A stretch of 64,000 nt of DNA from Flavobacterium sandaracinum (GTDB taxonomy: Bacteria > Bacteroidota > Bacteroidia > Flavobacteriales > Flavobacteriaceae). The DNA lies in contig NZ_SMFN01000001.1 of the NCBI RefSeq assembly GCF_004349135.1, forward strand, positions 310,001 to 374,000, read 5' to 3'. Below the pieces are notes generated by a model, which was given only the letters and a program-made list of their open reading frames with translations, was not told the DNA's origin and did no database searches. Each line of letters starts with the position of its first letter. The stretch's first letter is position 1. Positions 1 to 64,000 of the stretch are shown here, piece by piece. Both the position numbers and the translations under genes were made by a program.

Positions 1-296
1 TATAACAGTTGGGATGATTTTTCTCTACTGTCAATAACAGCCGCTTTTCGTTTAGCAGTCCATCTTTTCTCTGCAATATTTTCGCCAGCAAGATGAATGA
101 TATAATCTGCTTTTAAAACAGCTTCCTCTTCAATTGTACCGTTCGCAACATCCCATTTATAGTAGAAAATATCTCCCTTATTTTTCTTTTCAGTTCTACT
201 CAAGATAGAAACTGAATATCCTTTGGCAAGCAACAGCCCAGTTAAATGTCTACCAATAAATCCTGAACCGCCGCTTATTAAAACATTTTTTTTCAT
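1..296 (-). CDS. TIGR01777-type SDR epimerase, 5' part only
   Basis: The start codon is at 296 and the gene runs off the left edge, so only about 98 N-terminal residues are visible. The protein opens MKKNVLISGGSGFIGRHL, a Rossmann NAD(P)-binding glycine motif (GGSGFIG). It continues with YIIHLAGENIAEKRWT, the segment typical of the TIGR01777 epimerase family (YfcH/SDR39U1-like). The substrate of this family is not firmly known; a cytoplasmic NAD(P)-dependent oxidoreductase or epimerase is likely. It is divergent from the TetR gene at 414, and the 117-bp gap holds an inverted repeat. Family assignment is good; function is unknown. Confidence 0.85.
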   Translation of the reverse strand, partial: MKKNVLISGGSGFIGRHLTGLLLAKGYSVSILSRTEKKNKGDIFYYKWDVANGTIEEEAVLKADYIIHLAGENIAEKRWTAKRKAAVIDSREKSSQLL

Positions 297-345
297 AATA
301 GTGTAAAGCTAATGATTTATAATGATATAAAATTATATTAAATTT

Positions 346-375
346 TGTTTAACTTTATTAATATATCGTTAAACA
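346..375. promoter_or_regulatory. inverted repeat in divergent promoter region
   Basis: TGTTTAAC (346-353) and GTTAAACA (368-375) are exact reverse complements separated by 14 nt. They lie between the divergent starts at 296 and 414. The repeat resembles the TTGTTTAAACAA palindrome in the crtI promoter, so it may be an operator for the TetR protein or for the MerR regulator of this island. That role is inferred from position only. Confidence 0.4.
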
Positions 376-413
376 TTCACTACCTTTATACTCTAATTTG
401 AAACATAGAAAAA

Positions 414-1073
414 ATGGCTACTAAAAAGACAACAATAACTAAAGACAAAATAGTTTCAATGTACATGAATTATGTACTAGAGCACAGTGAAAAACCAAAA
501 TCAGTATATCATTTTACAAAAATAAATGATTTTTCGGAAACAGAATTTTATGCCTTTTTTGGTACTATCGAAAGTATTGAAAAGGAAATTTTTAAAATGT
601 TTCTGGAAAAAACAGTGGATTTGCTAAATAAAAACAAAGACTACGAAACCTATGACATGAAAAGTAAGTTACTAAGTTTTTACTTCACTTTCTTTGAAAT
701 ACTAACCGCCAACAGAAGTTATGTAGTAATGACTTTGAAAGAGCACAACAATCAATTGAAAAAATTGATGCAACTTTCTGGACTTAAAAATAGCTTTAAA
801 AACTATTTGGCTGAAATTATTTCAGATGACTTTAGAACACAACAAGAAAAACTTCAAAATTTCCAAGAAAAAACATTTCAAGAAACCTCTTGGATACAGC
901 TTTTATTAGCATTAAAGTTCTGGATAGATGATTCTTCTCCTGCTTTTGAGAAAACAGATATATATATCGAAAAATCAGTGAAAGCCTCTTTCGAACTAAT
1001 GAATATTGTGCCTTTAGACAGCTTAATCGACTTTGGAAAATTTATTTTCAAAGAAAAAATATACAACAAATAA
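414..1073 (+). CDS. TetR-family-like transcriptional regulator
   Basis: A 219-residue protein with an N-terminal helix-turn-helix of TetR type: residues 1-60 contain KDKIVSMYMNYVLEH followed by FSETEFYAFFGTIESIEKEIF. A helical C-terminal ligand or dimer domain follows. TetR regulators usually run 190-220 residues, so it is full length. Its stop overlaps the next ATG by one base (TAATG), so it is translationally coupled to the ABC1 kinase. It heads the rightward arm of the light island and may control it. The effector is unknown. The recognition helix is not a textbook match, so the family call is fairly but not fully sure. Confidence 0.75.
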   Translation: MATKKTTITKDKIVSMYMNYVLEHSEKPKSVYHFTKINDFSETEFYAFFGTIESIEKEIFKMFLEKTVDLLNKNKDYETYDMKSKLLSFYFTFFEILTANRSYVVMTLKEHNNQLKKLMQLSGLKNSFKNYLAEIISDDFRTQQEKLQNFQEKTFQETSWIQLLLALKFWIDDSSPAFEKTDIYIEKSVKASFELMNIVPLDSLIDFGKFIFKEKIYNK

Positions 1074-2380
1074 TGAAAACCATAGACTACATTCCTACTT
1101 CAAAAATTGAAAGAGCTACAAAACTAGTACAAACAGGTGCCAAAGTTGGTGTAAACTATTTAAAATATTATGGAGAAAAAATGGTCAATTCAGATTTGAC
1201 TCGTGATAAATTAAATGAAGACAATGCAGAGGATATTTACGATGGACTGAAAAGTCTGAAAGGAAGTGCTTTGAAAGTTGCACAAATGCTAAGCATGGAT
1301 AAAAGTTTTCTGCCGCAAGCCTATGTCGAAAAATTTTCGCTTTCCCAATTTTCTGTTCCGCCACTTTCAGCTCCTTTAGTGTTAAAAACATTTAAGGCAA
1401 ATTTTGGAAAAACACCATTTGAAATATTTGATGAATTCAACTCCACCTCTCTAAATGCAGCTAGTATTGGACAAGTGCACGTTGCCTTTAAAGACGGTAA
1501 AAAATTAGCGGTAAAAATTCAGTATCCTGGAGTTGCCAACAGTATTTCATCTGATTTAGCGATGGTAAAACCCATTGCCATCAGAATGTTTAACCTTCAA
1601 GGGAAGGATTCCGATAAATATTTCAAGGAAGTAGAAGACAAATTGATTGAGGAAACCAATTATCTCTTGGAATTAAAACAAAGTCAAGAAGTAGTTGCCG
1701 CTTGTAAAAAAATCGAAAACTTAGTCTTTCCAGAGTATTATCCAAAGTTTTCATCAGAGAAAATCATTACGATGGACTGGATGACTGGGATTCACCTTTC
1801 TGAGTTTACAAAGAAAAATACGGACCAAAAAGTGGCTGACAAAGTGGGTCAAGCCTTGTGGAATTTCTACATGTACCAAATTCATATTCTGAGAAAAGTA
1901 CACGCTGATCCACATCCTGGAAATTTCTTAGTGAACGATGCAAACGAATTAGTGGCTTTGGATTTTGGGTGTATGAAACAGATTCCAGCCGACTTTTACA
2001 CTCCGTATTTTGAATTGATAGATACAAAAGTAATCAACGACCCTAAAATATTCAATGCTAAATTATTTGACTTAGAAATTTTACGAGTAGACGATTCCAA
2101 AGAAGAGGTAGCTTATTTCACCGAATTGTTCCATGATTTATTATCCTTATTTACAAAGCCTTTTCAAGCAAAAACATTCGACTTCTCAGATGAAACTTTT
2201 TTTGAAAGTATTGCGCAATTGGGAGAACGATTTTCAAAAGATACGAATCTAAGAAAAATGAATGGAAACAGAGGCTCTAAGCACTTTATTTACATGAATA
2301 GAACCTTTTTTGGCTTATACAATTTGATGTTTGATTTGAAAGCAAAAATTGTTGTCAATGAATATGAAAAATACAACTAG
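1073..2380 (+). CDS. ABC1/UbiB-family atypical protein kinase
   Basis: A 435-residue ABC1 (AarF/UbiB/COQ8) kinase-like ATPase. Visible family features are a KxGQ-like motif written KVAQ (about 68-71), the Ala-rich loop AASIGQVH (about 129-136), AVKIQYPG, HADPHPGN (about 277-284) and the metal-binding LDFG (about 296-299). The glycine of KxGQ is alanine here. Family members support isoprenoid or quinone metabolism and stress tolerance; in this setting a link to carotenoid or prenyl-lipid handling is plausible but inferred. It overlaps the TetR gene upstream by 1 bp, and its TAG overlaps the GTG of the DUF2256 gene by 1 bp. Confidence 0.9.
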   Translation: MKTIDYIPTSKIERATKLVQTGAKVGVNYLKYYGEKMVNSDLTRDKLNEDNAEDIYDGLKSLKGSALKVAQMLSMDKSFLPQAYVEKFSLSQFSVPPLSAPLVLKTFKANFGKTPFEIFDEFNSTSLNAASIGQVHVAFKDGKKLAVKIQYPGVANSISSDLAMVKPIAIRMFNLQGKDSDKYFKEVEDKLIEETNYLLELKQSQEVVAACKKIENLVFPEYYPKFSSEKIITMDWMTGIHLSEFTKKNTDQKVADKVGQALWNFYMYQIHILRKVHADPHPGNFLVNDANELVALDFGCMKQIPADFYTPYFELIDTKVINDPKIFNAKLFDLEILRVDDSKEEVAYFTELFHDLLSLFTKPFQAKTFDFSDETFFESIAQLGERFSKDTNLRKMNGNRGSKHFIYMNRTFFGLYNLMFDLKAKIVVNEYEKYN

Positions 2381-2514
2381 TGAAAAAGGAAAATCTGCCT
2401 TCCAAAATGTGCTTGGTATGCAACCGACCATTTAATTGGCGGAAAAAATGGGAGAAAGTATGGGACGAAGTCAAATATTGTAGCGAAAAATGCAAAAAAA
2501 ACAAAAAGGGTTAG
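2380..2514 (+). CDS. DUF2256 small zinc-ribbon-like protein
   Basis: A 44-residue protein read from a GTG that overlaps the kinase stop (TAGTG). The sequence begins KKENLPSKMCLVCNRPF, continues NWRKKWEKVWDEVKYC and ends SEKCKKNKKG. The C-x2-C ... C-x3-C cysteines and the WRKKWEKVWDEV core are the DUF2256 signature. No ATG lies in frame before the upstream stop at 2365, so GTG is the best start. It overlaps the cry-DASH start by 25 bp. DUF2256 genes often sit beside photolyase/cryptochrome and TIGR03643 genes, as here. Molecular function is unknown; metal binding is inferred from the cysteines. Confidence 0.85.
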   Translation: MKKENLPSKMCLVCNRPFNWRKKWEKVWDEVKYCSEKCKKNKKG

Positions 2515-3794
2515 TTTGGTTTAGAAATGATTTAAGAGTTACTGATAACGAATCATTAACCAATGCTATTGATGAAAATGAAGCCGTAATCGCGGTGTAT
2601 TGTTTTGATCCAAGACATTATGAAGAAACAAGATTTGGATTTAAGAAAACAGAAAAGTTTCGAGCTAAGTTTCTGATTGAATCGGTAACGGCGTTGAAGC
2701 AAAATCTAGAAAAATTGAATATTCCGCTTTTGGTTTATCACCAAAAACCAGAAGATTCGATTTCGGAAGTTATAGTTCAAAATGAGATTACATCTATATA
2801 TTTCCAAGAAGAATGGACGAGTGAAGAAATGGAAATTTTAGAGAATGTTAAAGTGAAAATTTTAGATTCGATCAATTTTAAAAGTACTTACAATCAGTTC
2901 TTATTTCATCCTGAAGACATCCCGTTTGACATTCAATCGATTCCAAATGTTTTTACACAATTCAGAAATCAGTGTGAAAAAGCAACGAAAATTCGTGCTG
3001 AATTTACGGTTCAACCCATGCCAGAAGACAATTTGATTGCAAACGAAACTGTAATTCCTAGCATGGAAACATTAGGTTTTACTGATTTTAAAATGGATTC
3101 CAGAACGGCGTTTCCCTTTCTTGGTGGCGAAGAAGAAGCACTGAAACGATTACAGAATTATTTTTGGGAAACCAAAAAACTGAGTGTTTATAAACTGACT
3201 CGCAACGGATTAATTGGTACTGATTTTAGTTCGAAGTTCTCTCCTTGGTTAGCCAACGGTTCTATTTCGGCGAAGACTATTTATTGGGAAATCATTAAAT
3301 ACGAACAACAAATCACTAAAAACGAATCTACGTATTGGTTGATTTTCGAATTGATTTGGAGGGATTACTTTAAATATATTTCACTAAAAAATGGGAATTC
3401 TATTTTTAAAATTGGAGGAATTCTAAACAAAAATTACGATTGGAAAAGAAACACGGCTGACCTTAAAAAATGGATCAACGGCACTACTGCAGCTCCTTTT
3501 GTAAATGCAAATATGATTGAATTACAAAAAACAGGCTGGATGAGTAATCGTGGAAGACAAAATGTAGCTTCCTATTTTGCAAAAGACCTTCTGATTGACT
3601 GGCGTATCGGTGCCGCGTATTTTGAAGCGATGCTTATCGATTACGATGTGCACAGCAACTATGGCAATTGGATGTATGTTTCTGGAGTGGGCAACGATCC
3701 TAGAAACCGAAAATTCAATGTTGAATTACAAGCAAGCAATTACGATGGACAATCAAAATTCCAGAACTTATGGTTGCAACAACAATTATTTTAG
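2490..3794 (+). CDS. cry-DASH family cryptochrome/photolyase
   Basis: A 434-residue flavoprotein. An N-terminal photolyase alpha/beta antenna domain (GLVWFRNDLRVTDNESL, about 5-21) is followed by the helical FAD domain with ELIWRDYFKYIS, NRGRQNVASYFAKDL and GVGNDPRNRKFN. The last two are hallmarks of the DASH subfamily, whose members bind FAD and often MTHF and repair CPDs mainly in single-stranded DNA. Length fits the family. It follows DUF2256 with a 25-bp overlap and is 9 bp from the next cryptochrome gene, so it is operonic. In vivo it may be a light sensor, a repair enzyme, or both. Confidence 0.93.
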   Translation: MQKKQKGLVWFRNDLRVTDNESLTNAIDENEAVIAVYCFDPRHYEETRFGFKKTEKFRAKFLIESVTALKQNLEKLNIPLLVYHQKPEDSISEVIVQNEITSIYFQEEWTSEEMEILENVKVKILDSINFKSTYNQFLFHPEDIPFDIQSIPNVFTQFRNQCEKATKIRAEFTVQPMPEDNLIANETVIPSMETLGFTDFKMDSRTAFPFLGGEEEALKRLQNYFWETKKLSVYKLTRNGLIGTDFSSKFSPWLANGSISAKTIYWEIIKYEQQITKNESTYWLIFELIWRDYFKYISLKNGNSIFKIGGILNKNYDWKRNTADLKKWINGTTAAPFVNANMIELQKTGWMSNRGRQNVASYFAKDLLIDWRIGAAYFEAMLIDYDVHSNYGNWMYVSGVGNDPRNRKFNVELQASNYDGQSKFQNLWLQQQLF

Positions 3795-3803
3795 AAAAAT
3801 AAA

Positions 3804-5288
3804 ATGAACACAAGTAAAAAAATAATCAATGTGGTTTGGTTTAAAAGAGACCTTCGTTTACAAGATAACGAGGCAATCTTTAATGCAATAAACACGGGCA
3901 AGCCAACTTTGTTACTTTACGTATTCGAGAAATCTTTAGAAAATGATTCGCATTACAGTTCGCGACACTGGAATTTTATAAAGCAATCCATAGTAGATTT
4001 AAATAAACAACTGAAACCTTCCAACACGCACATTCTAGCAGTCTCGTCAGAAGTGCTTCATGTTTTCAATATCTTAGAGGAACTTTACAAGATAGATACT
4101 GTGTTTTCACATCAGGAAACAGGATTGAAAGTCACCTATGAAAGAGACAAAACATTCAAAAGATTTTGTAAAAACAACCAAATAAACTGGGTTGAAAACA
4201 CGAATAACGGAATTTTCAGAGCTTTAAGAAACAGAACCAATTGGGTATCTCAGTGGGAAGAATATATGAATCAACTCCAATATGTTTTTGATGCTAACCC
4301 AACAAATTACCTGTCATCTGAAGCTATCGAAGAACTTGAAAAAACATTAGAGAAAACAAATCTAGAGACTATTCCAGATAGCATCTTCCAAAAAGGAGGC
4401 GCTACCATGGCTGGCAAATATTTACAAACTTTCTTTGATGAACGCTACCATAATTATAGCTCACATATTTCAAAACCTTTACTAGCTAGAAAAAGTTGCA
4501 GCAGATTATCACCCTACATTGCTTGGGGGAATTTATCCTCTAGACAAGTGTTACAAAAAGCGGCTACTTTTAGACTGGTTTGCAACGACAAGAAACAAAT
4601 TGATTCGTTTGTGTCCCGACTCACATGGCAAGCACATTTCATACAGAAATTTGAAATGGAAGAAATCATGGAGTTTGAAAGCGTAAATAAAGGATTTCAT
4701 TCCTTGAAAAAGAAAATCAATGAGAATTATATTGAAGCATGGAAAACAGGACAAACTGGCTTCCCATTGATTGATGCTTGCATGCGGTGTTTGAACGAAA
4801 CAGGCTATCTAAATTTTAGGATGCGTGCCATGCTCGTTTCGTTTTTTACCCATAATTTATGGCAGCCATGGCAGGAAGCTACACAACACCTATCCCAGAT
4901 GTTTTTGGATTTTGAACCCGGCATCCATTTTCCGCAGTTACAAATGCAGGCTGGTGAAACCGGTATCAACATGTTACGCATATACAATCCAATCAAGAAC
5001 AGCTACGAGCACGATGCGGACGGTGAGTTTATAAAAAAGTGGGTTCCAGAATTACGAGATTTACCTCGCGCTTTTGTACACGAACCCTTTAAAATGACTT
5101 ATTTAGACCAGAAATTTAACAATTTTGAAGTAGGTGTCAATTACCCAAAACCAATTGTGAACATGGAAAGAACCAGGAAATTTGCAAGTGATTTTTTATG
5201 GCAAATGAAGAAAAATCCTCTGGTAAAAGAGGAAAGTTCAAGAATTTTAAAACTTCATACCATGGCTGACATTGGCGACAGCGAATAA
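3804..5288 (+). CDS. second cryptochrome/photolyase-family flavoprotein (not DASH)
   Basis: A 494-residue protein with the photolyase start VVWFKRDLRLQDNEAIF (about 10-26) and an FAD domain containing SRLTWQAHFIQKFEM, TGFPLIDACMRCLNETGYLN and ETGINMLRIYNPIKNSYEHD. The usual class I WREF and WQWAAGTG signatures are absent: the WREF position reads TWQAHF and the C-terminal motif is GETGINMLR. It belongs to a less studied cryptochrome clade rather than to CPD class I or DASH. Photoreceptor or repair activity on an uncertain lesion is possible. It is 9 bp from cry-DASH and 48 bp from the TIGR03643 gene. Confidence 0.85.
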   Translation: MNTSKKIINVVWFKRDLRLQDNEAIFNAINTGKPTLLLYVFEKSLENDSHYSSRHWNFIKQSIVDLNKQLKPSNTHILAVSSEVLHVFNILEELYKIDTVFSHQETGLKVTYERDKTFKRFCKNNQINWVENTNNGIFRALRNRTNWVSQWEEYMNQLQYVFDANPTNYLSSEAIEELEKTLEKTNLETIPDSIFQKGGATMAGKYLQTFFDERYHNYSSHISKPLLARKSCSRLSPYIAWGNLSSRQVLQKAATFRLVCNDKKQIDSFVSRLTWQAHFIQKFEMEEIMEFESVNKGFHSLKKKINENYIEAWKTGQTGFPLIDACMRCLNETGYLNFRMRAMLVSFFTHNLWQPWQEATQHLSQMFLDFEPGIHFPQLQMQAGETGINMLRIYNPIKNSYEHDADGEFIKKWVPELRDLPRAFVHEPFKMTYLDQKFNNFEVGVNYPKPIVNMERTRKFASDFLWQMKKNPLVKEESSRILKLHTMADIGDSE

Positions 5289-5336
5289 TATTGATAGAAT
5301 TTAGCAATTAACCTCAACATTAAAAAATAAAATACC

Positions 5337-5621
5337 GTGACTATTAAAAAAGACCTCACTGATTTAGAAAAAGATAGAATAATCGAAATGGCTTGGGAGG
5401 ATCGAACTACGTTTGATGCTATTTTACTGCAATTTGGATTAAAAGAACAAGAAGTAATTGAGTTAATGCGCACCGAAATGAAACCTTCCAGTTTTAGAAT
5501 GTGGCGCGAAAGAGTACAAGGTCGTAAAACAAAACATGAAAAGCGAAGAGACTTTAGGGAAGGCCGTTTTAAGTGTACGATGCAACGACAGATTAACAAC
5601 AACAAAATTTCTAAAAGATAA
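5337..5621 (+). CDS. TIGR03643/DUF2805 family protein
   Basis: A 94-residue protein starting at GTG. It contains LEKDRIIEMAWEDRTTFDAI, FGLKEQEVIELMR and SFRMWRERVQGRKTKH, the TIGR03643 (DUF2805) pattern. The first half looks like a helix-turn-helix and the tail is strongly basic (KHEKRRDF), so nucleic-acid binding is possible. The family is known for its association with cryptochrome/photolyase loci in marine and freshwater bacteria; no activity is established. It continues the rightward light-island run, 56 bp before the SDR. Confidence 0.85.
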   Translation: MTIKKDLTDLEKDRIIEMAWEDRTTFDAILLQFGLKEQEVIELMRTEMKPSSFRMWRERVQGRKTKHEKRRDFREGRFKCTMQRQINNNKISKR

Positions 5622-5677
5622 CTTAGGAAAGCAATAAGAAAATACCGAATAGAATTAAATAACTAATTGAACAATAT

Positions 5678-6361
5678 ATGAAAAACATAGTAATCATTGG
5701 TGGTAGTAAAGGAATTGGTAATGCCATTTTATTGCAACAATTGGAGAACAACATCGTCTACAACATCAGCAGAAATGCGCCAGAAATTACGCATGCCAAT
5801 CTGAAACATTTTACCGTGGATGTTTTACAAGATGCGCTACCAGAAATAGAAGCCATAGATACACTGATTTATTGTCCGGGTTCTATAAATTTAAAACCTA
5901 TAGGAAGTCTGAGTATTGAGGACTTTAGAAATGATTTTGAAATAAATGTCATTGGAGCTGTAAAATCCATTCAGAAATACTTACCAGTTTTAAAGAAAGG
6001 AACAAATCCATCCATCATTCTTTTCAGCACCGTTGCGGCTAAATTAGGAATGCCTTTTCATGCTAGTATTGCTACTGCAAAAGCGGGAGTCGAAGGATTA
6101 GTAAAATCATTAGGTGCCGAGTTAGCTTCAGTTGTGCGGATTAATGCCATTGCTCCAACTATTACTGAAACTTCACTTTCGGCTAATATCTTGAGAAACG
6201 ATCGCATGAAAGAAAACATGATCGAGCGCCACCCCATGAAAGGATATTTGAAACCGGAAGAAGTAGCCAATATGGCAAACTTCTTGATTTCTGAAAATGC
6301 AAAATCAATTTCAGGTCAAGTGTTCGAGATGGATTACGGAATAGTGACTTTTAAAATATAA
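5678..6361 (+). CDS. SDR-fold protein lacking the catalytic tyrosine
   Basis: A 227-residue short-chain dehydrogenase fold. IIGGSKGIGNAI near residue 5 is the cofactor-binding glycine motif. Downstream, IILFSTVAAKLGMPFHASI followed by ATAKAGVEGL covers the catalytic region. The usual YxxxK reads IATAK, so the lysine is kept and the tyrosine (codon 6068-6070) is isoleucine. The C-terminal FEMDYG is normal. It may bind NAD(P)H without standard dehydrogenase chemistry or use another acid. It sits between the TIGR03643 gene and folE in the light island; its substrate is unknown. Confidence 0.85.
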   Translation: MKNIVIIGGSKGIGNAILLQQLENNIVYNISRNAPEITHANLKHFTVDVLQDALPEIEAIDTLIYCPGSINLKPIGSLSIEDFRNDFEINVIGAVKSIQKYLPVLKKGTNPSIILFSTVAAKLGMPFHASIATAKAGVEGLVKSLGAELASVVRINAIAPTITETSLSANILRNDRMKENMIERHPMKGYLKPEEVANMANFLISENAKSISGQVFEMDYGIVTFKI

Positions 6362-6514
6362 TAAAACAGAATTTTCTACCAGTAAGAAATTAAGACTAGT
6401 ACGTTAACGCGCTTACTTATTGTTAATCATCGAATGGTTTAAATAAAAAATGCTGCAGAACGCATTTAAAAAATAAAATAATTAGCCCAATATATAATTG
6501 AAATATAGAATACG

Positions 6515-7126
6515 ATGATAAAAGAACTAAAAAGCTACGAGAAAATTGAACAGTACGACGCGGAAATAACAGCATCACTAGCAGATAATTATAAAACTAT
6601 AATTGACAATCTAGGTGAAGATGTCACTCGTGAAGGTCTAGAAAAAACTCCTGAAAGAGTAGCAAAAGCCATGCAGTATTTAACACATGGTTACGGATTA
6701 GATCCTCTAGAAATACTTCAATCGGCTATGTTTACTGAAGACCACAAGCAAATGATTGTGGTGAAAGATATTGAAGTGTATTCGATGTGCGAACACCACA
6801 TGCTTCCATTTTTTGGTAAGGCACATGTAGCCTATATTCCAAATGGAAAGATTGTAGGTTTAAGCAAAATCCCAAGAATTGTGGATGCTTTTGCCAGAAG
6901 AATGCAAGTACAAGAACGCTTGACAGACCAAATTAAAGACTGTATTCAAGAGGCATTAAATCCACTTGGGGTTGCCGTTGTAATTGAAGCACAACACATG
7001 TGTATGCAAATGCGTGGTATTCAAAAACAAAACTCAGTTACAACCACTTCTTCTTTTACAGGAGCATTTGAAAAAGACAAGACTAGAAAAGAATTTATCA
7101 GTTTAATTTCTAATAAATTCAGTTAA
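6515..7126 (+). CDS. folE: GTP cyclohydrolase I
   Basis: A 203-residue type I GTP cyclohydrolase, which converts GTP to 7,8-dihydroneopterin triphosphate, the first step to folate and other pterins. Zinc ligands are visible as Cys92 and His95 in [14 protein letters not shown] and Cys163 in [29 protein letters not shown] and [13 protein letters not shown] are further family motifs. Length is typical. Located among three photolyase/cryptochrome genes, it may raise the pool of methenyl-tetrahydrofolate antenna for them (inference). The 153-bp upstream gap may hold its own promoter, but no convincing TAnnTTTG box was found there. Confidence 0.97.
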
Positions 7127-7241
7127 TTTGGAACTAAAAAAATTTGGTACACTAAAAAGACTGAAAAAAAGCCGTAAAATAGTTCGTCATTTGTGACTAA
7201 ATTATTGCTAAGTTTACAATGTATCGACAAAAAACAAAATC

Positions 7242-8660
7242 ATGAAAATTCTCTTAACAGGCGCAACAGGTTATATTGGAAAGCGACTTCTACCCTTATT
7301 GATAGGTGAAGGACACGACGTAATTTGTTGCGTAAGAGACAAAAACAGGTTTAATTGCCCAATTGAATTTCAAGACAAAGTGTCGGTCATTGAAGTGGAT
7401 TTTCTACAGCAAGACACATTAGCTGCCATTCCAGAACAAATCGATGCTGCTTATTATCTTATTCATTCCATGTCAGGTTCTGCTACAAATTTTGATGAAT
7501 TAGAAAGTATTTCAGCTCGGAATTTTGTGCAACGACTGCATCAAACCCAAGCCAAACAAGTTATTTATTTGAGTGGCATTGTCAACGATAAGTCATTATC
7601 CAAACATTTATCTTCCAGAAAAAAAGTAGAAGAAATTTTAAACACAGGTAGTTATGCTACTACAACACTACGAGCTGGAATTATTGTAGGATCAGGAAGT
7701 GCGTCGTTTGAAATCATTCGGGATTTAGTCAATAAATTGCCCATCATGATTACCCCAAAATGGTTGAATACTAAATGTCAACCTATTGCTATTCCGGATG
7801 TTCTTGATTTTTTGTCTAAATCATTACTAAATCCAGTAACCTACAATCAAAGTTTTGACATTGGAGGACCTGATATTTTAACGTACAAAGAAATGCTTTT
7901 AGGATTTGCAGAAGCCAAAAAATTAAAGCGATGGATTTTTACTGTTCCCGTAATGACCCCAAAATTATCCTCCTACTGGTTGTATTTTGTAACCTCAACT
8001 TCCTATAGACTGGCCTCAGCACTAGTCAGCAGCATGAAAGTAGAAGTAGTCTGCAGTGATAACCGAATCAATGAGTTATTGCATGTAACACCAATGACCT
8101 ACAAACAGGCGCTTTCCCGTGCTCTGATAAAAGTAGACGAAGACAAAGTAGCTTCGAGCTGGAAAGATTCCTTAATTAGCGGGCGTTTTAGTAGCAATAT
8201 GTCGGAATATTTAAAGGTTCCAAAAAAGGATTGCTTCATTGACCGTCGCAAAATGGAAATTATAGATCGCGATTTCACTATACAAAGAATTTGGTCTATT
8301 GGTGGCGACACCGGTTGGTATTACGGTGATTGGTTGTGGGATTTACGTGGCTTTATTGACAAATTATATGGTGGTGTAGGATCTCGAAGAGGAAGAACGA
8401 ATAGACATGATATTCATTCTGGGGATGCTTTAGACTTTTGGCGCGTTTTGTATGCCAATAAAGAAGAAGGAAAATTAATCCTATTTGCCGAAATGAAACT
8501 GCCTGGTGAAGCTTGGCTAGAATTCAAAATTATCGGAAATACGTTGTATCAAGCAGCGACTTTTAGACCCAGAGGGATTTGGGGGAAATTATACTGGTAT
8601 TCTGTTTTGCCGTTCCATGGATTTATTTTCGAAGGAATGCTGCAGAAATTGATTAAATAA
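7242..8660 (+). CDS. SDR-DUF2867 fusion oxidoreductase
   Basis: A 472-residue protein. The N-terminal NAD(P)-binding Rossmann domain begins MKILLTGATGYIGKRLLPLL, typical of atypical SDRs (NmrA/NDUFA9-like). The C-terminal third (from about 330) has GDTGWYYGDWLWDLRGFIDK, DFWRVLYANKEEGKLILFAE and a final HGFIFEGML, matching the DUF2867 lipid-binding-like domain. Fusions of this kind are common in flavobacterial light or carotenoid loci; the reaction is unknown. It is the last gene of the rightward arm and converges on the photolyase gene across a hairpin terminator. Confidence 0.85.
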   Translation: MKILLTGATGYIGKRLLPLLIGEGHDVICCVRDKNRFNCPIEFQDKVSVIEVDFLQQDTLAAIPEQIDAAYYLIHSMSGSATNFDELESISARNFVQRLHQTQAKQVIYLSGIVNDKSLSKHLSSRKKVEEILNTGSYATTTLRAGIIVGSGSASFEIIRDLVNKLPIMITPKWLNTKCQPIAIPDVLDFLSKSLLNPVTYNQSFDIGGPDILTYKEMLLGFAEAKKLKRWIFTVPVMTPKLSSYWLYFVTSTSYRLASALVSSMKVEVVCSDNRINELLHVTPMTYKQALSRALIKVDEDKVASSWKDSLISGRFSSNMSEYLKVPKKDCFIDRRKMEIIDRDFTIQRIWSIGGDTGWYYGDWLWDLRGFIDKLYGGVGSRRGRTNRHDIHSGDALDFWRVLYANKEEGKLILFAEMKLPGEAWLEFKIIGNTLYQAATFRPRGIWGKLYWYSVLPFHGFIFEGMLQKLIK

Positions 8661-8672
8661 TATTGTTAAACA

Positions 8673-8722
8673 ATAAGTCATATAAGTTTTTCTTTAAATT
8701 ATCTAAAACTTACATGACTTAT
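8673..8722. terminator. convergent hairpin terminator
   Basis: ATAAGTCATATAAGTTTT (8673-8690) pairs with AAAACTTACATGACTTAT (8705-8722) across a 14-nt loop. The single A/C mismatch on the plus transcript becomes a U-G wobble on the minus transcript. It lies between convergent genes ending at 8660 and 8735, so it probably terminates both. A related sequence (CTTACATGACTT followed by TATGTTAAATA) recurs at 14962-14986. Confidence 0.75.
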
Positions 8723-8734
8723 ATGTTAAATAAA

Positions 8735-10030
8735 TTACTTCAGAATTCCAGCTTTGTAAGTGGCAATCGCTCTATCTCTGGCCATAGCGTGCTCTACCAT
8801 AGGTTTCCCATATCCTAAATCAAATTCTTTGATCCATTTCCGAATATAAATACCCTTTTCATCGAACTTTTTCTGTTGAATTTCTGGATTAAAAACACGG
8901 AAATAAGGCGCTGCATCACACCCGGTTCCTGCTGCCCATTGCCAGTTTCCAACATTGGCAGACATATCATAATCCAATAATTTTTCAGCAAAATAAGCTT
9001 CACCCCATTGCCATTGAATCATTAAATGTTTGATAAGAAAACTCGCAACCACCATGCGAACCCTATTGTGCATGTATCCGGTTTCATTGAGTTGACGCAT
9101 TCCTGCATCAACCATTGGATAGCCTGTTGTTCCAGAACACCAACGCTTAAAATCTTCCTCATTGTTGCGCCATTGAATCCCATCATACGCTGCTTTGAAG
9201 TTTTGGGTAACGACTTTTGGAAAACTGAACAAGATTTGCATAAAGAATTCTCTCCAAATCAATTCACTCAAAAAGACATCATTTTTATGAAATGCCCAAT
9301 TAACTAATTTCCGTACGCTTACCGTTCCAAAACGCAAATGTGGCGACAAATATGAGGTTTTATCTAAGGCTGGAAAATCTCTTATATCTTGATAATTTGC
9401 AATAAATTTTAAATTATGCGGCTTTACTTTTATATTACTTTCTTCAAAACCTATTTGTTTTAAAGTGGGAAAAGCAAAACGATTTTTGTGAAAGTTAGAA
9501 AAATGCGCTGCGGTATCGTATTCTTGAACCGGAGCCATTGATTTGTATTTTTCCAGCCACTTATTTTTAAAAGGCGTGTAAACTGTATAAGGCAATCCGT
9601 CCGCTTTTGTAATTTCTTTTTCTTCGAAAATGACTTGGTCTTTAAAAGAATAAGCCATGGTTTTATTGGTTTCTAAAAGTTCACAAATTACGGTGTCACG
9701 TTGTAACGCATACGGTTCGTAATCTTTATTGAAGAAAACTTCCTTGACCTCAAACTCTTCAATAAGCGCTTTCCAAACGTCAATAGTTTTTCCTTTTTTT
9801 ACTAAAAGTGAACTGGCAATTTCTTGTAATTGTGTATTTATTTTCGAAAGTGAAACATGGATAAAACCTACTCTAGCATCATTTTTTGGTAAACTGTCTA
9901 AAATGGCATCATCAAAAATAAACAAAGGAATCACTGGAAATTTAGACTGTAGCGCTTGATATAAACCTACGTTATCTTCTAGACGCAAGTCGCGTCTAAA
10001 CCAAAAAATAGAAACTTCTTGCTTGCTCAT
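8735..10030 (-). CDS. phrB: class I deoxyribodipyrimidine photolyase
   Basis: A 431-residue photolyase that uses FADH- and blue light to split pyrimidine dimers. The antenna domain starts VSIFWFRRDLRLEDNVGLY. The FAD domain has the class I signatures ELIWREFFMQILF, TGYPMVDAGMRQLNETGYMH and NWQWAAGTGCDAAPYFRVFN. Length is a little under E. coli PhrB (472). Its ATG overlaps the stop of the SRPBCC gene (TAATG), so the two are coupled. It is the last gene of the carotenoid operon, which links UV repair to the same light control. Confidence 0.95.
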   Translation of the reverse strand: MSKQEVSIFWFRRDLRLEDNVGLYQALQSKFPVIPLFIFDDAILDSLPKNDARVGFIHVSLSKINTQLQEIASSLLVKKGKTIDVWKALIEEFEVKEVFFNKDYEPYALQRDTVICELLETNKTMAYSFKDQVIFEEKEITKADGLPYTVYTPFKNKWLEKYKSMAPVQEYDTAAHFSNFHKNRFAFPTLKQIGFEESNIKVKPHNLKFIANYQDIRDFPALDKTSYLSPHLRFGTVSVRKLVNWAFHKNDVFLSELIWREFFMQILFSFPKVVTQNFKAAYDGIQWRNNEEDFKRWCSGTTGYPMVDAGMRQLNETGYMHNRVRMVVASFLIKHLMIQWQWGEAYFAEKLLDYDMSANVGNWQWAAGTGCDAAPYFRVFNPEIQQKKFDEKGIYIRKWIKEFDLGYGKPMVEHAMARDRAIATYKAGILK

Positions 10031-10491
10031 TATTTTGAATTAAACATTTCATCCACTTTAGTAACACGGTATTCGAAAATGGATTTCAATTTATTTTTAA
10101 CGACCAATGTGTTCATGATTCGGCCTAAAAAGCCAAGTGGCAATCCGTAATGTACCACATCTGTCATTTTGGTTCCGGTTGGAGTGGCTTCAAAGAAATG
10201 CTTGTGGTGCCAAAAACTGTAGGGACCAAATTTTTGCTCGTCTATGAAATAACTATTTTCCTTTACTTGTGTAATTAGTGTCATCCAAGATAAAGTTATT
10301 CCAAAAAGTGGGGTAACTTTATACTGAATGATTTGTCCAGGATACATCGATTTTTGATCAAAATCCGTGATTTGAAAACCCATTCCTTCTGGTGTAATTT
10401 TTTGAAGATTTTTTGGATTTGAAAAAAAAGCCCAGCATTCTTCAACAGTTGCATTTACGTGTTGCACTGTTTCTTGTTTGTATATTTTCAT
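10030..10491 (-). CDS. SRPBCC-family ligand-binding protein
   Basis: A 153-residue START/SRPBCC-fold protein beginning MKIYKQETVQHVNATVEECW and containing AFFSNPKNLQKITPEGMGF, WMTLITQVKENSYF and DVVHYGLPLGFLGR. These are typical of the cell-division-inhibitor/CoxG-like SRPBCC proteins found beside photolyases. A frame extending upstream to 10650 runs through a structured repeat, so the ATG at 10491 was chosen. It is coupled by 1-bp overlap to the photolyase gene. It probably binds a hydrophobic ligand; in this setting a carotenoid or lipid is possible but unproven. Confidence 0.88.
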   Translation of the reverse strand: MKIYKQETVQHVNATVEECWAFFSNPKNLQKITPEGMGFQITDFDQKSMYPGQIIQYKVTPLFGITLSWMTLITQVKENSYFIDEQKFGPYSFWHHKHFFEATPTGTKMTDVVHYGLPLGFLGRIMNTLVVKNKLKSIFEYRVTKVDEMFNSK

Positions 10492-10516
10492 GATTGGTGT
10501 TTTAGAAATAATTAGT

Positions 10517-10650
10517 GTCTTACGGACAAGCTTGCGTGAGGGACAGCAGTGGAGCTCTTTATTATACAGCCTGTCAAGGCAGTATAAAAAAAGCGGGAAC
10601 GGATTGCCCGACCCCGCTGTAACGCTAGTGAAAGTGGGGTCACGCCCCAA
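10517..10650. repeat. structured flavobacterial intergenic repeat element, copy 1
   Basis: A GC-rich, hairpin-rich block between crtZ and the SRPBCC gene. TTATAC-A-GCCT (10562-10572) pairs with AGGC-A-GTATAA (10577-10587) around GTCA. AGCGGG (10592-10597) pairs with CCCGCT (10613-10618), and TGGGG (10635-10639) with CCCCA (10645-10649). The order GACAGCAGTGG, CTCTTT, variable hairpin, AACGGATTGCCCGA parallels the element at 41975-42066 (GATAGCAGTG, ATCCTTT, hairpin, AACGGATAGCAGGA). Similar elements recur between genes in Flavobacterium genomes as I recall them; their function is not known. Confidence 0.65.
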
Positions 10651-10656
10651 TTAAAC

Positions 10657-11097
10657 TTATATTTTATAATATTTGAACGGTACAAATAACATTCCGAAAC
10701 ACTCGCCGTGGGCTTTACCCAAATGTTTGTGGTGTACTTTGTGTGCTTTACGCAAGCCGACTAAATACTTATTATTCGTGTGTTTGAACCATTTGAAACG
10801 TTGGTGAATTAATACATCGTGAATTAAAAAATAACACAAACCATAAAACATAATTCCTAGCCCGATGAAGAATTTATAATTCAATCCCCCTTCGACTCCG
10901 TAATAAAAAAGCGCAATGCTAGGAGCCGCAAAAATCACAAAAAAGATATCATTTCGTTCGAATATGTTTGCGTATTTAGGTTGGTGGTGATCGGCATGGA
11001 AATACCACATAGAGCCGTGCATTACGTATTTATGAGTGCACCAAGTAACACATTCCATTATTAAAAAAGTACTTAGAAAAATCAAAAAAAATATCAT
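10657..11097 (-). CDS. crtZ: beta-carotene hydroxylase (CrtZ, fatty acid hydroxylase superfamily)
   Basis: A 146-residue membrane diiron hydroxylase that adds 3-hydroxyl groups to beta-ionone rings, giving zeaxanthin. The histidine clusters are HKYVMH, HADHH, HDVLIHQR and HKVHHKH, the CrtZ arrangement, set between hydrophobic segments (residues 1-20, about 50-70 and 75-95). Length is typical of bacterial CrtZ. It is the third gene of crtI-crtB-crtZ, 46 bp after crtB, and is followed by a structured repeat. With crtI and crtB this points to zeaxanthin as the pigment; no lycopene cyclase gene is in the window. Confidence 0.93.
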   Translation of the reverse strand: MIFFLIFLSTFLIMECVTWCTHKYVMHGSMWYFHADHHQPKYANIFERNDIFFVIFAAPSIALFYYGVEGGLNYKFFIGLGIMFYGLCYFLIHDVLIHQRFKWFKHTNNKYLVGLRKAHKVHHKHLGKAHGECFGMLFVPFKYYKI

Positions 11098-11143
11098 TTT
11101 ATTCTATATTTAAGTATAACAATCCTTTAAAATAAGTTGTAAA

Positions 11144-11983
11144 TTAAACTAACTTTAATTTATAAGAAACAAAAGACTTAGCTAATAAGCCCGCTTTTGT
11201 GTAGTTAGAAACTCGGATTCTGGCATTTCCTATTTCATGGCAAGGCGTGTTTTCTAACTTTTTTAATAGTTTTTTGTAGTACACAAAAGCGGTGTACACG
11301 CCAAACTTAGCTTCGATAGGAAGTTTTACAATTCCTTCATAAGCGACTCTGAAATCTTCTTCGATTTCATTGATGATTGCGGTTTTTGCATTTTCATCGA
11401 ATGAATTCAAATCGACACCAGGGAAATAATTACGATTCAACACCAAATTATCATCCTTTAAATCACGAAGAAAATTCACTTTCTGGAACGCAGAACCCAA
11501 TCGCATGGCTTCATCTTTCAGTTGCTCATAACGTTTATTATCACCCGCTACAAAAACCTTAAGACACATTAAACCAACCACATCCGCAGAGCCATAAATA
11601 TACTCGTCGTACTCGGCTTTGCTGTTGTAATCTGATTTTATCAAATCTAATTTCATGCTTTTAAGAAAGGCCTGAATAAGGTCATCCGTTATATTATTTT
11701 CCTTCACAGTCTGCTGAAAAGAATTCAAGATTGGATTTAAACTAACTCCTCGGTTAAAGGCTTTATAATACTCATCCTCAAACTCAGTGATTAAACTTTC
11801 TTTGTCAAAACCATGGAAGCTATCCACAATTTCATCCGCAAAACGAACAAAACCATAGATGCTATAAATGGCATCTCTTATACTGGGTGACAACATATAC
11901 ACCGCCAGAGAAAAAGAGGTACTATAGCTTTTTGTAACTAACTTGCTACACTTAAAAGACACATCATCAAATAATTCCTTCAT
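11144..11983 (-). CDS. crtB: phytoene synthase
   Basis: A 279-residue squalene/phytoene synthase family enzyme that joins two geranylgeranyl diphosphates into phytoene. The Asp-rich motifs are FADEIVDSFHGFD (about residues 48-60) and NFLRDLKDD (about 171-179). The start SYSTSFSLAVYML is typical of the family. It begins 1 bp after the crtI stop, so it is tightly coupled to it. Length is normal for bacterial CrtB. Confidence 0.96.
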   Translation of the reverse strand: MKELFDDVSFKCSKLVTKSYSTSFSLAVYMLSPSIRDAIYSIYGFVRFADEIVDSFHGFDKESLITEFEDEYYKAFNRGVSLNPILNSFQQTVKENNITDDLIQAFLKSMKLDLIKSDYNSKAEYDEYIYGSADVVGLMCLKVFVAGDNKRYEQLKDEAMRLGSAFQKVNFLRDLKDDNLVLNRNYFPGVDLNSFDENAKTAIINEIEEDFRVAYEGIVKLPIEAKFGVYTAFVYYKKLLKKLENTPCHEIGNARIRVSNYTKAGLLAKSFVSYKLKLV

Positions 11984-11984
11984 A

Positions 11985-13460
11985 CTATTGTTCTGAAAAT
12001 TGCTTATTAATTAATTCCGACACTAATTTTCCAGAAATTAATGCTGGAGGAACTCCGGGTCCAGGAACGGTCAATTGACCAGTAAAATATAAATTCTTAA
12101 CCTTTTTGCTCTTTAGCTTTGGTCTTAAAAATGCAGTTTGTAATAAAGTGTTTGCCATGCCATACGCATTCCCTTTGTACGAATTATATTCAGACACAAA
12201 ATCATTTTTACAAAACGATTCCTTAAATATAATATTATTTTTTACGCTTTGCTGTGTTAAAGTTTCAAAACGATCTATTATTTTATCAAAATATTCTTCT
12301 CGTAATGCTTCAGTATCATTAATTCCAGGAGCTAAAGGCACCAGAAAAAAACCAGATTCCATACCTTCAGGAGCGGCAGTTTTATCCGTCAATGAAGGGA
12401 AGTTCGCATAAAACAAAGGTTCTTTTGGCCATTGCGGTTCATCGTAAATATCTTTGGCATGTTGGTAAAAATCAACATCAAAAAACAAAGCATGATGCGA
12501 AATGTTTTCTATTTTCTTATCGAAACCTACGTAAAATAATAACGAGGAAGGAGCAAAAACGCGGCTATCCCAATATTTTTCTGAGTATGCACGAAATTCT
12601 TGATCCAATAAAGTCTCCGTGTGATGGTAATCAGCACCACTTAAAATCAAATCTGATTTTACAATTGTGCCATTGACTTGAATGGCTACAGCGGTTTTAT
12701 TTTCAACAATTATCTTTTCAATATTGGCATTGGTTTCAAAGGCAACACCCAATTCTAGCGCTAAACTTTCCATAGCCCGCACTACATCAAACATTCCGGT
12801 TTTTGGGTGCCAAGTTCCAAGACCAAAATCGGCATAATTCATAAAACTATAAAACGACGGGGTGTCAGAAGGTTTAGCTCCAAGAAACAATACTGGAAAT
12901 TCCAGAATTTGAATCAGTCTTTCGTTTTTGAATTTTTTTCGAACATCTCTACTGATGTTGCTAAAAAATTCCCCTACTTTCAAAGCTGTTTTTGTTGTGA
13001 TTAATTCCAGTGGCGAAACGCCGGGACGGTACACTAAATCTTTGATAGCAATATCATAATTACTTTTGGCCCGAGCCATAAAATCTTGTAATAAGGCACC
13101 GCTCCCTTTTTCGATGGCTTCAAAGGCGGCAATAATCTCCGTTAAATTGTCTGCTATGGTTATAAAATCATCTATGCCGTAATACACACGGTATGCAGGA
13201 GATAATTTTATGAGTTCATAATAATCTGTTGTTTTCTTGTCAAAATCAGCAAAAAAACGATCAAACACATCGGGCATCCAATACCAACTCGGACCCATAT
13301 CAAACGTAAAACCCTCTTTTTTTAGTTGTCTCGCTCTGCCTCCTATTGTCGCATTCTTCTCATAGACAGTAACATTGTGACCACTCTTAGCTAAATAGCA
13401 AGATGCTGCTAAAGCTGAAAATCCAGAACCTATTATTGTAATCTTTTTTATCTTTTCCAT
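11985..13460 (-). CDS. crtI: phytoene desaturase
   Basis: A 491-residue FAD-dependent CrtI-type desaturase that converts phytoene stepwise to lycopene. The N-terminal dinucleotide motif is IIGSGFSALAASCYLAKSGH, followed by VYEKNATIGGRARQ. The C-terminal family signature is LYFTGQLTVPGPGVPPALIS. Length is typical. It follows the MerR gene by 37 bp on the same strand, and that gap carries a full -33/-7 promoter enclosing a perfect palindrome, so it can be transcribed on its own under repressor control. Confidence 0.97.
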   Translation of the reverse strand: MEKIKKITIIGSGFSALAASCYLAKSGHNVTVYEKNATIGGRARQLKKEGFTFDMGPSWYWMPDVFDRFFADFDKKTTDYYELIKLSPAYRVYYGIDDFITIADNLTEIIAAFEAIEKGSGALLQDFMARAKSNYDIAIKDLVYRPGVSPLELITTKTALKVGEFFSNISRDVRKKFKNERLIQILEFPVLFLGAKPSDTPSFYSFMNYADFGLGTWHPKTGMFDVVRAMESLALELGVAFETNANIEKIIVENKTAVAIQVNGTIVKSDLILSGADYHHTETLLDQEFRAYSEKYWDSRVFAPSSLLFYVGFDKKIENISHHALFFDVDFYQHAKDIYDEPQWPKEPLFYANFPSLTDKTAAPEGMESGFFLVPLAPGINDTEALREEYFDKIIDRFETLTQQSVKNNIIFKESFCKNDFVSEYNSYKGNAYGMANTLLQTAFLRPKLKSKKVKNLYFTGQLTVPGPGVPPALISGKLVSELINKQFSEQ

Positions 13461-13468
13461 TTGTTTAG

Positions 13469-13497
13469 CAAATATACGAATTGTTTAAACAAAACAA
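13469..13497 (-). promoter_or_regulatory. crtI promoter with overlapping palindromic operator
   Basis: On the minus strand a TTG (13497-13495) is followed 18 nt later by TATATTTG (13476-13469), matching the Bacteroidota TTG/TAnnTTTG promoter, only 8 nt before the crtI ATG. The transcript would be almost leaderless. The perfect 12-bp palindrome TTGTTTAAACAA (13481-13492) lies between the two boxes, and a further TTGTTTA (13461-13467) forms a longer inverted repeat with TAAACAA. This is a natural site for repression by the neighbouring MerR protein; binding is inferred. Confidence 0.6.
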
Positions 13498-14394
13498 TTA
13501 AATCCAATCAACTAATTCGGTGATTGAATTGAAAGTTGTTATTCGTTCCGGCAGTTCCTCTTTTTTTATAAACTCAACCATGCGTCCAATATACCATAAT
13601 TCAGTGGTTTCATCTAGTAATTCCTCAGACATTTTTTGCAAGTACCCATCCAGCAGATCTCGCTCTGGCTGTACCGTTAGATAAGAGACAAAAACAACAG
13701 AGTCAAAATGATTTTTCAGATCTTTCAAATTTTCAATAGGCATACTTTCCCCCAAATAAATGGTTTTGTAGCCGTGCAACAAAATCTCATAGTTGAGATA
13801 CATTAGACCCAATTCATGAATCTCATTCATAGGAAGAGACAAAACGAAGACTTTGTCTAGTTTTGTTTGTTTTAAAATTTGAAGCTTTTCCGTATTAATC
13901 AACAGCTTTTGTTTAATTAAGTAGCTGATAAAATGTTCATGCGCTGGAGTTATCGTATCGGATTGCCATAACAACCCTAATTCATTCATTAAGGGTATAA
14001 ACACTTGGTGGAATATTTCCTTGAATGATTTTTCAGCTATTAACCAATTATAAGTATTAAAGAATAGCTCTTGGTCAAAATTCATCATTGCCATTTTAAA
14101 CTCACTGATTGCGTGGCTTTTGGCGGTTTTACTTGAAATTATCTCGCGTACTAAAGACGGTATTTTATCTTGTGGGTACGTTGCTATTTTTGAAATTTTA
14201 TAGCCATAATCATGTAATAATGTAATATTTAACAATTTTTGTAGGCTGGCCAAATCGTACAAACGAATGTTAGTATCCGTGCGCATGGGTTGAAGAATAT
14301 CATATCGTTTCTCCCATATTCGTATTGTATGCGCTTTTATTCCTGAAAGGTTTTCAAGATCCTTGATACTGAATACATTTTTTACATTGTTCAT
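13498..14394 (-). CDS. MerR-family B12-dependent photoreceptor regulator (CarH/LitR-like)
   Basis: A 298-residue regulator. The N-terminal MerR helix-turn-helix reads FSIKDLENLSGIKAHTIRIW followed by EKRYDILQP. Then come a helical cobalamin-cap region and a B12-binding Rossmann domain. Trp143 is followed after exactly nine residues by Glu153-His154 (the W-x9-EH motif), and Glu191-x-His193-x-x-Gly196 matches the (E/D)xHxxG cobalamin ligand motif. In CarH and LitR such proteins bind adenosylcobalamin in the dark, repress carotenoid genes and release DNA on light. It sits directly upstream of crtI, as expected for that role. Light dependence here is inferred from motifs and context. Confidence 0.9.
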   Translation of the reverse strand: MNNVKNVFSIKDLENLSGIKAHTIRIWEKRYDILQPMRTDTNIRLYDLASLQKLLNITLLHDYGYKISKIATYPQDKIPSLVREIISSKTAKSHAISEFKMAMMNFDQELFFNTYNWLIAEKSFKEIFHQVFIPLMNELGLLWQSDTITPAHEHFISYLIKQKLLINTEKLQILKQTKLDKVFVLSLPMNEIHELGLMYLNYEILLHGYKTIYLGESMPIENLKDLKNHFDSVVFVSYLTVQPERDLLDGYLQKMSEELLDETTELWYIGRMVEFIKKEELPERITTFNSITELVDWI

Positions 14395-14395
14395 C

Positions 14396-14457
14396 GTTTA
14401 TCGAAATTTAATAAACAAATGTAAAATAAATTTAATTATAAAATCGTACTATCGTAC
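14396..14457 (-). promoter_or_regulatory. MerR/LitR gene promoter region with repeats
   Basis: On the minus strand TACATTTG (14423-14416) is a good -7 box upstream of the ATG at 14394. GTTTAT (14396-14401) and ATAAAC (14411-14416) form an inverted repeat over the expected transcription start. Further upstream, GTACGATA and GTACGATT (14457-14442) are abutting 8-bp direct repeats near the -33 zone, although no clear TTG is present. Tandem or inverted half-sites of this kind suggest autoregulation; this is inference. Confidence 0.45.
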
Positions 14458-14801
14458 TTAAACTTTCATAGTGCTTGAAATATTTTTGTAAAAACGTGTC
14501 AATATTCAAATTTAAGTACAACACGTAGACACCCTTTAAATGGTACTTAATTTGGAAATTTAAGCTGATTTCTTATTTTTAAACCAACAGTTGAGATCGC
14601 AAACTTAGTCTCCAGTCCCACCAAAACGAACCATTTATTCTATAAATTACTAATTAACAACTGTTTATCTTAAGCCCAATAACGGTTCACAAACAAGGGA
14701 AGCAATCCTTACAAGATGTATTACAAACAAACTCATTTTAGCAAATACAGCTCAAATAGAGTGTAAAAAAAAGTACCATCGAATATTAAAACTTGTAGTA
14801 C

Positions 14802-14846
14802 AAAAAAAAACAGATCAGTAAAAGCCTAAACTTTTTCTTATCTGTT
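14802..14846 (-). terminator. minus-strand hairpin terminator
   Basis: AACAGAT (14809-14815) pairs with ATCTGTT (14840-14846), with inner AG/CT and AAAG/CTTT pairs and small internal loops. Read on the minus strand, the hairpin is followed by a run of about ten T residues. It probably ends transcription coming from the CotH-kinase gene, about 210 nt past its stop. Confidence 0.6.
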
Positions 14847-14890
14847 CTTAAGTAATAAGAATAAAACAATGACGTATTTTTTTTTACCAT

Positions 14891-14986
14891 ATAAGTCATT
14901 GAAGTTTCATTTGTGTAAGACTGATAACTTAAACAATAATAAGGTCATTTAAGGTTTAATGCTTACATGACTTTTTATGTTAAATA
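14891..14986. repeat. ATAAGTCAT/ATGACTT repeat-type hairpin region
   Basis: ATAAGTCAT occurs at 14891-14899. GTCATTTAAG (14944-14953) pairs with CTTACATGAC (14962-14971) with one mismatch, followed by TTTTT. The right half (CTTACATGACTT, then TATGTTAAATA) matches the right half of the terminator at 8705-8732. It is a second copy of an intergenic hairpin family in this window and may act as a terminator. Confidence 0.5.
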
Positions 14987-15058
14987 GTATTTCACTCCTT
15001 TTATAGTACGGCAATAAATAAGTCCAACTACTTAAAATAGCTACTATTTGTTTTTCAC

Positions 15059-17101
15059 TTATTTTTTTATAATTTTTTTACTGGTAAAACCTTCTTCATT
15101 GTATACCGTTATGAAATAAATACCAGGAGCATAAGTACTTACATCCAGATTGACATTATCTGAATTTGTTTTTACTTCTTGTACTAAAGCACCTAAAATA
15201 CTAAACAATTTAACTCCAGTCATGGATTTATCAGCTTGTATGGTTACGCTATGGGTAACTGGGTTGGGATAGATCATGAGGGATGCTGATGCTAAAAATG
15301 ATGGATTAGACAAGGCATCGCTAGTTGAAGCTACCCAACTTGAAGCCAAGTTATTATCTAACGTTGTACTGATCAGTTCCAGATAACTACCGCCACCATC
15401 AGGTGAAGTTGGCCATGGTGCTGAATCAAAATATTCTACGGAATCAATTGTATTTCCATCTGCATCCGCCAGAACAATTTTTTGCGATTTATTTGATAAA
15501 TTTCTCGTGAACTGACCAAAAGGAACTGTACCATATTTACTTTGAAAAGTAGCCGCATTGCTTGTTAAAAAAATGGTTTCATTTGCTCCAATAGTTGAAT
15601 TGTAAGGAAACTGAAAAGTGAGTCCTAACTGTCTAAAATACACACCGGAAAGATTGACAGACCGATCACTTATGTTCTTTAAGGCTACAAATTCTAAATC
15701 ATTACTGACTGGAAAATCTGTTGCTGTTTTTGGATTGTAGTTAATTTTAGTAATTACTAGCGGTGGTACCGTAACATTGGCACAATTTGAAAATGAGCCT
15801 ATATTATTTGTGATCCAAGTCGTTCTATCGTTAATAAAGGTTTTAATTCTATTTACATCCGTAACATGATCGTTTATAGTTCCCCATCTTTGACTCTCGC
15901 GAGGAATAGCTTCGCTTATGTAGCTTAAAGCAGTATCAACATAGGCAATCAGAACGTCTTTATTTAAAGGCTGACCTGATCCGTTGAGTTCGTTCCAACG
16001 TTTTGCAAGCTGACAATTGAATTCTCCGTTGTCAAATAAGTAACTCCAAAAAGGGGGTCCAACTCTATTCCCGTTATTAAACTGCCATTTATCAACATGG
16101 CTACTGTTGGTAAAAGTACTTCCAAAACTCTGATTGAAATCCCATACCGGTCCCGCCCGCAGTTTTCCTGCACGGTCTTTATGAAAAAAAGTACTGGACT
16201 GATACACATCCGCATTAGAAGCCAACTCATTGACCAACATAAAATCAACGAAGGAAGGAACATCAATAATAGTGCGGTATCCGTCTATTAAGTCATTATC
16301 ATAAGCATGGTCTTGCAATCTATTGAATTCCGCTTCAATATACTGTGTTTGCTCTGGTGTGGCATTTTCAGGCTTAGGTAAATCATGAACAAATTTAGTT
16401 TCGTCCATCCAGAAAGCGACAGGATCTCCACCGGTTGTTTTATCCGCTTTTGTGATATAGCCTCCGGTTATATTTGGCAAAGTATTGTCCGTAACTTCAA
16501 TTTTTAGTACGTTAACCCTATTTTCATTGGATTTAATTTTTTCCTGAAAAACATAAAGCCCTTTGTAATCCCCATTGATAACGACTTCACAAAATTCTGT
16601 TTTGGATGCGTAATTCCCCAATTGTCTTGACATGAAATAGCACAAATAATCCCTAACTAAGGAAGGATCAAAACCCAGTCCATTCAATATCCAATCGTTC
16701 TCACTTGGCATCCCAAAAATACTCACGTTATTATTAGACGTATTATCCGACTTCAAAGTAGTTAAACTATATTGTTTTTTGGGTAGCGTTTGCGTAGAAG
16801 AACCTCTTATTTCGATACCAATTCGACCGCTATAATTTAAAAATGAAGTCGTATTCTGATCCGTAAGGAAATTTCTAGTCCCATCTGGTCTCTTGATAAT
16901 TTTCATCGTTGCCAAAATTTTAGGATCATCCAAAATTTCAAGAGGCAAATTAGTATTGGGATCATTATCTGTCGTAATAATGACAATAGGTAGATTACTA
17001 TCGGTAAAAGTTTGAGCCATCACAGAATTAGAAGTAATCAATACAATCAACAAAATGATTGTTGAAATTGTATGCAGCCGAGTAATGTACAATTTTTTCA
17101 T
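15059..17101 (-). CDS. secreted CotH-kinase family protein with LTD and type IX sorting domain
   Basis: About 680 residues from the ATG at 17101, chosen because it gives a proper signal peptide (MKKLYITRLHTISTIILLIV ... VMAQ); an upstream ATG at 17149 would add 16 residues. The CotH domain spans about 100-440 with IEIRGSSTQTLPKKQYSL, EFCEVVINGDYKGLYVFQEK and the metal-binding GPVWDFNQSFGS. A lamin-tail-like domain follows (about 450-590: NDLEFVALKNISDRSVNLSG). The C-terminal 75 residues (MIYPNPVTHSVTIQADKS to FTSKKIIKK) form a type A type IX sorting domain. CotH proteins are protein kinases in spore coats; the extracellular target here is unknown. Confidence 0.9.
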   Translation of the reverse strand: MKKLYITRLHTISTIILLIVLITSNSVMAQTFTDSNLPIVIITTDNDPNTNLPLEILDDPKILATMKIIKRPDGTRNFLTDQNTTSFLNYSGRIGIEIRGSSTQTLPKKQYSLTTLKSDNTSNNNVSIFGMPSENDWILNGLGFDPSLVRDYLCYFMSRQLGNYASKTEFCEVVINGDYKGLYVFQEKIKSNENRVNVLKIEVTDNTLPNITGGYITKADKTTGGDPVAFWMDETKFVHDLPKPENATPEQTQYIEAEFNRLQDHAYDNDLIDGYRTIIDVPSFVDFMLVNELASNADVYQSSTFFHKDRAGKLRAGPVWDFNQSFGSTFTNSSHVDKWQFNNGNRVGPPFWSYLFDNGEFNCQLAKRWNELNGSGQPLNKDVLIAYVDTALSYISEAIPRESQRWGTINDHVTDVNRIKTFINDRTTWITNNIGSFSNCANVTVPPLVITKINYNPKTATDFPVSNDLEFVALKNISDRSVNLSGVYFRQLGLTFQFPYNSTIGANETIFLTSNAATFQSKYGTVPFGQFTRNLSNKSQKIVLADADGNTIDSVEYFDSAPWPTSPDGGGSYLELISTTLDNNLASSWVASTSDALSNPSFLASASLMIYPNPVTHSVTIQADKSMTGVKLFSILGALVQEVKTNSDNVNLDVSTYAPGIYFITVYNEEGFTSKKIIKK

Positions 17102-17149
17102 AATTTTATTTCTTATTAAATTAAAGTATAAATTTAATAAAAAATACAA

Positions 17150-17523
17150 TACAATGTGTTGATAATCAATTATTTATGAAAAATAATGCCTATCAAAATA
17201 AAACTAAATTTTATGCTTTTAGGATAAGACTTCAAGTGCCTTTAGCAAGGCTGTTTTCAATACAAAAACAAGTACGCAACGATCTCAATTTTGGCTTTTG
17301 AGAATAATAGTGGGTTGCGAATAGACAAACTTTCCACTGCCCTATTTTGATTCACCATAAAATATAAATACTACAGGCCATAGGAGATAACAGCTAATAC
17401 GCTACATGGTTCCCATTTATCAACGAGATGCAATAATTTTTACAACACTATAAATATAATCTATATAATTGAAAATCAGTACATTTACATACTTGTTTAT
17501 TTTAATTTTTTAAATTGATACTT
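17150..17523. other. gene-free intergenic stretch
   Basis: About 370 bp between the divergent CotH-kinase and phosphoribosyltransferase genes. No small gene or structured RNA was recognised. It must hold both promoters, but no clear TAnnTTTG box was found. Confidence 0.5.
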
Positions 17524-18159
17524 ATGGATAACGAACTATTAAAAGACAGATTAGAAGCGGGCTTACTACTCTCCAAGAAACTAAAAAAATACAAAAATAC
17601 AGATAGCGTAATCCTCGCCGTTCCTCGAGGAGGAGTTCCCGTGGGAAACAGCCTTGCAAAAAACTTACATCTTCCCTTAGATATTGTACTCTCAAAAAAG
17701 ATTGGGCATCCCTACAATAAAGAATTTGCCATTGGTGCAGTTTCCTTAAATTCAATTAGTATTGACCGTGATCACAAAATTCCTCAAAAGTACATTGATG
17801 CTGAAATCATCCGGCTCCAAGAGTTCCTACGAGGAAAATATGAATATTATAGAGGCGCTCAACAACCGCTGGACATGGAGAACAAAAACGTAATCTTGGT
17901 AGATGACGGGATTGCTACCGGAAATACATTACTAGCCAGTATTGCGATGCTACGAAAAAAAAATCCAGCAAAAATAATCGTTGCCGTTCCCGTTTTGCCC
18001 TATGAAATGGTATCGGTCTTTAAAAAAAATGCTGATGAATTAGTCTATTTAATCGCTTCCAAAGATTTTTCAGGAGTTAGTAGTTTTTATGAACTTTTCG
18101 ATCAAGTAGAAGATGAAGAAGTAATCCAGCTATTGAGCACTAGTAATCCAACCGCATAA
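17524..18159 (+). CDS. phosphoribosyltransferase family protein
   Basis: A 211-residue type I phosphoribosyltransferase fold. The PRPP-binding motif is VILVDDGIATGNTLLAS (about residues 122-138), and the N-terminus has VILAVPRGGVPVGNSLAKNL. This matches the stand-alone phosphoribosyltransferase family (often 210-230 residues) whose substrate is usually unknown. The ATG at 17524 is preferred to a TTG three codons upstream. The gene stands alone, with 312 bp to the next gene. Confidence 0.85.
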   Translation: MDNELLKDRLEAGLLLSKKLKKYKNTDSVILAVPRGGVPVGNSLAKNLHLPLDIVLSKKIGHPYNKEFAIGAVSLNSISIDRDHKIPQKYIDAEIIRLQEFLRGKYEYYRGAQQPLDMENKNVILVDDGIATGNTLLASIAMLRKKNPAKIIVAVPVLPYEMVSVFKKNADELVYLIASKDFSGVSSFYELFDQVEDEEVIQLLSTSNPTA

Positions 18160-18471
18160 TGCAAGCGAACGGTCGTGAATAGAACTCAATAGAAAATACC
18201 GCCATTATGCTAAACAGGAACACTGAAAGGAGGGGTACTTTTCTACCCTCAATACGGCAGAATTTTTATTTTAACCCCTTATTTTGGCGACAGCAGATGA
18301 AGTAGCAACCACAAAACCGTAGCAGCACCGATACAATAAAACAGAAGATTTGATAGCAGACTGAACAGCCAGAGTAATCTATTCTTTGCCTGTTAGCCAC
18401 ATAAGTACAACTACAAACACAAAGGACTTCTATTTTTTTTTATATTTGACAGTAAGAAAATAACATTCTAA
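18160..18471. other. intergenic stretch with nitroreductase promoter
   Basis: No coding frame was recognised. TATATTTG at 18441-18448 is a strong -7 box 23 nt before the nitroreductase ATG, giving a leader of roughly 15 nt. No matching TTG at -33 is obvious. Confidence 0.55.
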
Positions 18472-19155
18472 ATGGCTGATAAAAAAATAATTGACAACTA
18501 TCCTTATATTCATTACAACACACCCGTTCTTTCTGAGCCAGAGATGATAGAACGTTCCCTTTCTTTTTATGAAATAATGGACCGTAGGCGTTCTGTAAGG
18601 GAGTTTTCAGACCGATCAGTTCCTAAAGCAGTAATTGAAAACCTGATAAAAACGGCTTCAACGGCTCCTTCTGGCGCACACAAACAACCTTGGACTTTTT
18701 GTGTGATTGAAAATCCCGAAATTAAAAAACAAATTCGCATCGCTGCGGAGCAGGAGGAACTTCAAAGCTATGAATCTCGCATGTCAAGTGACTGGTTGGA
18801 TGATCTAAAACCCTTAGGGACCGATTGGCACAAACCCTTTTTAGAAACCGCACCTTACCTCATCGTCGTTTTTAAACGCAGCTATGAATTGGATGTTGAT
18901 GGCAACAAGAAGACCAACTATTATGTTCAAGAAAGCGTGGGTATTGCCGTTGGTTTTTTATTATCTGCCATTCATAACGCGGGTTTAGTCTCGTTGACCC
19001 ACACGCCTAGCCCAATGAATTTCTTAACCAAAACGCTAAAAAGGCCCATCAATGAAAAACCTTTTTTACTTATTCCTGTTGGTTACCCTGCAGAAGACTG
19101 CTGGGTTCCGGACATACAAAGAAAAGACCTTGCGGCCATATCCGTTTTCTATTAA
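18472..19155 (+). CDS. nitroreductase family flavoprotein
   Basis: A 227-residue FMN-dependent nitroreductase-fold protein. FMN-binding features are MDRRRSVREFSDRSVP (about 37-52) and TASTAPSGAHKQPWTF (about 63-78). C-terminal LKRPINEKPFLLIPVGYPAE is typical of the subgroup related to BluB and iodotyrosine deiodinase. It probably reduces a nitro, quinone or halogenated aromatic compound using NAD(P)H; the substrate cannot be read from sequence. It is 37 bp upstream of the dienelactone hydrolase gene and probably co-transcribed. Confidence 0.9.
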   Translation: MADKKIIDNYPYIHYNTPVLSEPEMIERSLSFYEIMDRRRSVREFSDRSVPKAVIENLIKTASTAPSGAHKQPWTFCVIENPEIKKQIRIAAEQEELQSYESRMSSDWLDDLKPLGTDWHKPFLETAPYLIVVFKRSYELDVDGNKKTNYYVQESVGIAVGFLLSAIHNAGLVSLTHTPSPMNFLTKTLKRPINEKPFLLIPVGYPAEDCWVPDIQRKDLAAISVFY

Positions 19156-19192
19156 TTGAAACAAAAGCATCCCTTTATATAAAACTAGCACT

Positions 19193-20086
19193 ATGAAAAA
19201 AATAACCAAAGAAGACATCAGTCAAGAAGTATTTGACTTGTACGATGATTATGCACACAATAAAATTGACCGCCGTAGCTTTGTCGAAAAACTATCTCTA
19301 TTTGCTGTAGGCACACTCACACTGCCTTCGCTACTGAGTTTTATGACGCCCAATTATGCGGATGCCGTGCTCATAAAACCCGAAGATCCTAGAATAAAAT
19401 CTGGATTTATTACCTATGATTCGCCCAAAGGTGGCGGAACAATTAAAGGACTTTTATCCCAACCCACGGGTACCAAAAAGAAAGTACCGGGAATCATTGT
19501 TGTGCATGAAAACCGAGGATTGAATCCCTATATTGAAGACGTAGGACGCAGAGCAGCTGTAGAAGGATTTATCACTTTGGCACCAGATGCCTTGTCGCCA
19601 TTGGGTGGTTATCCCGGAAATGATGATGCGGGACGCGAAATGCAAAAAAAACGAACTCGAGAGGAAATGCTCGAAGACTTTATTGCCGCCTACAACTATC
19701 TCAAAGCCCACAAGGATTGCAACGGACACATCGGTGTAGTAGGATTTTGTTTTGGAGGTTGGATTGCCAATATGATGGCGGTTAAAATCCCGACTTTGGG
19801 CGCTGCCGTTCCGTACTATGGAGGCCAACCCACAGCAACCGAAGCCGAACTCATAAAAACGCCTATCCTAGCCCAATACGCTAGCTTAGATACGCGTGTC
19901 AATGAAGGTTGGCCCGCGTATGAAGCCATCCTTAAAAAGAACAAAGTACACCACACTGCTTATTTTTATGAAGGCGTGAACCATGGTTTTCACAACAACA
20001 CCACGCCACGCTATGATGACAAAGCCGCTACTTTATCTTGGGAACGTACCATTGCGTTTTTTAAACAAGAACTCAAAAAAAAGTAA
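19193..20086 (+). CDS. dienelactone hydrolase family protein with Tat-like signal
   Basis: A 297-residue alpha/beta hydrolase. Residues 1-60 carry DRRSFVEKLSLFAVGTLTLP, an RR-x-F-x-x-K twin-arginine-like signal placed after a 26-residue leader. The catalytic triad is visible as Cys in VGFCFGGWIA, Asp in YASLDTRVNEG and His in GVNHGFHNNT. This is the YghX-type dienelactone hydrolase layout. It probably hydrolyses a lactone or ester outside the cytoplasm; the substrate is unknown. It forms a probable operon with the nitroreductase and ends at a strong terminator. Confidence 0.9.
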   Translation: MKKITKEDISQEVFDLYDDYAHNKIDRRSFVEKLSLFAVGTLTLPSLLSFMTPNYADAVLIKPEDPRIKSGFITYDSPKGGGTIKGLLSQPTGTKKKVPGIIVVHENRGLNPYIEDVGRRAAVEGFITLAPDALSPLGGYPGNDDAGREMQKKRTREEMLEDFIAAYNYLKAHKDCNGHIGVVGFCFGGWIANMMAVKIPTLGAAVPYYGGQPTATEAELIKTPILAQYASLDTRVNEGWPAYEAILKKNKVHHTAYFYEGVNHGFHNNTTPRYDDKAATLSWERTIAFFKQELKKK

Positions 20087-20103
20087 AAATATACGGTTTG
20101 ATG

Positions 20104-20138
20104 AAAAAGTGGAAAGGTAATGTTTCCACTTTTTTTTT
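20104..20138 (+). terminator. rho-independent terminator
   Basis: AAAAAGTGGAAA (20104-20115) pairs perfectly with TTTCCACTTTTT (20123-20134) around a 7-nt loop, followed by further T residues. It ends the nitroreductase/dienelactone hydrolase transcript. Confidence 0.9.
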
Positions 20139-20166
20139 GTTAAATTTCCTAATTTATGGATTTCCG

Positions 20167-20174
20167 TATATTTG
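20167..20174 (+). promoter_or_regulatory. -7 box for the Nudix-helicase pair
   Basis: TATATTTG matches the Bacteroidota TAnnTTTG -7 element, 46 nt before the Nudix ATG. A TTG at the ideal -33 distance is not clear. Confidence 0.5.
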
Positions 20175-20219
20175 TTAGCAGTGGATTTTGTAATATTGAA
20201 AATCAATACAACGTGAACT

Positions 20220-20621
20220 ATGCTAGAAAAATCGACTATTAATGTAACCTGTGCCATCATTTTTTTTGATCAAAAAATTCTAGTTACACAAAGAAGTGAA
20301 ACCATGAAATTACCATTGAAATGGGAATTCCCTGGAGGAAAATTAGAAGATAATGAGACAGAAGTTGATTGTATCAAAAGAGAAATAAAGGAAGAAATAA
20401 ATATTGATATTGAAGTTTTAGAGAAACTATCAAGTAGTATTTATAATTACGGAACATTTCAAATTAAATTAATCCCATTTCTCGCAAATTTTGTTTCAGG
20501 TGAAATAAAACTTACTGAACATAAAGAGTACAAATTATTAAATAAATCTGAATTAAGGAATTTAGATTGGGCTGAGGCAGATAAACCTATTGTTGAAGAA
20601 TTATTAAAGTTAGAAATATGA
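20220..20621 (+). CDS. Nudix hydrolase (MutT/CTP pyrophosphohydrolase-like)
   Basis: A 133-residue Nudix hydrolase. The Nudix box starts at GGKLEDNETEVDC and runs into IKREIKEEINID, fitting Gx5Ex7REx2EE; the usual glycine after the glutamates is replaced by asparagine. WEFPGGK before it is typical of MutT-like enzymes that cleave (d)NTPs. It overlaps the helicase gene by 4 bp (ATGA), so the two are translationally coupled. A role in cleaving a nucleotide signal or modified nucleotide for the helicase is inferred. Confidence 0.9.
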   Translation: MLEKSTINVTCAIIFFDQKILVTQRSETMKLPLKWEFPGGKLEDNETEVDCIKREIKEEINIDIEVLEKLSSSIYNYGTFQIKLIPFLANFVSGEIKLTEHKEYKLLNKSELRNLDWAEADKPIVEELLKLEI

Positions 20622-23600
20622 ATCAAGGATTATATGAAGAGTTAGTAACTAAACTAATAAGTAATAAGTTGAGTGAATTAGATAAAAACACTTTTCAAGT
20701 TAAAACTACATCAATTGATAAAGCGGAAGCTGCACAGTTATTATCTGCACATATTGGAAAAACAATTCGACATGCTTTTACTTTGATAAAAGGCGATAAT
20801 ATTTTGGAAAACCAAATTGAAATCGCTAACAAAATCATTTTATTTCTAAAAGATGAATTAAAGAAAGAGGAGTTTAAAGATGACTTAATTGAAACGGAAG
20901 GTAAAATATTAAACGCAGTTTTTACTAAAATAGATGCACATTTTACAGATTTAGATTTGCATCTCAAAGAAATCACACCTTACACAAGGTTAATTCATAG
21001 TGAACTTTTTACTGGCGGAAATTCAGGTACTACGCTTGAAAGTGAGTTGAGAAAAGAAATTTTGTCATCTGATAGAATAGATTTATTAGTTTCATTTATA
21101 AAATGGAAAGGAATTAGGATACTAGAAAAAGAACTTAGAGAATTTACAACTAGAGGCGGAAAGCTTAGAGCAATAACAACAACATATGTTGGGGCTACCG
21201 ATGCAAAAGCTGTTGAACTTTTAGCATCATTAGAAAATACAGAAGTTAAGATTTCATACAACACAGGAAATGAAAGATTGCACGCAAAAGCTTATTTATT
21301 TGAGAGAAACACAGGTTTTCATACTGGTTATATTGGTTCGTCTAATTTTTCTCGATCTGCTTTGACAGATGGTTTAGAGTGGAATTTAAAAATCACCACA
21401 AAGGAAGTTAGTCACATAATTGATAAATTCAGAAAAACATTTGAAGCATATTGGCAAAATTCAGAATTTGAATTATTTGATAAAAATAAGGATTCTGAAA
21501 AATTAGTTAAAGCATTAAAAGACGGAAAATTTTCAAAAGATTATACTCCAAATAGTATTTTCTTTGATATAAAACCGTTTCATTATCAACAAGATATACT
21601 TGAAAAGTTAGAAGTTGAAAGAACAGTTCATAATAGATTTAAGAATTTATTGGTTGCCGCAACTGGAACTGGAAAAACAGTTATTTCAGCATTTGATTAT
21701 AAAAGTTTCAGAGCAAATAACAAATCGTCAAGACTGCTCTTCGTAGCACATCGAAAAGAAATATTACAACAAGCAAAAGCCACTTTTCAAGGTGTTTTAA
21801 AAGATAATAATTTTGGCGAATTATGGGTAGATGGCCTAGAACCCGCTAGCAATGAATATGTTTTTGCATCAGTTCAAACTTTAAATAACAGACTGAAAAA
21901 CATTAATCTTTCACCCGAATATTATGATTTTATAATTGTTGATGAAGTTCATCATATTTCTGCATCTACTTATAGACCAATATTAAATTATTTTAAACCA
22001 AAAGTATTATTAGGATTAACAGCGACTCCTGAGAGAATGGATGGAGAAAATATTTTAGATGATTTTTGTGGTCGAATAGCAGCAGAAATAAGACTTCCAG
22101 AAGCATTAAACAAAAAATTATTATCACCTTTTCAATATTTTGGAATTACTGATAGTATTGATTTAACGAATGTAAAATGGGAAAAAGGAAAGTATGTCGC
22201 TAGTGAATTGACAAGTTTGTACACCAAAAATAATGTTCGAGTTGGTGAAATTATTAGAGGACTTGAGAAATATTTAAATGATATTAATGATGTTCGTGCA
22301 ATAGGATTTTGTGTCACCGTTGAACATGCTGTTTTTATGACTGAAAAATTTAATCTAGCTGGCCTAAAAGCTGAAGTTTTAACCAGTAAAAATTCAAGTG
22401 ACAGAGAAAAAATAAGAGAACAATTTAAAAAGAAAGAATTCAATTATTTATTTGTTGTAGATATTTTTAATGAAGGTGTTGATATTCCTGAAATAGATAC
22501 CGTTTTGTTTCTTCGTCCAACAGAAAGTTTAACCGTTTTTTTGCAACAGTTAGGACGTGGATTGCGTTTAGCAGAAGGTAAAGATTGTTTGACCGTTTTA
22601 GATTTTGTTGGTAATTCACGACCTGAATATGATTTTGAAAATAAATTTAGAGCATTAATAGGAAAAACAACAACGTCAGTTCTTAAAGAAATTGAAGATG
22701 ATTTCCCGCACTTACCTTTAGGTTGTTCAATAGTTTTGGAGAAAAAAACTAAAGAAACAATTTTAGAAAATATTAAAAGAGCAACGACTCTGAATGTAAA
22801 TCAGTTGATTACCAAAATTACTAATTATCAGCATCAAACTAACCTGCCATTAAAAATTCAGAATTTTATTGAATTATACAATATTAAATTGGAAGCCATT
22901 TATAAAAAAGATAGTTGGTCAAGGCTTTGTGAAAGAGCAGGAGTTATTGATAATTTTGATAATTTGAATGAAAAGCAAATTCTTTCTGCAATAAGTAAAA
23001 AATGGCTTTCATCAAGTTCAACAAGCTATTTCAATTTTATTTTAAAACTAGCTAAAAAGGAGTTTAAAGTTAGTATAAATGATTTTGATGAGAATGGAAA
23101 GACTATGTTGTTGATGTTGCATTATGATGTTTGGCAAAATGCAGGCGATTTTAAATCTTTAGATGAAAGTATTAATCAAATTGGAAAGAATAAAATTTTA
23201 GTAAAAGAAATTATAGAAGTTTTAGAGATTTTAATTGATAGAATTGACTTCAAAGAAATAGACATTAGTTTACCATATAAGCAACCATTAAAAGTTCATG
23301 CTAGATATACAAGAGATCAAATTTTAACTGCTTTTGGTCTAAGTACTTTTCATAAAAAATCTTCTAGTAGAGAAGGTGTCGCAGAAAATGTTAATTTAAA
23401 GACAGAACTTTTATTTGTTAATCTTATCAAATCTGAGGAGAATTTTTCACCAACCACAATGTATGATGATTACGCAATAAGTGAAACTTTATTTCATTGG
23501 CAGAGTCAGAATTCATCTAGGCCAGATTCAGGTAAAGGCTTATCATATGTCAAACATATAGAAAATGACAAAAAGATTTTACTTTTTATAAGAGAAAAAG

Positions 23601-23758
23601 CAAATGATGAAAATGGAAATACTATGGGTTATGTTTTTATTGGTGAAGCAAATTTTGCAGCAACAGAAGGTTCTAAACCAATGAATATAAAATGGGAATT
23701 AAATGAACCAATGCCCAATTATCTTTGGAAAGAGTCCGCTAAAATGTCTGTTGGATAA
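20618..23758 (+). CDS. PLD-nuclease/SF2 helicase/DUF3427 fusion protein
   Basis: A 1046-residue protein in three parts. Residues about 120-285 are a PLD-family nuclease-like domain: HAK (222-224), Glu229 in place of the usual Asp, and GSSN (240-243) form the HKD-type motif. Residues about 315-660 are a superfamily 2 helicase with AATGTGKT (347-354), DEVHH (442-446), LTATPERMDG (about 467-476) and QLGRGLRL (about 644-651). Residues about 670-1040 fit DUF3427. This is the PLDc_N_DEXD type, probably acting on DNA as a nuclease-helicase. Coupled to a Nudix gene, AT-rich and next to a carB remnant, it looks horizontally acquired; antiviral defence is the leading guess. Confidence 0.9.
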   Translation: MNQGLYEELVTKLISNKLSELDKNTFQVKTTSIDKAEAAQLLSAHIGKTIRHAFTLIKGDNILENQIEIANKIILFLKDELKKEEFKDDLIETEGKILNAVFTKIDAHFTDLDLHLKEITPYTRLIHSELFTGGNSGTTLESELRKEILSSDRIDLLVSFIKWKGIRILEKELREFTTRGGKLRAITTTYVGATDAKAVELLASLENTEVKISYNTGNERLHAKAYLFERNTGFHTGYIGSSNFSRSALTDGLEWNLKITTKEVSHIIDKFRKTFEAYWQNSEFELFDKNKDSEKLVKALKDGKFSKDYTPNSIFFDIKPFHYQQDILEKLEVERTVHNRFKNLLVAATGTGKTVISAFDYKSFRANNKSSRLLFVAHRKEILQQAKATFQGVLKDNNFGELWVDGLEPASNEYVFASVQTLNNRLKNINLSPEYYDFIIVDEVHHISASTYRPILNYFKPKVLLGLTATPERMDGENILDDFCGRIAAEIRLPEALNKKLLSPFQYFGITDSIDLTNVKWEKGKYVASELTSLYTKNNVRVGEIIRGLEKYLNDINDVRAIGFCVTVEHAVFMTEKFNLAGLKAEVLTSKNSSDREKIREQFKKKEFNYLFVVDIFNEGVDIPEIDTVLFLRPTESLTVFLQQLGRGLRLAEGKDCLTVLDFVGNSRPEYDFENKFRALIGKTTTSVLKEIEDDFPHLPLGCSIVLEKKTKETILENIKRATTLNVNQLITKITNYQHQTNLPLKIQNFIELYNIKLEAIYKKDSWSRLCERAGVIDNFDNLNEKQILSAISKKWLSSSSTSYFNFILKLAKKEFKVSINDFDENGKTMLLMLHYDVWQNAGDFKSLDESINQIGKNKILVKEIIEVLEILIDRIDFKEIDISLPYKQPLKVHARYTRDQILTAFGLSTFHKKSSSREGVAENVNLKTELLFVNLIKSEENFSPTTMYDDYAISETLFHWQSQNSSRPDSGKGLSYVKHIENDKKILLFIREKANDENGNTMGYVFIGEANFAATEGSKPMNIKWELNEPMPNYLWKESAKMSVG

Positions 23759-23788
23759 AGGCCTGAATTTATATATACTACAAACCCA

Positions 23789-23810
23789 AAAAGCCCCAAC
23801 CGGGGCTTTT
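23789..23810. terminator. bidirectional terminator
   Basis: AAAAGCCCC (23789-23797) pairs with GGGGCTTTT (23802-23810) around AACC. It closely resembles the terminator at 26709-26733 after the true carB and sits in the same place relative to the carB remnant, so the two were probably copied together. Confidence 0.9.
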
Positions 23811-23830
23811 CATTTATAATCCATTCAAGT

Positions 23831-23947
23831 TCATTTGCGCAACTGCTTTTTTATTCTAGAGTACCATTCGTAGAACTGATCGTCTTTAAGGTCACCAATA
23901 AACAAGATGCTTTCTCCTGTTGATTTTGTCTCTTCTTTTAAGTCTTT
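23831..23947 (-). pseudogene. remnant of a carB 3' end
   Basis: Read on the minus strand, this encodes KDLKEETKSTGESILFIGDL, continues KDDQFYEWYSRIKKQLRK and ends in a stop. The intact CarB ends MKSTGESILFIDDLKDD, then QFYELYSRRKMYLSK. About 25 of the last 32 residues match. The fragment has no start codon and is cut off by a TAA at 23948-23950. It is a decayed duplicate of the carB tail, on the same strand as carB and about 2.9 kb away, together with a carB-like terminator. Confidence 0.9.
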
Positions 23948-23989
23948 TTATCTCAAAAATATAACTCAAAAAGTAAGAAAGAATTTAAT

Positions 23990-23997
23990 TATATTTG
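23990..23997 (+). promoter_or_regulatory. possible -7 box for the metalloprotease gene
   Basis: TATATTTG matches the Bacteroidota -7 consensus about 95 nt before the ATG at 24093. No clear -33 TTG is present, so confidence is modest. Confidence 0.4.
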
Positions 23998-24092
23998 ATC
24001 GAACAATATAACCTTCAAAAATATATTGATTTATAAAAATGATTTCCAAGCACTTATACAAACGGCATTAATCAACAACAAAACAAACTATA

Positions 24093-26525
24093 ATGAAACT
24101 ACACGTACTTCGCTTTTTATTCTTACTGATTTTGGTTCCCTTTTATGCAAAGGCACAAACCGTATCGATCCCAGAAAAAACAAAAAACATGAAAGGCTAC
24201 ACTGGTTTCAAACCTTTTTACTGGGATGAAAGTACGGGTAAAATATGGCTACAAATTGATACATTTGATACCGAATTCTTGTATCAAACAGCGCTTTCAG
24301 CGGGATTAGGATCCAATGATGTTGGTCTCGACAGAGGTAAATTAGGCGCAACAGCAATTGTAAAATTTAGTCGAGTAGGCAACAAAGTTTTGATGATTCA
24401 ACCCAACTATTCCTATCGCGCCATTACAAATGATGCCGCCGAAAAAAGAGCGGTTGAACAGTCCTTTGCACAATCCATATTATGGGGATTCACAGTTGCA
24501 GCGGAAACTAGCGGAAGTGTTCTAGTAGATGCCACCGCTTTTTTCATGCGCGATGCTTTAAAAATAAGTGCTGTTTTACAAGCAAACAACCAAGGTACTT
24601 ATTCGCTTGATGAAACCCGCAGTGCCTTATACTTAGAACGCACGAAAAACTTTCCGCTCAATTCTGAATTTGAAACCACGATGACGTTTGTTAATAACAG
24701 TGGGAAATCTGGCAGCCATGTAAATACAGTAACCCCAAACAGTGAAGCCATAAGCCTGCGGATGCATCATTCATTTGTTGCCTTACCCGACAATAATTTT
24801 GAAACTCGTAAATATGATGCGCGTTCCCCTTACAATACTAATTCTTATTTTGACTACAGTACACCCGTTTCAGAACCCATTGAAAAAAACTTTATTAAGC
24901 GGCATCGTCTTGAGAAAAAAAATCCTTTGGCTGACCGAAGCGAAGCCATTAAACCCATTGTCTATTATTTGGACAATGGTACTCCGGAACCCATACGAAG
25001 TGCTTTATTAGAAGGTGCTAGCTGGTGGAATCAAGCTTTTGAATCAGCTGGATTTATAAATGCTTTTCAAGTTAAAATTTTACCTGAAGGAGCTGATCCA
25101 ATGGATCTTCGCTACAATATGATTAACTGGGTACACCGGTCAACTAGAGGCTGGAGTTATGGCTACTCCGTTCATGATCCCAGAACGGGTGAAATCCTAA
25201 AAGGAAATGTTAGTTTAGGTTCCTTGCGTGTCCGCCAAGATTATCTTATTGCACAAGGATTATTGGCTCCTTTTGAAAATGGCGATGTCCCTGCCGACGA
25301 TAAAATGCTGCAAATGTCTTTACAACGTTTAAAACAATTGGCTGCTCATGAAATTGGCCATACGCTGGGACTCATGCACAACTATATTTCAAGCGCACAA
25401 AACAGATCCAGTATTATGGATTACCCGCCACCAATGGTGACCTTAAACAGCAATGGCGAAATAGATCTCTCTAATGCCTACACCAATGAGATTGGGGACT
25501 GGGACAAAATCAGTATTCAATATGGATACACCCAATTTCCCAAAGGAACCGATGAGGCTGCAGCTTTAGATAAAATAATAGCGGATGCTACAAGCAAAGG
25601 ACTCACCTTTATCTCCGATCGTGATGCTCGTGATCCGGGAGGATTGCATCCTAATGTTCATTTGTGGGATACCGGAACTGATCCGGTAACAGAATTAAAA
25701 AGGGTTATGCAAATTAGAGCAAAAGCACTTTCAAAATTTGGAGAAAACAACATCCGCAAAGGTACTCCAATGGCTCTGCTTGAAGATGTATTAGTGCCTG
25801 TTTACTTGTTTCACCGCTATCAAGTCGAAGCAGCTACCAAAGTAATTGGTGGACAATATTATTCCTATGCCATAAAAGGCGATGGACAAATGATTACAAA
25901 ATCAGTTTCTAAAGAAGAGCAATTAAAAGCCTTGAATGAAGTGATCGCTACTATGGATCCAAAAGTATTAGCACTATCAGAAAACATACTAAAATTAATT
26001 CCGCCACGCCCGGTTAACTATGAGTATACCAGTGAATTATTCAACCGCAAAACGGGTTTGGCCTTCGACCCATTGTCCGCTGCCGAAGCTGCTACTGATA
26101 TTCCACTTTCATTTTTATTCCATACCAGCCGTCTGAACAGATTAGTTGAATATCAAGCAAAAAATGACGGTCTTGGTATTGATGATATGATTCAAGTTCT
26201 TACTACCAAACTTTGGAACGGACAAAAATCAGTAGGGTTAGAAGGATTGATACAACAACAAAACGAACAAATGCTGCTTACCTATTTGCTAGCCGTTTCG
26301 GTGAATGATAATGCCTCGTTTGCCACAAAAGCTGCCTTATTAAAAGCAATAGACGACCTCAAAACAAAGGTAACCGCCCAACTTAAAAAAACAAAGGACA
26401 GTACTCAAAAAGGATATTTACTGCTAACACTTGACCGAATTAAATCACCTGAAAAGGCAAAAGCAACGTTACATCAATCAGCGCCTCCAGGAGCTCCCAT
26501 AGGATGCGGTACGAATGAAAATTAA
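24093..26525 (+). CDS. secreted zinc-dependent metalloprotease (DUF5117/DUF5118 type)
   Basis: An 810-residue protein with a signal peptide (MKLHVLRFLFLLILVPFYAK, then AQ). The zinc site HEIGHTLGLMH starts near residue 419 and matches HExxHxxGxxH of metzincins, followed by a SIMDYPPP Met-turn-like segment. The flanking regions fit the large Bacteroidota zinc-dependent metalloproteases with DUF5117 and DUF4953-like domains. It probably acts in the periplasm or outside the cell; the substrate is unknown. It lies alone between the carB remnant and carB itself. Confidence 0.9.
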   Translation: MKLHVLRFLFLLILVPFYAKAQTVSIPEKTKNMKGYTGFKPFYWDESTGKIWLQIDTFDTEFLYQTALSAGLGSNDVGLDRGKLGATAIVKFSRVGNKVLMIQPNYSYRAITNDAAEKRAVEQSFAQSILWGFTVAAETSGSVLVDATAFFMRDALKISAVLQANNQGTYSLDETRSALYLERTKNFPLNSEFETTMTFVNNSGKSGSHVNTVTPNSEAISLRMHHSFVALPDNNFETRKYDARSPYNTNSYFDYSTPVSEPIEKNFIKRHRLEKKNPLADRSEAIKPIVYYLDNGTPEPIRSALLEGASWWNQAFESAGFINAFQVKILPEGADPMDLRYNMINWVHRSTRGWSYGYSVHDPRTGEILKGNVSLGSLRVRQDYLIAQGLLAPFENGDVPADDKMLQMSLQRLKQLAAHEIGHTLGLMHNYISSAQNRSSIMDYPPPMVTLNSNGEIDLSNAYTNEIGDWDKISIQYGYTQFPKGTDEAAALDKIIADATSKGLTFISDRDARDPGGLHPNVHLWDTGTDPVTELKRVMQIRAKALSKFGENNIRKGTPMALLEDVLVPVYLFHRYQVEAATKVIGGQYYSYAIKGDGQMITKSVSKEEQLKALNEVIATMDPKVLALSENILKLIPPRPVNYEYTSELFNRKTGLAFDPLSAAEAATDIPLSFLFHTSRLNRLVEYQAKNDGLGIDDMIQVLTTKLWNGQKSVGLEGLIQQQNEQMLLTYLLAVSVNDNASFATKAALLKAIDDLKTKVTAQLKKTKDSTQKGYLLLTLDRIKSPEKAKATLHQSAPPGAPIGCGTNEN

Positions 26526-26708
26526 ATAAAATGCATTGACATCAACCCGCTGGATGCAATTTGTTTTTCATCCTTCGAACTAGGAATCAAAGCTAAGTTT
26601 CAATTCTAGAGAGCGTAAAGTTGAAGTATAGTACTAATTAAACCAATTGAATAGATACCCGCGGATTAACACTATTGGGATACTATTTTAGAGTAATTAT
26701 TAAAACCC

Positions 26709-26733
26709 AAAAAAGCCCCAAACGGGGCTTTTT
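26709..26733. terminator. bidirectional terminator of carB
   Basis: AAAAAAGCCCC (26709-26719) pairs with GGGGCTTTTT (26724-26733), loop AAAC. It ends leftward transcription from carB and can also stop rightward readthrough from the metalloprotease gene. Confidence 0.9.
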
Positions 26734-26752
26734 CTATATTAAGAAGTCAAAC

Positions 26753-29605
26753 TTACTTACTCAAATACATTTTTCTTCTGGAGTACAATTCATAGAACTG
26801 GTCGTCTTTTAGGTCATCAATAAATAAGATGCTTTCTCCTGTTGATTTCATTTCTGGTCCTAATGCTTTGTTCACATTGTGGAACTTACTGAAAGAGAAA
26901 ACCGGTTGTTTGATGGCATATCCTTTCAATTGTGGGTTAAAAGTAAAATCAGTTACTTTATTGTGGCCTAACATCACTTTGGTTGCATAGTTTACATACG
27001 GTTCACCATACGCTTTTGCAATAAAAGGAACCGTACGGGACGCTCTAGGATTCGCTTCAATGATGTACACAATATCATCTTTTATCGCAAACTGAATGTT
27101 GATTAAACCAACGGTTCTCAATGCCAAAGCAATATTCTTCGTGTGGTCTTTTATTTGTTGCATCACAAATTCACCTAAGTTAAACGGTGGCAATGTCGCA
27201 TTACTGTCGCCAGAGTGCACTCCGCAAGGTTCGATATGTTCCATAATTCCTATGATGTACACATTTTCGCCATCGCAAATCGCATCGGCTTCGGCTTCAA
27301 TCGCACCATCAAGATAATGGTCTAAAAGCAATTTATTTCCTGGAATCGTTTTCAATAAATTGATTACGTGCTCTTCTAGTTCTTGTTTGTTGATTACAAT
27401 TTTCATTCCTTGACCACCCAATACATACGAAGGGCGAATCAATAATGGAAAATCCAAAACATCTGCTAAAGCAGAAGCTTCGTCGGCTGTTTCTGCGATT
27501 CCAAACTGTGGAAAAGGAATCTTCAAATCGGTTAACAATTCAGAAAAACGTCCTCTGTCTTCGGCTAAATCCAAAGCGTCAAAGCTCGTTCCTATAATTT
27601 TAATGCCATATTTAGAAAGCTTCTCAGCCAATTTCAAGGCGGTTTGTCCTCCTAATTGTACGATAACGCCTTCTGGTTTTTCGTGTTGGATAATATCGTA
27701 AATATGCTCCCAGAAAACCGGTTCAAAATACAATTTATCGGCCGTATCAAAATCCGTTGAAACCGTTTCAGGATTACAGTTGATCATGATGGTTTCATAG
27801 CCACATTCTTTGGCGGCAAGCACACCGTGTACACAAGAGTAATCAAATTCGATTCCTTGTCCAATTCTATTTGGGCCTGACCCAAGAACAATTATTTTCT
27901 TTTTATCCGTAACAACACTTTCGTTATCCACGTAACGCGTACCATCTGCTTTTTCAATTTCGGCTTCAAAAGTGGAGTAATAATACGGTGTTTTTGCTTT
28001 AAATTCGGCCGCACACGTATCTACCAATTTAAACACACGATTGATATTCATTGTAGTTCGCAACGTATGTACTTGGCTTTCTAGACAACCCATCATGTGC
28101 GCGATTTGTCTGTCGGCAAACCCTTTTTGTTTCGCTTCCAGTAACAATTCTCTTGGCAAAGATTCTACTTTATAGTTTGAAATCTCTTTCTCTAATGTAT
28201 ATAGTTCTTCGTATTGTTTCAAGAACCACATATCGATTTTAGTAATTTCATGAATGCGACTCAACGGAATTCCCATCGCGATAGCATCATAAATCACAAA
28301 AACACGATCCCAACTCGCAAAAGTCAGTTTCTCGATAATTTGTTCGTAGTTGGTATATCCTTTTCCGTCCGCTCCTAGCCCATTTCTTTTGATTTCCAAA
28401 GATTGAGTGGCTTTGTGCAAGGCTTCTTGGAACGAACGTCCAATTCCCATTACTTCCCCAACGGATTTCATTTGAAGTCCCAACGTTCTGTCAGCACCTT
28501 CGAATTTATCAAAGTTCCAACGCGGTATTTTTACAATCACATAATCCAAAGTCGGTTCAAAAAGTGCCGAAGTCGATTTGGTGATTTGGTTTTGCAATTC
28601 ATCTAAATTGTAACCTAAAGCTAATTTTGACGCAATTTTTGCAATAGGATACCCCGTTGCTTTTGATGCCAAAGCAGAGGAACGAGACACACGAGGATTG
28701 ATTTCGATAGCAACAATATCTTCTTTATCATCTGGCGAAACGGCAAACTGTACATTACAACCTCCGGCAAAATTACCAATGCTACGCATCATTAAAATAG
28801 CGTAATCACGCATTTTCTGGAATGTAGTATCTGATAAAGTCATGGCTGGTGCAACGGTAATCGAATCTCCCGTATGAATTCCCATGGGATCCATATTTTC
28901 GATCGAACAGATAATCACAACGTTGTCGTTTTTATCTCGCAACAATTCCAACTCATATTCTTTCCAACCCATTAACGCTTTATCAATCAACACCTCATGA
29001 ATAGGCGATGCTTCTAAACCTCTGGTTAAAAGTTCGTCAAAATCTTCTTTTTTATAGACGATTGCAGCTCCAGTACCACCAAGAGTAAACGAAGGACGTA
29101 TTACTAATGGAAAACCAAATTCCTGGGCTATTTCTTTTCCTCTAAGGTAAGACGTACATATTTCAGCTGGTGCGGAGGGAACACCTATTTTTTTAAGCAA
29201 TTGTTTGAACTGCTCTCTGTCTTCGGTAATATTAATAGCATTTACATCAACCCCTATTAATTTTACTCCAAAATCAGCCCAAATTCCTTTTTCATCAGCT
29301 TCCAAACACAAGTTCAAAGCCGTTTGTCCGCCCATTGTAGGCAAAACAGCATCGATTTGAGGATGTGCTTTAAGGATTTCAATGATTGATTTAGTCGTCA
29401 AGGGTTTCAAATAAATATGATCGGCCATGGATGGGTCGGTCATAATCGTTGCCGGATTGGAATTGATCAGGATAACTTCAATTCCTTCCTCACGGATCGA
29501 ACGAGCAGATTGTGATCCCGCATAATCAAATTCACATGCTTGACCAATAACAATAGGACCTGAACCTATTATTAAAACTGATTTTATGGATGTATCTTTT
29601 GGCAT
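26753..29605 (-). CDS. carB: carbamoyl-phosphate synthase large subunit
   Basis: A 950-residue enzyme making carbamoyl phosphate for pyrimidine and arginine synthesis from bicarbonate, ammonia and two ATP. Two ATP-grasp halves are visible: the first starts VLIIGSGPIVIGQACEFDYA with the site SFTLGGTGAA, and the second starts IIVLGSGPNRIGQGIEFDYS with SYVLGGQGMKIVI. E. coli CarB has about 1073 residues. This one stops after the second ATP-grasp half and lacks the C-terminal MGS-like allosteric domain, which is usual in Bacteroidota. carA is not in the window. Confidence 0.97.
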   Translation of the reverse strand: MPKDTSIKSVLIIGSGPIVIGQACEFDYAGSQSARSIREEGIEVILINSNPATIMTDPSMADHIYLKPLTTKSIIEILKAHPQIDAVLPTMGGQTALNLCLEADEKGIWADFGVKLIGVDVNAINITEDREQFKQLLKKIGVPSAPAEICTSYLRGKEIAQEFGFPLVIRPSFTLGGTGAAIVYKKEDFDELLTRGLEASPIHEVLIDKALMGWKEYELELLRDKNDNVVIICSIENMDPMGIHTGDSITVAPAMTLSDTTFQKMRDYAILMMRSIGNFAGGCNVQFAVSPDDKEDIVAIEINPRVSRSSALASKATGYPIAKIASKLALGYNLDELQNQITKSTSALFEPTLDYVIVKIPRWNFDKFEGADRTLGLQMKSVGEVMGIGRSFQEALHKATQSLEIKRNGLGADGKGYTNYEQIIEKLTFASWDRVFVIYDAIAMGIPLSRIHEITKIDMWFLKQYEELYTLEKEISNYKVESLPRELLLEAKQKGFADRQIAHMMGCLESQVHTLRTTMNINRVFKLVDTCAAEFKAKTPYYYSTFEAEIEKADGTRYVDNESVVTDKKKIIVLGSGPNRIGQGIEFDYSCVHGVLAAKECGYETIMINCNPETVSTDFDTADKLYFEPVFWEHIYDIIQHEKPEGVIVQLGGQTALKLAEKLSKYGIKIIGTSFDALDLAEDRGRFSELLTDLKIPFPQFGIAETADEASALADVLDFPLLIRPSYVLGGQGMKIVINKQELEEHVINLLKTIPGNKLLLDHYLDGAIEAEADAICDGENVYIIGIMEHIEPCGVHSGDSNATLPPFNLGEFVMQQIKDHTKNIALALRTVGLINIQFAIKDDIVYIIEANPRASRTVPFIAKAYGEPYVNYATKVMLGHNKVTDFTFNPQLKGYAIKQPVFSFSKFHNVNKALGPEMKSTGESILFIDDLKDDQFYELYSRRKMYLSK

Positions 29606-29710
29606 TGTATAAGTAGTATTGTGTTGTGTAGTTGTTATTTCAAAAGACTAAAGTTATGAAACTCAAATCTTTTACTTGTAAATCGCACTCTTTTTTTAAC
29701 GAATAGGTAT

Positions 29711-29743
29711 AAAAAAAGGCGATACTAAAAAAAGTAACGCCTT
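29711..29743 (-). terminator. terminator of rpmH
   Basis: AAGGCG-A-TACT (29716-29726) pairs with AGTA-A-CGCCTT (29733-29743). On the minus strand it is followed by T residues opposite 29711-29715. It lies 20 bp after the rpmH stop. Confidence 0.85.
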
Positions 29744-29762
29744 ATTTATGTTTATACAAACA

Positions 29763-29924
29763 TTATTTTTTGTGTCTTGGTTCGCAAGAAACAGTCAATT
29801 TATGTCTTCCTTTAGCTCTTCTTCTAGCAAGAACTTTTCTTCCATTCGCAGAAGCCATTCTGTCCATAAATCCGTGCTTATTTCTTCTTTTTCTTTTCGA
29901 TGGTTGAAACGTTCTTTTGCTCAT
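29763..29924 (-). CDS. rpmH: 50S ribosomal protein L34
   Basis: A 53-residue, very basic protein beginning [20 protein letters not shown] and continuing [20 protein letters not shown], the universally conserved L34 sequence, ending [12 protein letters not shown]. It is a component of the large ribosomal subunit. The start at 29924 gives the canonical MSKRT N-terminus. It sits upstream of carB on the same strand, separated by its own terminator. Confidence 0.98.
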
Positions 29925-30059
29925 TGCTTTGTATCTTTAAAATCTTATTTATATGTCTTCCTATTTTTGAATAACTGTTATTCTAAAACCGAGTGCAAAT
30001 ATACAAAGACTTTTTTTTCTCACAAGCCCTTTTGTAAAAATATTTTCAATTCATTTTAC

Positions 30060-30067
30060 TATATTTG
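30060..30067 (+). promoter_or_regulatory. -7 box for the TPR-like membrane protein gene
   Basis: TATATTTG matches TAnnTTTG, 21 nt upstream of the ATG at 30089, giving a short leader. Confidence 0.55.
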
Positions 30068-30088
30068 TGATCTTAAAATAAACACACT

Positions 30089-30604
30089 ATGTTTCACAGA
30101 AATATTAAACTTATTATCGCCGGACTTATTATTCTTACTGGCATTTGGCAATTCACAGAAAGCAATATCGGTAACGGAATATTCCTTCTACTATTAAGTG
30201 CAATTCCTATTTTCCTTTACTTCAAAAATGAATTCATCTTATTGGCGTTCTTAAAACTTAGAAAACAAGATTTTGAAGGCGCTAAAAAATGGTTGGCTTA
30301 CATCAAAAACCCGGAAACGGCTTTGGTACAAAAACAACAAGGTTACTTTAATTACCTGCACGGAATCATGCTTTCGCAAACGAATATCAATCAAGCGGAG
30401 AAATATTTCAAAAAAGCGATTGAACTGGGATTATCTATGGATATGGATTTGGCTGTTGCCAAATTAAACCTAGCCGGTGTAGCCATGACACGTCGCAGAA
30501 AATTAGAAGCTACTTCCTTATTGAACGAGGCTAAAAAATTAGACAAACAAAATATGCTGAAAGATCAAATTGTTATGATGAAAGAGCAAATGAAGAAAAT
30601 ATAA
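30089..30604 (+). CDS. small membrane protein with TPR-like C-terminus
   Basis: A 171-residue protein with two N-terminal membrane helices (about 6-24 and 28-46) and a helical C-terminal domain. That domain contains NINQAEKYFKKAIELGLSM and KLEATSLLNEAKKLDKQNM, which look like tetratricopeptide-type helix pairs. It is conserved-hypothetical in flavobacteria as far as I recognise it; no function is known. It is monocistronic, between rpmH (divergent) and a strong terminator. Confidence 0.75.
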   Translation: MFHRNIKLIIAGLIILTGIWQFTESNIGNGIFLLLLSAIPIFLYFKNEFILLAFLKLRKQDFEGAKKWLAYIKNPETALVQKQQGYFNYLHGIMLSQTNINQAEKYFKKAIELGLSMDMDLAVAKLNLAGVAMTRRRKLEATSLLNEAKKLDKQNMLKDQIVMMKEQMKKI

Positions 30605-30622
30605 TTTCTTTTACACTTTTAG

Positions 30623-30655
30623 AAAAGGGCCAAATGATACACATTTGGCCCTTTT
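30623..30655 (+). terminator. rho-independent terminator
   Basis: AAAAGGGCCAAATG (30623-30636) pairs perfectly with CATTTGGCCCTTTT (30642-30655) around a 5-nt loop, followed by T residues. It ends the gene at 30604. Confidence 0.95.
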
Positions 30656-30803
30656 TTGTCTTTAATCCTATTTTTTTGAAAGAACAAAACTGCTTCACCT
30701 TTTTTTTGTCAACCACCCAATGCATTTAAGCAATTAGTTGTTTTATTCGTGACATGTTTTTTCTAGTGAATTTCTGTTGCTGATACCAGTGTAATTAATT
30801 TGA

Positions 30804-30869
30804 TCATTTCAACGAGGGAGAAGTAGCATTAGTTAATCTGATTGTGTGATTTCTCCTTCGTCGAAATGA
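30804..30869. repeat. flavobacterial inverted-repeat intergenic element
   Basis: TCATTTCAACGAGGGAGAA (30804-30822) pairs with TTCTCCTTCGTCGAAATGA (30851-30869) with two mismatches, around 28 nt. The CTCCTTCGTCGAAATGA arm is, as I recall, a very common intergenic sequence in flavobacterial genomes. The surrounding 30656-30961 stretch holds no recognised gene. Confidence 0.65.
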
Positions 30870-30961
30870 CAAAACAACTAAATTTATTCATGAGATGTAG
30901 CTCGGTACACTTCACCGATCGTCCTATTTTCTTAAATGCCTTAGATGGTTAAAAAAAACAG

Positions 30962-31876
30962 TTAATATCCTTCCAATGGGATCTCGATGTGATACGTTTT
31001 ACCTGAGGTATTGATTAGCTTCGTTTCCCTAAGCCAAGGATTATGTATTTTTAAAATTTTATAATTAATTCCCTGTCTTTTTGCAAAAGCGACTAAATTA
31101 GTAATGGAATAATCTATTGTAACTTTTTTCGTCGGAATCATTTCATACTTATCCTTTTTATTGACTTCGAAACCAAATTTAGGTGGGTTCTTCATAATTT
31201 CTTTAAGCGCCATTATTCGGAACAAGTACCGTCCTGTTTCCTCATTCATATACAAATCATAATAATTTGTTTGTTTTTGGAAATCCAATAATTTTTTAAT
31301 TCCAACCAATCCTCTATTATAGGAAGCGGCAGCTAATGTCCAAGAACCAAATTTTGCTTTAGCATTCAAAAGAAAATCGCAGGCTGCCTGAGTTGATTTT
31401 TCAAGATGATAGCGCTCATCTACATTCGTATTTACTTCCAAACCTATTTCCCTAGCGGTTTCCGGCATAAATTGCCATACGCCTCTTGCCCCAGCCTTTG
31501 ACACAACATTTACTAATCCACTTTCTATAACTGCCAAATATTTAAAATCATCTGGAACTCCATTTTTCTTAAGAATGGGTTCTATTACTGGGAAAGCGCG
31601 ATTGGCTCTCTTCAAGGCCAGAATCGTGTACGAATGGTAATTGGTATTCACTATTAATTCTCTATCAAATCGCTCTTTTACATCTGCAATTTTCAAAGGA
31701 GCCTCTTCCCCGGCAAAGTCAATTTTTTCTGGAAAATAATGCAGTGTTGCTTCTTTCTCAACAACCTCTTTTTGAACTAATTCTGTATTAGGATTTTTGC
31801 ATGAAGCACTAAAAATCAACAAACCTCCTGCCAAACACCGAACTGCGATAGTACGTACTATTTTAATTTTTCTCAT
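30962..31876 (-). CDS. lytic transglycosylase lipoprotein (MltD-like SLT domain)
   Basis: A 304-residue lipoprotein. The signal ends FSASC with the lipidated cysteine near residue 26. The SLT domain (about 100-220) has LAVIESGLVNVVSKAGARGV with the catalytic Glu in VIESG, followed by WQFMPETAREIG and AAASYNRG. It cleaves peptidoglycan glycan strands in the periplasm, forming 1,6-anhydromuramyl ends. No LysM repeat is evident after the catalytic domain. It is followed leftward by a gene-free stretch and preceded by the hydrolase gene. Confidence 0.92.
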   Translation of the reverse strand: MRKIKIVRTIAVRCLAGGLLIFSASCKNPNTELVQKEVVEKEATLHYFPEKIDFAGEEAPLKIADVKERFDRELIVNTNYHSYTILALKRANRAFPVIEPILKKNGVPDDFKYLAVIESGLVNVVSKAGARGVWQFMPETAREIGLEVNTNVDERYHLEKSTQAACDFLLNAKAKFGSWTLAAASYNRGLVGIKKLLDFQKQTNYYDLYMNEETGRYLFRIMALKEIMKNPPKFGFEVNKKDKYEMIPTKKVTIDYSITNLVAFAKRQGINYKILKIHNPWLRETKLINTSGKTYHIEIPLEGY

Positions 31877-31930
31877 TTTATTAGTTTAGCTGTTCTTAAT
31901 AAAAAAAAACAGCTTATTTATATTTTTCTT

Positions 31931-32587
31931 CTAACTTTCAATAATGCCAGGTAAATTCGTATTAAACCATCTGTATTTATTTAAAACCATAATATGCGTT
32001 CCTCCTTTTACAACGATGCAATTCTTAATATTTTTAATAGGAAAAACATCATCCATATCACCATGAATATGAATTACGGTTTCATCGACAACAGTTCTGT
32101 CCCATAAAACGACCTGTTCTACTGCCCAGTTTAAGTAGCGAATATCGCGAACGGAAAGAAATTTTTGATATAGTTTTAATCTTTGATTCACTTTATCCCC
32201 AAAAGAAAATTTAGCAAGAGTCTCGATATTAGCGATTAAACGCAACGGAATTAATTTATAGGCTTTAGTAGTTTTAGCAATCTTCAGTCTTCGCGGAAAT
32301 TCTGCATTGCATCTTACACTTGAAATAATAATAACCTTGCGAGCGGCACTATATTTTGCCATTTCTTGAACCAAAATACCTCCAAATGAAACTCCAATTA
32401 AAACCGGATTTTCATGTTTGATTTTAGTGGCAATCCGCTTGGCATAATTCGTCAAGGATTCATTGTCTAGTGGGATTTCCCACTCTAATAAGTGTGTTTC
32501 AAATGTTTCTTTTGGAAGGACAATCCGCTCAAAAATAGCTGCACTTGCCGCCAAACCTGGCATTAAATAAACATGGATTTTACTCAT
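31931..32587 (-). CDS. alpha/beta hydrolase
   Basis: About 218 residues from the ATG at 32587, chosen because the fold starts at once with MSKIHVYLMPGLAASAAIF; an upstream ATG at 32674 would add 29 unlikely basic residues. The nucleophile elbow is GVSFGGILVQEMA. Asp in HGDMDDVFPIKNI and His in VKGGTHIMV complete the triad. It is a soluble esterase or hydrolase of unknown substrate. It is divergent from the pirin gene. Confidence 0.85.
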   Translation of the reverse strand: MSKIHVYLMPGLAASAAIFERIVLPKETFETHLLEWEIPLDNESLTNYAKRIATKIKHENPVLIGVSFGGILVQEMAKYSAARKVIIISSVRCNAEFPRRLKIAKTTKAYKLIPLRLIANIETLAKFSFGDKVNQRLKLYQKFLSVRDIRYLNWAVEQVVLWDRTVVDETVIHIHGDMDDVFPIKNIKNCIVVKGGTHIMVLNKYRWFNTNLPGIIES

Positions 32588-32700
32588 AATTGTTTTAACG
32601 ATTTTATAACAATATTCCACTTTTTTATAGCGAATTTTGTATAAAATTAATTTTTTTATCGGTAACCCTCCCATTATTTACTTTATATTATCAATAATTT

Positions 32701-33417
32701 ATGACAACACAACTCTTCACATCAAATACCAGAGGCACGGCTGATTTTGGTTGGCTAAAAGCCAATTTCTCCTTTTCATTTGGAAATTATTTTAATCCTA
32801 AGCGACAACAATTTGGCATGTTACGTGTTTTAAATGACGATACTATTGCTGGCGGAACAGGTTTTGGCACCCATGCACACGCCAATATGGAAATCATTAC
32901 GATTCCACTCGAGGGCGGGTTGCAGCATCGCGACAGTATGGGAAATGAAGGGATAATTGGTTTTGGAGAAGTACAAGTGATGAGTGCCGGCTCTGGAGTA
33001 GAACATTCTGAAATGAATGCTAGTCAGAAAGAAGAGGCAAAAACATTACAGCTATGGGTATTTCCTGACACAGAAAACGTGACACCAAGATACGACCAGA
33101 AATCATTTGATATTGAAAATCAAATCAATACCTTTGTAAACATCGTTTCGCCAAAGGATCAAAATGATGGCAATGCACTTTGGGTTTACCAGAAAACCTT
33201 TTTTCACTTGGGCATTTTCGATAGCGACACCAATTCGAACTATACGGTCCGAATTCCTAAAAATGGTGTTTACTTATTTTTAATTGAAGGCGAAATAGAA
33301 ATTAATAACCACGTTTTGAAGGCAAGAGATGCCATGGGAATAACTGATTTTGACTCATTTGAAATCAAAGTTATTTCCAAATCAAAAATACTTTTGGTAG
33401 AGGTACCAATGAATTAA
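32701..33417 (+). CDS. pirin family protein (YhaK/quercetin dioxygenase-like)
   Basis: A 238-residue bicupin of the pirin family. The metal-binding cupin motif is GTHAHANMEIITIPLEGGL followed by HRDSMGNEG and SGVEHSEMN, supplying the His and Glu ligands. Bacterial homologues such as YhaK and YhhW bind iron or act as quercetin 2,3-dioxygenases. The physiological substrate here is unknown. It is 11 bp upstream of the acetyltransferase-like gene and probably in one operon with it. Confidence 0.92.
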   Translation: MTTQLFTSNTRGTADFGWLKANFSFSFGNYFNPKRQQFGMLRVLNDDTIAGGTGFGTHAHANMEIITIPLEGGLQHRDSMGNEGIIGFGEVQVMSAGSGVEHSEMNASQKEEAKTLQLWVFPDTENVTPRYDQKSFDIENQINTFVNIVSPKDQNDGNALWVYQKTFFHLGIFDSDTNSNYTVRIPKNGVYLFLIEGEIEINNHVLKARDAMGITDFDSFEIKVISKSKILLVEVPMN

Positions 33418-33428
33418 AGTTAATTATT

Positions 33429-33731
33429 ATGGATTCAGTAATCCGCATGGAAATCACAGACAATACTTTTGCAAGACAATTTGAAACTACAATAGAAGAA
33501 GGGTTAGTTTCGGTTGAATATTCATTCCAAGAGAGGAAAATATTTTTAACTAAAATAAATGTTCCAGAATCATTTGAAAATGAAGAATTCATCTCTAGTT
33601 TCCTAAAAAACATTATGGAAATTGCTACGGAACGAAAATTTAAAGTCGTGCCCATCTTACCTAAAATCGTGGTGTTTTTCAAAAAAAATCCCATTTATAA
33701 AGAATTGCTTCCTCCCGGAATCCGCTTGTAA
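33429..33731 (+). CDS. GNAT-like N-acetyltransferase (YjdJ/GtlA-type small protein)
   Basis: A 100-residue protein. TTIEEGLVSVEYSFQERKIF is followed by LTKINVPESFENEEFISSFL and a C-terminal FKVVPILPKIVVFFKKNPIY. This is the pattern of the small single-domain GCN5-related family (COG2388 type): a beta-hairpin, a helix, then VxPxCPxVxxFxxxxPxY. Acetyl-CoA binding is assumed from the family. It is cotranscribed with pirin. Confidence 0.85.
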   Translation: MDSVIRMEITDNTFARQFETTIEEGLVSVEYSFQERKIFLTKINVPESFENEEFISSFLKNIMEIATERKFKVVPILPKIVVFFKKNPIYKELLPPGIRL

Positions 33732-33758
33732 AACGATAAAGTAAGTGAAGTAGTTATT

Positions 33759-33929
33759 TCACCGCAGATTTACAGATTTAAAAATGATTTAAATTTATTG
33801 TTTTTTGAGGTGTAGTAATAAATTGGCGGTTCAACTCGTAGCATGAATTGTTATACCGTAGAATCACAGATTTAAAAAAATGATTTAAATTTATAGGTCA
33901 TCCCTAAAAATCTGCGAATCTGCGGTTAA
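33759..33929. repeat. nested inverted/direct repeat element (CTGCGGT type)
   Basis: ACCGCAGATTTACAGATTT (33761-33779) is roughly complementary to AAATCTGCGAATCTGCGGT (33907-33925) with three mismatches, giving a hairpin-like element of about 170 bp. Inside, ACAGATTTAAA, a few A residues, then TGATTTAAATTTAT occurs at 33772-33798 and again at 33866-33894 as direct repeats. It fills most of the gap between the acetyltransferase stop and the convergent ABC-F stop. No gene is visible. Confidence 0.65.
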
Positions 33930-33975
33930 TCAGACGCGCTAATTCTCGCACTTTCCATGTTTAATTAATGTGATG

Positions 33976-35610
33976 CTATTTCTCTATCTCGCGCATGCTC
34001 TCCATTTTCTTATTCGCTAAGAAACCGGTAATATCTTCAAAATGTTCTACTACTCTTTTGTTTCCAAATTCAAACACTTTTGTCGCCAGTCCGTCTAGGA
34101 AATCTCTATCGTGTGAAACTAATATTAAAGTTCCGTCAAAATCTCGCAAGGCATCTTTGATAATGTCTTTAGTTTTCATGTCTAAGTGATTCGATGGTTC
34201 ATCCAGAATCAATAAATTTACTGGTTCTAGCAATAATTTGATCATCGCTAAACGGGTTTTCTCTCCACCGGAAAGCACTTTTACTTTTTTGGTCACATCA
34301 TCACCCTGAAACATAAAAGCGCCTAAAATATCTTTGATTTTGGTACGGACATCTCCAACAGCAATATCATCAATCGTTTCAAAAATAGTGGCGTTTTCAT
34401 TTAATAAAGAAGCTTGATTTTGCGCAAAATAACCAATTTGTGCATTATGGCCAATTTCTAAACTACCACCATTGATTTCAATCTCTTTCATGATTGCTTT
34501 AATCATCGTCGATTTTCCTTCCCCATTTTTTCCAACGAAAGCCACTTTTTCTCCTCTTTCAATAACAATATTAGCGTCTTTAAAAACCACATGATCACCG
34601 TATGATTTAGATAAATCTTTTACAATTACCGGATATTGTCCCGAGCGTACTGCTGGCGGAAACTTTAATTTTAATGCTGATGTATCTACTTCATCAACCT
34701 GAACGATGACCAATTTCTCTAACATTTTGACACGCGATTGCACCGCATCTGTTTTAGAAAATGTCCCTTTGAAACGATCAATAAAAGTTCTATTGTCGGC
34801 AATCATCCGTTGTTGTTCATCGTAGGCTTTTTGCTGATGTATACGTCTGTCTTTTCTAAGTTCCAAATAATGAGAATATTTGGCTTTATAATCATAAATA
34901 CGTCCCATTGTAACTTCGATGGTACGGTTCGTAATATTATCTACAAAAGTTTTATCGTGAGAAATTACCACAACTGCTTTGGCCGAATTAATCAAGAAAT
35001 CCTCTAACCACTGAATACTTTCAATATCCATGTGATTGGTAGGCTCATCTAGCAAAATTAAATCTGGTTTTTGCAGAAGAATTTTGGCCAACTCAATTCG
35101 CATTCTCCAACCTCCTGAAAATTCAGATGTTTGACGATTAAAATCTTCCCGTTCAAAACCTAAACCAACTAAAATCTTCTCTACTTCAGCCTCATAGTTC
35201 ACTTCCTCAATGGCATAGAATTTCTCACTTAAATCAGAAACCCTTTCGATTAATTTCATGTAGGCATCACTTTCATAATCGGTACGAATGGTCAATTGCT
35301 CATTGATTTCATCAATCTCTGCTTTCATTCCAAAAATTTCTCCAAAGGCCTTCGACGTTTCTTCCATCACCGTTGCGCCATCAGTAGTTAACAAATGCTG
35401 AGGCAAATAAGCCACAACTGCATCTTTTGGTGCCGATATGTTTCCTGTTGAAGGTTTGCTTTGTCCTGCAATTATTTTAAGAAGCGTTGATTTACCTGCT
35501 CCATTTTTACCCATAAGGGCAATTTTATCATTTTCATTAATAGCAAAAGAGACATCACTAAAAAGCGTTGTACCACCAAATTGTACTGAAATATCGTTAA
35601 CTGTAATCAT
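33976..35610 (-). CDS. ABC-F family ATPase
   Basis: About 544 residues from ATG 35610 (MITVNDISVQFGG); the in-frame ATG at 35676 adds 22 residues lacking the family start. Two ATP-binding cassettes are present. The first has MGKNGAGKSTLLKI, SGGWRMRIELAKIL and LLDEPTNHMD. The second has VGKNGEGKSTMIKA, LSGGEKTRLAMIKL and LILDEPSNHLD. No membrane helices are present. ABC-F proteins act on ribosomes to relieve stalling or protect against antibiotics; this is the housekeeping YbiT/YkpA-like type by length. Confidence 0.93.
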   Translation of the reverse strand: MITVNDISVQFGGTTLFSDVSFAINENDKIALMGKNGAGKSTLLKIIAGQSKPSTGNISAPKDAVVAYLPQHLLTTDGATVMEETSKAFGEIFGMKAEIDEINEQLTIRTDYESDAYMKLIERVSDLSEKFYAIEEVNYEAEVEKILVGLGFEREDFNRQTSEFSGGWRMRIELAKILLQKPDLILLDEPTNHMDIESIQWLEDFLINSAKAVVVISHDKTFVDNITNRTIEVTMGRIYDYKAKYSHYLELRKDRRIHQQKAYDEQQRMIADNRTFIDRFKGTFSKTDAVQSRVKMLEKLVIVQVDEVDTSALKLKFPPAVRSGQYPVIVKDLSKSYGDHVVFKDANIVIERGEKVAFVGKNGEGKSTMIKAIMKEIEINGGSLEIGHNAQIGYFAQNQASLLNENATIFETIDDIAVGDVRTKIKDILGAFMFQGDDVTKKVKVLSGGEKTRLAMIKLLLEPVNLLILDEPSNHLDMKTKDIIKDALRDFDGTLILVSHDRDFLDGLATKVFEFGNKRVVEHFEDITGFLANKKMESMREIEK

Positions 35611-35712
35611 TGAAATGTAGATTTGTAGATTCGGCTGTTCGTTACGCTGAAAACCGATTTGTTTTAAAAAGTGCAAAGATAGATTAATTAAGTAATTGGT
35701 TTACTAAAAAAT

Positions 35713-35758
35713 AAGAGCTTCTAGAAAACAGAATAAATTCTGCTATCTAGAAGCTCTT
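35713..35758. terminator. long hairpin terminator
   Basis: AAGAGCTTCTAGA (35713-35725) pairs perfectly with TCTAGAAGCTCTT (35746-35758). The loop contains its own stem, CAGAAT (35729-35734) with ATTCTG (35737-35742). It follows the symporter gene on the minus strand. Confidence 0.85.
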
Positions 35759-35781
35759 AAAGCAGTATGTATCACGAAGGA

Positions 35782-37245
35782 CTATACTTCTTTCTTTTTA
35801 TTTATCGTATTCCAAATATGGGCATTTGACACCCCAATATCTTCTGGATGAAAAACAGGATCAATTCCTGCTTTTAGTTGTCTTTCGTAATCCTTCAAGG
35901 CTAATAATGCTGGCTTTTGTAAAAGAAGAATAGCAATAATATTGAACCAAGCCATTAATCCAACTCCTAAATCACCAATATTCCAAGCTAATTTTGCTTG
36001 ATTGATAGAGCCATACATAATCACTACCATCATAAAGACCTTCAGTAAATGAGTGTAAATAGGAGATTTGAAATTCCTTGTCAAATACGAGATGTTTGTC
36101 TCAGCAATGTAGTAATACGCTAATAGGGTAGTAAAAGCAAAGAAAAACAATGCGATCGCAACAAAATAAGATCCAAAACCAGGCAAAACACTATCCATGG
36201 CTGTTTGTGTAAATCCAGGACCAGCCGAAACATTTTGTGCTCCTTGATACAGATACTCGGTAGCTCCATCGGGACCTGATACGGGATTCAGCACATTATA
36301 TTTTCCCGTAATCAACAACATAAATCCAGTAGCTGAACATACTAGCAACGTATCAATATAAACCGAAAAGGACTGAACCAACCCTTGTTTAGTAGGATGC
36401 GAAACATTTGCTGCAGCAGCAATATGTGGTGCTGTACCCTGACCTGCTTCATTAGAATAAATTCCTCTCTTCACACCCCACTGGATTGCTAAACCAAAAA
36501 CAGCTCCAAAACCAGCTTCCATATTAAAAGCACTTTTAAAAACTAAGGCGATTACACCGGGGAGTTTATCAATATCAATCGCAATGATTACCAATACAAT
36601 CACAATGTAAGCGATCGCCATTATTGGAACCACAAATTCAGTGAATTTCGCGATTCTTTTTACACCACCAAAAACGATAGCACCAAATATCAAAGCCACC
36701 ACTATACCCGATTTCCAAGTCTCAATTTCAAATGCATTCTGTATTCCGTCTGCAACAGAATTAGCTTGAACACCTGGTAATAACACCCCCGCAGAAACAA
36801 TAGAAACAACCGCAAATAAAACACCAAACCATTTCACGCCTAAACCTCTCTCAATATAGAAAGCCGGTCCCCCGCGAAATTCCCCCATGTGTTTTTCTTT
36901 ATAAATTTGGGCTAATGTAGCCTCTACAAAAGCAGTACTTGCTCCAAAAAAAGCTACCATCCACATCCAAAATAAGGCTCCAGGCCCTCCAAAAGCAATT
37001 GCAGTAGCAACCCCTGCAATGTTTCCCGTGCCTACCCTACCTGCTAAGGACATTGATAATGCCTGAAAAGAAGAAACCCCAGATTCAGAACTCTTGCCGT
37101 CAAACAATAACCGAAACATCTCTTTAATATGACGTATCTGTAAAAAGCGCGTACGTAAAGAAAAATACAACCCAGTCCCCAAACACAAAATAATTAATGC
37201 ATCACTCCATACAATAGCATTTAACATCCCAATAATCTCTTCCAT
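35782..37245 (-). CDS. sodium:alanine symporter family protein (AgcS)
   Basis: A 487-residue polytopic membrane protein with about 10-11 hydrophobic helices. Family motifs are SLAGRVGTGNIAGVATAIAF, FGGPGALFWMWMVAFFGAST and GVKRGIYSNEAGQGTAPHIA. It couples Na+ entry to uptake of alanine or glycine at the inner membrane. Length is normal. It is transcribed alone and ends at the hairpin at 35713-35758. Confidence 0.95.
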   Translation of the reverse strand: MEEIIGMLNAIVWSDALIILCLGTGLYFSLRTRFLQIRHIKEMFRLLFDGKSSESGVSSFQALSMSLAGRVGTGNIAGVATAIAFGGPGALFWMWMVAFFGASTAFVEATLAQIYKEKHMGEFRGGPAFYIERGLGVKWFGVLFAVVSIVSAGVLLPGVQANSVADGIQNAFEIETWKSGIVVALIFGAIVFGGVKRIAKFTEFVVPIMAIAYIVIVLVIIAIDIDKLPGVIALVFKSAFNMEAGFGAVFGLAIQWGVKRGIYSNEAGQGTAPHIAAAANVSHPTKQGLVQSFSVYIDTLLVCSATGFMLLITGKYNVLNPVSGPDGATEYLYQGAQNVSAGPGFTQTAMDSVLPGFGSYFVAIALFFFAFTTLLAYYYIAETNISYLTRNFKSPIYTHLLKVFMMVVIMYGSINQAKLAWNIGDLGVGLMAWFNIIAILLLQKPALLALKDYERQLKAGIDPVFHPEDIGVSNAHIWNTINKKKEV

Positions 37246-37601
37246 AAATCTTTTTTATTTAATAATCTAAACTGAGTAAATCGTACTTGTTTTCTAATTA
37301 TTTTTATAAAAATAAAACATTAAGCCTCAAAAAACTAACTCCGAAGCACTTAAAAGCCTTTTGAGAATACAATTGACTAACAATCAATCCTTAATAAATT
37401 AGAAAACAGAGTGCAATAAAAGTCTTATTTTATAGTTTTGTATTTGAAATACAGGTCTTTGTATAATCAAAAACCTAAAAAGAAAGTTACCGTATTTCGA
37501 AGCTGTTTATTTTTTGCGAGAATGGCGCAGACTATGATGTTGACCTTGTGCTGGTCCAACGCAATTGAAAAAGTTATAGAAACTATTTAAAAAACGGAAC
37601 C
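37246..37601. other. gene-free intergenic stretch
   Basis: A 356-bp gap between divergent symporter and L,D-transpeptidase genes. TAGTTTTG at 37433-37440 fits the -7 consensus but is about 160 nt from the next ATG. No RNA structure or small gene was recognised. Confidence 0.45.
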
Positions 37602-38135
37602 ATGAAAAAAAAACTAACTATACTTCTTTTATGCAGTTTCCATTTTATTGTTGCGCAAGGCAACCAAGAAATTATAAAGAAAGCATACGAAATCCAGACA
37701 AAATGGGGTTTTAAGGCTACAAATAAAAACATTGTAACCTTAATTGATTTTTCAAAATCAATAGAGGAAGCAAGACTTTATGTTATTGATTTAAAAAATA
37801 GTAAAATACTCTTGACCAGCAATGTTGATCATGGTTCAGGTTCAGGTACAGGCTTAACACCTACTCTATTTAGTAATACTGAAGGAAGCAATGCAACTTC
37901 TCTTGGCTGCTATGTTACTTTGCAAACCTACAAAGGTACGTGGGGTTATTCTTTGCGATTAAATGGATTAGAGGACAACAAAAATTCCAATGCTTTGAAA
38001 AGAAACATCGTGGTCCATTCCTCAAAAAGAATGTACAATAAATTCAGCTTAGGCTGCTTCTCCGTTCCAGACAAGAATGCTAATATGCTGATTGACTTAA
38101 TAAAAAATGGCTCTCTCGTTTATGCCTATCAATAA
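37602..38135 (+). CDS. murein L,D-transpeptidase catalytic domain protein
   Basis: A 177-residue exported protein with a signal peptide (MKKKLTILLLCSFHFIVAQG). The YkuD-like catalytic region has NIVVHSSKRMYNKFSLGCFS with His, Ser and the nucleophilic Cys in SLGCFSVP, preceded by VDHGSGSGTGLTPTLFSN. This is the short L,D-transpeptidase-like family of Bacteroidota (YkuD_2 type). It probably cross-links or modifies peptidoglycan peptides in the periplasm. It is followed directly by a terminator that overlaps its stop. Confidence 0.9.
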   Translation: MKKKLTILLLCSFHFIVAQGNQEIIKKAYEIQTKWGFKATNKNIVTLIDFSKSIEEARLYVIDLKNSKILLTSNVDHGSGSGTGLTPTLFSNTEGSNATSLGCYVTLQTYKGTWGYSLRLNGLEDNKNSNALKRNIVVHSSKRMYNKFSLGCFSVPDKNANMLIDLIKNGSLVYAYQ

Positions 38136-38176
38136 AAAACCTAAAAAGCCTCGATTAGAGGCCTTTTAGGTTTTTT
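38134..38176 (+). terminator. rho-independent terminator
   Basis: CCTAAAAAGCCTC pairs with GAGGCCTTTTAGG (one mismatch) around GATTA, flanked by an A run and T run at 38134-38139 and 38171-38176. It starts within the stop codon of the transpeptidase gene. Confidence 0.92.
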
Positions 38177-38251
38177 CACTATGCTTAAATAAAGACTAAA
38201 GTTGGAATTTAAGTTGATTTAAAAGGAATTCATTCTTACCTATCAAAAAAA

Positions 38252-39427
38252 CTACTCTTTCCTCCACTTTTTAGATTCCTCAAAAACATGTTCTAAAATA
38301 GCCGCTTCTCTTTCATCAAATTCCACATTTCTGCGACTCATGACTAATCGAGCGGTTTCAAAAGCTTTTTTAGTGATGTAGGTCGTAAAACCAGCTGCAC
38401 CGCCCCATGAAAAACTAGGTACAAAATTGCGTGGAAATCCACTACCAAAAATATTAGCGCTCACTCCTACAACCGTTCCCGTATTGAACATGGTGTTAAT
38501 GCCACATTTGCTGTGGTCTCCCATCATCAAGCCACAAAACTGAAGTCCTGTTTTAGCAAACCCTTCGGTTTCATAACTCCACAATTTTACTTCTTCGTAG
38601 TTATTTTTTAGATTCGAATTATTACTGTCGGCGCCAATATTACACCATTCCCCAAGAACTGCATTCCCTAAAAACCCATCGTGTCCTTTATTGGAGTATG
38701 CAAACAAAACCGAATTATTAACTTCCCCTCCTATTCGAGAATGTGGCCCCACAGTTGTAGCGCCATATACCTTAGATGCCATTTTTACTTGCGCATTTTC
38801 GCACAAGGCAAAAGGACCTCTAATAACAGATCCCTCCATGATTTCAGCATCTCTTCCGATATAAATCGGACCCGTCGATGCGTTTAAAGTAACAAATTCT
38901 AACTTTGCTCCTTCTTCTATGAAAATATTTTCAGGAGCAATTACGTTGACACTTTTTGGAATGGGCTGTGATCTTCTATCCTCTATTAAATATTCAAAGT
39001 CTTCTCGAATTGCTGCATCATTCTTAGCAAAAATATCCCACGTATTTTGAACCGTCAAACAGTCCTCATTATACTCTATAATCTCGTAAGTATCAAAATC
39101 TACTTCTTCCTGCTCTTCATTGGTATAAAAAGCAATTACTTCATCTCCCTTAAAAATAGCTTGATTTGGTTCTAGATTACTTACCATTTCGACCAAAATA
39201 TCGTTTGGAAGAAAAGAAGCATTTATCATTACATTCGTCTCTAATTCCACCATTGGAAATTTTTCAGACAAATATTCTTCTGTTAATGTAGTTGTGGTAG
39301 ATCCCAAACGCATTTCCCATTTTTGACGAATCGTCATAATACCGATTAAAATATCAGCAACCGGGCGAGTAAACGTAAAAGGCAACAAGGCATTTCGAGC
39401 CGGGCCGTCAAAAAGTATATAATTCAT
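38252..39427 (-). CDS. GlmU-family putative sugar nucleotidyltransferase/acyltransferase
   Basis: A 391-residue protein of the TIGR03991 (GlmU-related) family common in Bacteroidota. The N-terminal half starts MNYILFDGPARNALLPFTFT, a degenerate nucleotidyltransferase domain. The C-terminal half is a left-handed beta-helix with hexapeptide-type repeats (IYIGRDAEIMEGSVIRGPFA, then GATTVGPHSRIGGEVNNSVL). A UDP-sugar or acetylglucosamine-1-phosphate role is often proposed, but substrate binding residues differ from true GlmU. It is transcribed alone. Confidence 0.88.
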   Translation of the reverse strand: MNYILFDGPARNALLPFTFTRPVADILIGIMTIRQKWEMRLGSTTTTLTEEYLSEKFPMVELETNVMINASFLPNDILVEMVSNLEPNQAIFKGDEVIAFYTNEEQEEVDFDTYEIIEYNEDCLTVQNTWDIFAKNDAAIREDFEYLIEDRRSQPIPKSVNVIAPENIFIEEGAKLEFVTLNASTGPIYIGRDAEIMEGSVIRGPFALCENAQVKMASKVYGATTVGPHSRIGGEVNNSVLFAYSNKGHDGFLGNAVLGEWCNIGADSNNSNLKNNYEEVKLWSYETEGFAKTGLQFCGLMMGDHSKCGINTMFNTGTVVGVSANIFGSGFPRNFVPSFSWGGAAGFTTYITKKAFETARLVMSRRNVEFDEREAAILEHVFEESKKWRKE

Positions 39428-39535
39428 TTTATAGAGTATCAGAAGTTACAAAGGCTCAAAGTTACAAAGTTTTGAATAGCAATAAAAATAAAAGACACTC
39501 TTGGGAAAACACAGAAGCTGAAATAATTAAATACT

Positions 39536-39833
39536 ACACTTTTTTTAAACCATTAAGGTCTTAAGAAAATTAAGGTTGCTACATCAAAAAGTTACTGAAG
39601 GTGTTATCAAGAAAATCGGAACACTTTTTTTAAACCATTAAGGTATTAAGAAAATTAAGATTGCTATATCAAAAAGTTATTGAAGGTGTTATCAAGAAAA
39701 GCGGAACACTTTTTTTAAACCATTAAGGTATTAAGAAAATTAAGGTTGCTATATCAAAAAGTTATTGAAGGTGTTATCAAGAAAATCGGAACACTTTTTT
39801 TAAACCATTAAGGTATTAAGAAAATTAAGGTTG
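39536..39833. repeat. 85-bp tandem repeat array
   Basis: Three full units and one partial unit start at 39536, 39621, 39706 and 39791, with a period of exactly 85 bp. Each begins ACACTTTTTTTAAACCATTA and continues AGGTATTAAGAAAATTAAG, then AAAAGTTATTGAAGGTGTTA. Units differ at only a few bases, and the fourth breaks off after about 43 bp. The period is not a multiple of three and no gene spans it. It lies between the GlmU-like start and the rpmE terminator. Confidence 0.95.
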
Positions 39834-39898
39834 TTGCCAAACTAAAATTGTGAGGAAGAAAGGATATCATAGCAATGCAAAAAATAATTGTTTGCGCA

Positions 39899-39928
39899 TA
39901 AAAAAGCCCCGCAAAATTGCGAGGCTTT
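39899..39928 (-). terminator. terminator of rpmE
   Basis: AAAAAAGCC-C-CGCAA pairs with TTGCG-A-GGCTTT around AA. It lies 25 bp after the rpmE stop on the minus strand and has A residues upstream that give a T run in the minus transcript. Confidence 0.85.
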
Positions 39929-39952
39929 CTATATTTTGAAAACAAGCTTTTA

Positions 39953-40204
39953 TTATTTAGCGTGTTTAGCGTATTTAGTTTTGAACTTGTCAATACGTCC
40001 TGCAGTATCAATAAGTTTAGATTTACCTGTGTAAAAAGGGTGTGAAGTTCTAGAGATCTCCATTTTTACAACTGGGTATTCAACACCGTCAACTGTTAAT
40101 GTTTCTCTTGTATCTGCAGTAGATTTAGTGATAAAAACTTCGTCATTTGACATGTCTTTAAATGCAACTAATCTGTAATTTTCTGGGTGAATTCCTTTTT
40201 TCAT
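39953..40204 (-). CDS. rpmE2: type B 50S ribosomal protein L31
   Basis: An 83-residue L31 of the type B (YkgM) class. It begins MKKGIHPENYRLVAFKDMSN and has FITKSTADTRETLTVDGVEY and SHPFYTGKSKLIDTAGRIDK. The zinc-binding CxxC motif of type A L31 is absent, as expected for the zinc-independent form. In Bacteroidota this form is the normal ribosomal L31. It is monocistronic with its own terminator. Confidence 0.97.
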   Translation of the reverse strand: MKKGIHPENYRLVAFKDMSNDEVFITKSTADTRETLTVDGVEYPVVKMEISRTSHPFYTGKSKLIDTAGRIDKFKTKYAKHAK

Positions 40205-40413
40205 CTTGTTAATCTTTTTTTATTTGTTGATTATAATTAGTCTTGAAGCTTTTCTTCTAACAGAAAAGGTATAAACTCCTTATAACTTTTTGTTTTACAC
40301 TATTATTTTGAGTCTGCAAATTTACAATTTTTTTCCAATAAACAAATCTTTGTATCACTTTTTTTATATAATCGTAAAAAGCGATTTTTACCTCCGAATA
40401 TATTGGGAATTGC

Positions 40414-40421
40414 TATATTTG
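40414..40421 (+). promoter_or_regulatory. -7 box for the DUF4199-GT2 operon
   Basis: TATATTTG matches TAnnTTTG, 25 nt before the ATG at 40447. Confidence 0.55.
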
Positions 40422-40446
40422 TGGATTAATTTTAAAACAACCACAA

Positions 40447-40977
40447 ATGATCAACGAAATTATTAAGAAGAATGGAATAACCTTTGGAGTAGCCATCGGA
40501 ATTGTTTCTGCATTAATTACAGCAACAATATACGCTATTGATTTAAATTTATTCACTTCATGGTGGATTGGAGTTTTAAGCATTTTAACTTATCTTATAC
40601 TGGGAATTGTCTTGCTTTCTAAAACAAAAAGAGAACTGAACGGAGTTTTCTCTTTCAAAGATGCTTTTACAACGTATTTCATAGCCATACTAATAGGTAT
40701 TTTAATTTCTACTCTTTTTAATATTCTTTTATTTAATTTTATTGATCCTTCAGCTAAAGATACTTTAAGTGAATTAATGATTAAGTACACTGTAAATATG
40801 ATGCAGAAGTTTGGCACACCAGCATCAGCAATCAATGAAGCTATCTCAAAATTAAAAGAAAACAGCCCTTATTCTACTTTAGAATTACTTAAAGGTTCTG
40901 TTTTTAGTATTGTTTTCAGTTCAATTTTTGGCTTAATTTTGGCGGCATTCTTTAAAAGCAAATCTACACAAGAATAA
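40447..40977 (+). CDS. DUF4199 membrane protein
   Basis: A 176-residue membrane protein with four hydrophobic helices (about 12-30, 38-57, 70-95 and 150-168). The motif KTKRELNGVFSFKDAFTTYF between helices two and three is characteristic of DUF4199. Function is unknown. It lies 6 bp upstream of a glycosyltransferase gene, the usual partner of DUF4199 genes in flavobacteria, so a shared envelope or lipid-glycan role is plausible. Confidence 0.88.
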   Translation: MINEIIKKNGITFGVAIGIVSALITATIYAIDLNLFTSWWIGVLSILTYLILGIVLLSKTKRELNGVFSFKDAFTTYFIAILIGILISTLFNILLFNFIDPSAKDTLSELMIKYTVNMMQKFGTPASAINEAISKLKENSPYSTLELLKGSVFSIVFSSIFGLILAAFFKSKSTQE

Positions 40978-40983
40978 ATAGTA

Positions 40984-41943
40984 ATGAATTTATCTATACT
41001 CATACCGCTTCTTAACGAAGAGGAATCGCTTAATGAACTCTACAACTGGATCATCAAAGTGATGCAATCTCATAATTATACGTACGAAATCATTTTTCTG
41101 GATGATGGAAGTACCGATAATTCATGGACTATTATCGAAGGATTTGCAACTAAAAACCCTAACGTAAAAGGGGTTCGTTTCATTAAAAATTTTGGAAAAT
41201 CGCAGGCACTGCATGCTGGTTTTGCAAAAGCGCTAGGTGATGTCATCATTACCATGGATGCTGATTTACAAGATAGCCCAGAGGAAATTCCGGGATTGTA
41301 TGATATGATTACCAATGGGAATTACGATTTAGTTTCGGGTTGGAAAAAGAAACGCTACGACTCTATAGTAGCAAAAAACTTGCCTTCGAAATTATTTAAT
41401 TGGGCGGCGAGAAAAACATCTGGTGTAGCATTGAATGATTTCAATTGTGGATTGAAAGCATACAAAAATATTGTCGTGAAAAACATTGAAGTATCAGGTG
41501 AAATGCACCGATACATTCCGGTTTTAGCAAAAAATGCCGGTTTTGGGAAAATTGGTGAAAAAGTAGTGCAACACCAAGCCAGAAAATATGGTGAAACTAA
41601 ATTTGGGATGGAACGTTTTATCAATGGGTTCCTGGATTTAATTACCATTTGGTTTCTTTCTCGTTTTGGCAAAAGACCAATGCATTTATTTGGCGCCATG
41701 GGATCGTTAATGTTCATTATTGGTTTTATGTTGGCCGGATATATTGGAATTTCAAAACTCTACCACATGTACAATGCTATGCGCTACAGTCTGGTGACGA
41801 ATAATCCTTGGTTTTACATCGCATTGACGACAATGGTTTTGGGAACACAATTATTTTTGGCTGGATTTCTTGGCGAAATAATTTTGAGAACAAAAAACAA
41901 TGAAGAGCGTTATAAAGTATCGAGTGAAGTTAATTTTTTATAA
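40984..41943 (+). CDS. family 2 glycosyltransferase (dolichol-phosphate mannosyltransferase-like)
   Basis: A 319-residue inner-membrane enzyme. The GT-A domain starts LSILIPLLNEEESLNELYNW and has FLDDGSTDNSW, MDADLQDSPEEIPGLY and the acceptor-side QHQARKYGETKFGMERF. Two C-terminal membrane helices (about 235-258 and 275-298) follow. This layout fits polyprenyl-phosphate hexosyltransferases related to GtrB/ArnC. It probably charges undecaprenyl phosphate with a sugar. It is cotranscribed with the DUF4199 gene. Confidence 0.92.
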   Translation: MNLSILIPLLNEEESLNELYNWIIKVMQSHNYTYEIIFLDDGSTDNSWTIIEGFATKNPNVKGVRFIKNFGKSQALHAGFAKALGDVIITMDADLQDSPEEIPGLYDMITNGNYDLVSGWKKKRYDSIVAKNLPSKLFNWAARKTSGVALNDFNCGLKAYKNIVVKNIEVSGEMHRYIPVLAKNAGFGKIGEKVVQHQARKYGETKFGMERFINGFLDLITIWFLSRFGKRPMHLFGAMGSLMFIIGFMLAGYIGISKLYHMYNAMRYSLVTNNPWFYIALTTMVLGTQLFLAGFLGEIILRTKNNEERYKVSSEVNFL

Positions 41944-41974
41944 TTTAGACTGAAATTAATTTTCCAGGATACGC

Positions 41975-42066
41975 TCTTAGCCCTGATAGCAGTGAAAATC
42001 CTTTCATGCTGGGGTTCAGCAGGAAAGATTGTAACGGATAGCAGGATTAAGCTCCTAAATAAAACA
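41975..42066 (+). repeat. structured flavobacterial intergenic repeat element, copy 2
   Basis: TTAGCCCTGATAGCAGTG starts the element at 41977. ATCCTTTC-A-TGCTG pairs with CAGCA-G-GAAAGAT around GGGTT, and the block closes with AACGGATAGCAGGA and AGCTCCTAAATA. It has the same layout as the block at 10517-10650. The GATAGCAG sequence occurs in both flanks as a direct repeat. Elements of this type recur between genes in Flavobacterium as I recall; whether they are transcribed or mobile is unclear. Confidence 0.7.
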
Positions 42067-42114
42067 ACTTTTTTTAAATTTTAATTACGAATTTAGAAAC
42101 TAAAAAAATAGAGC

Positions 42115-43842
42115 ATGGATATCAAACAAAACATTTTAGATGCAGTTAATGAGTGGCTGACACCAACATTTGACACCGCTACACAGGAAGCGATCACCGA
42201 AATGATGACTACATCTCCTAAAGAACTGGAGGAGAGTTTTTACAAAAATCTTGAATTTGGAACTGGTGGAATGCGCGGTGTTATGGGTGTGGGAAACAAT
42301 CGCATTAATAAATATACGCTGGGAAAAAGCACACAAGGACTTTCGGATTACTTGCATACTTCATTTCCTAATCAACCGTTAAAAGCTGCTATTGCTTACG
42401 ATTGTCGTCACAATAGCGATACTTTGGCTAAACTAGTTGCGGATGTTTTTTCGGCTAACGGAATTGAAGTGTATTTATTTTCAGAGATGCGTCCTACTCC
42501 AGAATTGTCATTTGCGGTGAAACACTTAGGATGCCAATGCGGAATTGTGCTAACGGCATCACACAACCCACCAGAATATAACGGATACAAAGTGTACTGG
42601 CAAGATGGTGGACAAATTGTACCGCCGGAAGACGAGGGAATCATCAATGTTATTGAAAATTTAAATTACAATCAAATCAAGTTTACAGCCAATGAAGACT
42701 TAATCCATTATATTGATACAGCAGTGGATGAGGCTTTTATCAAATCGACTATTGAGAATGCAAGTTTTGGGACTTCGGCTGAAGCCAAAAAAGAGCTGAA
42801 TATTGTTTTTACCTCTTTGCACGGAACTTCTATAAAATTAGTTCCTGACACTTTAGCGCAAGCGGGCTACCCTAATGTAAATATTGTAGAAGAACAAAGG
42901 GTACCAAATGGGGATTTCCCTACGGTTAAGTCTCCAAATCCTGAAGAACCGGAAGCATTGACAATGGCATTGGCCTTGGCTGATAAAACGAATTCGGATA
43001 TTGTTATTGGTACGGATCCAGACTGCGACCGTTTAGGAATTGCCGTGCGAAATAATGAAGGTAAAATGACTTTGCTGAACGGAAATCAAACGATGATTTT
43101 GATGACTGCCTTTTTATTAGAACAATGGAAAAAAGCAGGAAAAATCAACGGAAAGCAATTTGTAGGTTCTACTATCGTTTCTACTCCTATGATGATGGAA
43201 TTAGCCACAAACTACGATGTGGAATGCAAAGTGGGATTGACTGGTTTTAAATGGATTGCCAAAATGATTAAGGATTTCCCAGAGTTAGAATTCATTGGCG
43301 GTGGTGAAGAAAGTTTTGGTTACATGGTTGGCGATGCCGTACGCGATAAAGATGCTGTTGCAGCTACACTGTTGATTTGCGAATTAGCGGCTCAAGCCAA
43401 AGCGAAAGGTAGTTCAGTGTACAAAGAATTACTACAATTGTATGTTGATAATGGTTTTTACAAAGAACATTTGGTTTCATTGACTAAAAAAGGAATGGAT
43501 GGTTTACAGGAAATCAACCAGATGATGATTGATTTACGGGAGAATCCATTGAAAGAAATCAACGGACAAAGAGTTGTTATGGTGGAAGATTACCAATCCT
43601 CGATAGCTAAAAACCTATTGGATGAAACCGAATCTACAATGGCAATTCCAAAATCGAATGTTTTAATTTACTACACTGAAGATGGATCCAAAATTTGCGC
43701 TAGACCAAGTGGAACAGAGCCCAAAATAAAATTCTACATCAGTGTAAATACGGAATTGGAATCAGTAGAAGATTTCGACGAAGTAGAAAGCATCTTGGAC
43801 AATAAAATAAAAAATATTATTACTTCAATGCAATTGAATTAA
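42115..43842 (+). CDS. phospho-sugar mutase (phosphoglucomutase/phosphomannomutase)
   Basis: A 575-residue alpha-D-phosphohexomutase that moves phosphate between C1 and C6 of hexoses. The phosphoserine loop is [18 protein letters not shown], the Mg-binding loop [13 protein letters not shown], the sugar loop [13 protein letters not shown] and the phosphate loop [13 protein letters not shown], in the normal order. Its length fits the PgcA/PGM2-like group. It supplies glucose-1-phosphate or mannose-1-phosphate for glycans, and follows the glycosyltransferase gene after a repeat element. Confidence 0.95.
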
Positions 43843-43868
43843 TTAAATACAAAATTGATTTTTCTGAC

Positions 43869-43899
43869 AGACCCGATAAGTGTAGCACTAATCGGGTCT
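43869..43899. terminator. hairpin terminator or attenuator
   Basis: AGACCCGAT-A-AGTG (43869-43882) pairs with CACT-A-ATCGGGTCT (43886-43899) around TAG. It is a strong stem between the mutase and the ABC exporter. It has no long T run and so may be only partly efficient. Confidence 0.75.
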
Positions 43900-43920
43900 T
43901 GATGATAAAAAACAACTTAA

Positions 43921-45768
43921 ATGGACGCAAATTTCAAAAAAATAATTCCTTTCACGAACCCATATCGTTCGCATGTGGTATGGAACGTACTCTTTAATAT
44001 TCTTTACGCATTGTTTAGCACTTTGTCTTTTATTGCATTAATCCCAATGATGGACGTCCTTTTTAGTACTAGTGAAAAAATAACGGAGAAACCCGTTTTA
44101 GAATCTATTTTTGATATCATCAAATTTTCAAAACAGTACCTATATTACAACATCACATTACTCACTGAAAAAAATGGTCCTGAGTTTGCCTTATTGTTAG
44201 TAATAGCGATAGTAAGCGTGACGTTCTTATTAAAAAACCTATTTAATTACCTAGCATCGAATCACTTGATGCATTTAAAAAATGGTGTATTGAAGGATTT
44301 AAGGAATTCAATGTACCATAAAATCATCAACTTGCCTGTTTCTTACTATTCAGAAAAAAGAAAAGGAGATATTATGGCCCGAATGCTAGGCGATGTAAAC
44401 GAGGTTCAAAATTCTTTTTTTTCTGTCTTAGAATTGATTGTTAAAGAACCAATGACCATTATATTTACACTTGTAGGTATGATTGCAATAAGTTTCAAGC
44501 TGACCTTATTTGTCTTTATTTTCATCCCGCTTTCAGGGTTGCTAATATCAAAAATTGGTAAAACACTGCGCAGCAAATCCGAAAAAGTTCAATATGAAAA
44601 CGGCTATCTAATATCGATTGTAGAAGAATCTTTATCGGGACTAAAAGTGGTAAAAAGTTACAATGCCGAATCAAATTTTAAACAAAAATTTAATGATTCC
44701 GTTACCCGAATTTTAAAATTATCTAATAGCATAGGTAAAAAAAATAATTTGGCCACACCATTAAGTGAGTTCTTAGGAATCATTACCATTTGCATTTTGC
44801 TCTGGTTTGGCGGAAAAATGGTACTTGTTGATACCTTACCAAATGGGAAAGCATTGCTGGATGGTGCTAAATTCCTTGCTTACATGGGCCTTGCATACAA
44901 TATTTTAACCCCTGCAAAAGCCATTTCAAAAGCCTCGTATTCCGTAAAAAATGGACTAGCGGCTGCCCAACGTGTTTTTGAAGTTTTAGAAGTAAAAAAT
45001 GAGATTACCGATAGTGAGAATGCCGTTAAAAAATCAACATTTGAAGACAGTATAACCATTCAGAATATTAATTTTAGATACGAAGAGGAGAACGTTTTAA
45101 AAGACTTTTCACTTCAAGTTAAAAAAGGGCAAACCGTTGCGCTTGTAGGACAATCCGGAAGTGGAAAAAGTACGATAGCTAATTTGTTAACTCGCTTTTA
45201 TGATGTTAATGAAGGAACTATAAAAATTGATGGAATTGACATCAAAGACATGAATCTGCACTCACTTCGTGATTTGATGGGGTTAGTAACACAAGACAGT
45301 ATTTTATTTAATGATACCATAAAAGCAAACATTGCTTTGGGAAAATTAGATGCGACGGATGATGAAATAGTAGCAGCATTGAAAATTGCGAATGCCTATG
45401 AATTTGTAAAAGACCTGCCGTTAGGAATTCATACCAATATTGGCGACAGCGGAAACAAACTTTCTGGGGGTCAGAAACAACGATTGTCTATTGCGCGTGC
45501 CGTTTTGAAAAATCCTCCAATTATGATTTTGGATGAAGCCACATCAGCATTGGACACTGAAAGTGAAAAATTTGTTCAAGTAGCACTAGAAAATATGATG
45601 CAAAACAGAACTTCTATTGTAATTGCACACCGTCTTTCTACGATTCAAAAAGCCGATTTGATTGTAGTGATGCAAAAAGGAAAAATTGTGGAGCAAGGAA
45701 AACACGAGGAACTTATAGCCTTGAATGGCACTTATAATAAATTAGTGAATCTACAATCTTTTGAATAA
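43921..45768 (+). CDS. MsbA-like ABC exporter (fused permease and ATPase)
   Basis: A 615-residue half-transporter. The N-terminal membrane domain has six helices (about 20-330). The C-terminal ATPase has VALVGQSGSGKSTIANLL (Walker A), LSGGQKQRLSIARAVLK (signature) and IMILDEATSALDTES (Walker B), with IVIAHRLSTI. Homodimers of this type flip lipid A precursors or export drugs. In flavobacteria this is the usual MsbA-like protein, so lipid A core flipping is the best guess. Confidence 0.92.
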   Translation: MDANFKKIIPFTNPYRSHVVWNVLFNILYALFSTLSFIALIPMMDVLFSTSEKITEKPVLESIFDIIKFSKQYLYYNITLLTEKNGPEFALLLVIAIVSVTFLLKNLFNYLASNHLMHLKNGVLKDLRNSMYHKIINLPVSYYSEKRKGDIMARMLGDVNEVQNSFFSVLELIVKEPMTIIFTLVGMIAISFKLTLFVFIFIPLSGLLISKIGKTLRSKSEKVQYENGYLISIVEESLSGLKVVKSYNAESNFKQKFNDSVTRILKLSNSIGKKNNLATPLSEFLGIITICILLWFGGKMVLVDTLPNGKALLDGAKFLAYMGLAYNILTPAKAISKASYSVKNGLAAAQRVFEVLEVKNEITDSENAVKKSTFEDSITIQNINFRYEEENVLKDFSLQVKKGQTVALVGQSGSGKSTIANLLTRFYDVNEGTIKIDGIDIKDMNLHSLRDLMGLVTQDSILFNDTIKANIALGKLDATDDEIVAALKIANAYEFVKDLPLGIHTNIGDSGNKLSGGQKQRLSIARAVLKNPPIMILDEATSALDTESEKFVQVALENMMQNRTSIVIAHRLSTIQKADLIVVMQKGKIVEQGKHEELIALNGTYNKLVNLQSFE

Positions 45769-45806
45769 AAGATTGTAGAGATTTGATTTAATATTAAACA
45801 AAAGAT

Positions 45807-45986
45807 ATGAAAAGAGAGTATTTTGGAATGCTATTTATAATAGGTTTTGTTTGTTTAGCGCTAACAGCTAATTACTTTTTTGGGAAGTTAATTCTTGAAG
45901 ACTATATTTCTAAATTCATTGTAATTTGGATTTTAATTGCTTTTAATGTCGGCCAGTATTCCATGCGATTTCCAAAATCTTTTTAA
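45807..45986 (+). CDS. small two-helix membrane protein
   Basis: A 59-residue protein beginning MKREYFGMLFIIGFVCLALT with a second helix FIVIWILIAFNVGQYSM and ending RFPKSF. Both helices are strongly hydrophobic. The start ATG at 45807 is the only one that gives this layout. Its stop is 2 bp before the DUF2971 start, which suggests co-transcription. No family is recognised. It lies 38 bp after the ABC exporter. Confidence 0.6.
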   Translation: MKREYFGMLFIIGFVCLALTANYFFGKLILEDYISKFIVIWILIAFNVGQYSMRFPKSF

Positions 45987-45988
45987 AA

Positions 45989-46690
45989 ATGTACATCAAC
46001 AATCCAAACATAAAGCTTCCTGAAAATCCAAATACTGTTGTTTGGAAATACTTGGACTTATCTAAGTTTTTAGATTTATTGATGTCCGAAAAATTATTCA
46101 TGTCTCGATCCGATAAATTTGAAGATCAATATGAAGGGACTTTTAGCGAACCTACATTTGAGGAAATAAAAAAGCTTTCCATTGACAATCCTGACTTTTT
46201 GAATTATTATAAAACACATCGGGAGAAAGTTGCGGTTAGTAGCTGGCACATCAATGAATATGAATCGTTTGCTATGTGGCAAATTTTCACACAAAACAGC
46301 GAAGGTTTGGCCATTCAATCCACTATTGGACGTTTACAGGAATGCTTGAATCCGGAGACTAATTTTGAGCAGTATATCGGGGAAGTCAATTACATCGATT
46401 ATAAAAAAGAACACATTCCGTTTGATGATTTGTTTTTTCCTTTTTTATTCAAACGAAAAAGCTTTCAATATGAAGGCGAAGTGCGCATCTTGACTGACAT
46501 TGGCGAAAGCGAAATCAAGATTAATGAGGGACTGAAAATAAGCGTAGATATCAATCAGTTGATTGAAAAAATATACATTCATCCCAAATCAGAAAACTGG
46601 TATAAAAACCTTGTGATTCAATTAGTGAAAGAACTTGGTTTTAATTTCACCATTGAAAAATCAGACTTGGAAAGTGATATTTTGATTTGA
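45989..46690 (+). CDS. DUF2971 domain protein
   Basis: A 233-residue soluble protein. The N-terminal region has VWKYLDLSKFLDLLMSEKLF and MSRSDKFEDQYEGTF, the pattern of DUF2971, followed by VSSWHINEYESFAMWQIFT. Function is unknown; DUF2971 genes often occur in accessory and defence regions. Its last codons (IEKSDLESDILI) are repeated as a remnant at 48417-48470, so the DNA to its right looks inserted or duplicated. Confidence 0.88.
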   Translation: MYINNPNIKLPENPNTVVWKYLDLSKFLDLLMSEKLFMSRSDKFEDQYEGTFSEPTFEEIKKLSIDNPDFLNYYKTHREKVAVSSWHINEYESFAMWQIFTQNSEGLAIQSTIGRLQECLNPETNFEQYIGEVNYIDYKKEHIPFDDLFFPFLFKRKSFQYEGEVRILTDIGESEIKINEGLKISVDINQLIEKIYIHPKSENWYKNLVIQLVKELGFNFTIEKSDLESDILI

Positions 46691-46961
46691 CAACAACTTA
46701 AAAAAATAATTTGGACGAAACCATTTTAAGTTATTTCCAAATCAATAAAGCAAGATTTTTTATATTTTTTAGATAAATATTGCTTTTAAGCATCTAAAAA
46801 CTATTAATATAAAATCAATCACCTTGATATTAAATCAATAAAAGGAAAAAATATCAATATCATGACTACACTTTATTTGAAATAAGCAAAAATTATTTAC
46901 CATTATGATGTATTTTCGTAGCAAAATTTTAATGAATTAAGATCTTCAAAAAATAGAGCAG

Positions 46962-47204
46962 ATGAATTTGAAAAACTTGACTAACGAAGAACTATCAATA
47001 GAATGTAAAAAAAGAAAATCAGCTCGCACATTTGCTGGTTTTTTTATTGGAATGTTTATTGGTATCGCAATATGAAGTACTGTAAAAAACGGACTTGGAT
47101 TTTTTACTTTCTTGCCTATTTTGGTGGGATATTATTTTAGAAAAGTAGGCTCGAATTTTAATGAAATTAAAGATGAAATGGCGTTAAGGATAGACAATTT
47201 ATAA
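46962..47204 (+). pseudogene. small membrane protein gene broken by an in-frame TGA
   Basis: The frame starts MNLKNLTNEELSIECKKRKS and reaches IGMFIGIAI, then meets TGA (47073-47075). It continues without another stop as STVKNGLGFFTFLPILVGYY to a TAA at 47202-47204, 80 codons in all. The layout (NLTNEEL, helix, turn, helix, charged tail) matches the intact gene at 47270 (EISNEEL...). A TGG to TGA change would explain the break. It is most likely a recent pseudogene. Confidence 0.75.
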
Positions 47205-47269
47205 GACCCCTTTACACTATTGAAAATCAAAAAACCAACTAACTATACTATTTAAACCAAATCAAAATT

Positions 47270-47527
47270 ATGAAAAAAAATACCTTAGCAGAAATATCAA
47301 ATGAAGAACTTTTAAAAAGGAGGGAACTTTTTAAAGGAATTGCAATAGGTTTCTCTATTATCTACCTGTTGATTATAACCCTTATACTATACCTCCTAGT
47401 AACAAAAGGACTTAAAGAAATATCAGCAGTTGTATTTGTACCAATTTTCCTTTTACCCACAACATTACTGCCGTTGCTAATCTATTTCGGGATGTTAAAA
47501 AAAGAAATTAAATCCAGACAACTTTAA
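47270..47527 (+). CDS. small two-helix membrane protein (NEEL family)
   Basis: An 85-residue protein: charged N-terminus with ISNEELLKRRELFKG, two helices (about 22-45 and 52-75) and a basic tail (KKEIKSRQL). It is a paralogue of the broken gene just upstream. Similar small proteins occur in flavobacteria; function is unknown. It is 15 bp before the DUF3667 gene and probably cotranscribed. Confidence 0.7.
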   Translation: MKKNTLAEISNEELLKRRELFKGIAIGFSIIYLLIITLILYLLVTKGLKEISAVVFVPIFLLPTTLLPLLIYFGMLKKEIKSRQL

Positions 47528-47542
47528 TTCACCTTACAATCA

Positions 47543-48340
47543 ATGGACCAAAACTGCCTAAACTGCAGCACACTAATTTTGAATAATTTCTGCGATAATT
47601 GTGGACAGAAAAAATTTAAAAAAATAGACCGAAAATACATTTGGGATGAGATTCAATACACTTTCTTACATACCAATAAAGGATTTCTATATTCGATAAA
47701 AAACATTATCAAGAATCCAGGGAAAACAGCGAGAGCGTTCGTAGACGGAAATAGAGTAAATCATTACAAACCAATATTGTTAGTATTTGTATTAAGTGGT
47801 ATCTCCACTTTTATCTCGATAAAAATAATTGGTTTCGAGAAAATCATGAGTGCTTTTTATGCTAGGGAAACTCTCAACTCTGCATACATGAATGATGTAA
47901 TGACTGCTCTAAAAAGTTATAATTCAATTTTAATGTTACTGCTTGTACCCGTCTTTGCATTAACGACCAAACTTGCGTTTAGAAAATGGGGAAATAACTA
48001 CTATGAACATGTAGTAATAAATGCTTATATTGTTTGCGTTTACACTCTCTTTAACATTATTATAATTAGCCCGTTACTATATATTTTCAAAAATAATATG
48101 GACTACTTTACAATGACCTCTAGTTTGAGTATGTTAAGTGTTCCTTTAATTTTAGTTTGGTTTTTTAAAGGATTTTATCCAATGAGGCCTCTAAAAAGTA
48201 TTATCGGCCGTGTACTTTTAACTTTTACCTGCTTATTTATTTTGTTTTTACTTTTTGTGGTACTTGCGATTATTGGAGGTGTTGTTTATGCCATGATAGC
48301 TGGACCAGAATCATTAGAGTATTTCAAGCCAAAACAATAA
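47543..48340 (+). CDS. DUF3667 zinc-ribbon membrane protein
   Basis: A 265-residue protein. The N-terminal zinc ribbon is CLNCSTLILNNFCDNCGQKK (CxxC-x10-CxxC), then a segment with YTFLHTNKGFLYSIKNIIKN and PGKTARAFVDGNR, and about five membrane helices. This is the DUF3667 layout common in Bacteroidota. Function is unknown. It is followed by a strong hairpin and then by the DUF2971 remnant. Confidence 0.87.
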   Translation: MDQNCLNCSTLILNNFCDNCGQKKFKKIDRKYIWDEIQYTFLHTNKGFLYSIKNIIKNPGKTARAFVDGNRVNHYKPILLVFVLSGISTFISIKIIGFEKIMSAFYARETLNSAYMNDVMTALKSYNSILMLLLVPVFALTTKLAFRKWGNNYYEHVVINAYIVCVYTLFNIIIISPLLYIFKNNMDYFTMTSSLSMLSVPLILVWFFKGFYPMRPLKSIIGRVLLTFTCLFILFLLFVVLAIIGGVVYAMIAGPESLEYFKPKQ

Positions 48341-48375
48341 TCCTGAGTTTGTAAGTAAAACAAACCAATTATATA

Positions 48376-48416
48376 CAAAACGCAGTTGCTTCAAGAATTT
48401 AAACAACTGCGTTTTG
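48376..48416 (+). terminator. perfect hairpin terminator
   Basis: CAAAACGCAGTTG (48376-48388) pairs perfectly with CAACTGCGTTTTG (48404-48416) around 15 nt. It ends the DUF3667 transcript and directly abuts the DUF2971 remnant. Confidence 0.85.
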
Positions 48417-48470
48417 AATTTTGATATTGAAATAGAAAAATCAGATTTAGAAAGTGATATTTTGATTTAG
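48417..48470 (+). pseudogene. remnant of a DUF2971 gene 3' end
   Basis: This reads NFDIEIEKSDLESDILI and a TAG stop. The DUF2971 gene at 45989 ends NFTIEKSDLESDILI and TGA. The nucleotide match is nearly exact over the last 13 codons. Upstream of it the frame is lost in a hairpin, so only the tail remains. With the intact gene it brackets a 1.75-kb patch of small membrane-protein genes. Confidence 0.85.
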
Positions 48471-48478
48471 AAATTTAA

Positions 48479-49201
48479 CTAAACTGGCTCGTAACCCGTT
48501 ATTTTCCATTCTTTAGTAGACAAATCGATGAAATAATAATTCACCACATCTTGCTTGTCAAACTCGCCATTTTTATTGGTATCCTCAACAGTTCGAAAGT
48601 ACAAACGGTTTTTAGAACCTATCAATTTCCAGTCAATTAATTCTTGAAAATCAGAGGACATCTTAGTGAATCGATCCCCGCTAATATCACTTAAATACAA
48701 CGCTTTGATATCGCTTGTGTCTAATTTTCCGTCTTTGTTAGTATCCATATCCACCATGGTATACACCATAATCTGGTTGTTGGTTCTATCAGCAACCGAC
48801 TTTAAATACGTGGCTGTTTGAATTAAAACAGGTTTATCGGTCAATTTACGGATGGAATCCGAATCTACTTTTTGGAATTTTAAATTTTGTAAAAAACCAG
48901 TGATTTCAAATTCACCATAGTTTGATATGGTAAAACTCAAATCATTCACACTAGAAGAACCATATCTCGATTTTATTCCTTTCTCCCGAATACTTAAATC
49001 CGCAACAGGATGAATCAAATAGTCCGTTCCCTCCATTTGAAGAGGCAAATCAGCAATTTGTATTTGTGTAGAATCTGCTTTGGCTAGTTCTTTTGCTTTA
49101 CTTGTTCCATCGTAAGTCACTTTTGGTTTTTCAACTTCTTCCTTACAACTGGTTAAAAACAAAAATGCTAGTCCTATTATCGAAATATGTAGTTTTTTCA
49201 T
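48479..49201 (-). CDS. lipoprotein with EF-hand-like calcium loops
   Basis: About 240 residues from ATG 49201, which gives a lipoprotein signal (MKKLHISIIGLAFLFLTSC). Two D-x-N-x-D-G loops are visible: DMDTNKDGKLDTSDIKALYL (about residue 172) and DTNKNGEFDKQDVVNYYF (about 209), typical EF-hand or dockerin-like calcium sites. No enzyme domain is recognised. It is probably anchored in the envelope. It lies 108 bp downstream of the TonB-receptor gene on the same strand. Confidence 0.8.
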   Translation of the reverse strand: MKKLHISIIGLAFLFLTSCKEEVEKPKVTYDGTSKAKELAKADSTQIQIADLPLQMEGTDYLIHPVADLSIREKGIKSRYGSSSVNDLSFTISNYGEFEITGFLQNLKFQKVDSDSIRKLTDKPVLIQTATYLKSVADRTNNQIMVYTMVDMDTNKDGKLDTSDIKALYLSDISGDRFTKMSSDFQELIDWKLIGSKNRLYFRTVEDTNKNGEFDKQDVVNYYFIDLSTKEWKITGYEPV

Positions 49202-49309
49202 GTTGATGTACTTTAAAATCCAAATGTAATCATTTTTAAAAATGGTAACGCCATTCAATACTTGATTTAACTAATTAAAATAAGATTAACTGCTCCTAAA
49301 TTATATGGT

Positions 49310-51778
49310 TTATAACTTCGCAGTTAACTTTATATTAAAAACTCTGGTCGTCATATAATTAGGAATTGCATATTGATTTTTAGAATACACATCCCGTACC
49401 CAAGTATTGGTAATGGCATTTTGATTGTCAAAAAGATTAAAAATTTCCAATCCTATCGCCAACTCTTTAAAGTCCTTGAACAATCCGGAATTCTTTTTTA
49501 CAGTAGTATTGTCAATAAAAACTTTAGAGAAACCCACATCTACTCGGCGGTAATCATTCAATCGGTTTTGGTATAAATAAGGATCCGCATACGATGGCGA
49601 ACCGCCTGGTAATCCCGTATTGTAAACTAGATTTAGATACAATTTTATGCTTGGAATATTAGGCATATAATCTTGGAACAAAATCCCAAATTTCAATCTT
49701 TGATCCGTAGGTCTGGCAATATACCCTTTATCATTACTGTTTTCCTCAGTTTTCAAATAACCAAAACTAAACCACGATTCTGTTCCTGGTACAAACTCCC
49801 CGTTCAAGCGCACATCTAATCCTTGCGCATAAGCGGTCGTATTATTGTTGGCTGCATACCGTATGCGAACATTGTCAATCGTGTACGTATTTACATCGGT
49901 TAACGATTTATAATACAATTCCGAAACCAACTTGAAAGGGCGATCCCAAATTTTGAAACTATAGTCATTCCCTAAAACAAAATGAACCGATTGTTGTGCT
50001 TTGGTATTGGGCTGTACCGTTCCATCAGCAGCTCGCAATTCCCTATAAAATGGCGGTTGATGGTATAATCCTCCCGAGAGTCTAAAAACCATATCTTTCT
50101 CCCAATCTGGTTTAATGGCAAATTGTGCTCTAGGACTAAAAGTGATTTGCGATTTTCCAGCTATAGCAGCGCCTAAAACCTCCCAATTGTGAAAGCGAAC
50201 GCCAGCATTATACCAAACTTCACTTGAACCAATATTCGATTTTAAACTCCACTGACCGTACCCTGAAAACCGATTGATGGAGTTAAAATTTGTCGCTCGG
50301 ATATTTTGATACGGAACAAGCGGTCCGATGTAAGGCGTATACGGTTGATCATTTTTAGGCAAATCAATAATGGGTGGATTCAATGAAAAACCAGCTGAAT
50401 CAATAACCTCCCACTCTATTATTCTGTCACGAATGGATTCTCGTGTATATTTTATTCCCCACTCCAACTGACTTTCTTTCCAATCATGAAATCCTTTTAT
50501 CTCAGTATTTACAATCAAGGCATCCAAATCATTTCTGGCATGACTTAACTGTGAACCAATTCCTCTAGTGAATGCAACATCTCCAAAAGTTTCAGATCCA
50601 ATATTAGAATCCACTTCACCCAAACGGTACTGAGCGAAAATATCAAAATATTCTTGTTCTAAAGTATGAAAAATAGACCCGATAAATTTCAGCGTAAAAT
50701 TATCCGAAACATTGTATGTTGTCTTTACAGCGCCAAAATAGGTATCGTACTTATCCTTTTCTTGACCTTCATAAAAAACAGTGAGCGCCATAGGATTATC
50801 TATGGTTCCAAAATTAGTCCGCCTCGATAAGGGTTGGTATTGGTATTTATTTTGAGAGATATTCCCCAGAAAACTCCATTGCCATTTAGTCGAAGCTTGG
50901 TAATTTATATTCGTTTGAATATCGGCAAAGGATGGCGTAAAATTCGTTTGTGTCTCTTGGCTGTTCACCAAAAGACTGTTATTGCGGTACCGTACTCCTG
51001 TAACTGCGGACCATTTTTTATCTTTTGAAACCGCATCAACAGCAACGCTTCCACCAAGGAAACTAGCTTCTAGGCTTGCGCCAAATTGCACCGGTTTGCG
51101 GTACGTTATATCTAAAACAGAAGACAATTTATCTCCAAACTTTGCTTGAAATCCTCCCGCCGAGAACTCAATGTTTTGCACTAAATCCGTATTAGTAAAA
51201 CTTAATCCTTCTTGTTGTCCGGATCGAATCAAGAACGGACGATAGACTTCAATTTCATTCACATAAACCAAATTCTCATCATAATTCCCACCGCGTACGG
51301 CATATTGCGTACTCAATTCGTTATTAGAATTTACGCCTGGTAAGGATTTCAAAATATTTTCGATTCCAGCATTTGCTCCAGGGATTTTCCGAATCATTTC
51401 AGGCTCAATTGCAGTAATACCCTGAATTTGCTTCCGGTTGTTTGAGGTCACAATGACTTCTCCCATTTGTTCTTCTTGATCACTCATTACTGGATTAAAC
51501 TCCCTTTGTTCATTGGTGTCCAGAGAAAAAATCACAGTTATTTTTTTTAAAGAAACATGCGTAAAAACAAGAGTCACTTGTTGGTTTGCAGGAACTTTTA
51601 GATTGTAAAAACCATTTTGATTGGTACGCGTTCCACCACTCGAATAAGAAACATTGACGTTTTCTACTGGTTGATTGTTTTTGTCTAAAATAACTCCTTT
51701 TATTCTCGCCGTTTGAGCGGATAAAGTTAGACTCAAAAAGACAAATAAGAATACAGGTAATAATTGATTCGCACCCAA
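49310..51778 (-). CDS. TonB-dependent receptor with CarboxypepD_reg-like domain
   Basis: An 822-residue outer-membrane receptor. After a signal peptide (LLPVFLFVFLSLTLSAQ) comes an N-terminal carboxypeptidase-regulatory-like domain (ARIKGVILDKNNQPVENVNV), then a plug domain (about 115-215) with IENILKSLPGVNSNNELSTQ and YAVRGGNYDENLVY, then the 22-strand barrel. The frame has no ATG before its upstream stop, so TTG at 51778 is the best start. The ligand is unknown. It follows the M23 peptidase gene by 11 bp and may be cotranscribed. Confidence 0.92.
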   Translation of the reverse strand: MGANQLLPVFLFVFLSLTLSAQTARIKGVILDKNNQPVENVNVSYSSGGTRTNQNGFYNLKVPANQQVTLVFTHVSLKKITVIFSLDTNEQREFNPVMSDQEEQMGEVIVTSNNRKQIQGITAIEPEMIRKIPGANAGIENILKSLPGVNSNNELSTQYAVRGGNYDENLVYVNEIEVYRPFLIRSGQQEGLSFTNTDLVQNIEFSAGGFQAKFGDKLSSVLDITYRKPVQFGASLEASFLGGSVAVDAVSKDKKWSAVTGVRYRNNSLLVNSQETQTNFTPSFADIQTNINYQASTKWQWSFLGNISQNKYQYQPLSRRTNFGTIDNPMALTVFYEGQEKDKYDTYFGAVKTTYNVSDNFTLKFIGSIFHTLEQEYFDIFAQYRLGEVDSNIGSETFGDVAFTRGIGSQLSHARNDLDALIVNTEIKGFHDWKESQLEWGIKYTRESIRDRIIEWEVIDSAGFSLNPPIIDLPKNDQPYTPYIGPLVPYQNIRATNFNSINRFSGYGQWSLKSNIGSSEVWYNAGVRFHNWEVLGAAIAGKSQITFSPRAQFAIKPDWEKDMVFRLSGGLYHQPPFYRELRAADGTVQPNTKAQQSVHFVLGNDYSFKIWDRPFKLVSELYYKSLTDVNTYTIDNVRIRYAANNNTTAYAQGLDVRLNGEFVPGTESWFSFGYLKTEENSNDKGYIARPTDQRLKFGILFQDYMPNIPSIKLYLNLVYNTGLPGGSPSYADPYLYQNRLNDYRRVDVGFSKVFIDNTTVKKNSGLFKDFKELAIGLEIFNLFDNQNAITNTWVRDVYSKNQYAIPNYMTTRVFNIKLTAKL

Positions 51779-51789
51779 AGTGTATGGTT

Positions 51790-53487
51790 TTATTTTTTTT
51801 GACTTCTAAAAAAACGAGTTTCAAAGGTAGTTGAATTCCCTACATTATCTGTTACAACAACTTTTAAATCATTGGCACCATCCACAGCAATACCATCACT
51901 AAAATAATGAGTCAATTTTCTAGTCTTATTATCGTATTCAAATAATACCCATTTTCCGTTTAAAAAGCCATTGTATGATTTAATACCTGATAATTCATCG
52001 TAAATAGATAGTTGTAGCGTTTTTTGATCACTAATCCATTTTCCTTCAACGGGAACAGGCATAAATATTTTTGGGGCAACAGTATCTGAAACCAACGCAT
52101 ATTTGCCCAAGATTTTAACCTTAGTGTTAAATACATTATCCTTTCTGTAGGTTGGGTTGTAATTTATTTTTTTTCCTTCGATTCTGCCAATAAACATTTT
52201 TTCTTTTTGCAATTCACTTGATTTAGTATCTTCAATAGCTATCGTAAAATTAGTGTGCGCTGGCACGGTATCATCATGTAAAAACAACGTATCATTTTTT
52301 ACATCAAAATTCAAATCAAAATCTTCATAAAAAGTTCCCGCAGGAAAGAAAACCGACATGTTTGCTAAGGCAAAATTGCTGTCTTTATTCGCTCGAACAA
52401 AATAATTGGATTGCGCAGGTTCCTTGCTTATTATGGTTGGCAAGATATCGTATTTGATGGGAATTGCGATTGTTTTTTTATTTCCAAAAAAATCTGAAAC
52501 TTCAATACGATACAAAGATGCTAAGTTTGGCATTACTGGCAAAACCCCTTTATTATCATCTGCTTGGATAAAGCTCAAATTATAGGGAGTTTTCATGAAA
52601 AGCTTTTGAACGCGTTGTTGCATTTTCTTATATCGCGAATAATCAATCAGCGCATTGATATAGCGCATATCATCAAAGGAATACGTATTGAATTCATATC
52701 CGAAATTTGGTTTTCCGTTATAAAAAGACTGCACTTTATACACCCCATTATTATTAAAAGAAACATCATCCGTGTCATAAGCCGAAATTCCAAAACCAAT
52801 TGCACCATTTGCAACCACTTTATCTGCAAGATAGGTTCCGTCTTTTTGTAATGAAACATTCAATAATAAAGGACGTTTAGAATGATTCACTGTAGTTTTC
52901 GAATCCAAAGGATACACATAAACACCTGAAACAATTGGCTTCTTAGTGTCTTTCAAAAATTTATTGTAGCCAAAAAGCATTGGATTTATGATAAACTCCG
53001 TTTTAGAATCCCGAAATTCAAAATGCAAATGCGGTCCTTCTGAAGCGCCTGTATTACCTGAAAAAGCAATAATATCGTCTTTTTTTACAACCATTTCATT
53101 CGGCTTAAAAAACATTTCAATTTCAAACGATTGTTCTTTGTAATGCGTTTTCTTGATGTAGTTTTCAATTGCACCATTGGCCATTTTTAAATGTCCATAA
53201 ACAGATGTATACCCATTAGGATGATTGATGTAAATTGTTTTTCCGTTACCAAAAGTTGATATTTTTATTCTTGAAACGTACCCATCAGCCACTGCAAAGA
53301 CCTTTAAACCTTCTTTTTGTTGGGTTTTCAAATCGAAACCAGCATGAAAATGATTGGGTCTCAATTCTCCAAAATTCCCTGATAGTTGCATCGGAATATC
53401 TAAAGGCGATCTAAAATAATCTTTTGGATAGTCTACTTGGGCAAAAACTCCAGTACAGAAAAATAAAAAATATACAGAAAATCTCAT
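51790..53487 (-). CDS. M23 family metallopeptidase
   Basis: A 565-residue exported protein with signal peptide MRFSVYFLFFCTGVFAQ. The LytM/M23 domain (about 35-175) has HFHAGFDLKT (HxxxD), VYGHLKM and GPHLHFEFRD (HxH), a complete zinc site. The remainder is beta-rich and probably forms Ig-like or barrel-linked domains. It is a periplasmic endopeptidase that may cleave peptidoglycan cross-links, typical of Bacteroidota proteins of 550-570 residues. It precedes the TonB-receptor gene. Confidence 0.93.
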   Translation of the reverse strand: MRFSVYFLFFCTGVFAQVDYPKDYFRSPLDIPMQLSGNFGELRPNHFHAGFDLKTQQKEGLKVFAVADGYVSRIKISTFGNGKTIYINHPNGYTSVYGHLKMANGAIENYIKKTHYKEQSFEIEMFFKPNEMVVKKDDIIAFSGNTGASEGPHLHFEFRDSKTEFIINPMLFGYNKFLKDTKKPIVSGVYVYPLDSKTTVNHSKRPLLLNVSLQKDGTYLADKVVANGAIGFGISAYDTDDVSFNNNGVYKVQSFYNGKPNFGYEFNTYSFDDMRYINALIDYSRYKKMQQRVQKLFMKTPYNLSFIQADDNKGVLPVMPNLASLYRIEVSDFFGNKKTIAIPIKYDILPTIISKEPAQSNYFVRANKDSNFALANMSVFFPAGTFYEDFDLNFDVKNDTLFLHDDTVPAHTNFTIAIEDTKSSELQKEKMFIGRIEGKKINYNPTYRKDNVFNTKVKILGKYALVSDTVAPKIFMPVPVEGKWISDQKTLQLSIYDELSGIKSYNGFLNGKWVLFEYDNKTRKLTHYFSDGIAVDGANDLKVVVTDNVGNSTTFETRFFRSQKK

Positions 53488-53603
53488 GGTTTACATTTTT
53501 GCTAAGATAAAAAAAGTATTCAAAAGAGCACTAAAAAAATTAGTTCGTAACCATTTATACAACTGATATTTAACTAATTTAATGCAAAAAAAATAATAAA
53601 ATA

Positions 53604-53633
53604 TTGCAAAATTAAAAAGGAATACTAACTTTG
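53604..53633 (+). promoter_or_regulatory. full Bacteroidota promoter for the zapA operon
   Basis: TTG (53604-53606), 19-nt spacer and TAACTTTG (53626-53633) match both elements of the Bacteroidota promoter. The -7 box is 28 nt before the first ATG at 53662. Confidence 0.75.
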
Positions 53634-53661
53634 TATGATTATGTAATGAATAAGATATATA

Positions 53662-53952
53662 ATGAGTGCGATTGCAGAAATTATTGATACTCTTGAAAGT
53701 AAGATTGAGAAACTTTTTACTAAAATGAAAGGTTTGGAGAAAAACAATCAAGATTTGAAAGACGAATTAACAAAAACTGCATCCATAATACAAAATCAAT
53801 CACAGCAGATTGAAGCATTAAAAACGCAGTATGAAACACTCAAAGTAGCAAACACATTACTAGGCAGTGACGATAATAAAAGAGATACGAAGCTTAAAAT
53901 AAATTCATTAATTCGCGAAATTGATTACTGTATAGCACAGCTATCAGATTAA
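53662..53952 (+). CDS. short coiled-coil protein upstream of zapA
   Basis: A 96-residue protein, almost wholly a heptad coiled coil (IIDTLESKIEKLFTKMKGLE, then NNQDLKDELTKTASIIQNQS), ending LIREIDYCIAQLSD. It is 8 bp before zapA. Conserved-hypothetical proteins of this kind precede zapA throughout flavobacteria. By position and shape it may be a ZapB-like division factor, but no direct homology can be claimed. Confidence 0.8.
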   Translation: MSAIAEIIDTLESKIEKLFTKMKGLEKNNQDLKDELTKTASIIQNQSQQIEALKTQYETLKVANTLLGSDDNKRDTKLKINSLIREIDYCIAQLSD

Positions 53953-53960
53953 TAAAAAAT

Positions 53961-54254
53961 ATGGACGAAAAGCTTAAAATTAAAATATCAATAGCGGACA
54001 GAGTCTACCCATTAACGGTAGATCTATCACAGGAAGAAGGCCTTAGAAGCGCTTCGAAAAAAATTGATAAGATGATCAAGCAATTTGAAGAAAATTATGC
54101 CGTTCGTGACAAACAAGATGTTTTGGCCATGTGTGCCTTGCAATTTGCCTCGCAAACAGAACAAAAACAAATTGACAATACCATTGATGGAGAAGCTACG
54201 ATTGAAAGAATTAAAAAAATCAATACGCTTTTAGATCAATATCTCGACAAATAA
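53961..54254 (+). CDS. zapA: cell division protein ZapA
   Basis: A 97-residue ZapA that bundles FtsZ filaments at midcell. It has KIKISIADRVYPLTVDLSQE, GLRSASKKIDKMIKQFEEN and DVLAMCALQFASQTEQ, with the C-terminal helix forming a coiled coil. Length is typical. It is followed by 6S RNA, the same neighbour as in E. coli and many other bacteria, and then by rny. Confidence 0.92.
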   Translation: MDEKLKIKISIADRVYPLTVDLSQEEGLRSASKKIDKMIKQFEENYAVRDKQDVLAMCALQFASQTEQKQIDNTIDGEATIERIKKINTLLDQYLDK

Positions 54255-54280
54255 ACGTTCTTTACAAAAACTAAGATACT

Positions 54281-54440
54281 GCCTACATTAGTTCTTATTT
54301 GGTAAACTCAACACTAACAATTTAGAATGAGCAAATCATCGTTACTATAGCAAGCCAATTCAGTTTGGAAGCTTGAACAACGAGTTAGCTCAAAACTTGT
54401 CTTTTCGAGTTTATTCAATTCACTCTAATGTAGGCTTTTT
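54281..54440 (+). ncRNA. ssrS: 6S RNA (6S-Flavo type)
   Basis: The 208-bp gap between zapA and rny is framed by GCCTACATTAG (54281-54291) and CTAATGTAGGC (54425-54435), a perfect 11-bp closing stem directly followed by TTTTT. Total length is about 155-160 nt. Inner pairing is sparse, which fits the long rod with a central bubble that mimics an open promoter. 6S RNA binds RNA polymerase and lowers transcription in stationary phase. The zapA-6S-rny order and terminal stem support the call; covariance-model scoring was not possible here. Confidence 0.85.
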
Positions 54441-54462
54441 ATATATATAAATTTTAACAAAC

Positions 54463-56028
54463 ATGGACAACATATTAACGATTATTATTTCAGGAATTAT
54501 AGGTATTGCAGGAGGTTTTTTTATCGCCAAACTGATAGAAAAAAGCAACATTTCCAACTTAATTAAAAATTCAAAAAAAGAAGCCGCTTCCATTTTGAAA
54601 GATGCAAATCTTGAAGCCGAAAACATAAAGAAAGATAAAATTCTACAAGCAAAAGAGAAATTTATTGAATTAAAATCAGAACACGAACAAGTTATTTTAT
54701 CTCGTGATAAAAAAGTGGCTGAAATAGAAAAAAGAGTGCGCGATAAAGAATCTCAAATTTCTAATGAATTATCAAAAGCTAAAAAAGTCAATGATGATTT
54801 TGAATCAAAAACTGTAGAATACAATACTAAAATTGAGAATTTAGACAAGAAACAAGCTGAAGTTGAGAAACTGCATAAAAGTCAATTGCAACAATTAGAA
54901 GTAATCTCTGGCTTATCAGCTGAAGAGGCTAAAAACCAATTGGTAGAAGGTTTAAAAGCGGAAGCTAAAAGCAAAGCGATGTCTCACATACAAGACACGA
55001 TTGAAGAAGCTAAATTAACTGCACAACAAGAAGCTAAAAAAATAATCATCAATACCATCCAAAGAGTTGGTACAGAAGAAGCAGTAGAAAATTGCGTTTC
55101 TGTTTTCAACATTGAATCGGATGATGTAAAAGGTAGAATCATTGGTCGTGAAGGTAGAAATATTCGTGCACTAGAAGCGGCTACTGGAGTAGAAATCATT
55201 GTTGATGATACACCCGAAGCGATTATCCTTTCTTGTTTTGACCCTGTACGTAGAGAAATTGCACGTTTGGCATTACACAAATTAGTAACGGACGGAAGAA
55301 TTCACCCAGCACGTATTGAAGAAGTAGTTGCAAAAACGGCTAAACAAATTGACGATGAAATTATAGAAGTTGGTAAACGTACCGTTATCGATTTAGGAAT
55401 TCACGGATTACACCCTGAATTGATTAAAGTGGTAGGTCGTATGAAATACCGTTCTTCCTACGGACAAAATTTATTGCAACACTCGCGTGAAGTATCTAAA
55501 CTGTGTGGAATCATGGCTGCTGAACTTGGCCTAAACGTAAAACTGGCTAAAAGAGCTGGTTTATTGCACGATATTGGTAAAGTTCCAGATGCCGAAAGTG
55601 ATTTACCACACGCTTTATTAGGAATGCAATGGGCGGAGAAATATGGTGAAAAAGAAGAGGTTTGTAACGCTATTGGGGCACACCACGATGAAATTGAAAT
55701 GAAATCATTATTGTCGCCAATCATTCAGGTTTGTGATGCAATATCAGGAGCACGACCAGGAGCAAGAAGACAAGTATTGGATTCTTACATTCAACGTTTG
55801 AAAGATCTTGAAGAAGTAGCGTACGGATTTAGCGGTGTAAAAAATGCTTATGCCATTCAAGCTGGTAGAGAACTTCGTGTAATTGTAGAAAGTGAAAAAG
55901 TTTCGGATGAGAATGCCGCTAGTTTATCATTCGATATCTCACAAAAAATTCAAACTGAAATGACTTATCCTGGACAAGTTAAAGTAACTGTTATTCGCGA
56001 GACAAGAGCCGTGAATATTGCAAAATAA
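54463..56028 (+). CDS. rny: ribonuclease Y
   Basis: A 521-residue membrane-anchored endoribonuclease that starts mRNA decay. Domains in order: an N-terminal membrane helix ([20 protein letters not shown]), a long coiled coil (to about 205), a KH domain with [20 protein letters not shown] and an HD domain with LLHDIGK and the metal site AIGAHHDEI. All key residues are present. It is followed by a strong terminator. Confidence 0.97.
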
Positions 56029-56069
56029 TCTTCCTCTAGCTTCACCAAAAAGAATAAAGAATAAAAAAT

Positions 56070-56107
56070 AAAAAGACCTATTGAATTTCGATTCAATAGG
56101 TCTTTTT
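56070..56107. terminator. UUCG-loop terminator
   Basis: AAAAAGACCTATTGAAT (56070-56086) pairs perfectly with ATTCAATAGGTCTTTTT (56091-56107) around TTCG. It is shared by convergent rny and xerD. Confidence 0.96.
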
Positions 56108-56138
56108 ATTTTTATTATAAAGCACAACTCTTCTGTTT

Positions 56139-57056
56139 TTACTTTTCCAAGCTATCAAAATTATTTCTAGGATGGAAGGAATGAAGCACTTCCGTCAAAA
56201 ACTTACGATCAAGATGCACATAAATTTCTGTTGTTGTTATCGATTCGTGACCTAACATTAACTGAATAGAGCGTAAATCAGCACCATTTTCCAACAGATG
56301 TGTTGCAAAAGAATGCCGCAAAGTATGTGGACTAATCGTTTTATTTAAATCTATTTTTATCGCTAAGTTTTTAATAATAGTAAAAATCATAGCTCTGGTC
56401 AACTGCCTCCCACGTCGATTCAAAAATAAGGTATCCTCAAATCCCTTTTGGATACCACTATGATTTCTACTGGTTTCGCGGTATAACTGAATGTACTTTT
56501 GAGTGATTTCACTAATGGGAACAAAACGTTGTTTGTTACCCTTTCCTGTGATTTTAATAAAACCTTCTTCAAAAAATAAATCGGATATTTTTAATGCGAC
56601 CAGTTCAGATACTCTTAAGCCACAACCGTACAGCGTTTCCAGCATGGCTCGGTTTCGCTCTCCTTCATTTGTAGTCAAATCAATAGCTTCTATAAGTCTG
56701 TCGATCTCATCCACAGCTAAGATATCGGGTAATTTCCGTCCTGTTTTTGGTGTTTCAATCAGTTCCAATGGATTGTCTGTGCGATACTCTTCAAAAATTA
56801 AATAACTAAAAAAACTTTTGAGACCTGAAATAATTCTGGCTTGCGAACGTGGATTAACTTCCTTTGAAACACTATAAATAAACTGTTGCACCAATTCTCC
56901 TCCAATAGTAATAGGCGAAACAAAGCTGTTATTTTGATCTAAAAAAAGACACAAACGTTCAATATCAAAAGAATAGTTTTCTATTGTATTCTTTGACAAA
57001 CCGCGTTCAATTTTTAGATACGATTGATAACTCTTTATATAACTGTCCCAATTCAT
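56139..57056 (-). CDS. xerD: site-specific tyrosine recombinase XerD
   Basis: About 305 residues from ATG 57056 (MNWDSYIKSYQSYLKIERGL); a further upstream in-frame ATG at 57095 overlaps a terminator and is less likely. The core-binding SAM-like domain is followed by the catalytic domain with Arg in GLRVSELV, HxLR in SPHTLRHSFATHLL, LGHESITTTEIYVH with the Tyr nucleophile. It resolves chromosome dimers at dif together with XerC. It is the housekeeping recombinase, not a mobile integrase, judging by the length and neighbours. Confidence 0.95.
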   Translation of the reverse strand: MNWDSYIKSYQSYLKIERGLSKNTIENYSFDIERLCLFLDQNNSFVSPITIGGELVQQFIYSVSKEVNPRSQARIISGLKSFFSYLIFEEYRTDNPLELIETPKTGRKLPDILAVDEIDRLIEAIDLTTNEGERNRAMLETLYGCGLRVSELVALKISDLFFEEGFIKITGKGNKQRFVPISEITQKYIQLYRETSRNHSGIQKGFEDTLFLNRRGRQLTRAMIFTIIKNLAIKIDLNKTISPHTLRHSFATHLLENGADLRSIQLMLGHESITTTEIYVHLDRKFLTEVLHSFHPRNNFDSLEK

Positions 57057-57083
57057 GGCTCCAAAGTAACTCTTTTTTAGGCA

Positions 57084-57110
57084 CAAAAAAACCACTACTA
57101 AGAGTAGTTT
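57084..57110 (-). terminator. terminator of the beta-barrel gene
   Basis: On the minus strand AAAAC-TACT pairs with AGTA-GTGGTTTT around CTT, followed by T residues. It lies just past the stop at 57132 and just before the xerD start. Confidence 0.65.
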
Positions 57111-57131
57111 TGATATAGTAAAAAGAAATAA

Positions 57132-57722
57132 TTATTTTCCCCATTTTCCGCCACCCACATAAAATCCTAAATGGATTCCTACGTATGAATTAGCTACAGT
57201 ACCTTGATTATTTCCATTGATATCTTGTAAAGTTGATTCAGGCACTAAATTATATTCTAATCCCATTCTGAATTTTCCCCACTCAAAACCACCACGAACT
57301 AATCCTCCCATTTTACCGGTTGCATCTACGGTAAAATCATTATTATTATCCGTATCATCCAATTCTACATTTGCAATACTATAATAACCAGCACCAGCAC
57401 CAATATATGGAACAAAAGATTTCCCCGCGCCGTTGAAATAATAATCATAAGTAGCAACATACGAGCCATTAGCAGCCACTTTTGCACTAGTAGTAGCGCC
57501 AGAATCATTTATATCACGAACAATCGCAGCTACTCCTATTCGTAAACCAACATTCATATTATCTTTAATATTATATTTGGGTTCTAATGACAGCAAGATT
57601 CCTCCACCACCGTTTGTTGGAACAACTCCTAAATCTAAGCCCACTCTAAAACCACCCTCATTTTGTGCGTTTCCACTGAGACAAAGCAAACCAATACATA
57701 CTGATAAAATAACTTTTTTCAT
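57132..57722 (-). CDS. outer membrane beta-barrel protein
   Basis: A 196-residue protein with signal peptide MKKVILSVCIGLLCLSGNAQ. It has alternating aromatic-polar strands (GFRVGLDLGVVPTNGGGGIL, FVPYIGAGAGYYSIANVELD) and ends in an aromatic-rich strand, GIHLGFYVGGGKWGK. This fits an 8-stranded OmpA/PorT-like barrel. Function is unknown. Confidence 0.82.
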   Translation of the reverse strand: MKKVILSVCIGLLCLSGNAQNEGGFRVGLDLGVVPTNGGGGILLSLEPKYNIKDNMNVGLRIGVAAIVRDINDSGATTSAKVAANGSYVATYDYYFNGAGKSFVPYIGAGAGYYSIANVELDDTDNNNDFTVDATGKMGGLVRGGFEWGKFRMGLEYNLVPESTLQDINGNNQGTVANSYVGIHLGFYVGGGKWGK

Positions 57723-58122
57723 TTTTTAAATATTTGATTAATAGGATTATAAAATTATACTAATTTTATAGTAATAGACTTCCTACCATTATAAGTTGTT
57801 AACATTTTTTACTAGATCAAAATTAAATTATCCAATACCACAAAAAATATAAACACTAATTTTATAATTAATCATTAGTTAATTGGTACTAAATAAAAAA
57901 ACAGTACATGAAATTCAAAATGCTATAATCTAACCTTTTACCCTAAATAAAACTTGTGCTCCTAGTTGAAAATAATAAAATTTAACAAGCAATAACAAAT
58001 CCGAGCTGTTTTGGACTAATTTTTGTATCTAGGATTTCCGAAACTGTTCACAATAATTATTAAACAAAACAGTTTTAAGTAAGAGTCCCATTTCAATTAA
58101 TAATAATCAATAAAAAAAAATT
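57723..58122. other. gene-free intergenic stretch
   Basis: A 400-bp AT-rich gap between two divergent beta-barrel genes. It must contain their promoters. No structured RNA or small coding frame was recognised. Confidence 0.5.
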
Positions 58123-58686
58123 ATGAAAAAAATAATTCTAGTAGCAGTAGTGCTTCTTGCCGGATCAGTAGATATGCAAGCACAGTTAGTACGATTTGGA
58201 TTTAAAGGTGGATTGAATTACGCCAATCAATCAGGAAGCAACATCACAGTAAACAGTGACAATTATAATACCGATGCGATAACCAGCTATCATGCGGGTT
58301 TAGTAGCTGAGCTTAAATTAACAGATGGTTTCTCTATCCAGCCCGAATTATTGTATTCTACTCAAGGGGCAACTTATAAGAACGCCGTTGATGAATTCAA
58401 GAACGAATTGGGTTATTTATCCATTCCTGTTTTGGCAAAAATACATTTCAACAAAACTGTGAGTTTAGATCTTGGACCACAAGCCTCTTTCTTATTAAGT
58501 GAAAGAAACGAATTTGATGTCAAAAATGCAGAAACTTTTGAGTTTGGAGTAGCAGGAGGATTAAGTTTAAATGTCACTAAAAACTTTTTTCTTCAAGGAC
58601 GTTATGTATTAGGATTAACTGAGGCTTCAAAAGAAGCAGAAGTTAAGAATTCAGTACTTCAAATTTCAGCAGGATTTAAATTTTAG
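58123..58686 (+). CDS. PorT-family-like outer membrane beta-barrel protein
   Basis: A 187-residue protein with signal peptide MKKIILVAVVLLAGSVDMQA. The barrel region has LVRFGFKGGLNYANQSGSN, SIQPELLYSTQGATYKN, GYLSIPVLAKIHFNKTVSLD and a final VLQISAGFKF with terminal Phe. This pattern (GLKAGxNxAN ... YLxIPLLxK) is typical of the outer_membrane beta-barrel (PorT-like, OMP_b-brl_2) family in Bacteroidota. Function is unknown. It ends at a strong terminator. Confidence 0.85.
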   Translation: MKKIILVAVVLLAGSVDMQAQLVRFGFKGGLNYANQSGSNITVNSDNYNTDAITSYHAGLVAELKLTDGFSIQPELLYSTQGATYKNAVDEFKNELGYLSIPVLAKIHFNKTVSLDLGPQASFLLSERNEFDVKNAETFEFGVAGGLSLNVTKNFFLQGRYVLGLTEASKEAEVKNSVLQISAGFKF

Positions 58687-58710
58687 TACTACTATAAAAT
58701 TAAATTTACT

Positions 58711-58740
58711 AAACCGTTCTATAAATTGGAACGGTTTTTT
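58711..58740 (+). terminator. rho-independent terminator
   Basis: AAACCGTTC (58711-58719) pairs with GAACGGTTT (58729-58737) around 9 nt, followed by T residues. Confidence 0.93.
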
Positions 58741-58762
58741 TATTTTTACCAAAACAAGCACC

Positions 58763-59176
58763 ATGAAAATCAGTATCATCAACGGACCAAACCTCAACCT
58801 TCTTGGTAAACGCGAACCAGAAATTTATGGAAGCCAAACTTTTGAAGAATATTTTACCACTTTGCAAATCCAATTTCCAACTATTGAATTTACTTATTTT
58901 CAAAGTAATATCGAAGGTGAATTAATTGATAAAATTCAAGAATACGGTTTTTCATTCGATGGAATTATCTTAAATGCTGGAGCGTACACGCATACTTCCA
59001 TAGGAATTGGCGACGCCGTAAAAGCCATTACAACTCCAGTTGTTGAAGTCCATATTTCGAATACTTTTTCTCGTGAAACTTTTAGGCATCAATCCTATAT
59101 TTCAGGTAATGCGAAAGGAGTTATTCTGGGTTTTGGTTTAAAGAGTTACGAACTCGCGATACACTCTTTTTTGTAG
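58763..59176 (+). CDS. aroQ: type II 3-dehydroquinate dehydratase
   Basis: A 137-residue class II dehydroquinase of the shikimate pathway. It has IINGPNLNLLGKREPEIYGS with the catalytic Arg/Tyr, FQSNIEGELIDKIQEYG, ILNAGAYTHTSIGIGDAVKA and VEVHISNTFSRETFRHQSYI with the catalytic His. All family motifs are intact. It probably has its own short transcript. Confidence 0.97.
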   Translation: MKISIINGPNLNLLGKREPEIYGSQTFEEYFTTLQIQFPTIEFTYFQSNIEGELIDKIQEYGFSFDGIILNAGAYTHTSIGIGDAVKAITTPVVEVHISNTFSRETFRHQSYISGNAKGVILGFGLKSYELAIHSFL

Positions 59177-59245
59177 TTCCACATTATAATTACCTCCCAA
59201 AGCAATCTTTAACAAATAATTAATACGCTCTTTTTAAACTTCTTC

Positions 59246-59253
59246 TATTTTTG
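59246..59253 (+). promoter_or_regulatory. -7 box for the DUF5686 gene
   Basis: TATTTTTG fits TAnnTTTG, 18 nt before the ATG at 59271. This also argues that the in-frame GTG at 59253 lies in the promoter and is not the start. Confidence 0.5.
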
Positions 59254-59270
59254 TGAGAGAAAAAACTTTC

Positions 59271-61757
59271 ATGAAAAAATACTACTTACTTCTGCTTTTC
59301 TTAGTTTCATTTGGCAGCCATGCACAAATAAAAGGAACTGTTTCGGACGAAAAAGGAAATCCCTTGCCTTTTGTCACTATTCTTCAAGAAGACACCTATA
59401 ATGGAACCACTTCAAACGAACAAGGAAATTACGAGTTCAACTTAAACAATAAAGGAAAACAATCCGTTGTATTTCAGTTTTTAGGTTTTAAAACCCAAAA
59501 AGTAGCTATCCAAATTGATAAACTACCTTATTCGTTGAACATCCAAATGATCGAAGAGAGTTTCTCGTTGAACGAAGTAATCATCAACAAAAAAAATAAT
59601 CCAGCTTTAGCGATTATAAAAAGTGCGATTGCCAGCAGGAAACAAAACACTGAAAAGACGAATCGATTCAACGCCGACTTTTATTCCAGAGGTATTTTTA
59701 AACTAAAAAATGCACCTAAAAAAATATTAGGACAAAAAATTGGCGATCTTAATGGTGCTTTAGATTCTACCGGAACCGGGATTATTTCATTGTCCGAGAC
59801 CTTTTCTAAAATAGCATTTGAAAAACCCAACAATTTAAAAGAAGTCGTTACAGCCTCAAAAGTTAGTGGCAGCAACAATGGCTACAGCTACAATACGGCC
59901 AGATCTTCGTTCTATGATTTCTATGACAACACTATCGATTTTGGTGTCCAAATGATATCTCCAATAGCGAATAATGCTTTTAACTACTACAATTACAAGT
60001 TAGAAAGCACTTTTATTGACGAAAATGCCAACATGATTAACAAAATAAAAGTATCTGCAAAGCGCGATAGCGAACCTGTTTTTGAAGGATACATTTATGT
60101 CGTGGAAGATTCCTGGGCAATTTACGCCGTTGATTTAGATATAAAAGGCTACCGAATAAAAGAGGAGTTTCTGGATGTAATGACCTTAAAACAGAACTTT
60201 AGCTACAACAAAAGCAATAAAATTTGGGCCAAAAACACCCAAAGTCTCGAAATTACAGCCGGTGCTTTTGGTATCAAATTTACCGGTAAATACAATTATG
60301 TGTATAGCAATTACGAATTCATAAATGCATTTGCTCCCAAAACATTTACAAATGAAATTACGCGCATCGAAATAAATGCCAATAAAAAAGACAGCTTATT
60401 TTGGAATGCGAACAGACCCATTCCGTTAACAATAGAAGAAAGTACGGATTATGTCAGAAAAGATAGCATTTACAAAGTTCGAAATTCAGAAAAATACTTA
60501 GATTCAATTGATGCAAAAGGAAATAAATTTAAACTATTAAAACTGCTGACCGGTTACACCTATAAAAATAGTACCAAAAAAAACAGTTTTAGTTACGAAG
60601 GGTTATTAAATCTTGGCTCACTAAGTTTCAATACCGTTCAAGGATATAATTTTGATTCGGGGTTTCGATACACCAACTGGAAAAACCAGGAAACTAAAGG
60701 AATATATACTTCGATCAGTACCAAACTCAATTATGGTTTTGCTGAAGATCGTTTGCGTGTCACCGGACAATTTATCCACCGGTTTAACAATCAGAATTAT
60801 GCCACGTTATATATGACTGGTGGTAGCTCCGTAAAGCAATTTAATCCGAATGAGCCGATTAGCAAAGTGATAAATACAATAAGCTCTTTGGCTTTCAAGA
60901 ACAATTTCATGAAGCTGTATAATCTGGAATCGGTTGCAATTGGCTACAGCCAAGACATTGCAAATGGAGTAAATCTAAATGGAAAGATAGACTACCAGCA
61001 ACGCAAACCATTATTTAACAATACTGATTTTTCTTTGTTTAGCAAAGACGATTTATACACGTCGAATAATCCGTTGGCACCAAATGATTTCACCAGTTCG
61101 GCTTTTGAAAAGCATCATTTGACGAAAATTAATTTGCTTGCAAGAATCAATTTTGGAAACAAATATTCCTCTCGTCCCGATGGCAAATTCAACATCCGAA
61201 ATGATAAATATCCAACGCTATATTTAGGATATGAAAAAGCAGTTGCAGCCAACGAAAAGAAGTATGAGTTTGACCAGTTCAACACGAGATTAACATACGA
61301 TTTGACCTTGGGCAATAAAGGAGTTTTAGGGATGAATCTAAAAGCAGGAAAGTTTCTGAATGCAGATAATATTGCTTTTATAGACTACAAGCACTTTAAT
61401 GGCAATCAAACCCACATTGGACAAACAGCGCGTTATTTGAATGTGTTTAATTTGCTTCCATATTATTCTAACAGTACGAATGACAGCTATTATGAAGCGC
61501 ATACGGAATACAACGACAAAGGATATATTATAAATAAAATACCGTTGTTGAATAAACTTAAATCAACTTTAATATTGGGTGCTCATGCACTGGCGACTCC
61601 TAATAACAAACCTTATACTGAAGTCACAGTTGGGCTGGACAATTTAGGTTTTGGTAAATTTAAAATGCTTCGTGTCGATTATGTACGTTCCTACCAAAAT
61701 GGTTTTCAAGGGGATGGAGTTGTTTTTGGGTTAAAGTTTTTGAATATATTGGAGTAA
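59271..61757 (+). CDS. DUF5686 outer-membrane protein with carboxypeptidase-like regulatory domain
   Basis: About 828 residues from ATG 59271 (MKKYYLLLLFLVSFGSHAQ signal peptide). An N-terminal CarboxypepD_reg-like domain (IKGTVSDEKGNPLPFVTILQ) is followed by the DUF5686 region, which is rich in aromatic beta strands to the C-terminus (GDGVVFGLKFLNILE). DUF5686 proteins are thought to be Omp85-like or receptor-like barrels; their role is unknown. The gene stands alone. Confidence 0.88.
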   Translation: MKKYYLLLLFLVSFGSHAQIKGTVSDEKGNPLPFVTILQEDTYNGTTSNEQGNYEFNLNNKGKQSVVFQFLGFKTQKVAIQIDKLPYSLNIQMIEESFSLNEVIINKKNNPALAIIKSAIASRKQNTEKTNRFNADFYSRGIFKLKNAPKKILGQKIGDLNGALDSTGTGIISLSETFSKIAFEKPNNLKEVVTASKVSGSNNGYSYNTARSSFYDFYDNTIDFGVQMISPIANNAFNYYNYKLESTFIDENANMINKIKVSAKRDSEPVFEGYIYVVEDSWAIYAVDLDIKGYRIKEEFLDVMTLKQNFSYNKSNKIWAKNTQSLEITAGAFGIKFTGKYNYVYSNYEFINAFAPKTFTNEITRIEINANKKDSLFWNANRPIPLTIEESTDYVRKDSIYKVRNSEKYLDSIDAKGNKFKLLKLLTGYTYKNSTKKNSFSYEGLLNLGSLSFNTVQGYNFDSGFRYTNWKNQETKGIYTSISTKLNYGFAEDRLRVTGQFIHRFNNQNYATLYMTGGSSVKQFNPNEPISKVINTISSLAFKNNFMKLYNLESVAIGYSQDIANGVNLNGKIDYQQRKPLFNNTDFSLFSKDDLYTSNNPLAPNDFTSSAFEKHHLTKINLLARINFGNKYSSRPDGKFNIRNDKYPTLYLGYEKAVAANEKKYEFDQFNTRLTYDLTLGNKGVLGMNLKAGKFLNADNIAFIDYKHFNGNQTHIGQTARYLNVFNLLPYYSNSTNDSYYEAHTEYNDKGYIINKIPLLNKLKSTLILGAHALATPNNKPYTEVTVGLDNLGFGKFKMLRVDYVRSYQNGFQGDGVVFGLKFLNILE

Positions 61758-61777
61758 ACAAAGATTCTATTGATCAG

Positions 61778-61829
61778 TTCGAGTGTAGATGAGAACACTT
61801 AGTGCATCTCGATTGCGCTCGATGTGACA
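61778..61829. repeat. CATCTCGATTGCGCTCGATG-type intergenic element
   Basis: AGTTCGAGTGTAGATGAGA and the complementary-leaning CATCTCGATTGCGCTCGATG form an imperfect hairpin with CACT/AGTG near its tip. Sequences of the form TCTCGA-x-TGCGCTCGA are, as I recall, frequent between flavobacterial genes. It lies between the DUF5686 stop and a terminator. Confidence 0.5.
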
Positions 61830-61870
61830 AAAACAATGGACTAAAAGATTATGACAAATAGTATTAAATT

Positions 61871-61907
61871 AAAAAAGGCACCAGAAATTAATTTTGGTGC
61901 CTTTTTT
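61871..61907. terminator. bidirectional terminator
   Basis: AAAAAAGGCACCA (61871-61883) pairs perfectly with TGGTGCCTTTTTT (61895-61907). It is shared by the convergent DUF5686 and CDF transporter genes. Confidence 0.95.
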
Positions 61908-61926
61908 AATTTTATTGGATACCAAT

Positions 61927-62796
61927 CTAATCATTTGGTTCCACATGAATTAACACATGTCCCAATTCCGGGATTTCTTCCCGCAAAGTATCTTTTAGTT
62001 TATGAGCGAGATCGTGCCCTTCTTTCACAGTAATATTTGAATCAACCGTTGCATGTAAATCCACGTGATATTGCATACCGGCTTTTCGAATGAAGCATTT
62101 CTCGGTATCAATAATTCCATCCACCTGAATAGAAATCATTCGGATTTGCTCGATCAAATCATCGTATAAATGCTCGTCCATTATTTCGCCCAAAGCGGGT
62201 CTGAAAATAAGGTAACTGTTATAAAGTATGAATCCCGAAGCAAAAAGTGCTGCCCAATCATCAGCAGATTCGTAACCATTCCCCAAAATTAAAGCAAGCG
62301 AAATCCCAAGAAATGCCGCCACAGAGGTTATTGCATCGCTGCGATGGTGCCAAGCATCGGCTCTTAGTGAGGAACTATTGGTTTGAATGCTTCTTTTCAT
62401 CACGATTCGAAAAGAGTATTCTTTCCAAATTATTATTGCACCAAGAACGATTAATGTCCACGGTTTTGGCAATTGATGCGGCGTTCCAATATTGATGATA
62501 CTTTCATAGGCAATAATTGTAGCCGATGTAATCAAAAAACCTACCACCAAAAAAGTAATCAAAGGTTCTGCCCTGCCGTGTCCATAAGGATGATTCTTAT
62601 CCGCTGGCCTGTTTGAATATTTGATTCCAAACAACACTAAAAAAGAAGCAAAAATATCCGTAGTCGATTCAATTGCGTCGGCAATTAGGGCATACGAATT
62701 TCCAAAAAAACCGGCTAAGCCTTTTATAATTGCCAGACAAGTGTTTCCTATGATACTAAAATAAGTCGCCTTGATTGCCGTTTGTTCGCTTGACAT
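61927..62796 (-). CDS. cation diffusion facilitator transporter
   Basis: A 289-residue CDF family exporter with about six membrane helices. Metal-site segments are YALIADAIESTTDIFASF and SLRADAWHHRSDAITSVAAF, with the loop HPYGHGRAEPLITF. The C-terminal cytoplasmic domain (about 210-289) has QYHVDLHATVDSNITVKEGH, typical of the regulatory dimer domain. It expels Zn2+, Fe2+ or Mn2+ against H+; the metal cannot be told from sequence alone. Confidence 0.94.
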   Translation of the reverse strand: MSSEQTAIKATYFSIIGNTCLAIIKGLAGFFGNSYALIADAIESTTDIFASFLVLFGIKYSNRPADKNHPYGHGRAEPLITFLVVGFLITSATIIAYESIINIGTPHQLPKPWTLIVLGAIIIWKEYSFRIVMKRSIQTNSSSLRADAWHHRSDAITSVAAFLGISLALILGNGYESADDWAALFASGFILYNSYLIFRPALGEIMDEHLYDDLIEQIRMISIQVDGIIDTEKCFIRKAGMQYHVDLHATVDSNITVKEGHDLAHKLKDTLREEIPELGHVLIHVEPND

Positions 62797-62827
62797 GTAT
62801 TTTATTTATAGGTGAACTAAAACTAAA

Positions 62828-62888
62828 ATCGTTTAAGTAAACCGAATTGAATTTTAGATTTAAATCCTTTCTAGCTTACTTAAACGAT
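62828..62888. terminator. inverted repeat, probable terminator of murA
   Basis: ATCGTTTAAGTAA (62828-62840) pairs perfectly with TTACTTAAACGAT (62876-62888) across a 35-nt loop, flanked by AAA and TTTTTTT. It lies between the murA stop and the CDF gene start. It may be a terminator or a regulatory palindrome. Confidence 0.6.
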
Positions 62889-62910
62889 ATTTTTTTATGA
62901 TTTATGTTAG

Positions 62911-64000
62911 TTACGCGCGTACGATATTCGCTCCAATGGCTCTCAATCGTTCGTCAATGCGTTCGTATCCTCTGTCAATTTGTTCAATGTTTTGAATCGT
63001 GCTCGTTCCTTTTGCAGAAAGCGCCGCTATCAATAAGGAGATTCCAGCACGAATATCAGGAGATGACATTGTGGTTGCTTTGAGTTGTGATTTGAAATCA
63101 TGTCCCATAACAACAGCACGGTGTGGATCACATAACATGATTTTTGCTCCCATGTCAATTAATTTATCGACGAAAAACAATCTGCTTTCAAACATTTTTT
63201 GGTGAATCAAAACATCGCCTTTTGCTTGAGTAGCCACCACTAAAACAATACTCAATAAATCCGGAGTAAATCCTGGCCAAGGCGCATCAGCAATTGTAAG
63301 AATAGAACCGTCAATATCTGTTTTCACTTCATATCCATCTACGTGTGCAGGAATGTAAATATCATCGCCACGACGTTCCAATGTGATTCCTAATTTTCTA
63401 AAAGTACTAGGTATAACTCCAAGGTTATCCCAACTTACATCTTTTATTGTTATTTCTGATTTTGTCATGGCAGCAAGACCAATCCAACTTCCGATTTCAA
63501 TCATATCGGGAAGAATTCTATGCTCGCAACCACCTAAACTTTCAACCCCTTCAATAGTCAATAAATTAGATCCTACACCTGTTATTTTAGCTCCCATAGA
63601 GTTCAACATCTTACACAATTGTTGCAAGTAAGGCTCACAGGCAGCGTTATAAACGGTTGTTTTTCCTTTGGCCAAAACAGCCGCCATAACAATATTAGCA
63701 GTTCCTGTTACGGATGCTTCGTCCAATAACATATCGGCACCTTTCAATCCTTTTGGTGCTTCTACGCCATAAAAATGATCTTCTCTGTTGTAACGGAATT
63801 TAGCGCCCAGATTGATGAATCCTTCAAAATGCGTATCCAATCTTCGGCGTCCAATTTTATCACCACCTGGTTTTGGAATATATCCTTTTCCGAATCGGGC
63901 CAAAAGTGGTCCAACAATCATAATAGAACCTCTTAAAGAACCGCCTTCTTTCTTGAATGCTTCGGTTTCCAGATATTGTATGTTCACTTCATCCGCTTGA
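62911..64000 (-). CDS. murA: UDP-N-acetylglucosamine 1-carboxyvinyltransferase, 5' end outside window
   Basis: MurA starts peptidoglycan synthesis by transferring enolpyruvate to UDP-GlcNAc. About 363 of roughly 435 residues are visible; the frame stays open to the right edge (ADEVNIQYLETEAF), so a GTG at 63987 is an internal valine. GSIMIVGPLLARFG and the catalytic loop PGGDKIGRRRLDTHF are clear. The catalytic cysteine (E. coli Cys115) is aspartate here (codon 63859-63861), as in fosfomycin-insensitive MurA of Mycobacterium and Chlamydia. PDIRAGISLLIAALSAKG near the C-terminus is normal. Confidence 0.96.
   Translation of the reverse strand, partial: QADEVNIQYLETEAFKKEGGSLRGSIMIVGPLLARFGKGYIPKPGGDKIGRRRLDTHFEGFINLGAKFRYNREDHFYGVEAPKGLKGADMLLDEASVTGTANIVMAAVLAKGKTTVYNAACEPYLQQLCKMLNSMGAKITGVGSNLLTIEGVESLGGCEHRILPDMIEIGSWIGLAAMTKSEITIKDVSWDNLGVIPSTFRKLGITLERRGDDIYIPAHVDGYEVKTDIDGSILTIADAPWPGFTPDLLSIVLVVATQAKGDVLIHQKMFESRLFFVDKLIDMGAKIMLCDPHRAVVMGHDFKSQLKATTMSSPDIRAGISLLIAALSAKGTSTIQNIEQIDRGYERIDERLRAIGANIVRA

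Follow-up and report, generated by a model that had tools for sequence, protein, structure and literature searches.

Gene structure of the locus

Two genes that overlap on the forward strand of a 64,000-nt stretch of DNA (the whole stretch is the window below) encode a Nudix hydrolase (P0001) and a large PLD-SF2-DUF3427 protein (P0002), and raise the question of what a Nudix enzyme contributes to a fused nuclease and helicase. The two had been predicted from sequence to share a 4-bp ATGA overlap, the second encoding a fusion of 1046 residues, and both ORFs are found as described:

20103..20135, + strand: terminator-like hairpin 5' of the pair, at the end of the upstream hydrolase gene (hairpin scan)
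20167..20174, + strand: TATATTTG, weak Bacteroidota -7-type element, 46 nt upstream of the P0001 gene (motif match)
20220..20621, + strand: P0001 gene, NudG-like Nudix hydrolase, 133 aa (ORF, Pfam, PADLOC)
20618..20621, + strand: ATGA stop/start overlap of the P0001 and P0002 genes (sequence)
20618..23758, + strand: P0002 gene, predicted SauUSI-family type IV restriction enzyme, 1046 aa (ORF, Pfam, PADLOC, PDB matches)
23787..23812, + strand: terminator-like hairpin 3' of the pair, scored on both strands (hairpin scan)

The pair had also been credited with a -7 box of its own and with bracketing terminators. The hairpins and TATATTTG are indeed present, the latter fitting what we take to be the Bacteroidota -7-type consensus, but it is weak promoter evidence because the window contains 120 copies of TANNTTTG where about 101 are expected. 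Terminator-like sites in the scanned stretch number three (the 20103-20135 hairpin, and that at 23787-23812 on both strands) against 1.3 +/- 1.3 in shuffles, a modest excess, and a scan for sigma-70 promoters was uninformative (27 found, 20.7 +/- 4.1 expected). Both genes are under purifying selection, with dN/dS of 0.06-0.10 for P0001 and 0.07-0.09 for P0002 against five close homologues, comparisons in which dS exceeds 1 and is near saturation.

The large protein and the SauUSI family

Pfam places PLD, SF2 and C-terminal DUF3427 domains in the single P0002 chain:

20618..21040, + strand: first 141 residues, not covered by the sequence alignment with 7clg (alignment)
21068..21454, + strand: PLDc_2 nuclease domain, residues 151-279 (Pfam)
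21569..22036, + strand: ResIII, N-terminal half of the SF2 helicase/translocase, residues 318-473, with K353 (Pfam)
22262..22570, + strand: Helicase_C, C-terminal half of SF2, residues 549-651 (Pfam)
22958..23734, + strand: DUF3427, residues 781-1039, proposed to recognise modified bases (Pfam)

These domains, with the motifs HAK (222-224), GSSN (240), GTGKT (350-354, including K353), DEVHH (442) and QQLGRGLR (643), agree with the HKD-like site, SF2 motifs and DUF3427 tail of the original prediction. Its view of the PLD-DEXD-DUF3427 architecture as an uncharacterised family does not hold, the architecture being that of SauUSI, which has been characterised biochemically and structurally. The PLD and Walker residues of P0002 are intact, H222, K224, N243, E254 and K353 being invariant across 18 aligned sequences and also aligned to 7clg. 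SauUSI (7clg) is the top PDB match of P0002 both by sequence (3.9e-79, residues 142-1014, most of its length) and by fold (1.6e-37, from an AF2 model of moderate quality with pLDDT 76.9 and pTM 0.46), and the PADLOC profile mREase_IV matches residues 119-1043 with an E-value of 9.5e-245. By sequence and modelled fold P0002 is thus a member of the SauUSI family, whose enzymes are type IV and restrict DNA with modified cytosine.

SauUSI, as described in PMC3874153, has the domain order PLD, SF2, DUF3427, cleaves m5C and hm5C DNA while sparing m4C and ghm5C, and is active in E. coli as one polypeptide; a role of DUF3427 in modified-base recognition is a proposal of PMC3874153 and PMC7159879. The S. 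aureus enzyme shares with P0002 the PLD, SF2 and DUF3427 chain and the HAK/GSSN/E residues, and it too has a Nudix gene directly upstream. It differs in that P0002 falls in a sister subfamily, with 22-24% identity to 7clg, about 120-140 N-terminal residues beyond the match, and a weaker DUF3427 score (~1e-30 versus ~1e-80 in SauUSI-proper loci). The base specificity of this diverged subfamily may be for m5C and hm5C, as carried over from SauUSI.

The Nudix protein

A Pfam Nudix domain spans residues 11-127 of P0001, whose model (pLDDT 95.4) has a MutT/NudG-type Nudix fold with an intact Nudix box. Two features bear on its class:

20334..20396, + strand: Nudix box, residues 39-59, GGKLEDNETEVDCIKREIKEE (sequence)
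20580..20582, + strand: Asp121 codon, in the column of MutT Asn119 (alignment)

We take the MutT Asn119 column to lie on the base side, and an Asp there to be a functional hint for the NudG-like class. Asp is shared at this column by E. coli NudG/Orf135, M. smegmatis MutT2, 3gwy and 5x1x, and by 48 of 48 Nudix proteins linked to or near the helicase, with Asn in E. coli MutT and one MutT-like plasmid protein. Asp121 together with a score of 75.9 against the MutT equivalog TIGR00586 (cut-off 97.9) sets P0001 outside the MutT 8-oxo-dGTP class. As a marker of linked Nudix genes Asp121 was ruled out, unlinked NudG-like genes carrying Asp too.

By sequence, P0001 is matched best in the PDB by two entries, one a MutT-type protein, the other a CTP pyrophosphohydrolase. 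By fold, 3gwy heads the list, E. coli Orf135 takes fifth place and MutT2 with 5mdCTP ninth; fold alone leaves the substrate unfixed, because the RNA pyrophosphohydrolase BdRppH takes second and third place. By sequence and fold together P0001 is NudG/MutT2-like, and it is probably a 5-methyl/5-hydroxymethyl-dCTP pyrophosphatase. Rates given for 3gwy are 4.8e6 per M per s on 5-Me-dCTP and 4.4e6 on 5-hydroxymethyl-dCTP (PMC5158307), and 5-methyl-dCTP is reported among the substrates of E. coli NudG/Orf135 and M. smegmatis MutT2.

3gwy (B. fragilis Q5LBB1), a 5-methyl/5-hydroxymethyl-(d)CTP pyrophosphatase, is, like P0001, a NudG-like Nudix with the C-terminal segment LDWAEADKPIV, but is 37-40% identical to it and belongs to a different clade of linked Nudix genes (98% SH-aLRT), whose remaining 11 rows are all linked to SauUSI-family genes. 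S. aureus 5x1x, at 46% identity to P0001, has its gene 1 nt ahead of SauUSI and was deposited as a mismatch repair MutT. E. coli nudG differs in lying between ynjF and ynjH, without linkage to a restriction gene.

Linkage of Nudix and SauUSI-family genes

Across 395 genomes of the phylum, 18 of 34 full-length P0002 homologues have a NudG-like gene next to them, with the window included and three undecided (17 of 33 loci without the window), and 12 of the 13 helicases scoring above 350 bits against S. aureus SauUSI have a linked Nudix gene. The partner recurs in Bacillota, there downstream of the helicase, and the arrangements include two orientations and overlapping start codons. Nudix adjacency has been gained or lost at least 16 times on the helicase tree, and at two loci (L108 and L115) one Nudix lineage has been swapped for another. 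A Nudix neighbour is thus common, as expected of the coupled two-gene module that had been proposed.

The partner is not obligatory, because 57 of 114 full-length homologues among the matches listed, including all 19 from Pseudomonadota, have no adjacent Nudix; 10 more lie too close to a contig end to be judged. (The count leaves out 18 loci with absent or short helicases, and L113-L192 are the 80 best matches of their scan.) On plasmids, the Nudix adjoins the helicase in five (H16-H20) of the 13 records whose neighbourhoods were examined among 120 matching P0002 (H5, H6, H8, H10-H12 and H14-H20; H12, from Spiroplasma with its different genetic code, was judged from annotation). Eleven of 23 records matching 3gwy were likewise examined, together with H72 and H73, which were reached via helicase matches. 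A missing partner is not generally compensated, since a close orphan NudG (E <= 1e-25) turns up in one (G332) of the 14 genomes whose full-length helicase is unlinked. No single replacement gene was evident by eye among 58 neighbours listed at Nudix-less loci, six of them Pfam-scanned, and a MazG-like ORF occurs at one such locus only (L171), where it lies 2.7 kb away from the helicase and overlaps a longer ORF that runs the opposite way.

SauUSI-MutT adjacency is drawn in one figure legend (PMC7641849), and PMC7159879 mentions Nudix and SauUSI/DUF3427-type terms in separate contexts; a mechanism for the pairing was not found in the open-licence literature.

Distribution and defence context

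The pair is a coupled two-gene module that is accessory in its genus, a full-length family member being present in 6 of 37 same-genus genomes, its own included. With PADLOC profiles matching both proteins (PDC-S07 aligns to P0001 at 1.2e-49 over 126 of 135 positions), the defence function put forward for it is very probable. PDC-S07 is, we presume, a PADLOC label for a lone candidate, with no mechanism attached. Adjacency and defence islands had both been named as the evidence to look for; the adjacency was found in the phylum as given above, and an island was not, with no strong PADLOC match among the 8 neighbouring ORFs scanned (15059-30604) and weak PRTase matches to the gene at 17515-18159 (ShosT 2.9e-5, PRTase_III-A 3.7e-4). 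Pfam found no methylase family among these 8 ORFs, and the genome itself gave no match to a C5 methyltransferase. Three flank genes of the window had no tblastn match beside 12 sibling loci. Some sibling loci share flanks with each other, L105 and L107 for example.

If the P0002 family targets host m5C, C5 methyltransferases are expected to be rare alongside it. This was so among same-genus genomes (1 of 8 versus 37 of 51, p 0.002), which come from related species, but there was no phylum-wide depletion (18 of 47 versus 161 of 348, p 0.35), and mutual exclusion was rejected as a general rule. The methyltransferase occurs alike in Nudix-linked (6 of 18) and unlinked (5 of 14) genomes.

Proposed role of the pair

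To our knowledge type IV enzymes come without a methylase, and their self-protection is usually taken as simply not making the mark. We consider it reasonably probable that the pair is a two-gene type IV restriction module, composed of a restriction enzyme and a sanitiser of modified dCTP. P0002 would patrol DNA as an ATP-driven SF2 translocase, recognise 5-methyl- or 5-hydroxymethyl-cytosine via its DUF3427 end and cut with its single-HKD PLD nuclease, as in SauUSI, while P0001 would destroy the free 5-modified dCTP that matches the base hunted by P0002. Modified cytosine from degraded methylated DNA, or from phage enzymes, would in this way be kept out of host DNA, which would be spared from cutting by P0002. 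If true, this gives a reason for the MutT-like genes beside SauUSI genes and a physiological role for the Nudix specificity measured in vitro. It would also mean a hidden condition in SauUSI experiments in E. coli, whose own NudG may mask the need for a Nudix partner.

P0001 might instead act offensively, destroying the phage pool of 5-hydroxymethyl-dCTP (or another modified dCTP) and starving replication while P0002 cuts such modified DNA as is made. The equal speed of 3gwy on 5-hydroxymethyl-dCTP and 5-methyl-dCTP fits this, as does the change in the genes around the pair between the window and the 12 sibling loci, which is typical of mobile defence genes. We nevertheless think it unlikely: loss of modified dCTP would lower the modified target that the nuclease requires, and many genomes that lack the helicase have unlinked NudG-like genes, some of which share their chromosomal context (L195, L199, L202).

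Repeated gain, the two orientations, overlapping start codons, the replacement of one NudG-like lineage by another in an unchanged position, and the presence of Asp rather than Asn at the MutT-119 column all argue against an ordinary MutT-type cleaner of 8-oxo-dGTP or CTP that accompanies the restriction gene but shares no function with it. That reading, which is consistent with the many Nudix-less homologues and with NCBIfam naming P0001 MutT/NudG-like only, below cut-offs, appears distinctly unlikely.

The original prediction allowed the Nudix a modified nucleotide or a nucleotide signal as its target, and the former, as 5-modified dCTP, is the likelier. Nudix domains are known in NAD-linked conflict systems according to PMC7159879, but on/off control of the nuclease through cleavage of a signal or NAD-type metabolite is very improbable here, given that Pfam finds neither a cyclase nor a TIR family in the 8 neighbouring ORFs and given the sequence and fold matches of P0001 described above. 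Equally improbable is a plain DNA repair pair of a RadD-like helicase and a mutation-avoidance Nudix, for although the P0002 core also matches RadD (NF053632, 124.9 bits against a cut-off of 720; fold ranks 3-8), SauUSI is matched much more strongly, over the full length of PLD, helicase and DUF3427, and the distribution in the genus is patchy.

Further partners and nucleases

The restriction enzyme with its modified-dCTP sanitiser may be one instance of an overlooked second arm of modification-dependent restriction, a generalisation that we offer tentatively and with some doubt. Dedicated nucleotide-pool enzymes would remove the free triphosphate of the base that the nuclease hunts, with unrelated solutions (NudG-like Nudix, DCTPP1-like MazG) beside unrelated nucleases (the SauUSI family, SRA-HNH, perhaps other HNH and Schlafen-helicase proteins), and so keep the salvaged mark out of the host genome. 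The extension beyond SauUSI is drawn from single cases, since an adjacent Nudix was found at one of eight SRA-domain loci and at none of 24 McrBC loci, within 1.5 kb either side of the McrC match and in the same flanks for SRA. The open-licence literature yielded no report of RS21-C6 in an operon with a restriction endonuclease. Two lactobacilli carry an extra MazG-like gene downstream of the pair, and the one such protein tested matches RS21-C6/DCTPP1 (PDB), which are described as 5-methyl-dCTP hydrolases (PMC10742078).

Genomic setting of the gene pair

As the original prediction held, the genes for the Nudix protein (P0001) and the large PLD-helicase protein (P0002) overlap by 4 bp on the forward strand, sharing an ATGA (20618-20621) that ends the first and starts the second:

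20220-20621, + strand, Nudix hydrolase gene (P0001, 133 aa)
20618-23758, + strand, large-protein gene (P0002, 1046 aa)

The predicted terminator-like hairpins do flank the pair on either side, but the proposed promoter is less distinctive, since the pattern of the -7-like box at 20167-20174 is frequent across the window. The surroundings are an ordinary chromosome stretch (phosphoribosyltransferase, nitroreductase, YghX-type hydrolase, Met-zincin and carbamoyl-phosphate synthase), probably from Flavobacterium, to which several of the closest named homologues listed belong, and no strong PADLOC defence match was found among the eight neighbour genes scanned. For the carbamoyl-phosphate synthase large subunit (26753-29605, 950 aa), the match to a model of 1058 positions stops at position 916, having begun at 1, so that its C-terminal part seems to be missing. 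A McrC-type gene elsewhere in the same genome (G000:C45:194239-195198) may represent a second m5C-directed system.

The large protein is a SauUSI relative

By its sequence, P0002 is a SauUSI-family enzyme, with base specificity predicted accordingly. Such PLD-DEXD-DUF3427 families had been described as uncharacterised, which no longer stands: the Pfam order (PLDc_2, ResIII, Helicase_C, DUF3427) is the architecture of SauUSI (PMC3874153), whose crystal structure (7clg, so titled) was both the top PDB sequence match and rank 1 in the fold search. The suggested scoring against defence profiles gave matches for both proteins to separate PADLOC models, with the type IV methyl-directed model mREase_IV covering P0002 residues 119-1043 (9.5e-245). 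The PLD residues (HAK, GSSN, Glu) and Walker lysine align with 7clg and are invariant across 18 aligned sequences. P0002 nevertheless falls in a sister subfamily: compared with SauUSI, its N-terminus is longer and its DUF3427 score weaker. SauUSI cleaves m5C and hm5C DNA, sparing m4C and glucosylated hmC, and requires ATP and two sites (PMC3874153).

A NudG-like partner

P0001 is a NudG-like Nudix protein scoring under the MutT equivalog cut-off. A fold search with its confident AF2 model (pLDDT 95.4) ranked the Bacteroides fragilis Nudix 3gwy first, the RNA pyrophosphohydrolase BdRppH second and third, Escherichia coli Orf135 fifth and Mycobacterium smegmatis MutT2 with 5mdCTP ninth, while the top PDB sequence match was 5x1x. 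Asp121, at the MutT Asn119 column, is present in NudG-like proteins whether linked or unlinked. On 5-Me-dCTP and 5-hydroxymethyl-dCTP, hydrolysis by the 3gwy enzyme reaches 4-5 million per M per s; it is ∼50-fold lower on 5-OH-dCTP and far lower on canonical NTPs. For NudG, 5-methyl-dCTP and 2-OH-dATP are listed as likely substrates (PMC5158307).

Linkage is recurrent and labile

A DUF3427 match occurred in 47 of 395 Bacteroidota genomes. Apart from the window, the neighbourhoods of these matches comprise 33 full-length loci. A NudG-like gene sits immediately upstream in 17 of them and is missing in 13; the other three lie too close to a contig end to judge. Conversely, 18 of the 22 Nudix matches above 170 bits in these genomes adjoin a DUF3427 gene; two lie elsewhere and two are on contigs apart, with the DUF3427 gene near a contig end. 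Among the best 80 relatives listed from the species-genome collection, 77 were full-length, with Nudix upstream in 16, downstream in eight (seven of them Bacillota), nearby in two and absent in 44, while seven loci lie at contig ends; none of the 19 listed from Pseudomonadota has a Nudix gene beside the helicase. The Nudix partner is accessory, because 57 of the 114 full-length homologues counted lack an adjacent one. With contig-end loci excluded, a tree of 115 helicases requires 16 or more changes in Nudix presence.

The partner also changes. Loci L108 and L115 have helicases sharing 64% and 85% identity with P0002, and their Nudix proteins belong to another lineage, grouping with 3gwy (98% SH-aLRT, in a tree built from few columns); a different NudG-like gene has therefore taken over the position.

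SauUSI itself, the prototype, is similarly placed. In the Staphylococcus aureus record compared, where the SauUSI gene is broken, the gene ending 1 nt before the SauUSI frame (matched by four 25-residue pieces of 7clg) encodes 5x1x (126/126 compared residues identical). Nudix accompanies 12 of 13 helicases scoring above 350 bits against S. aureus SauUSI, the exception being Fusobacterium vincentii. On Lactobacillus plantarum and L. fermentum plasmids the helicase is followed by a MazG-like gene; the L. plantarum protein matches RS21-C6 and dCTP pyrophosphatase 1 (PDB), both named as 5-methyl-dCTP hydrolases (PMC10742078). This MazG may belong not to the SauUSI-type helicase but to a Schlafen-type helicase gene in L. 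plantarum, because that gene comes next.

Interpretation of the pair

If P0001 has 3gwy-type specificity, the two proteins would act on one base, P0002 in DNA and P0001 as the triphosphate. Polymerases accept 5-methyl-dCTP as they do dCTP, and degraded methylated DNA is a possible source of it (PMC10742078). Protection of the cell from self-inflicted damage is the likeliest role; the main rival is that the Nudix attacks a phage's modified dCTP pool. A counterpoint is that SauUSI on its own is active in E. coli (PMC3874153), although NudG is present in that host. C5 methyltransferases gave a mixed test: there is no match in the window's genome, and same-genus genomes with a SauUSI-family gene carry one less often than those without (1/8 versus 37/51, p 0.002, among related species), while across the phylum genomes with and without a DUF3427 match hardly differ (18/47 versus 161/348, p 0.35).

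MutT homologues beside SauUSI homologues have been drawn in Streptococcus as small DNA repair proteins (PMC7641849). Because we found no paper functionally linking a SauUSI-type enzyme with a Nudix in the parts of the open-licence literature consulted, we file P0002 as a SauUSI-family member and the pair as a type IV restriction variant with a nucleotide-pool partner.

Nudix and MazG genes beside other nucleases

Within 1.5 kb flanks, Nudix genes adjoin none of 24 McrBC loci and only one of eight SRA loci. At L206 (7792-9052, genome G138) an SRA-HNH gene, from another modified-cytosine-dependent nuclease family, is overlapped at its end by a second NudG-like gene, and at L221 (76-2349, G381) a MazG-like gene, RS21-C6/DCTPP1-like as judged by eye, comes first in an apparent operon whose last gene encodes an SRA-HNH nuclease. 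A single 790-aa frame (L211, 7125-9497, G187) joins a NudG-like domain to a Schlafen group 3 helicase, and in Collinsella aerofaciens (L251, 4998-5987) such a domain is fused to Vsr, the endonuclease repairing T:G mismatches that arise from deaminated 5-methylcytosine. NudG-like genes stand just before HNH nuclease genes on plasmids of Priestia megaterium (L255, 4995-6202, 4-bp overlap) and Sphingomonas (L252, 4980-6337), both nucleases having an N-terminal part without Pfam match. On a Treponema saccharophilum plasmid (L249, 813-5417) the genes for a Nudix protein and an AAA_21 ATPase overlap, with two cytosine-5 methyltransferase genes nearby, and at L159 (9122-9958) a GNAT acetyltransferase fused to a Nudix lies 3' of a SauUSI-like gene.
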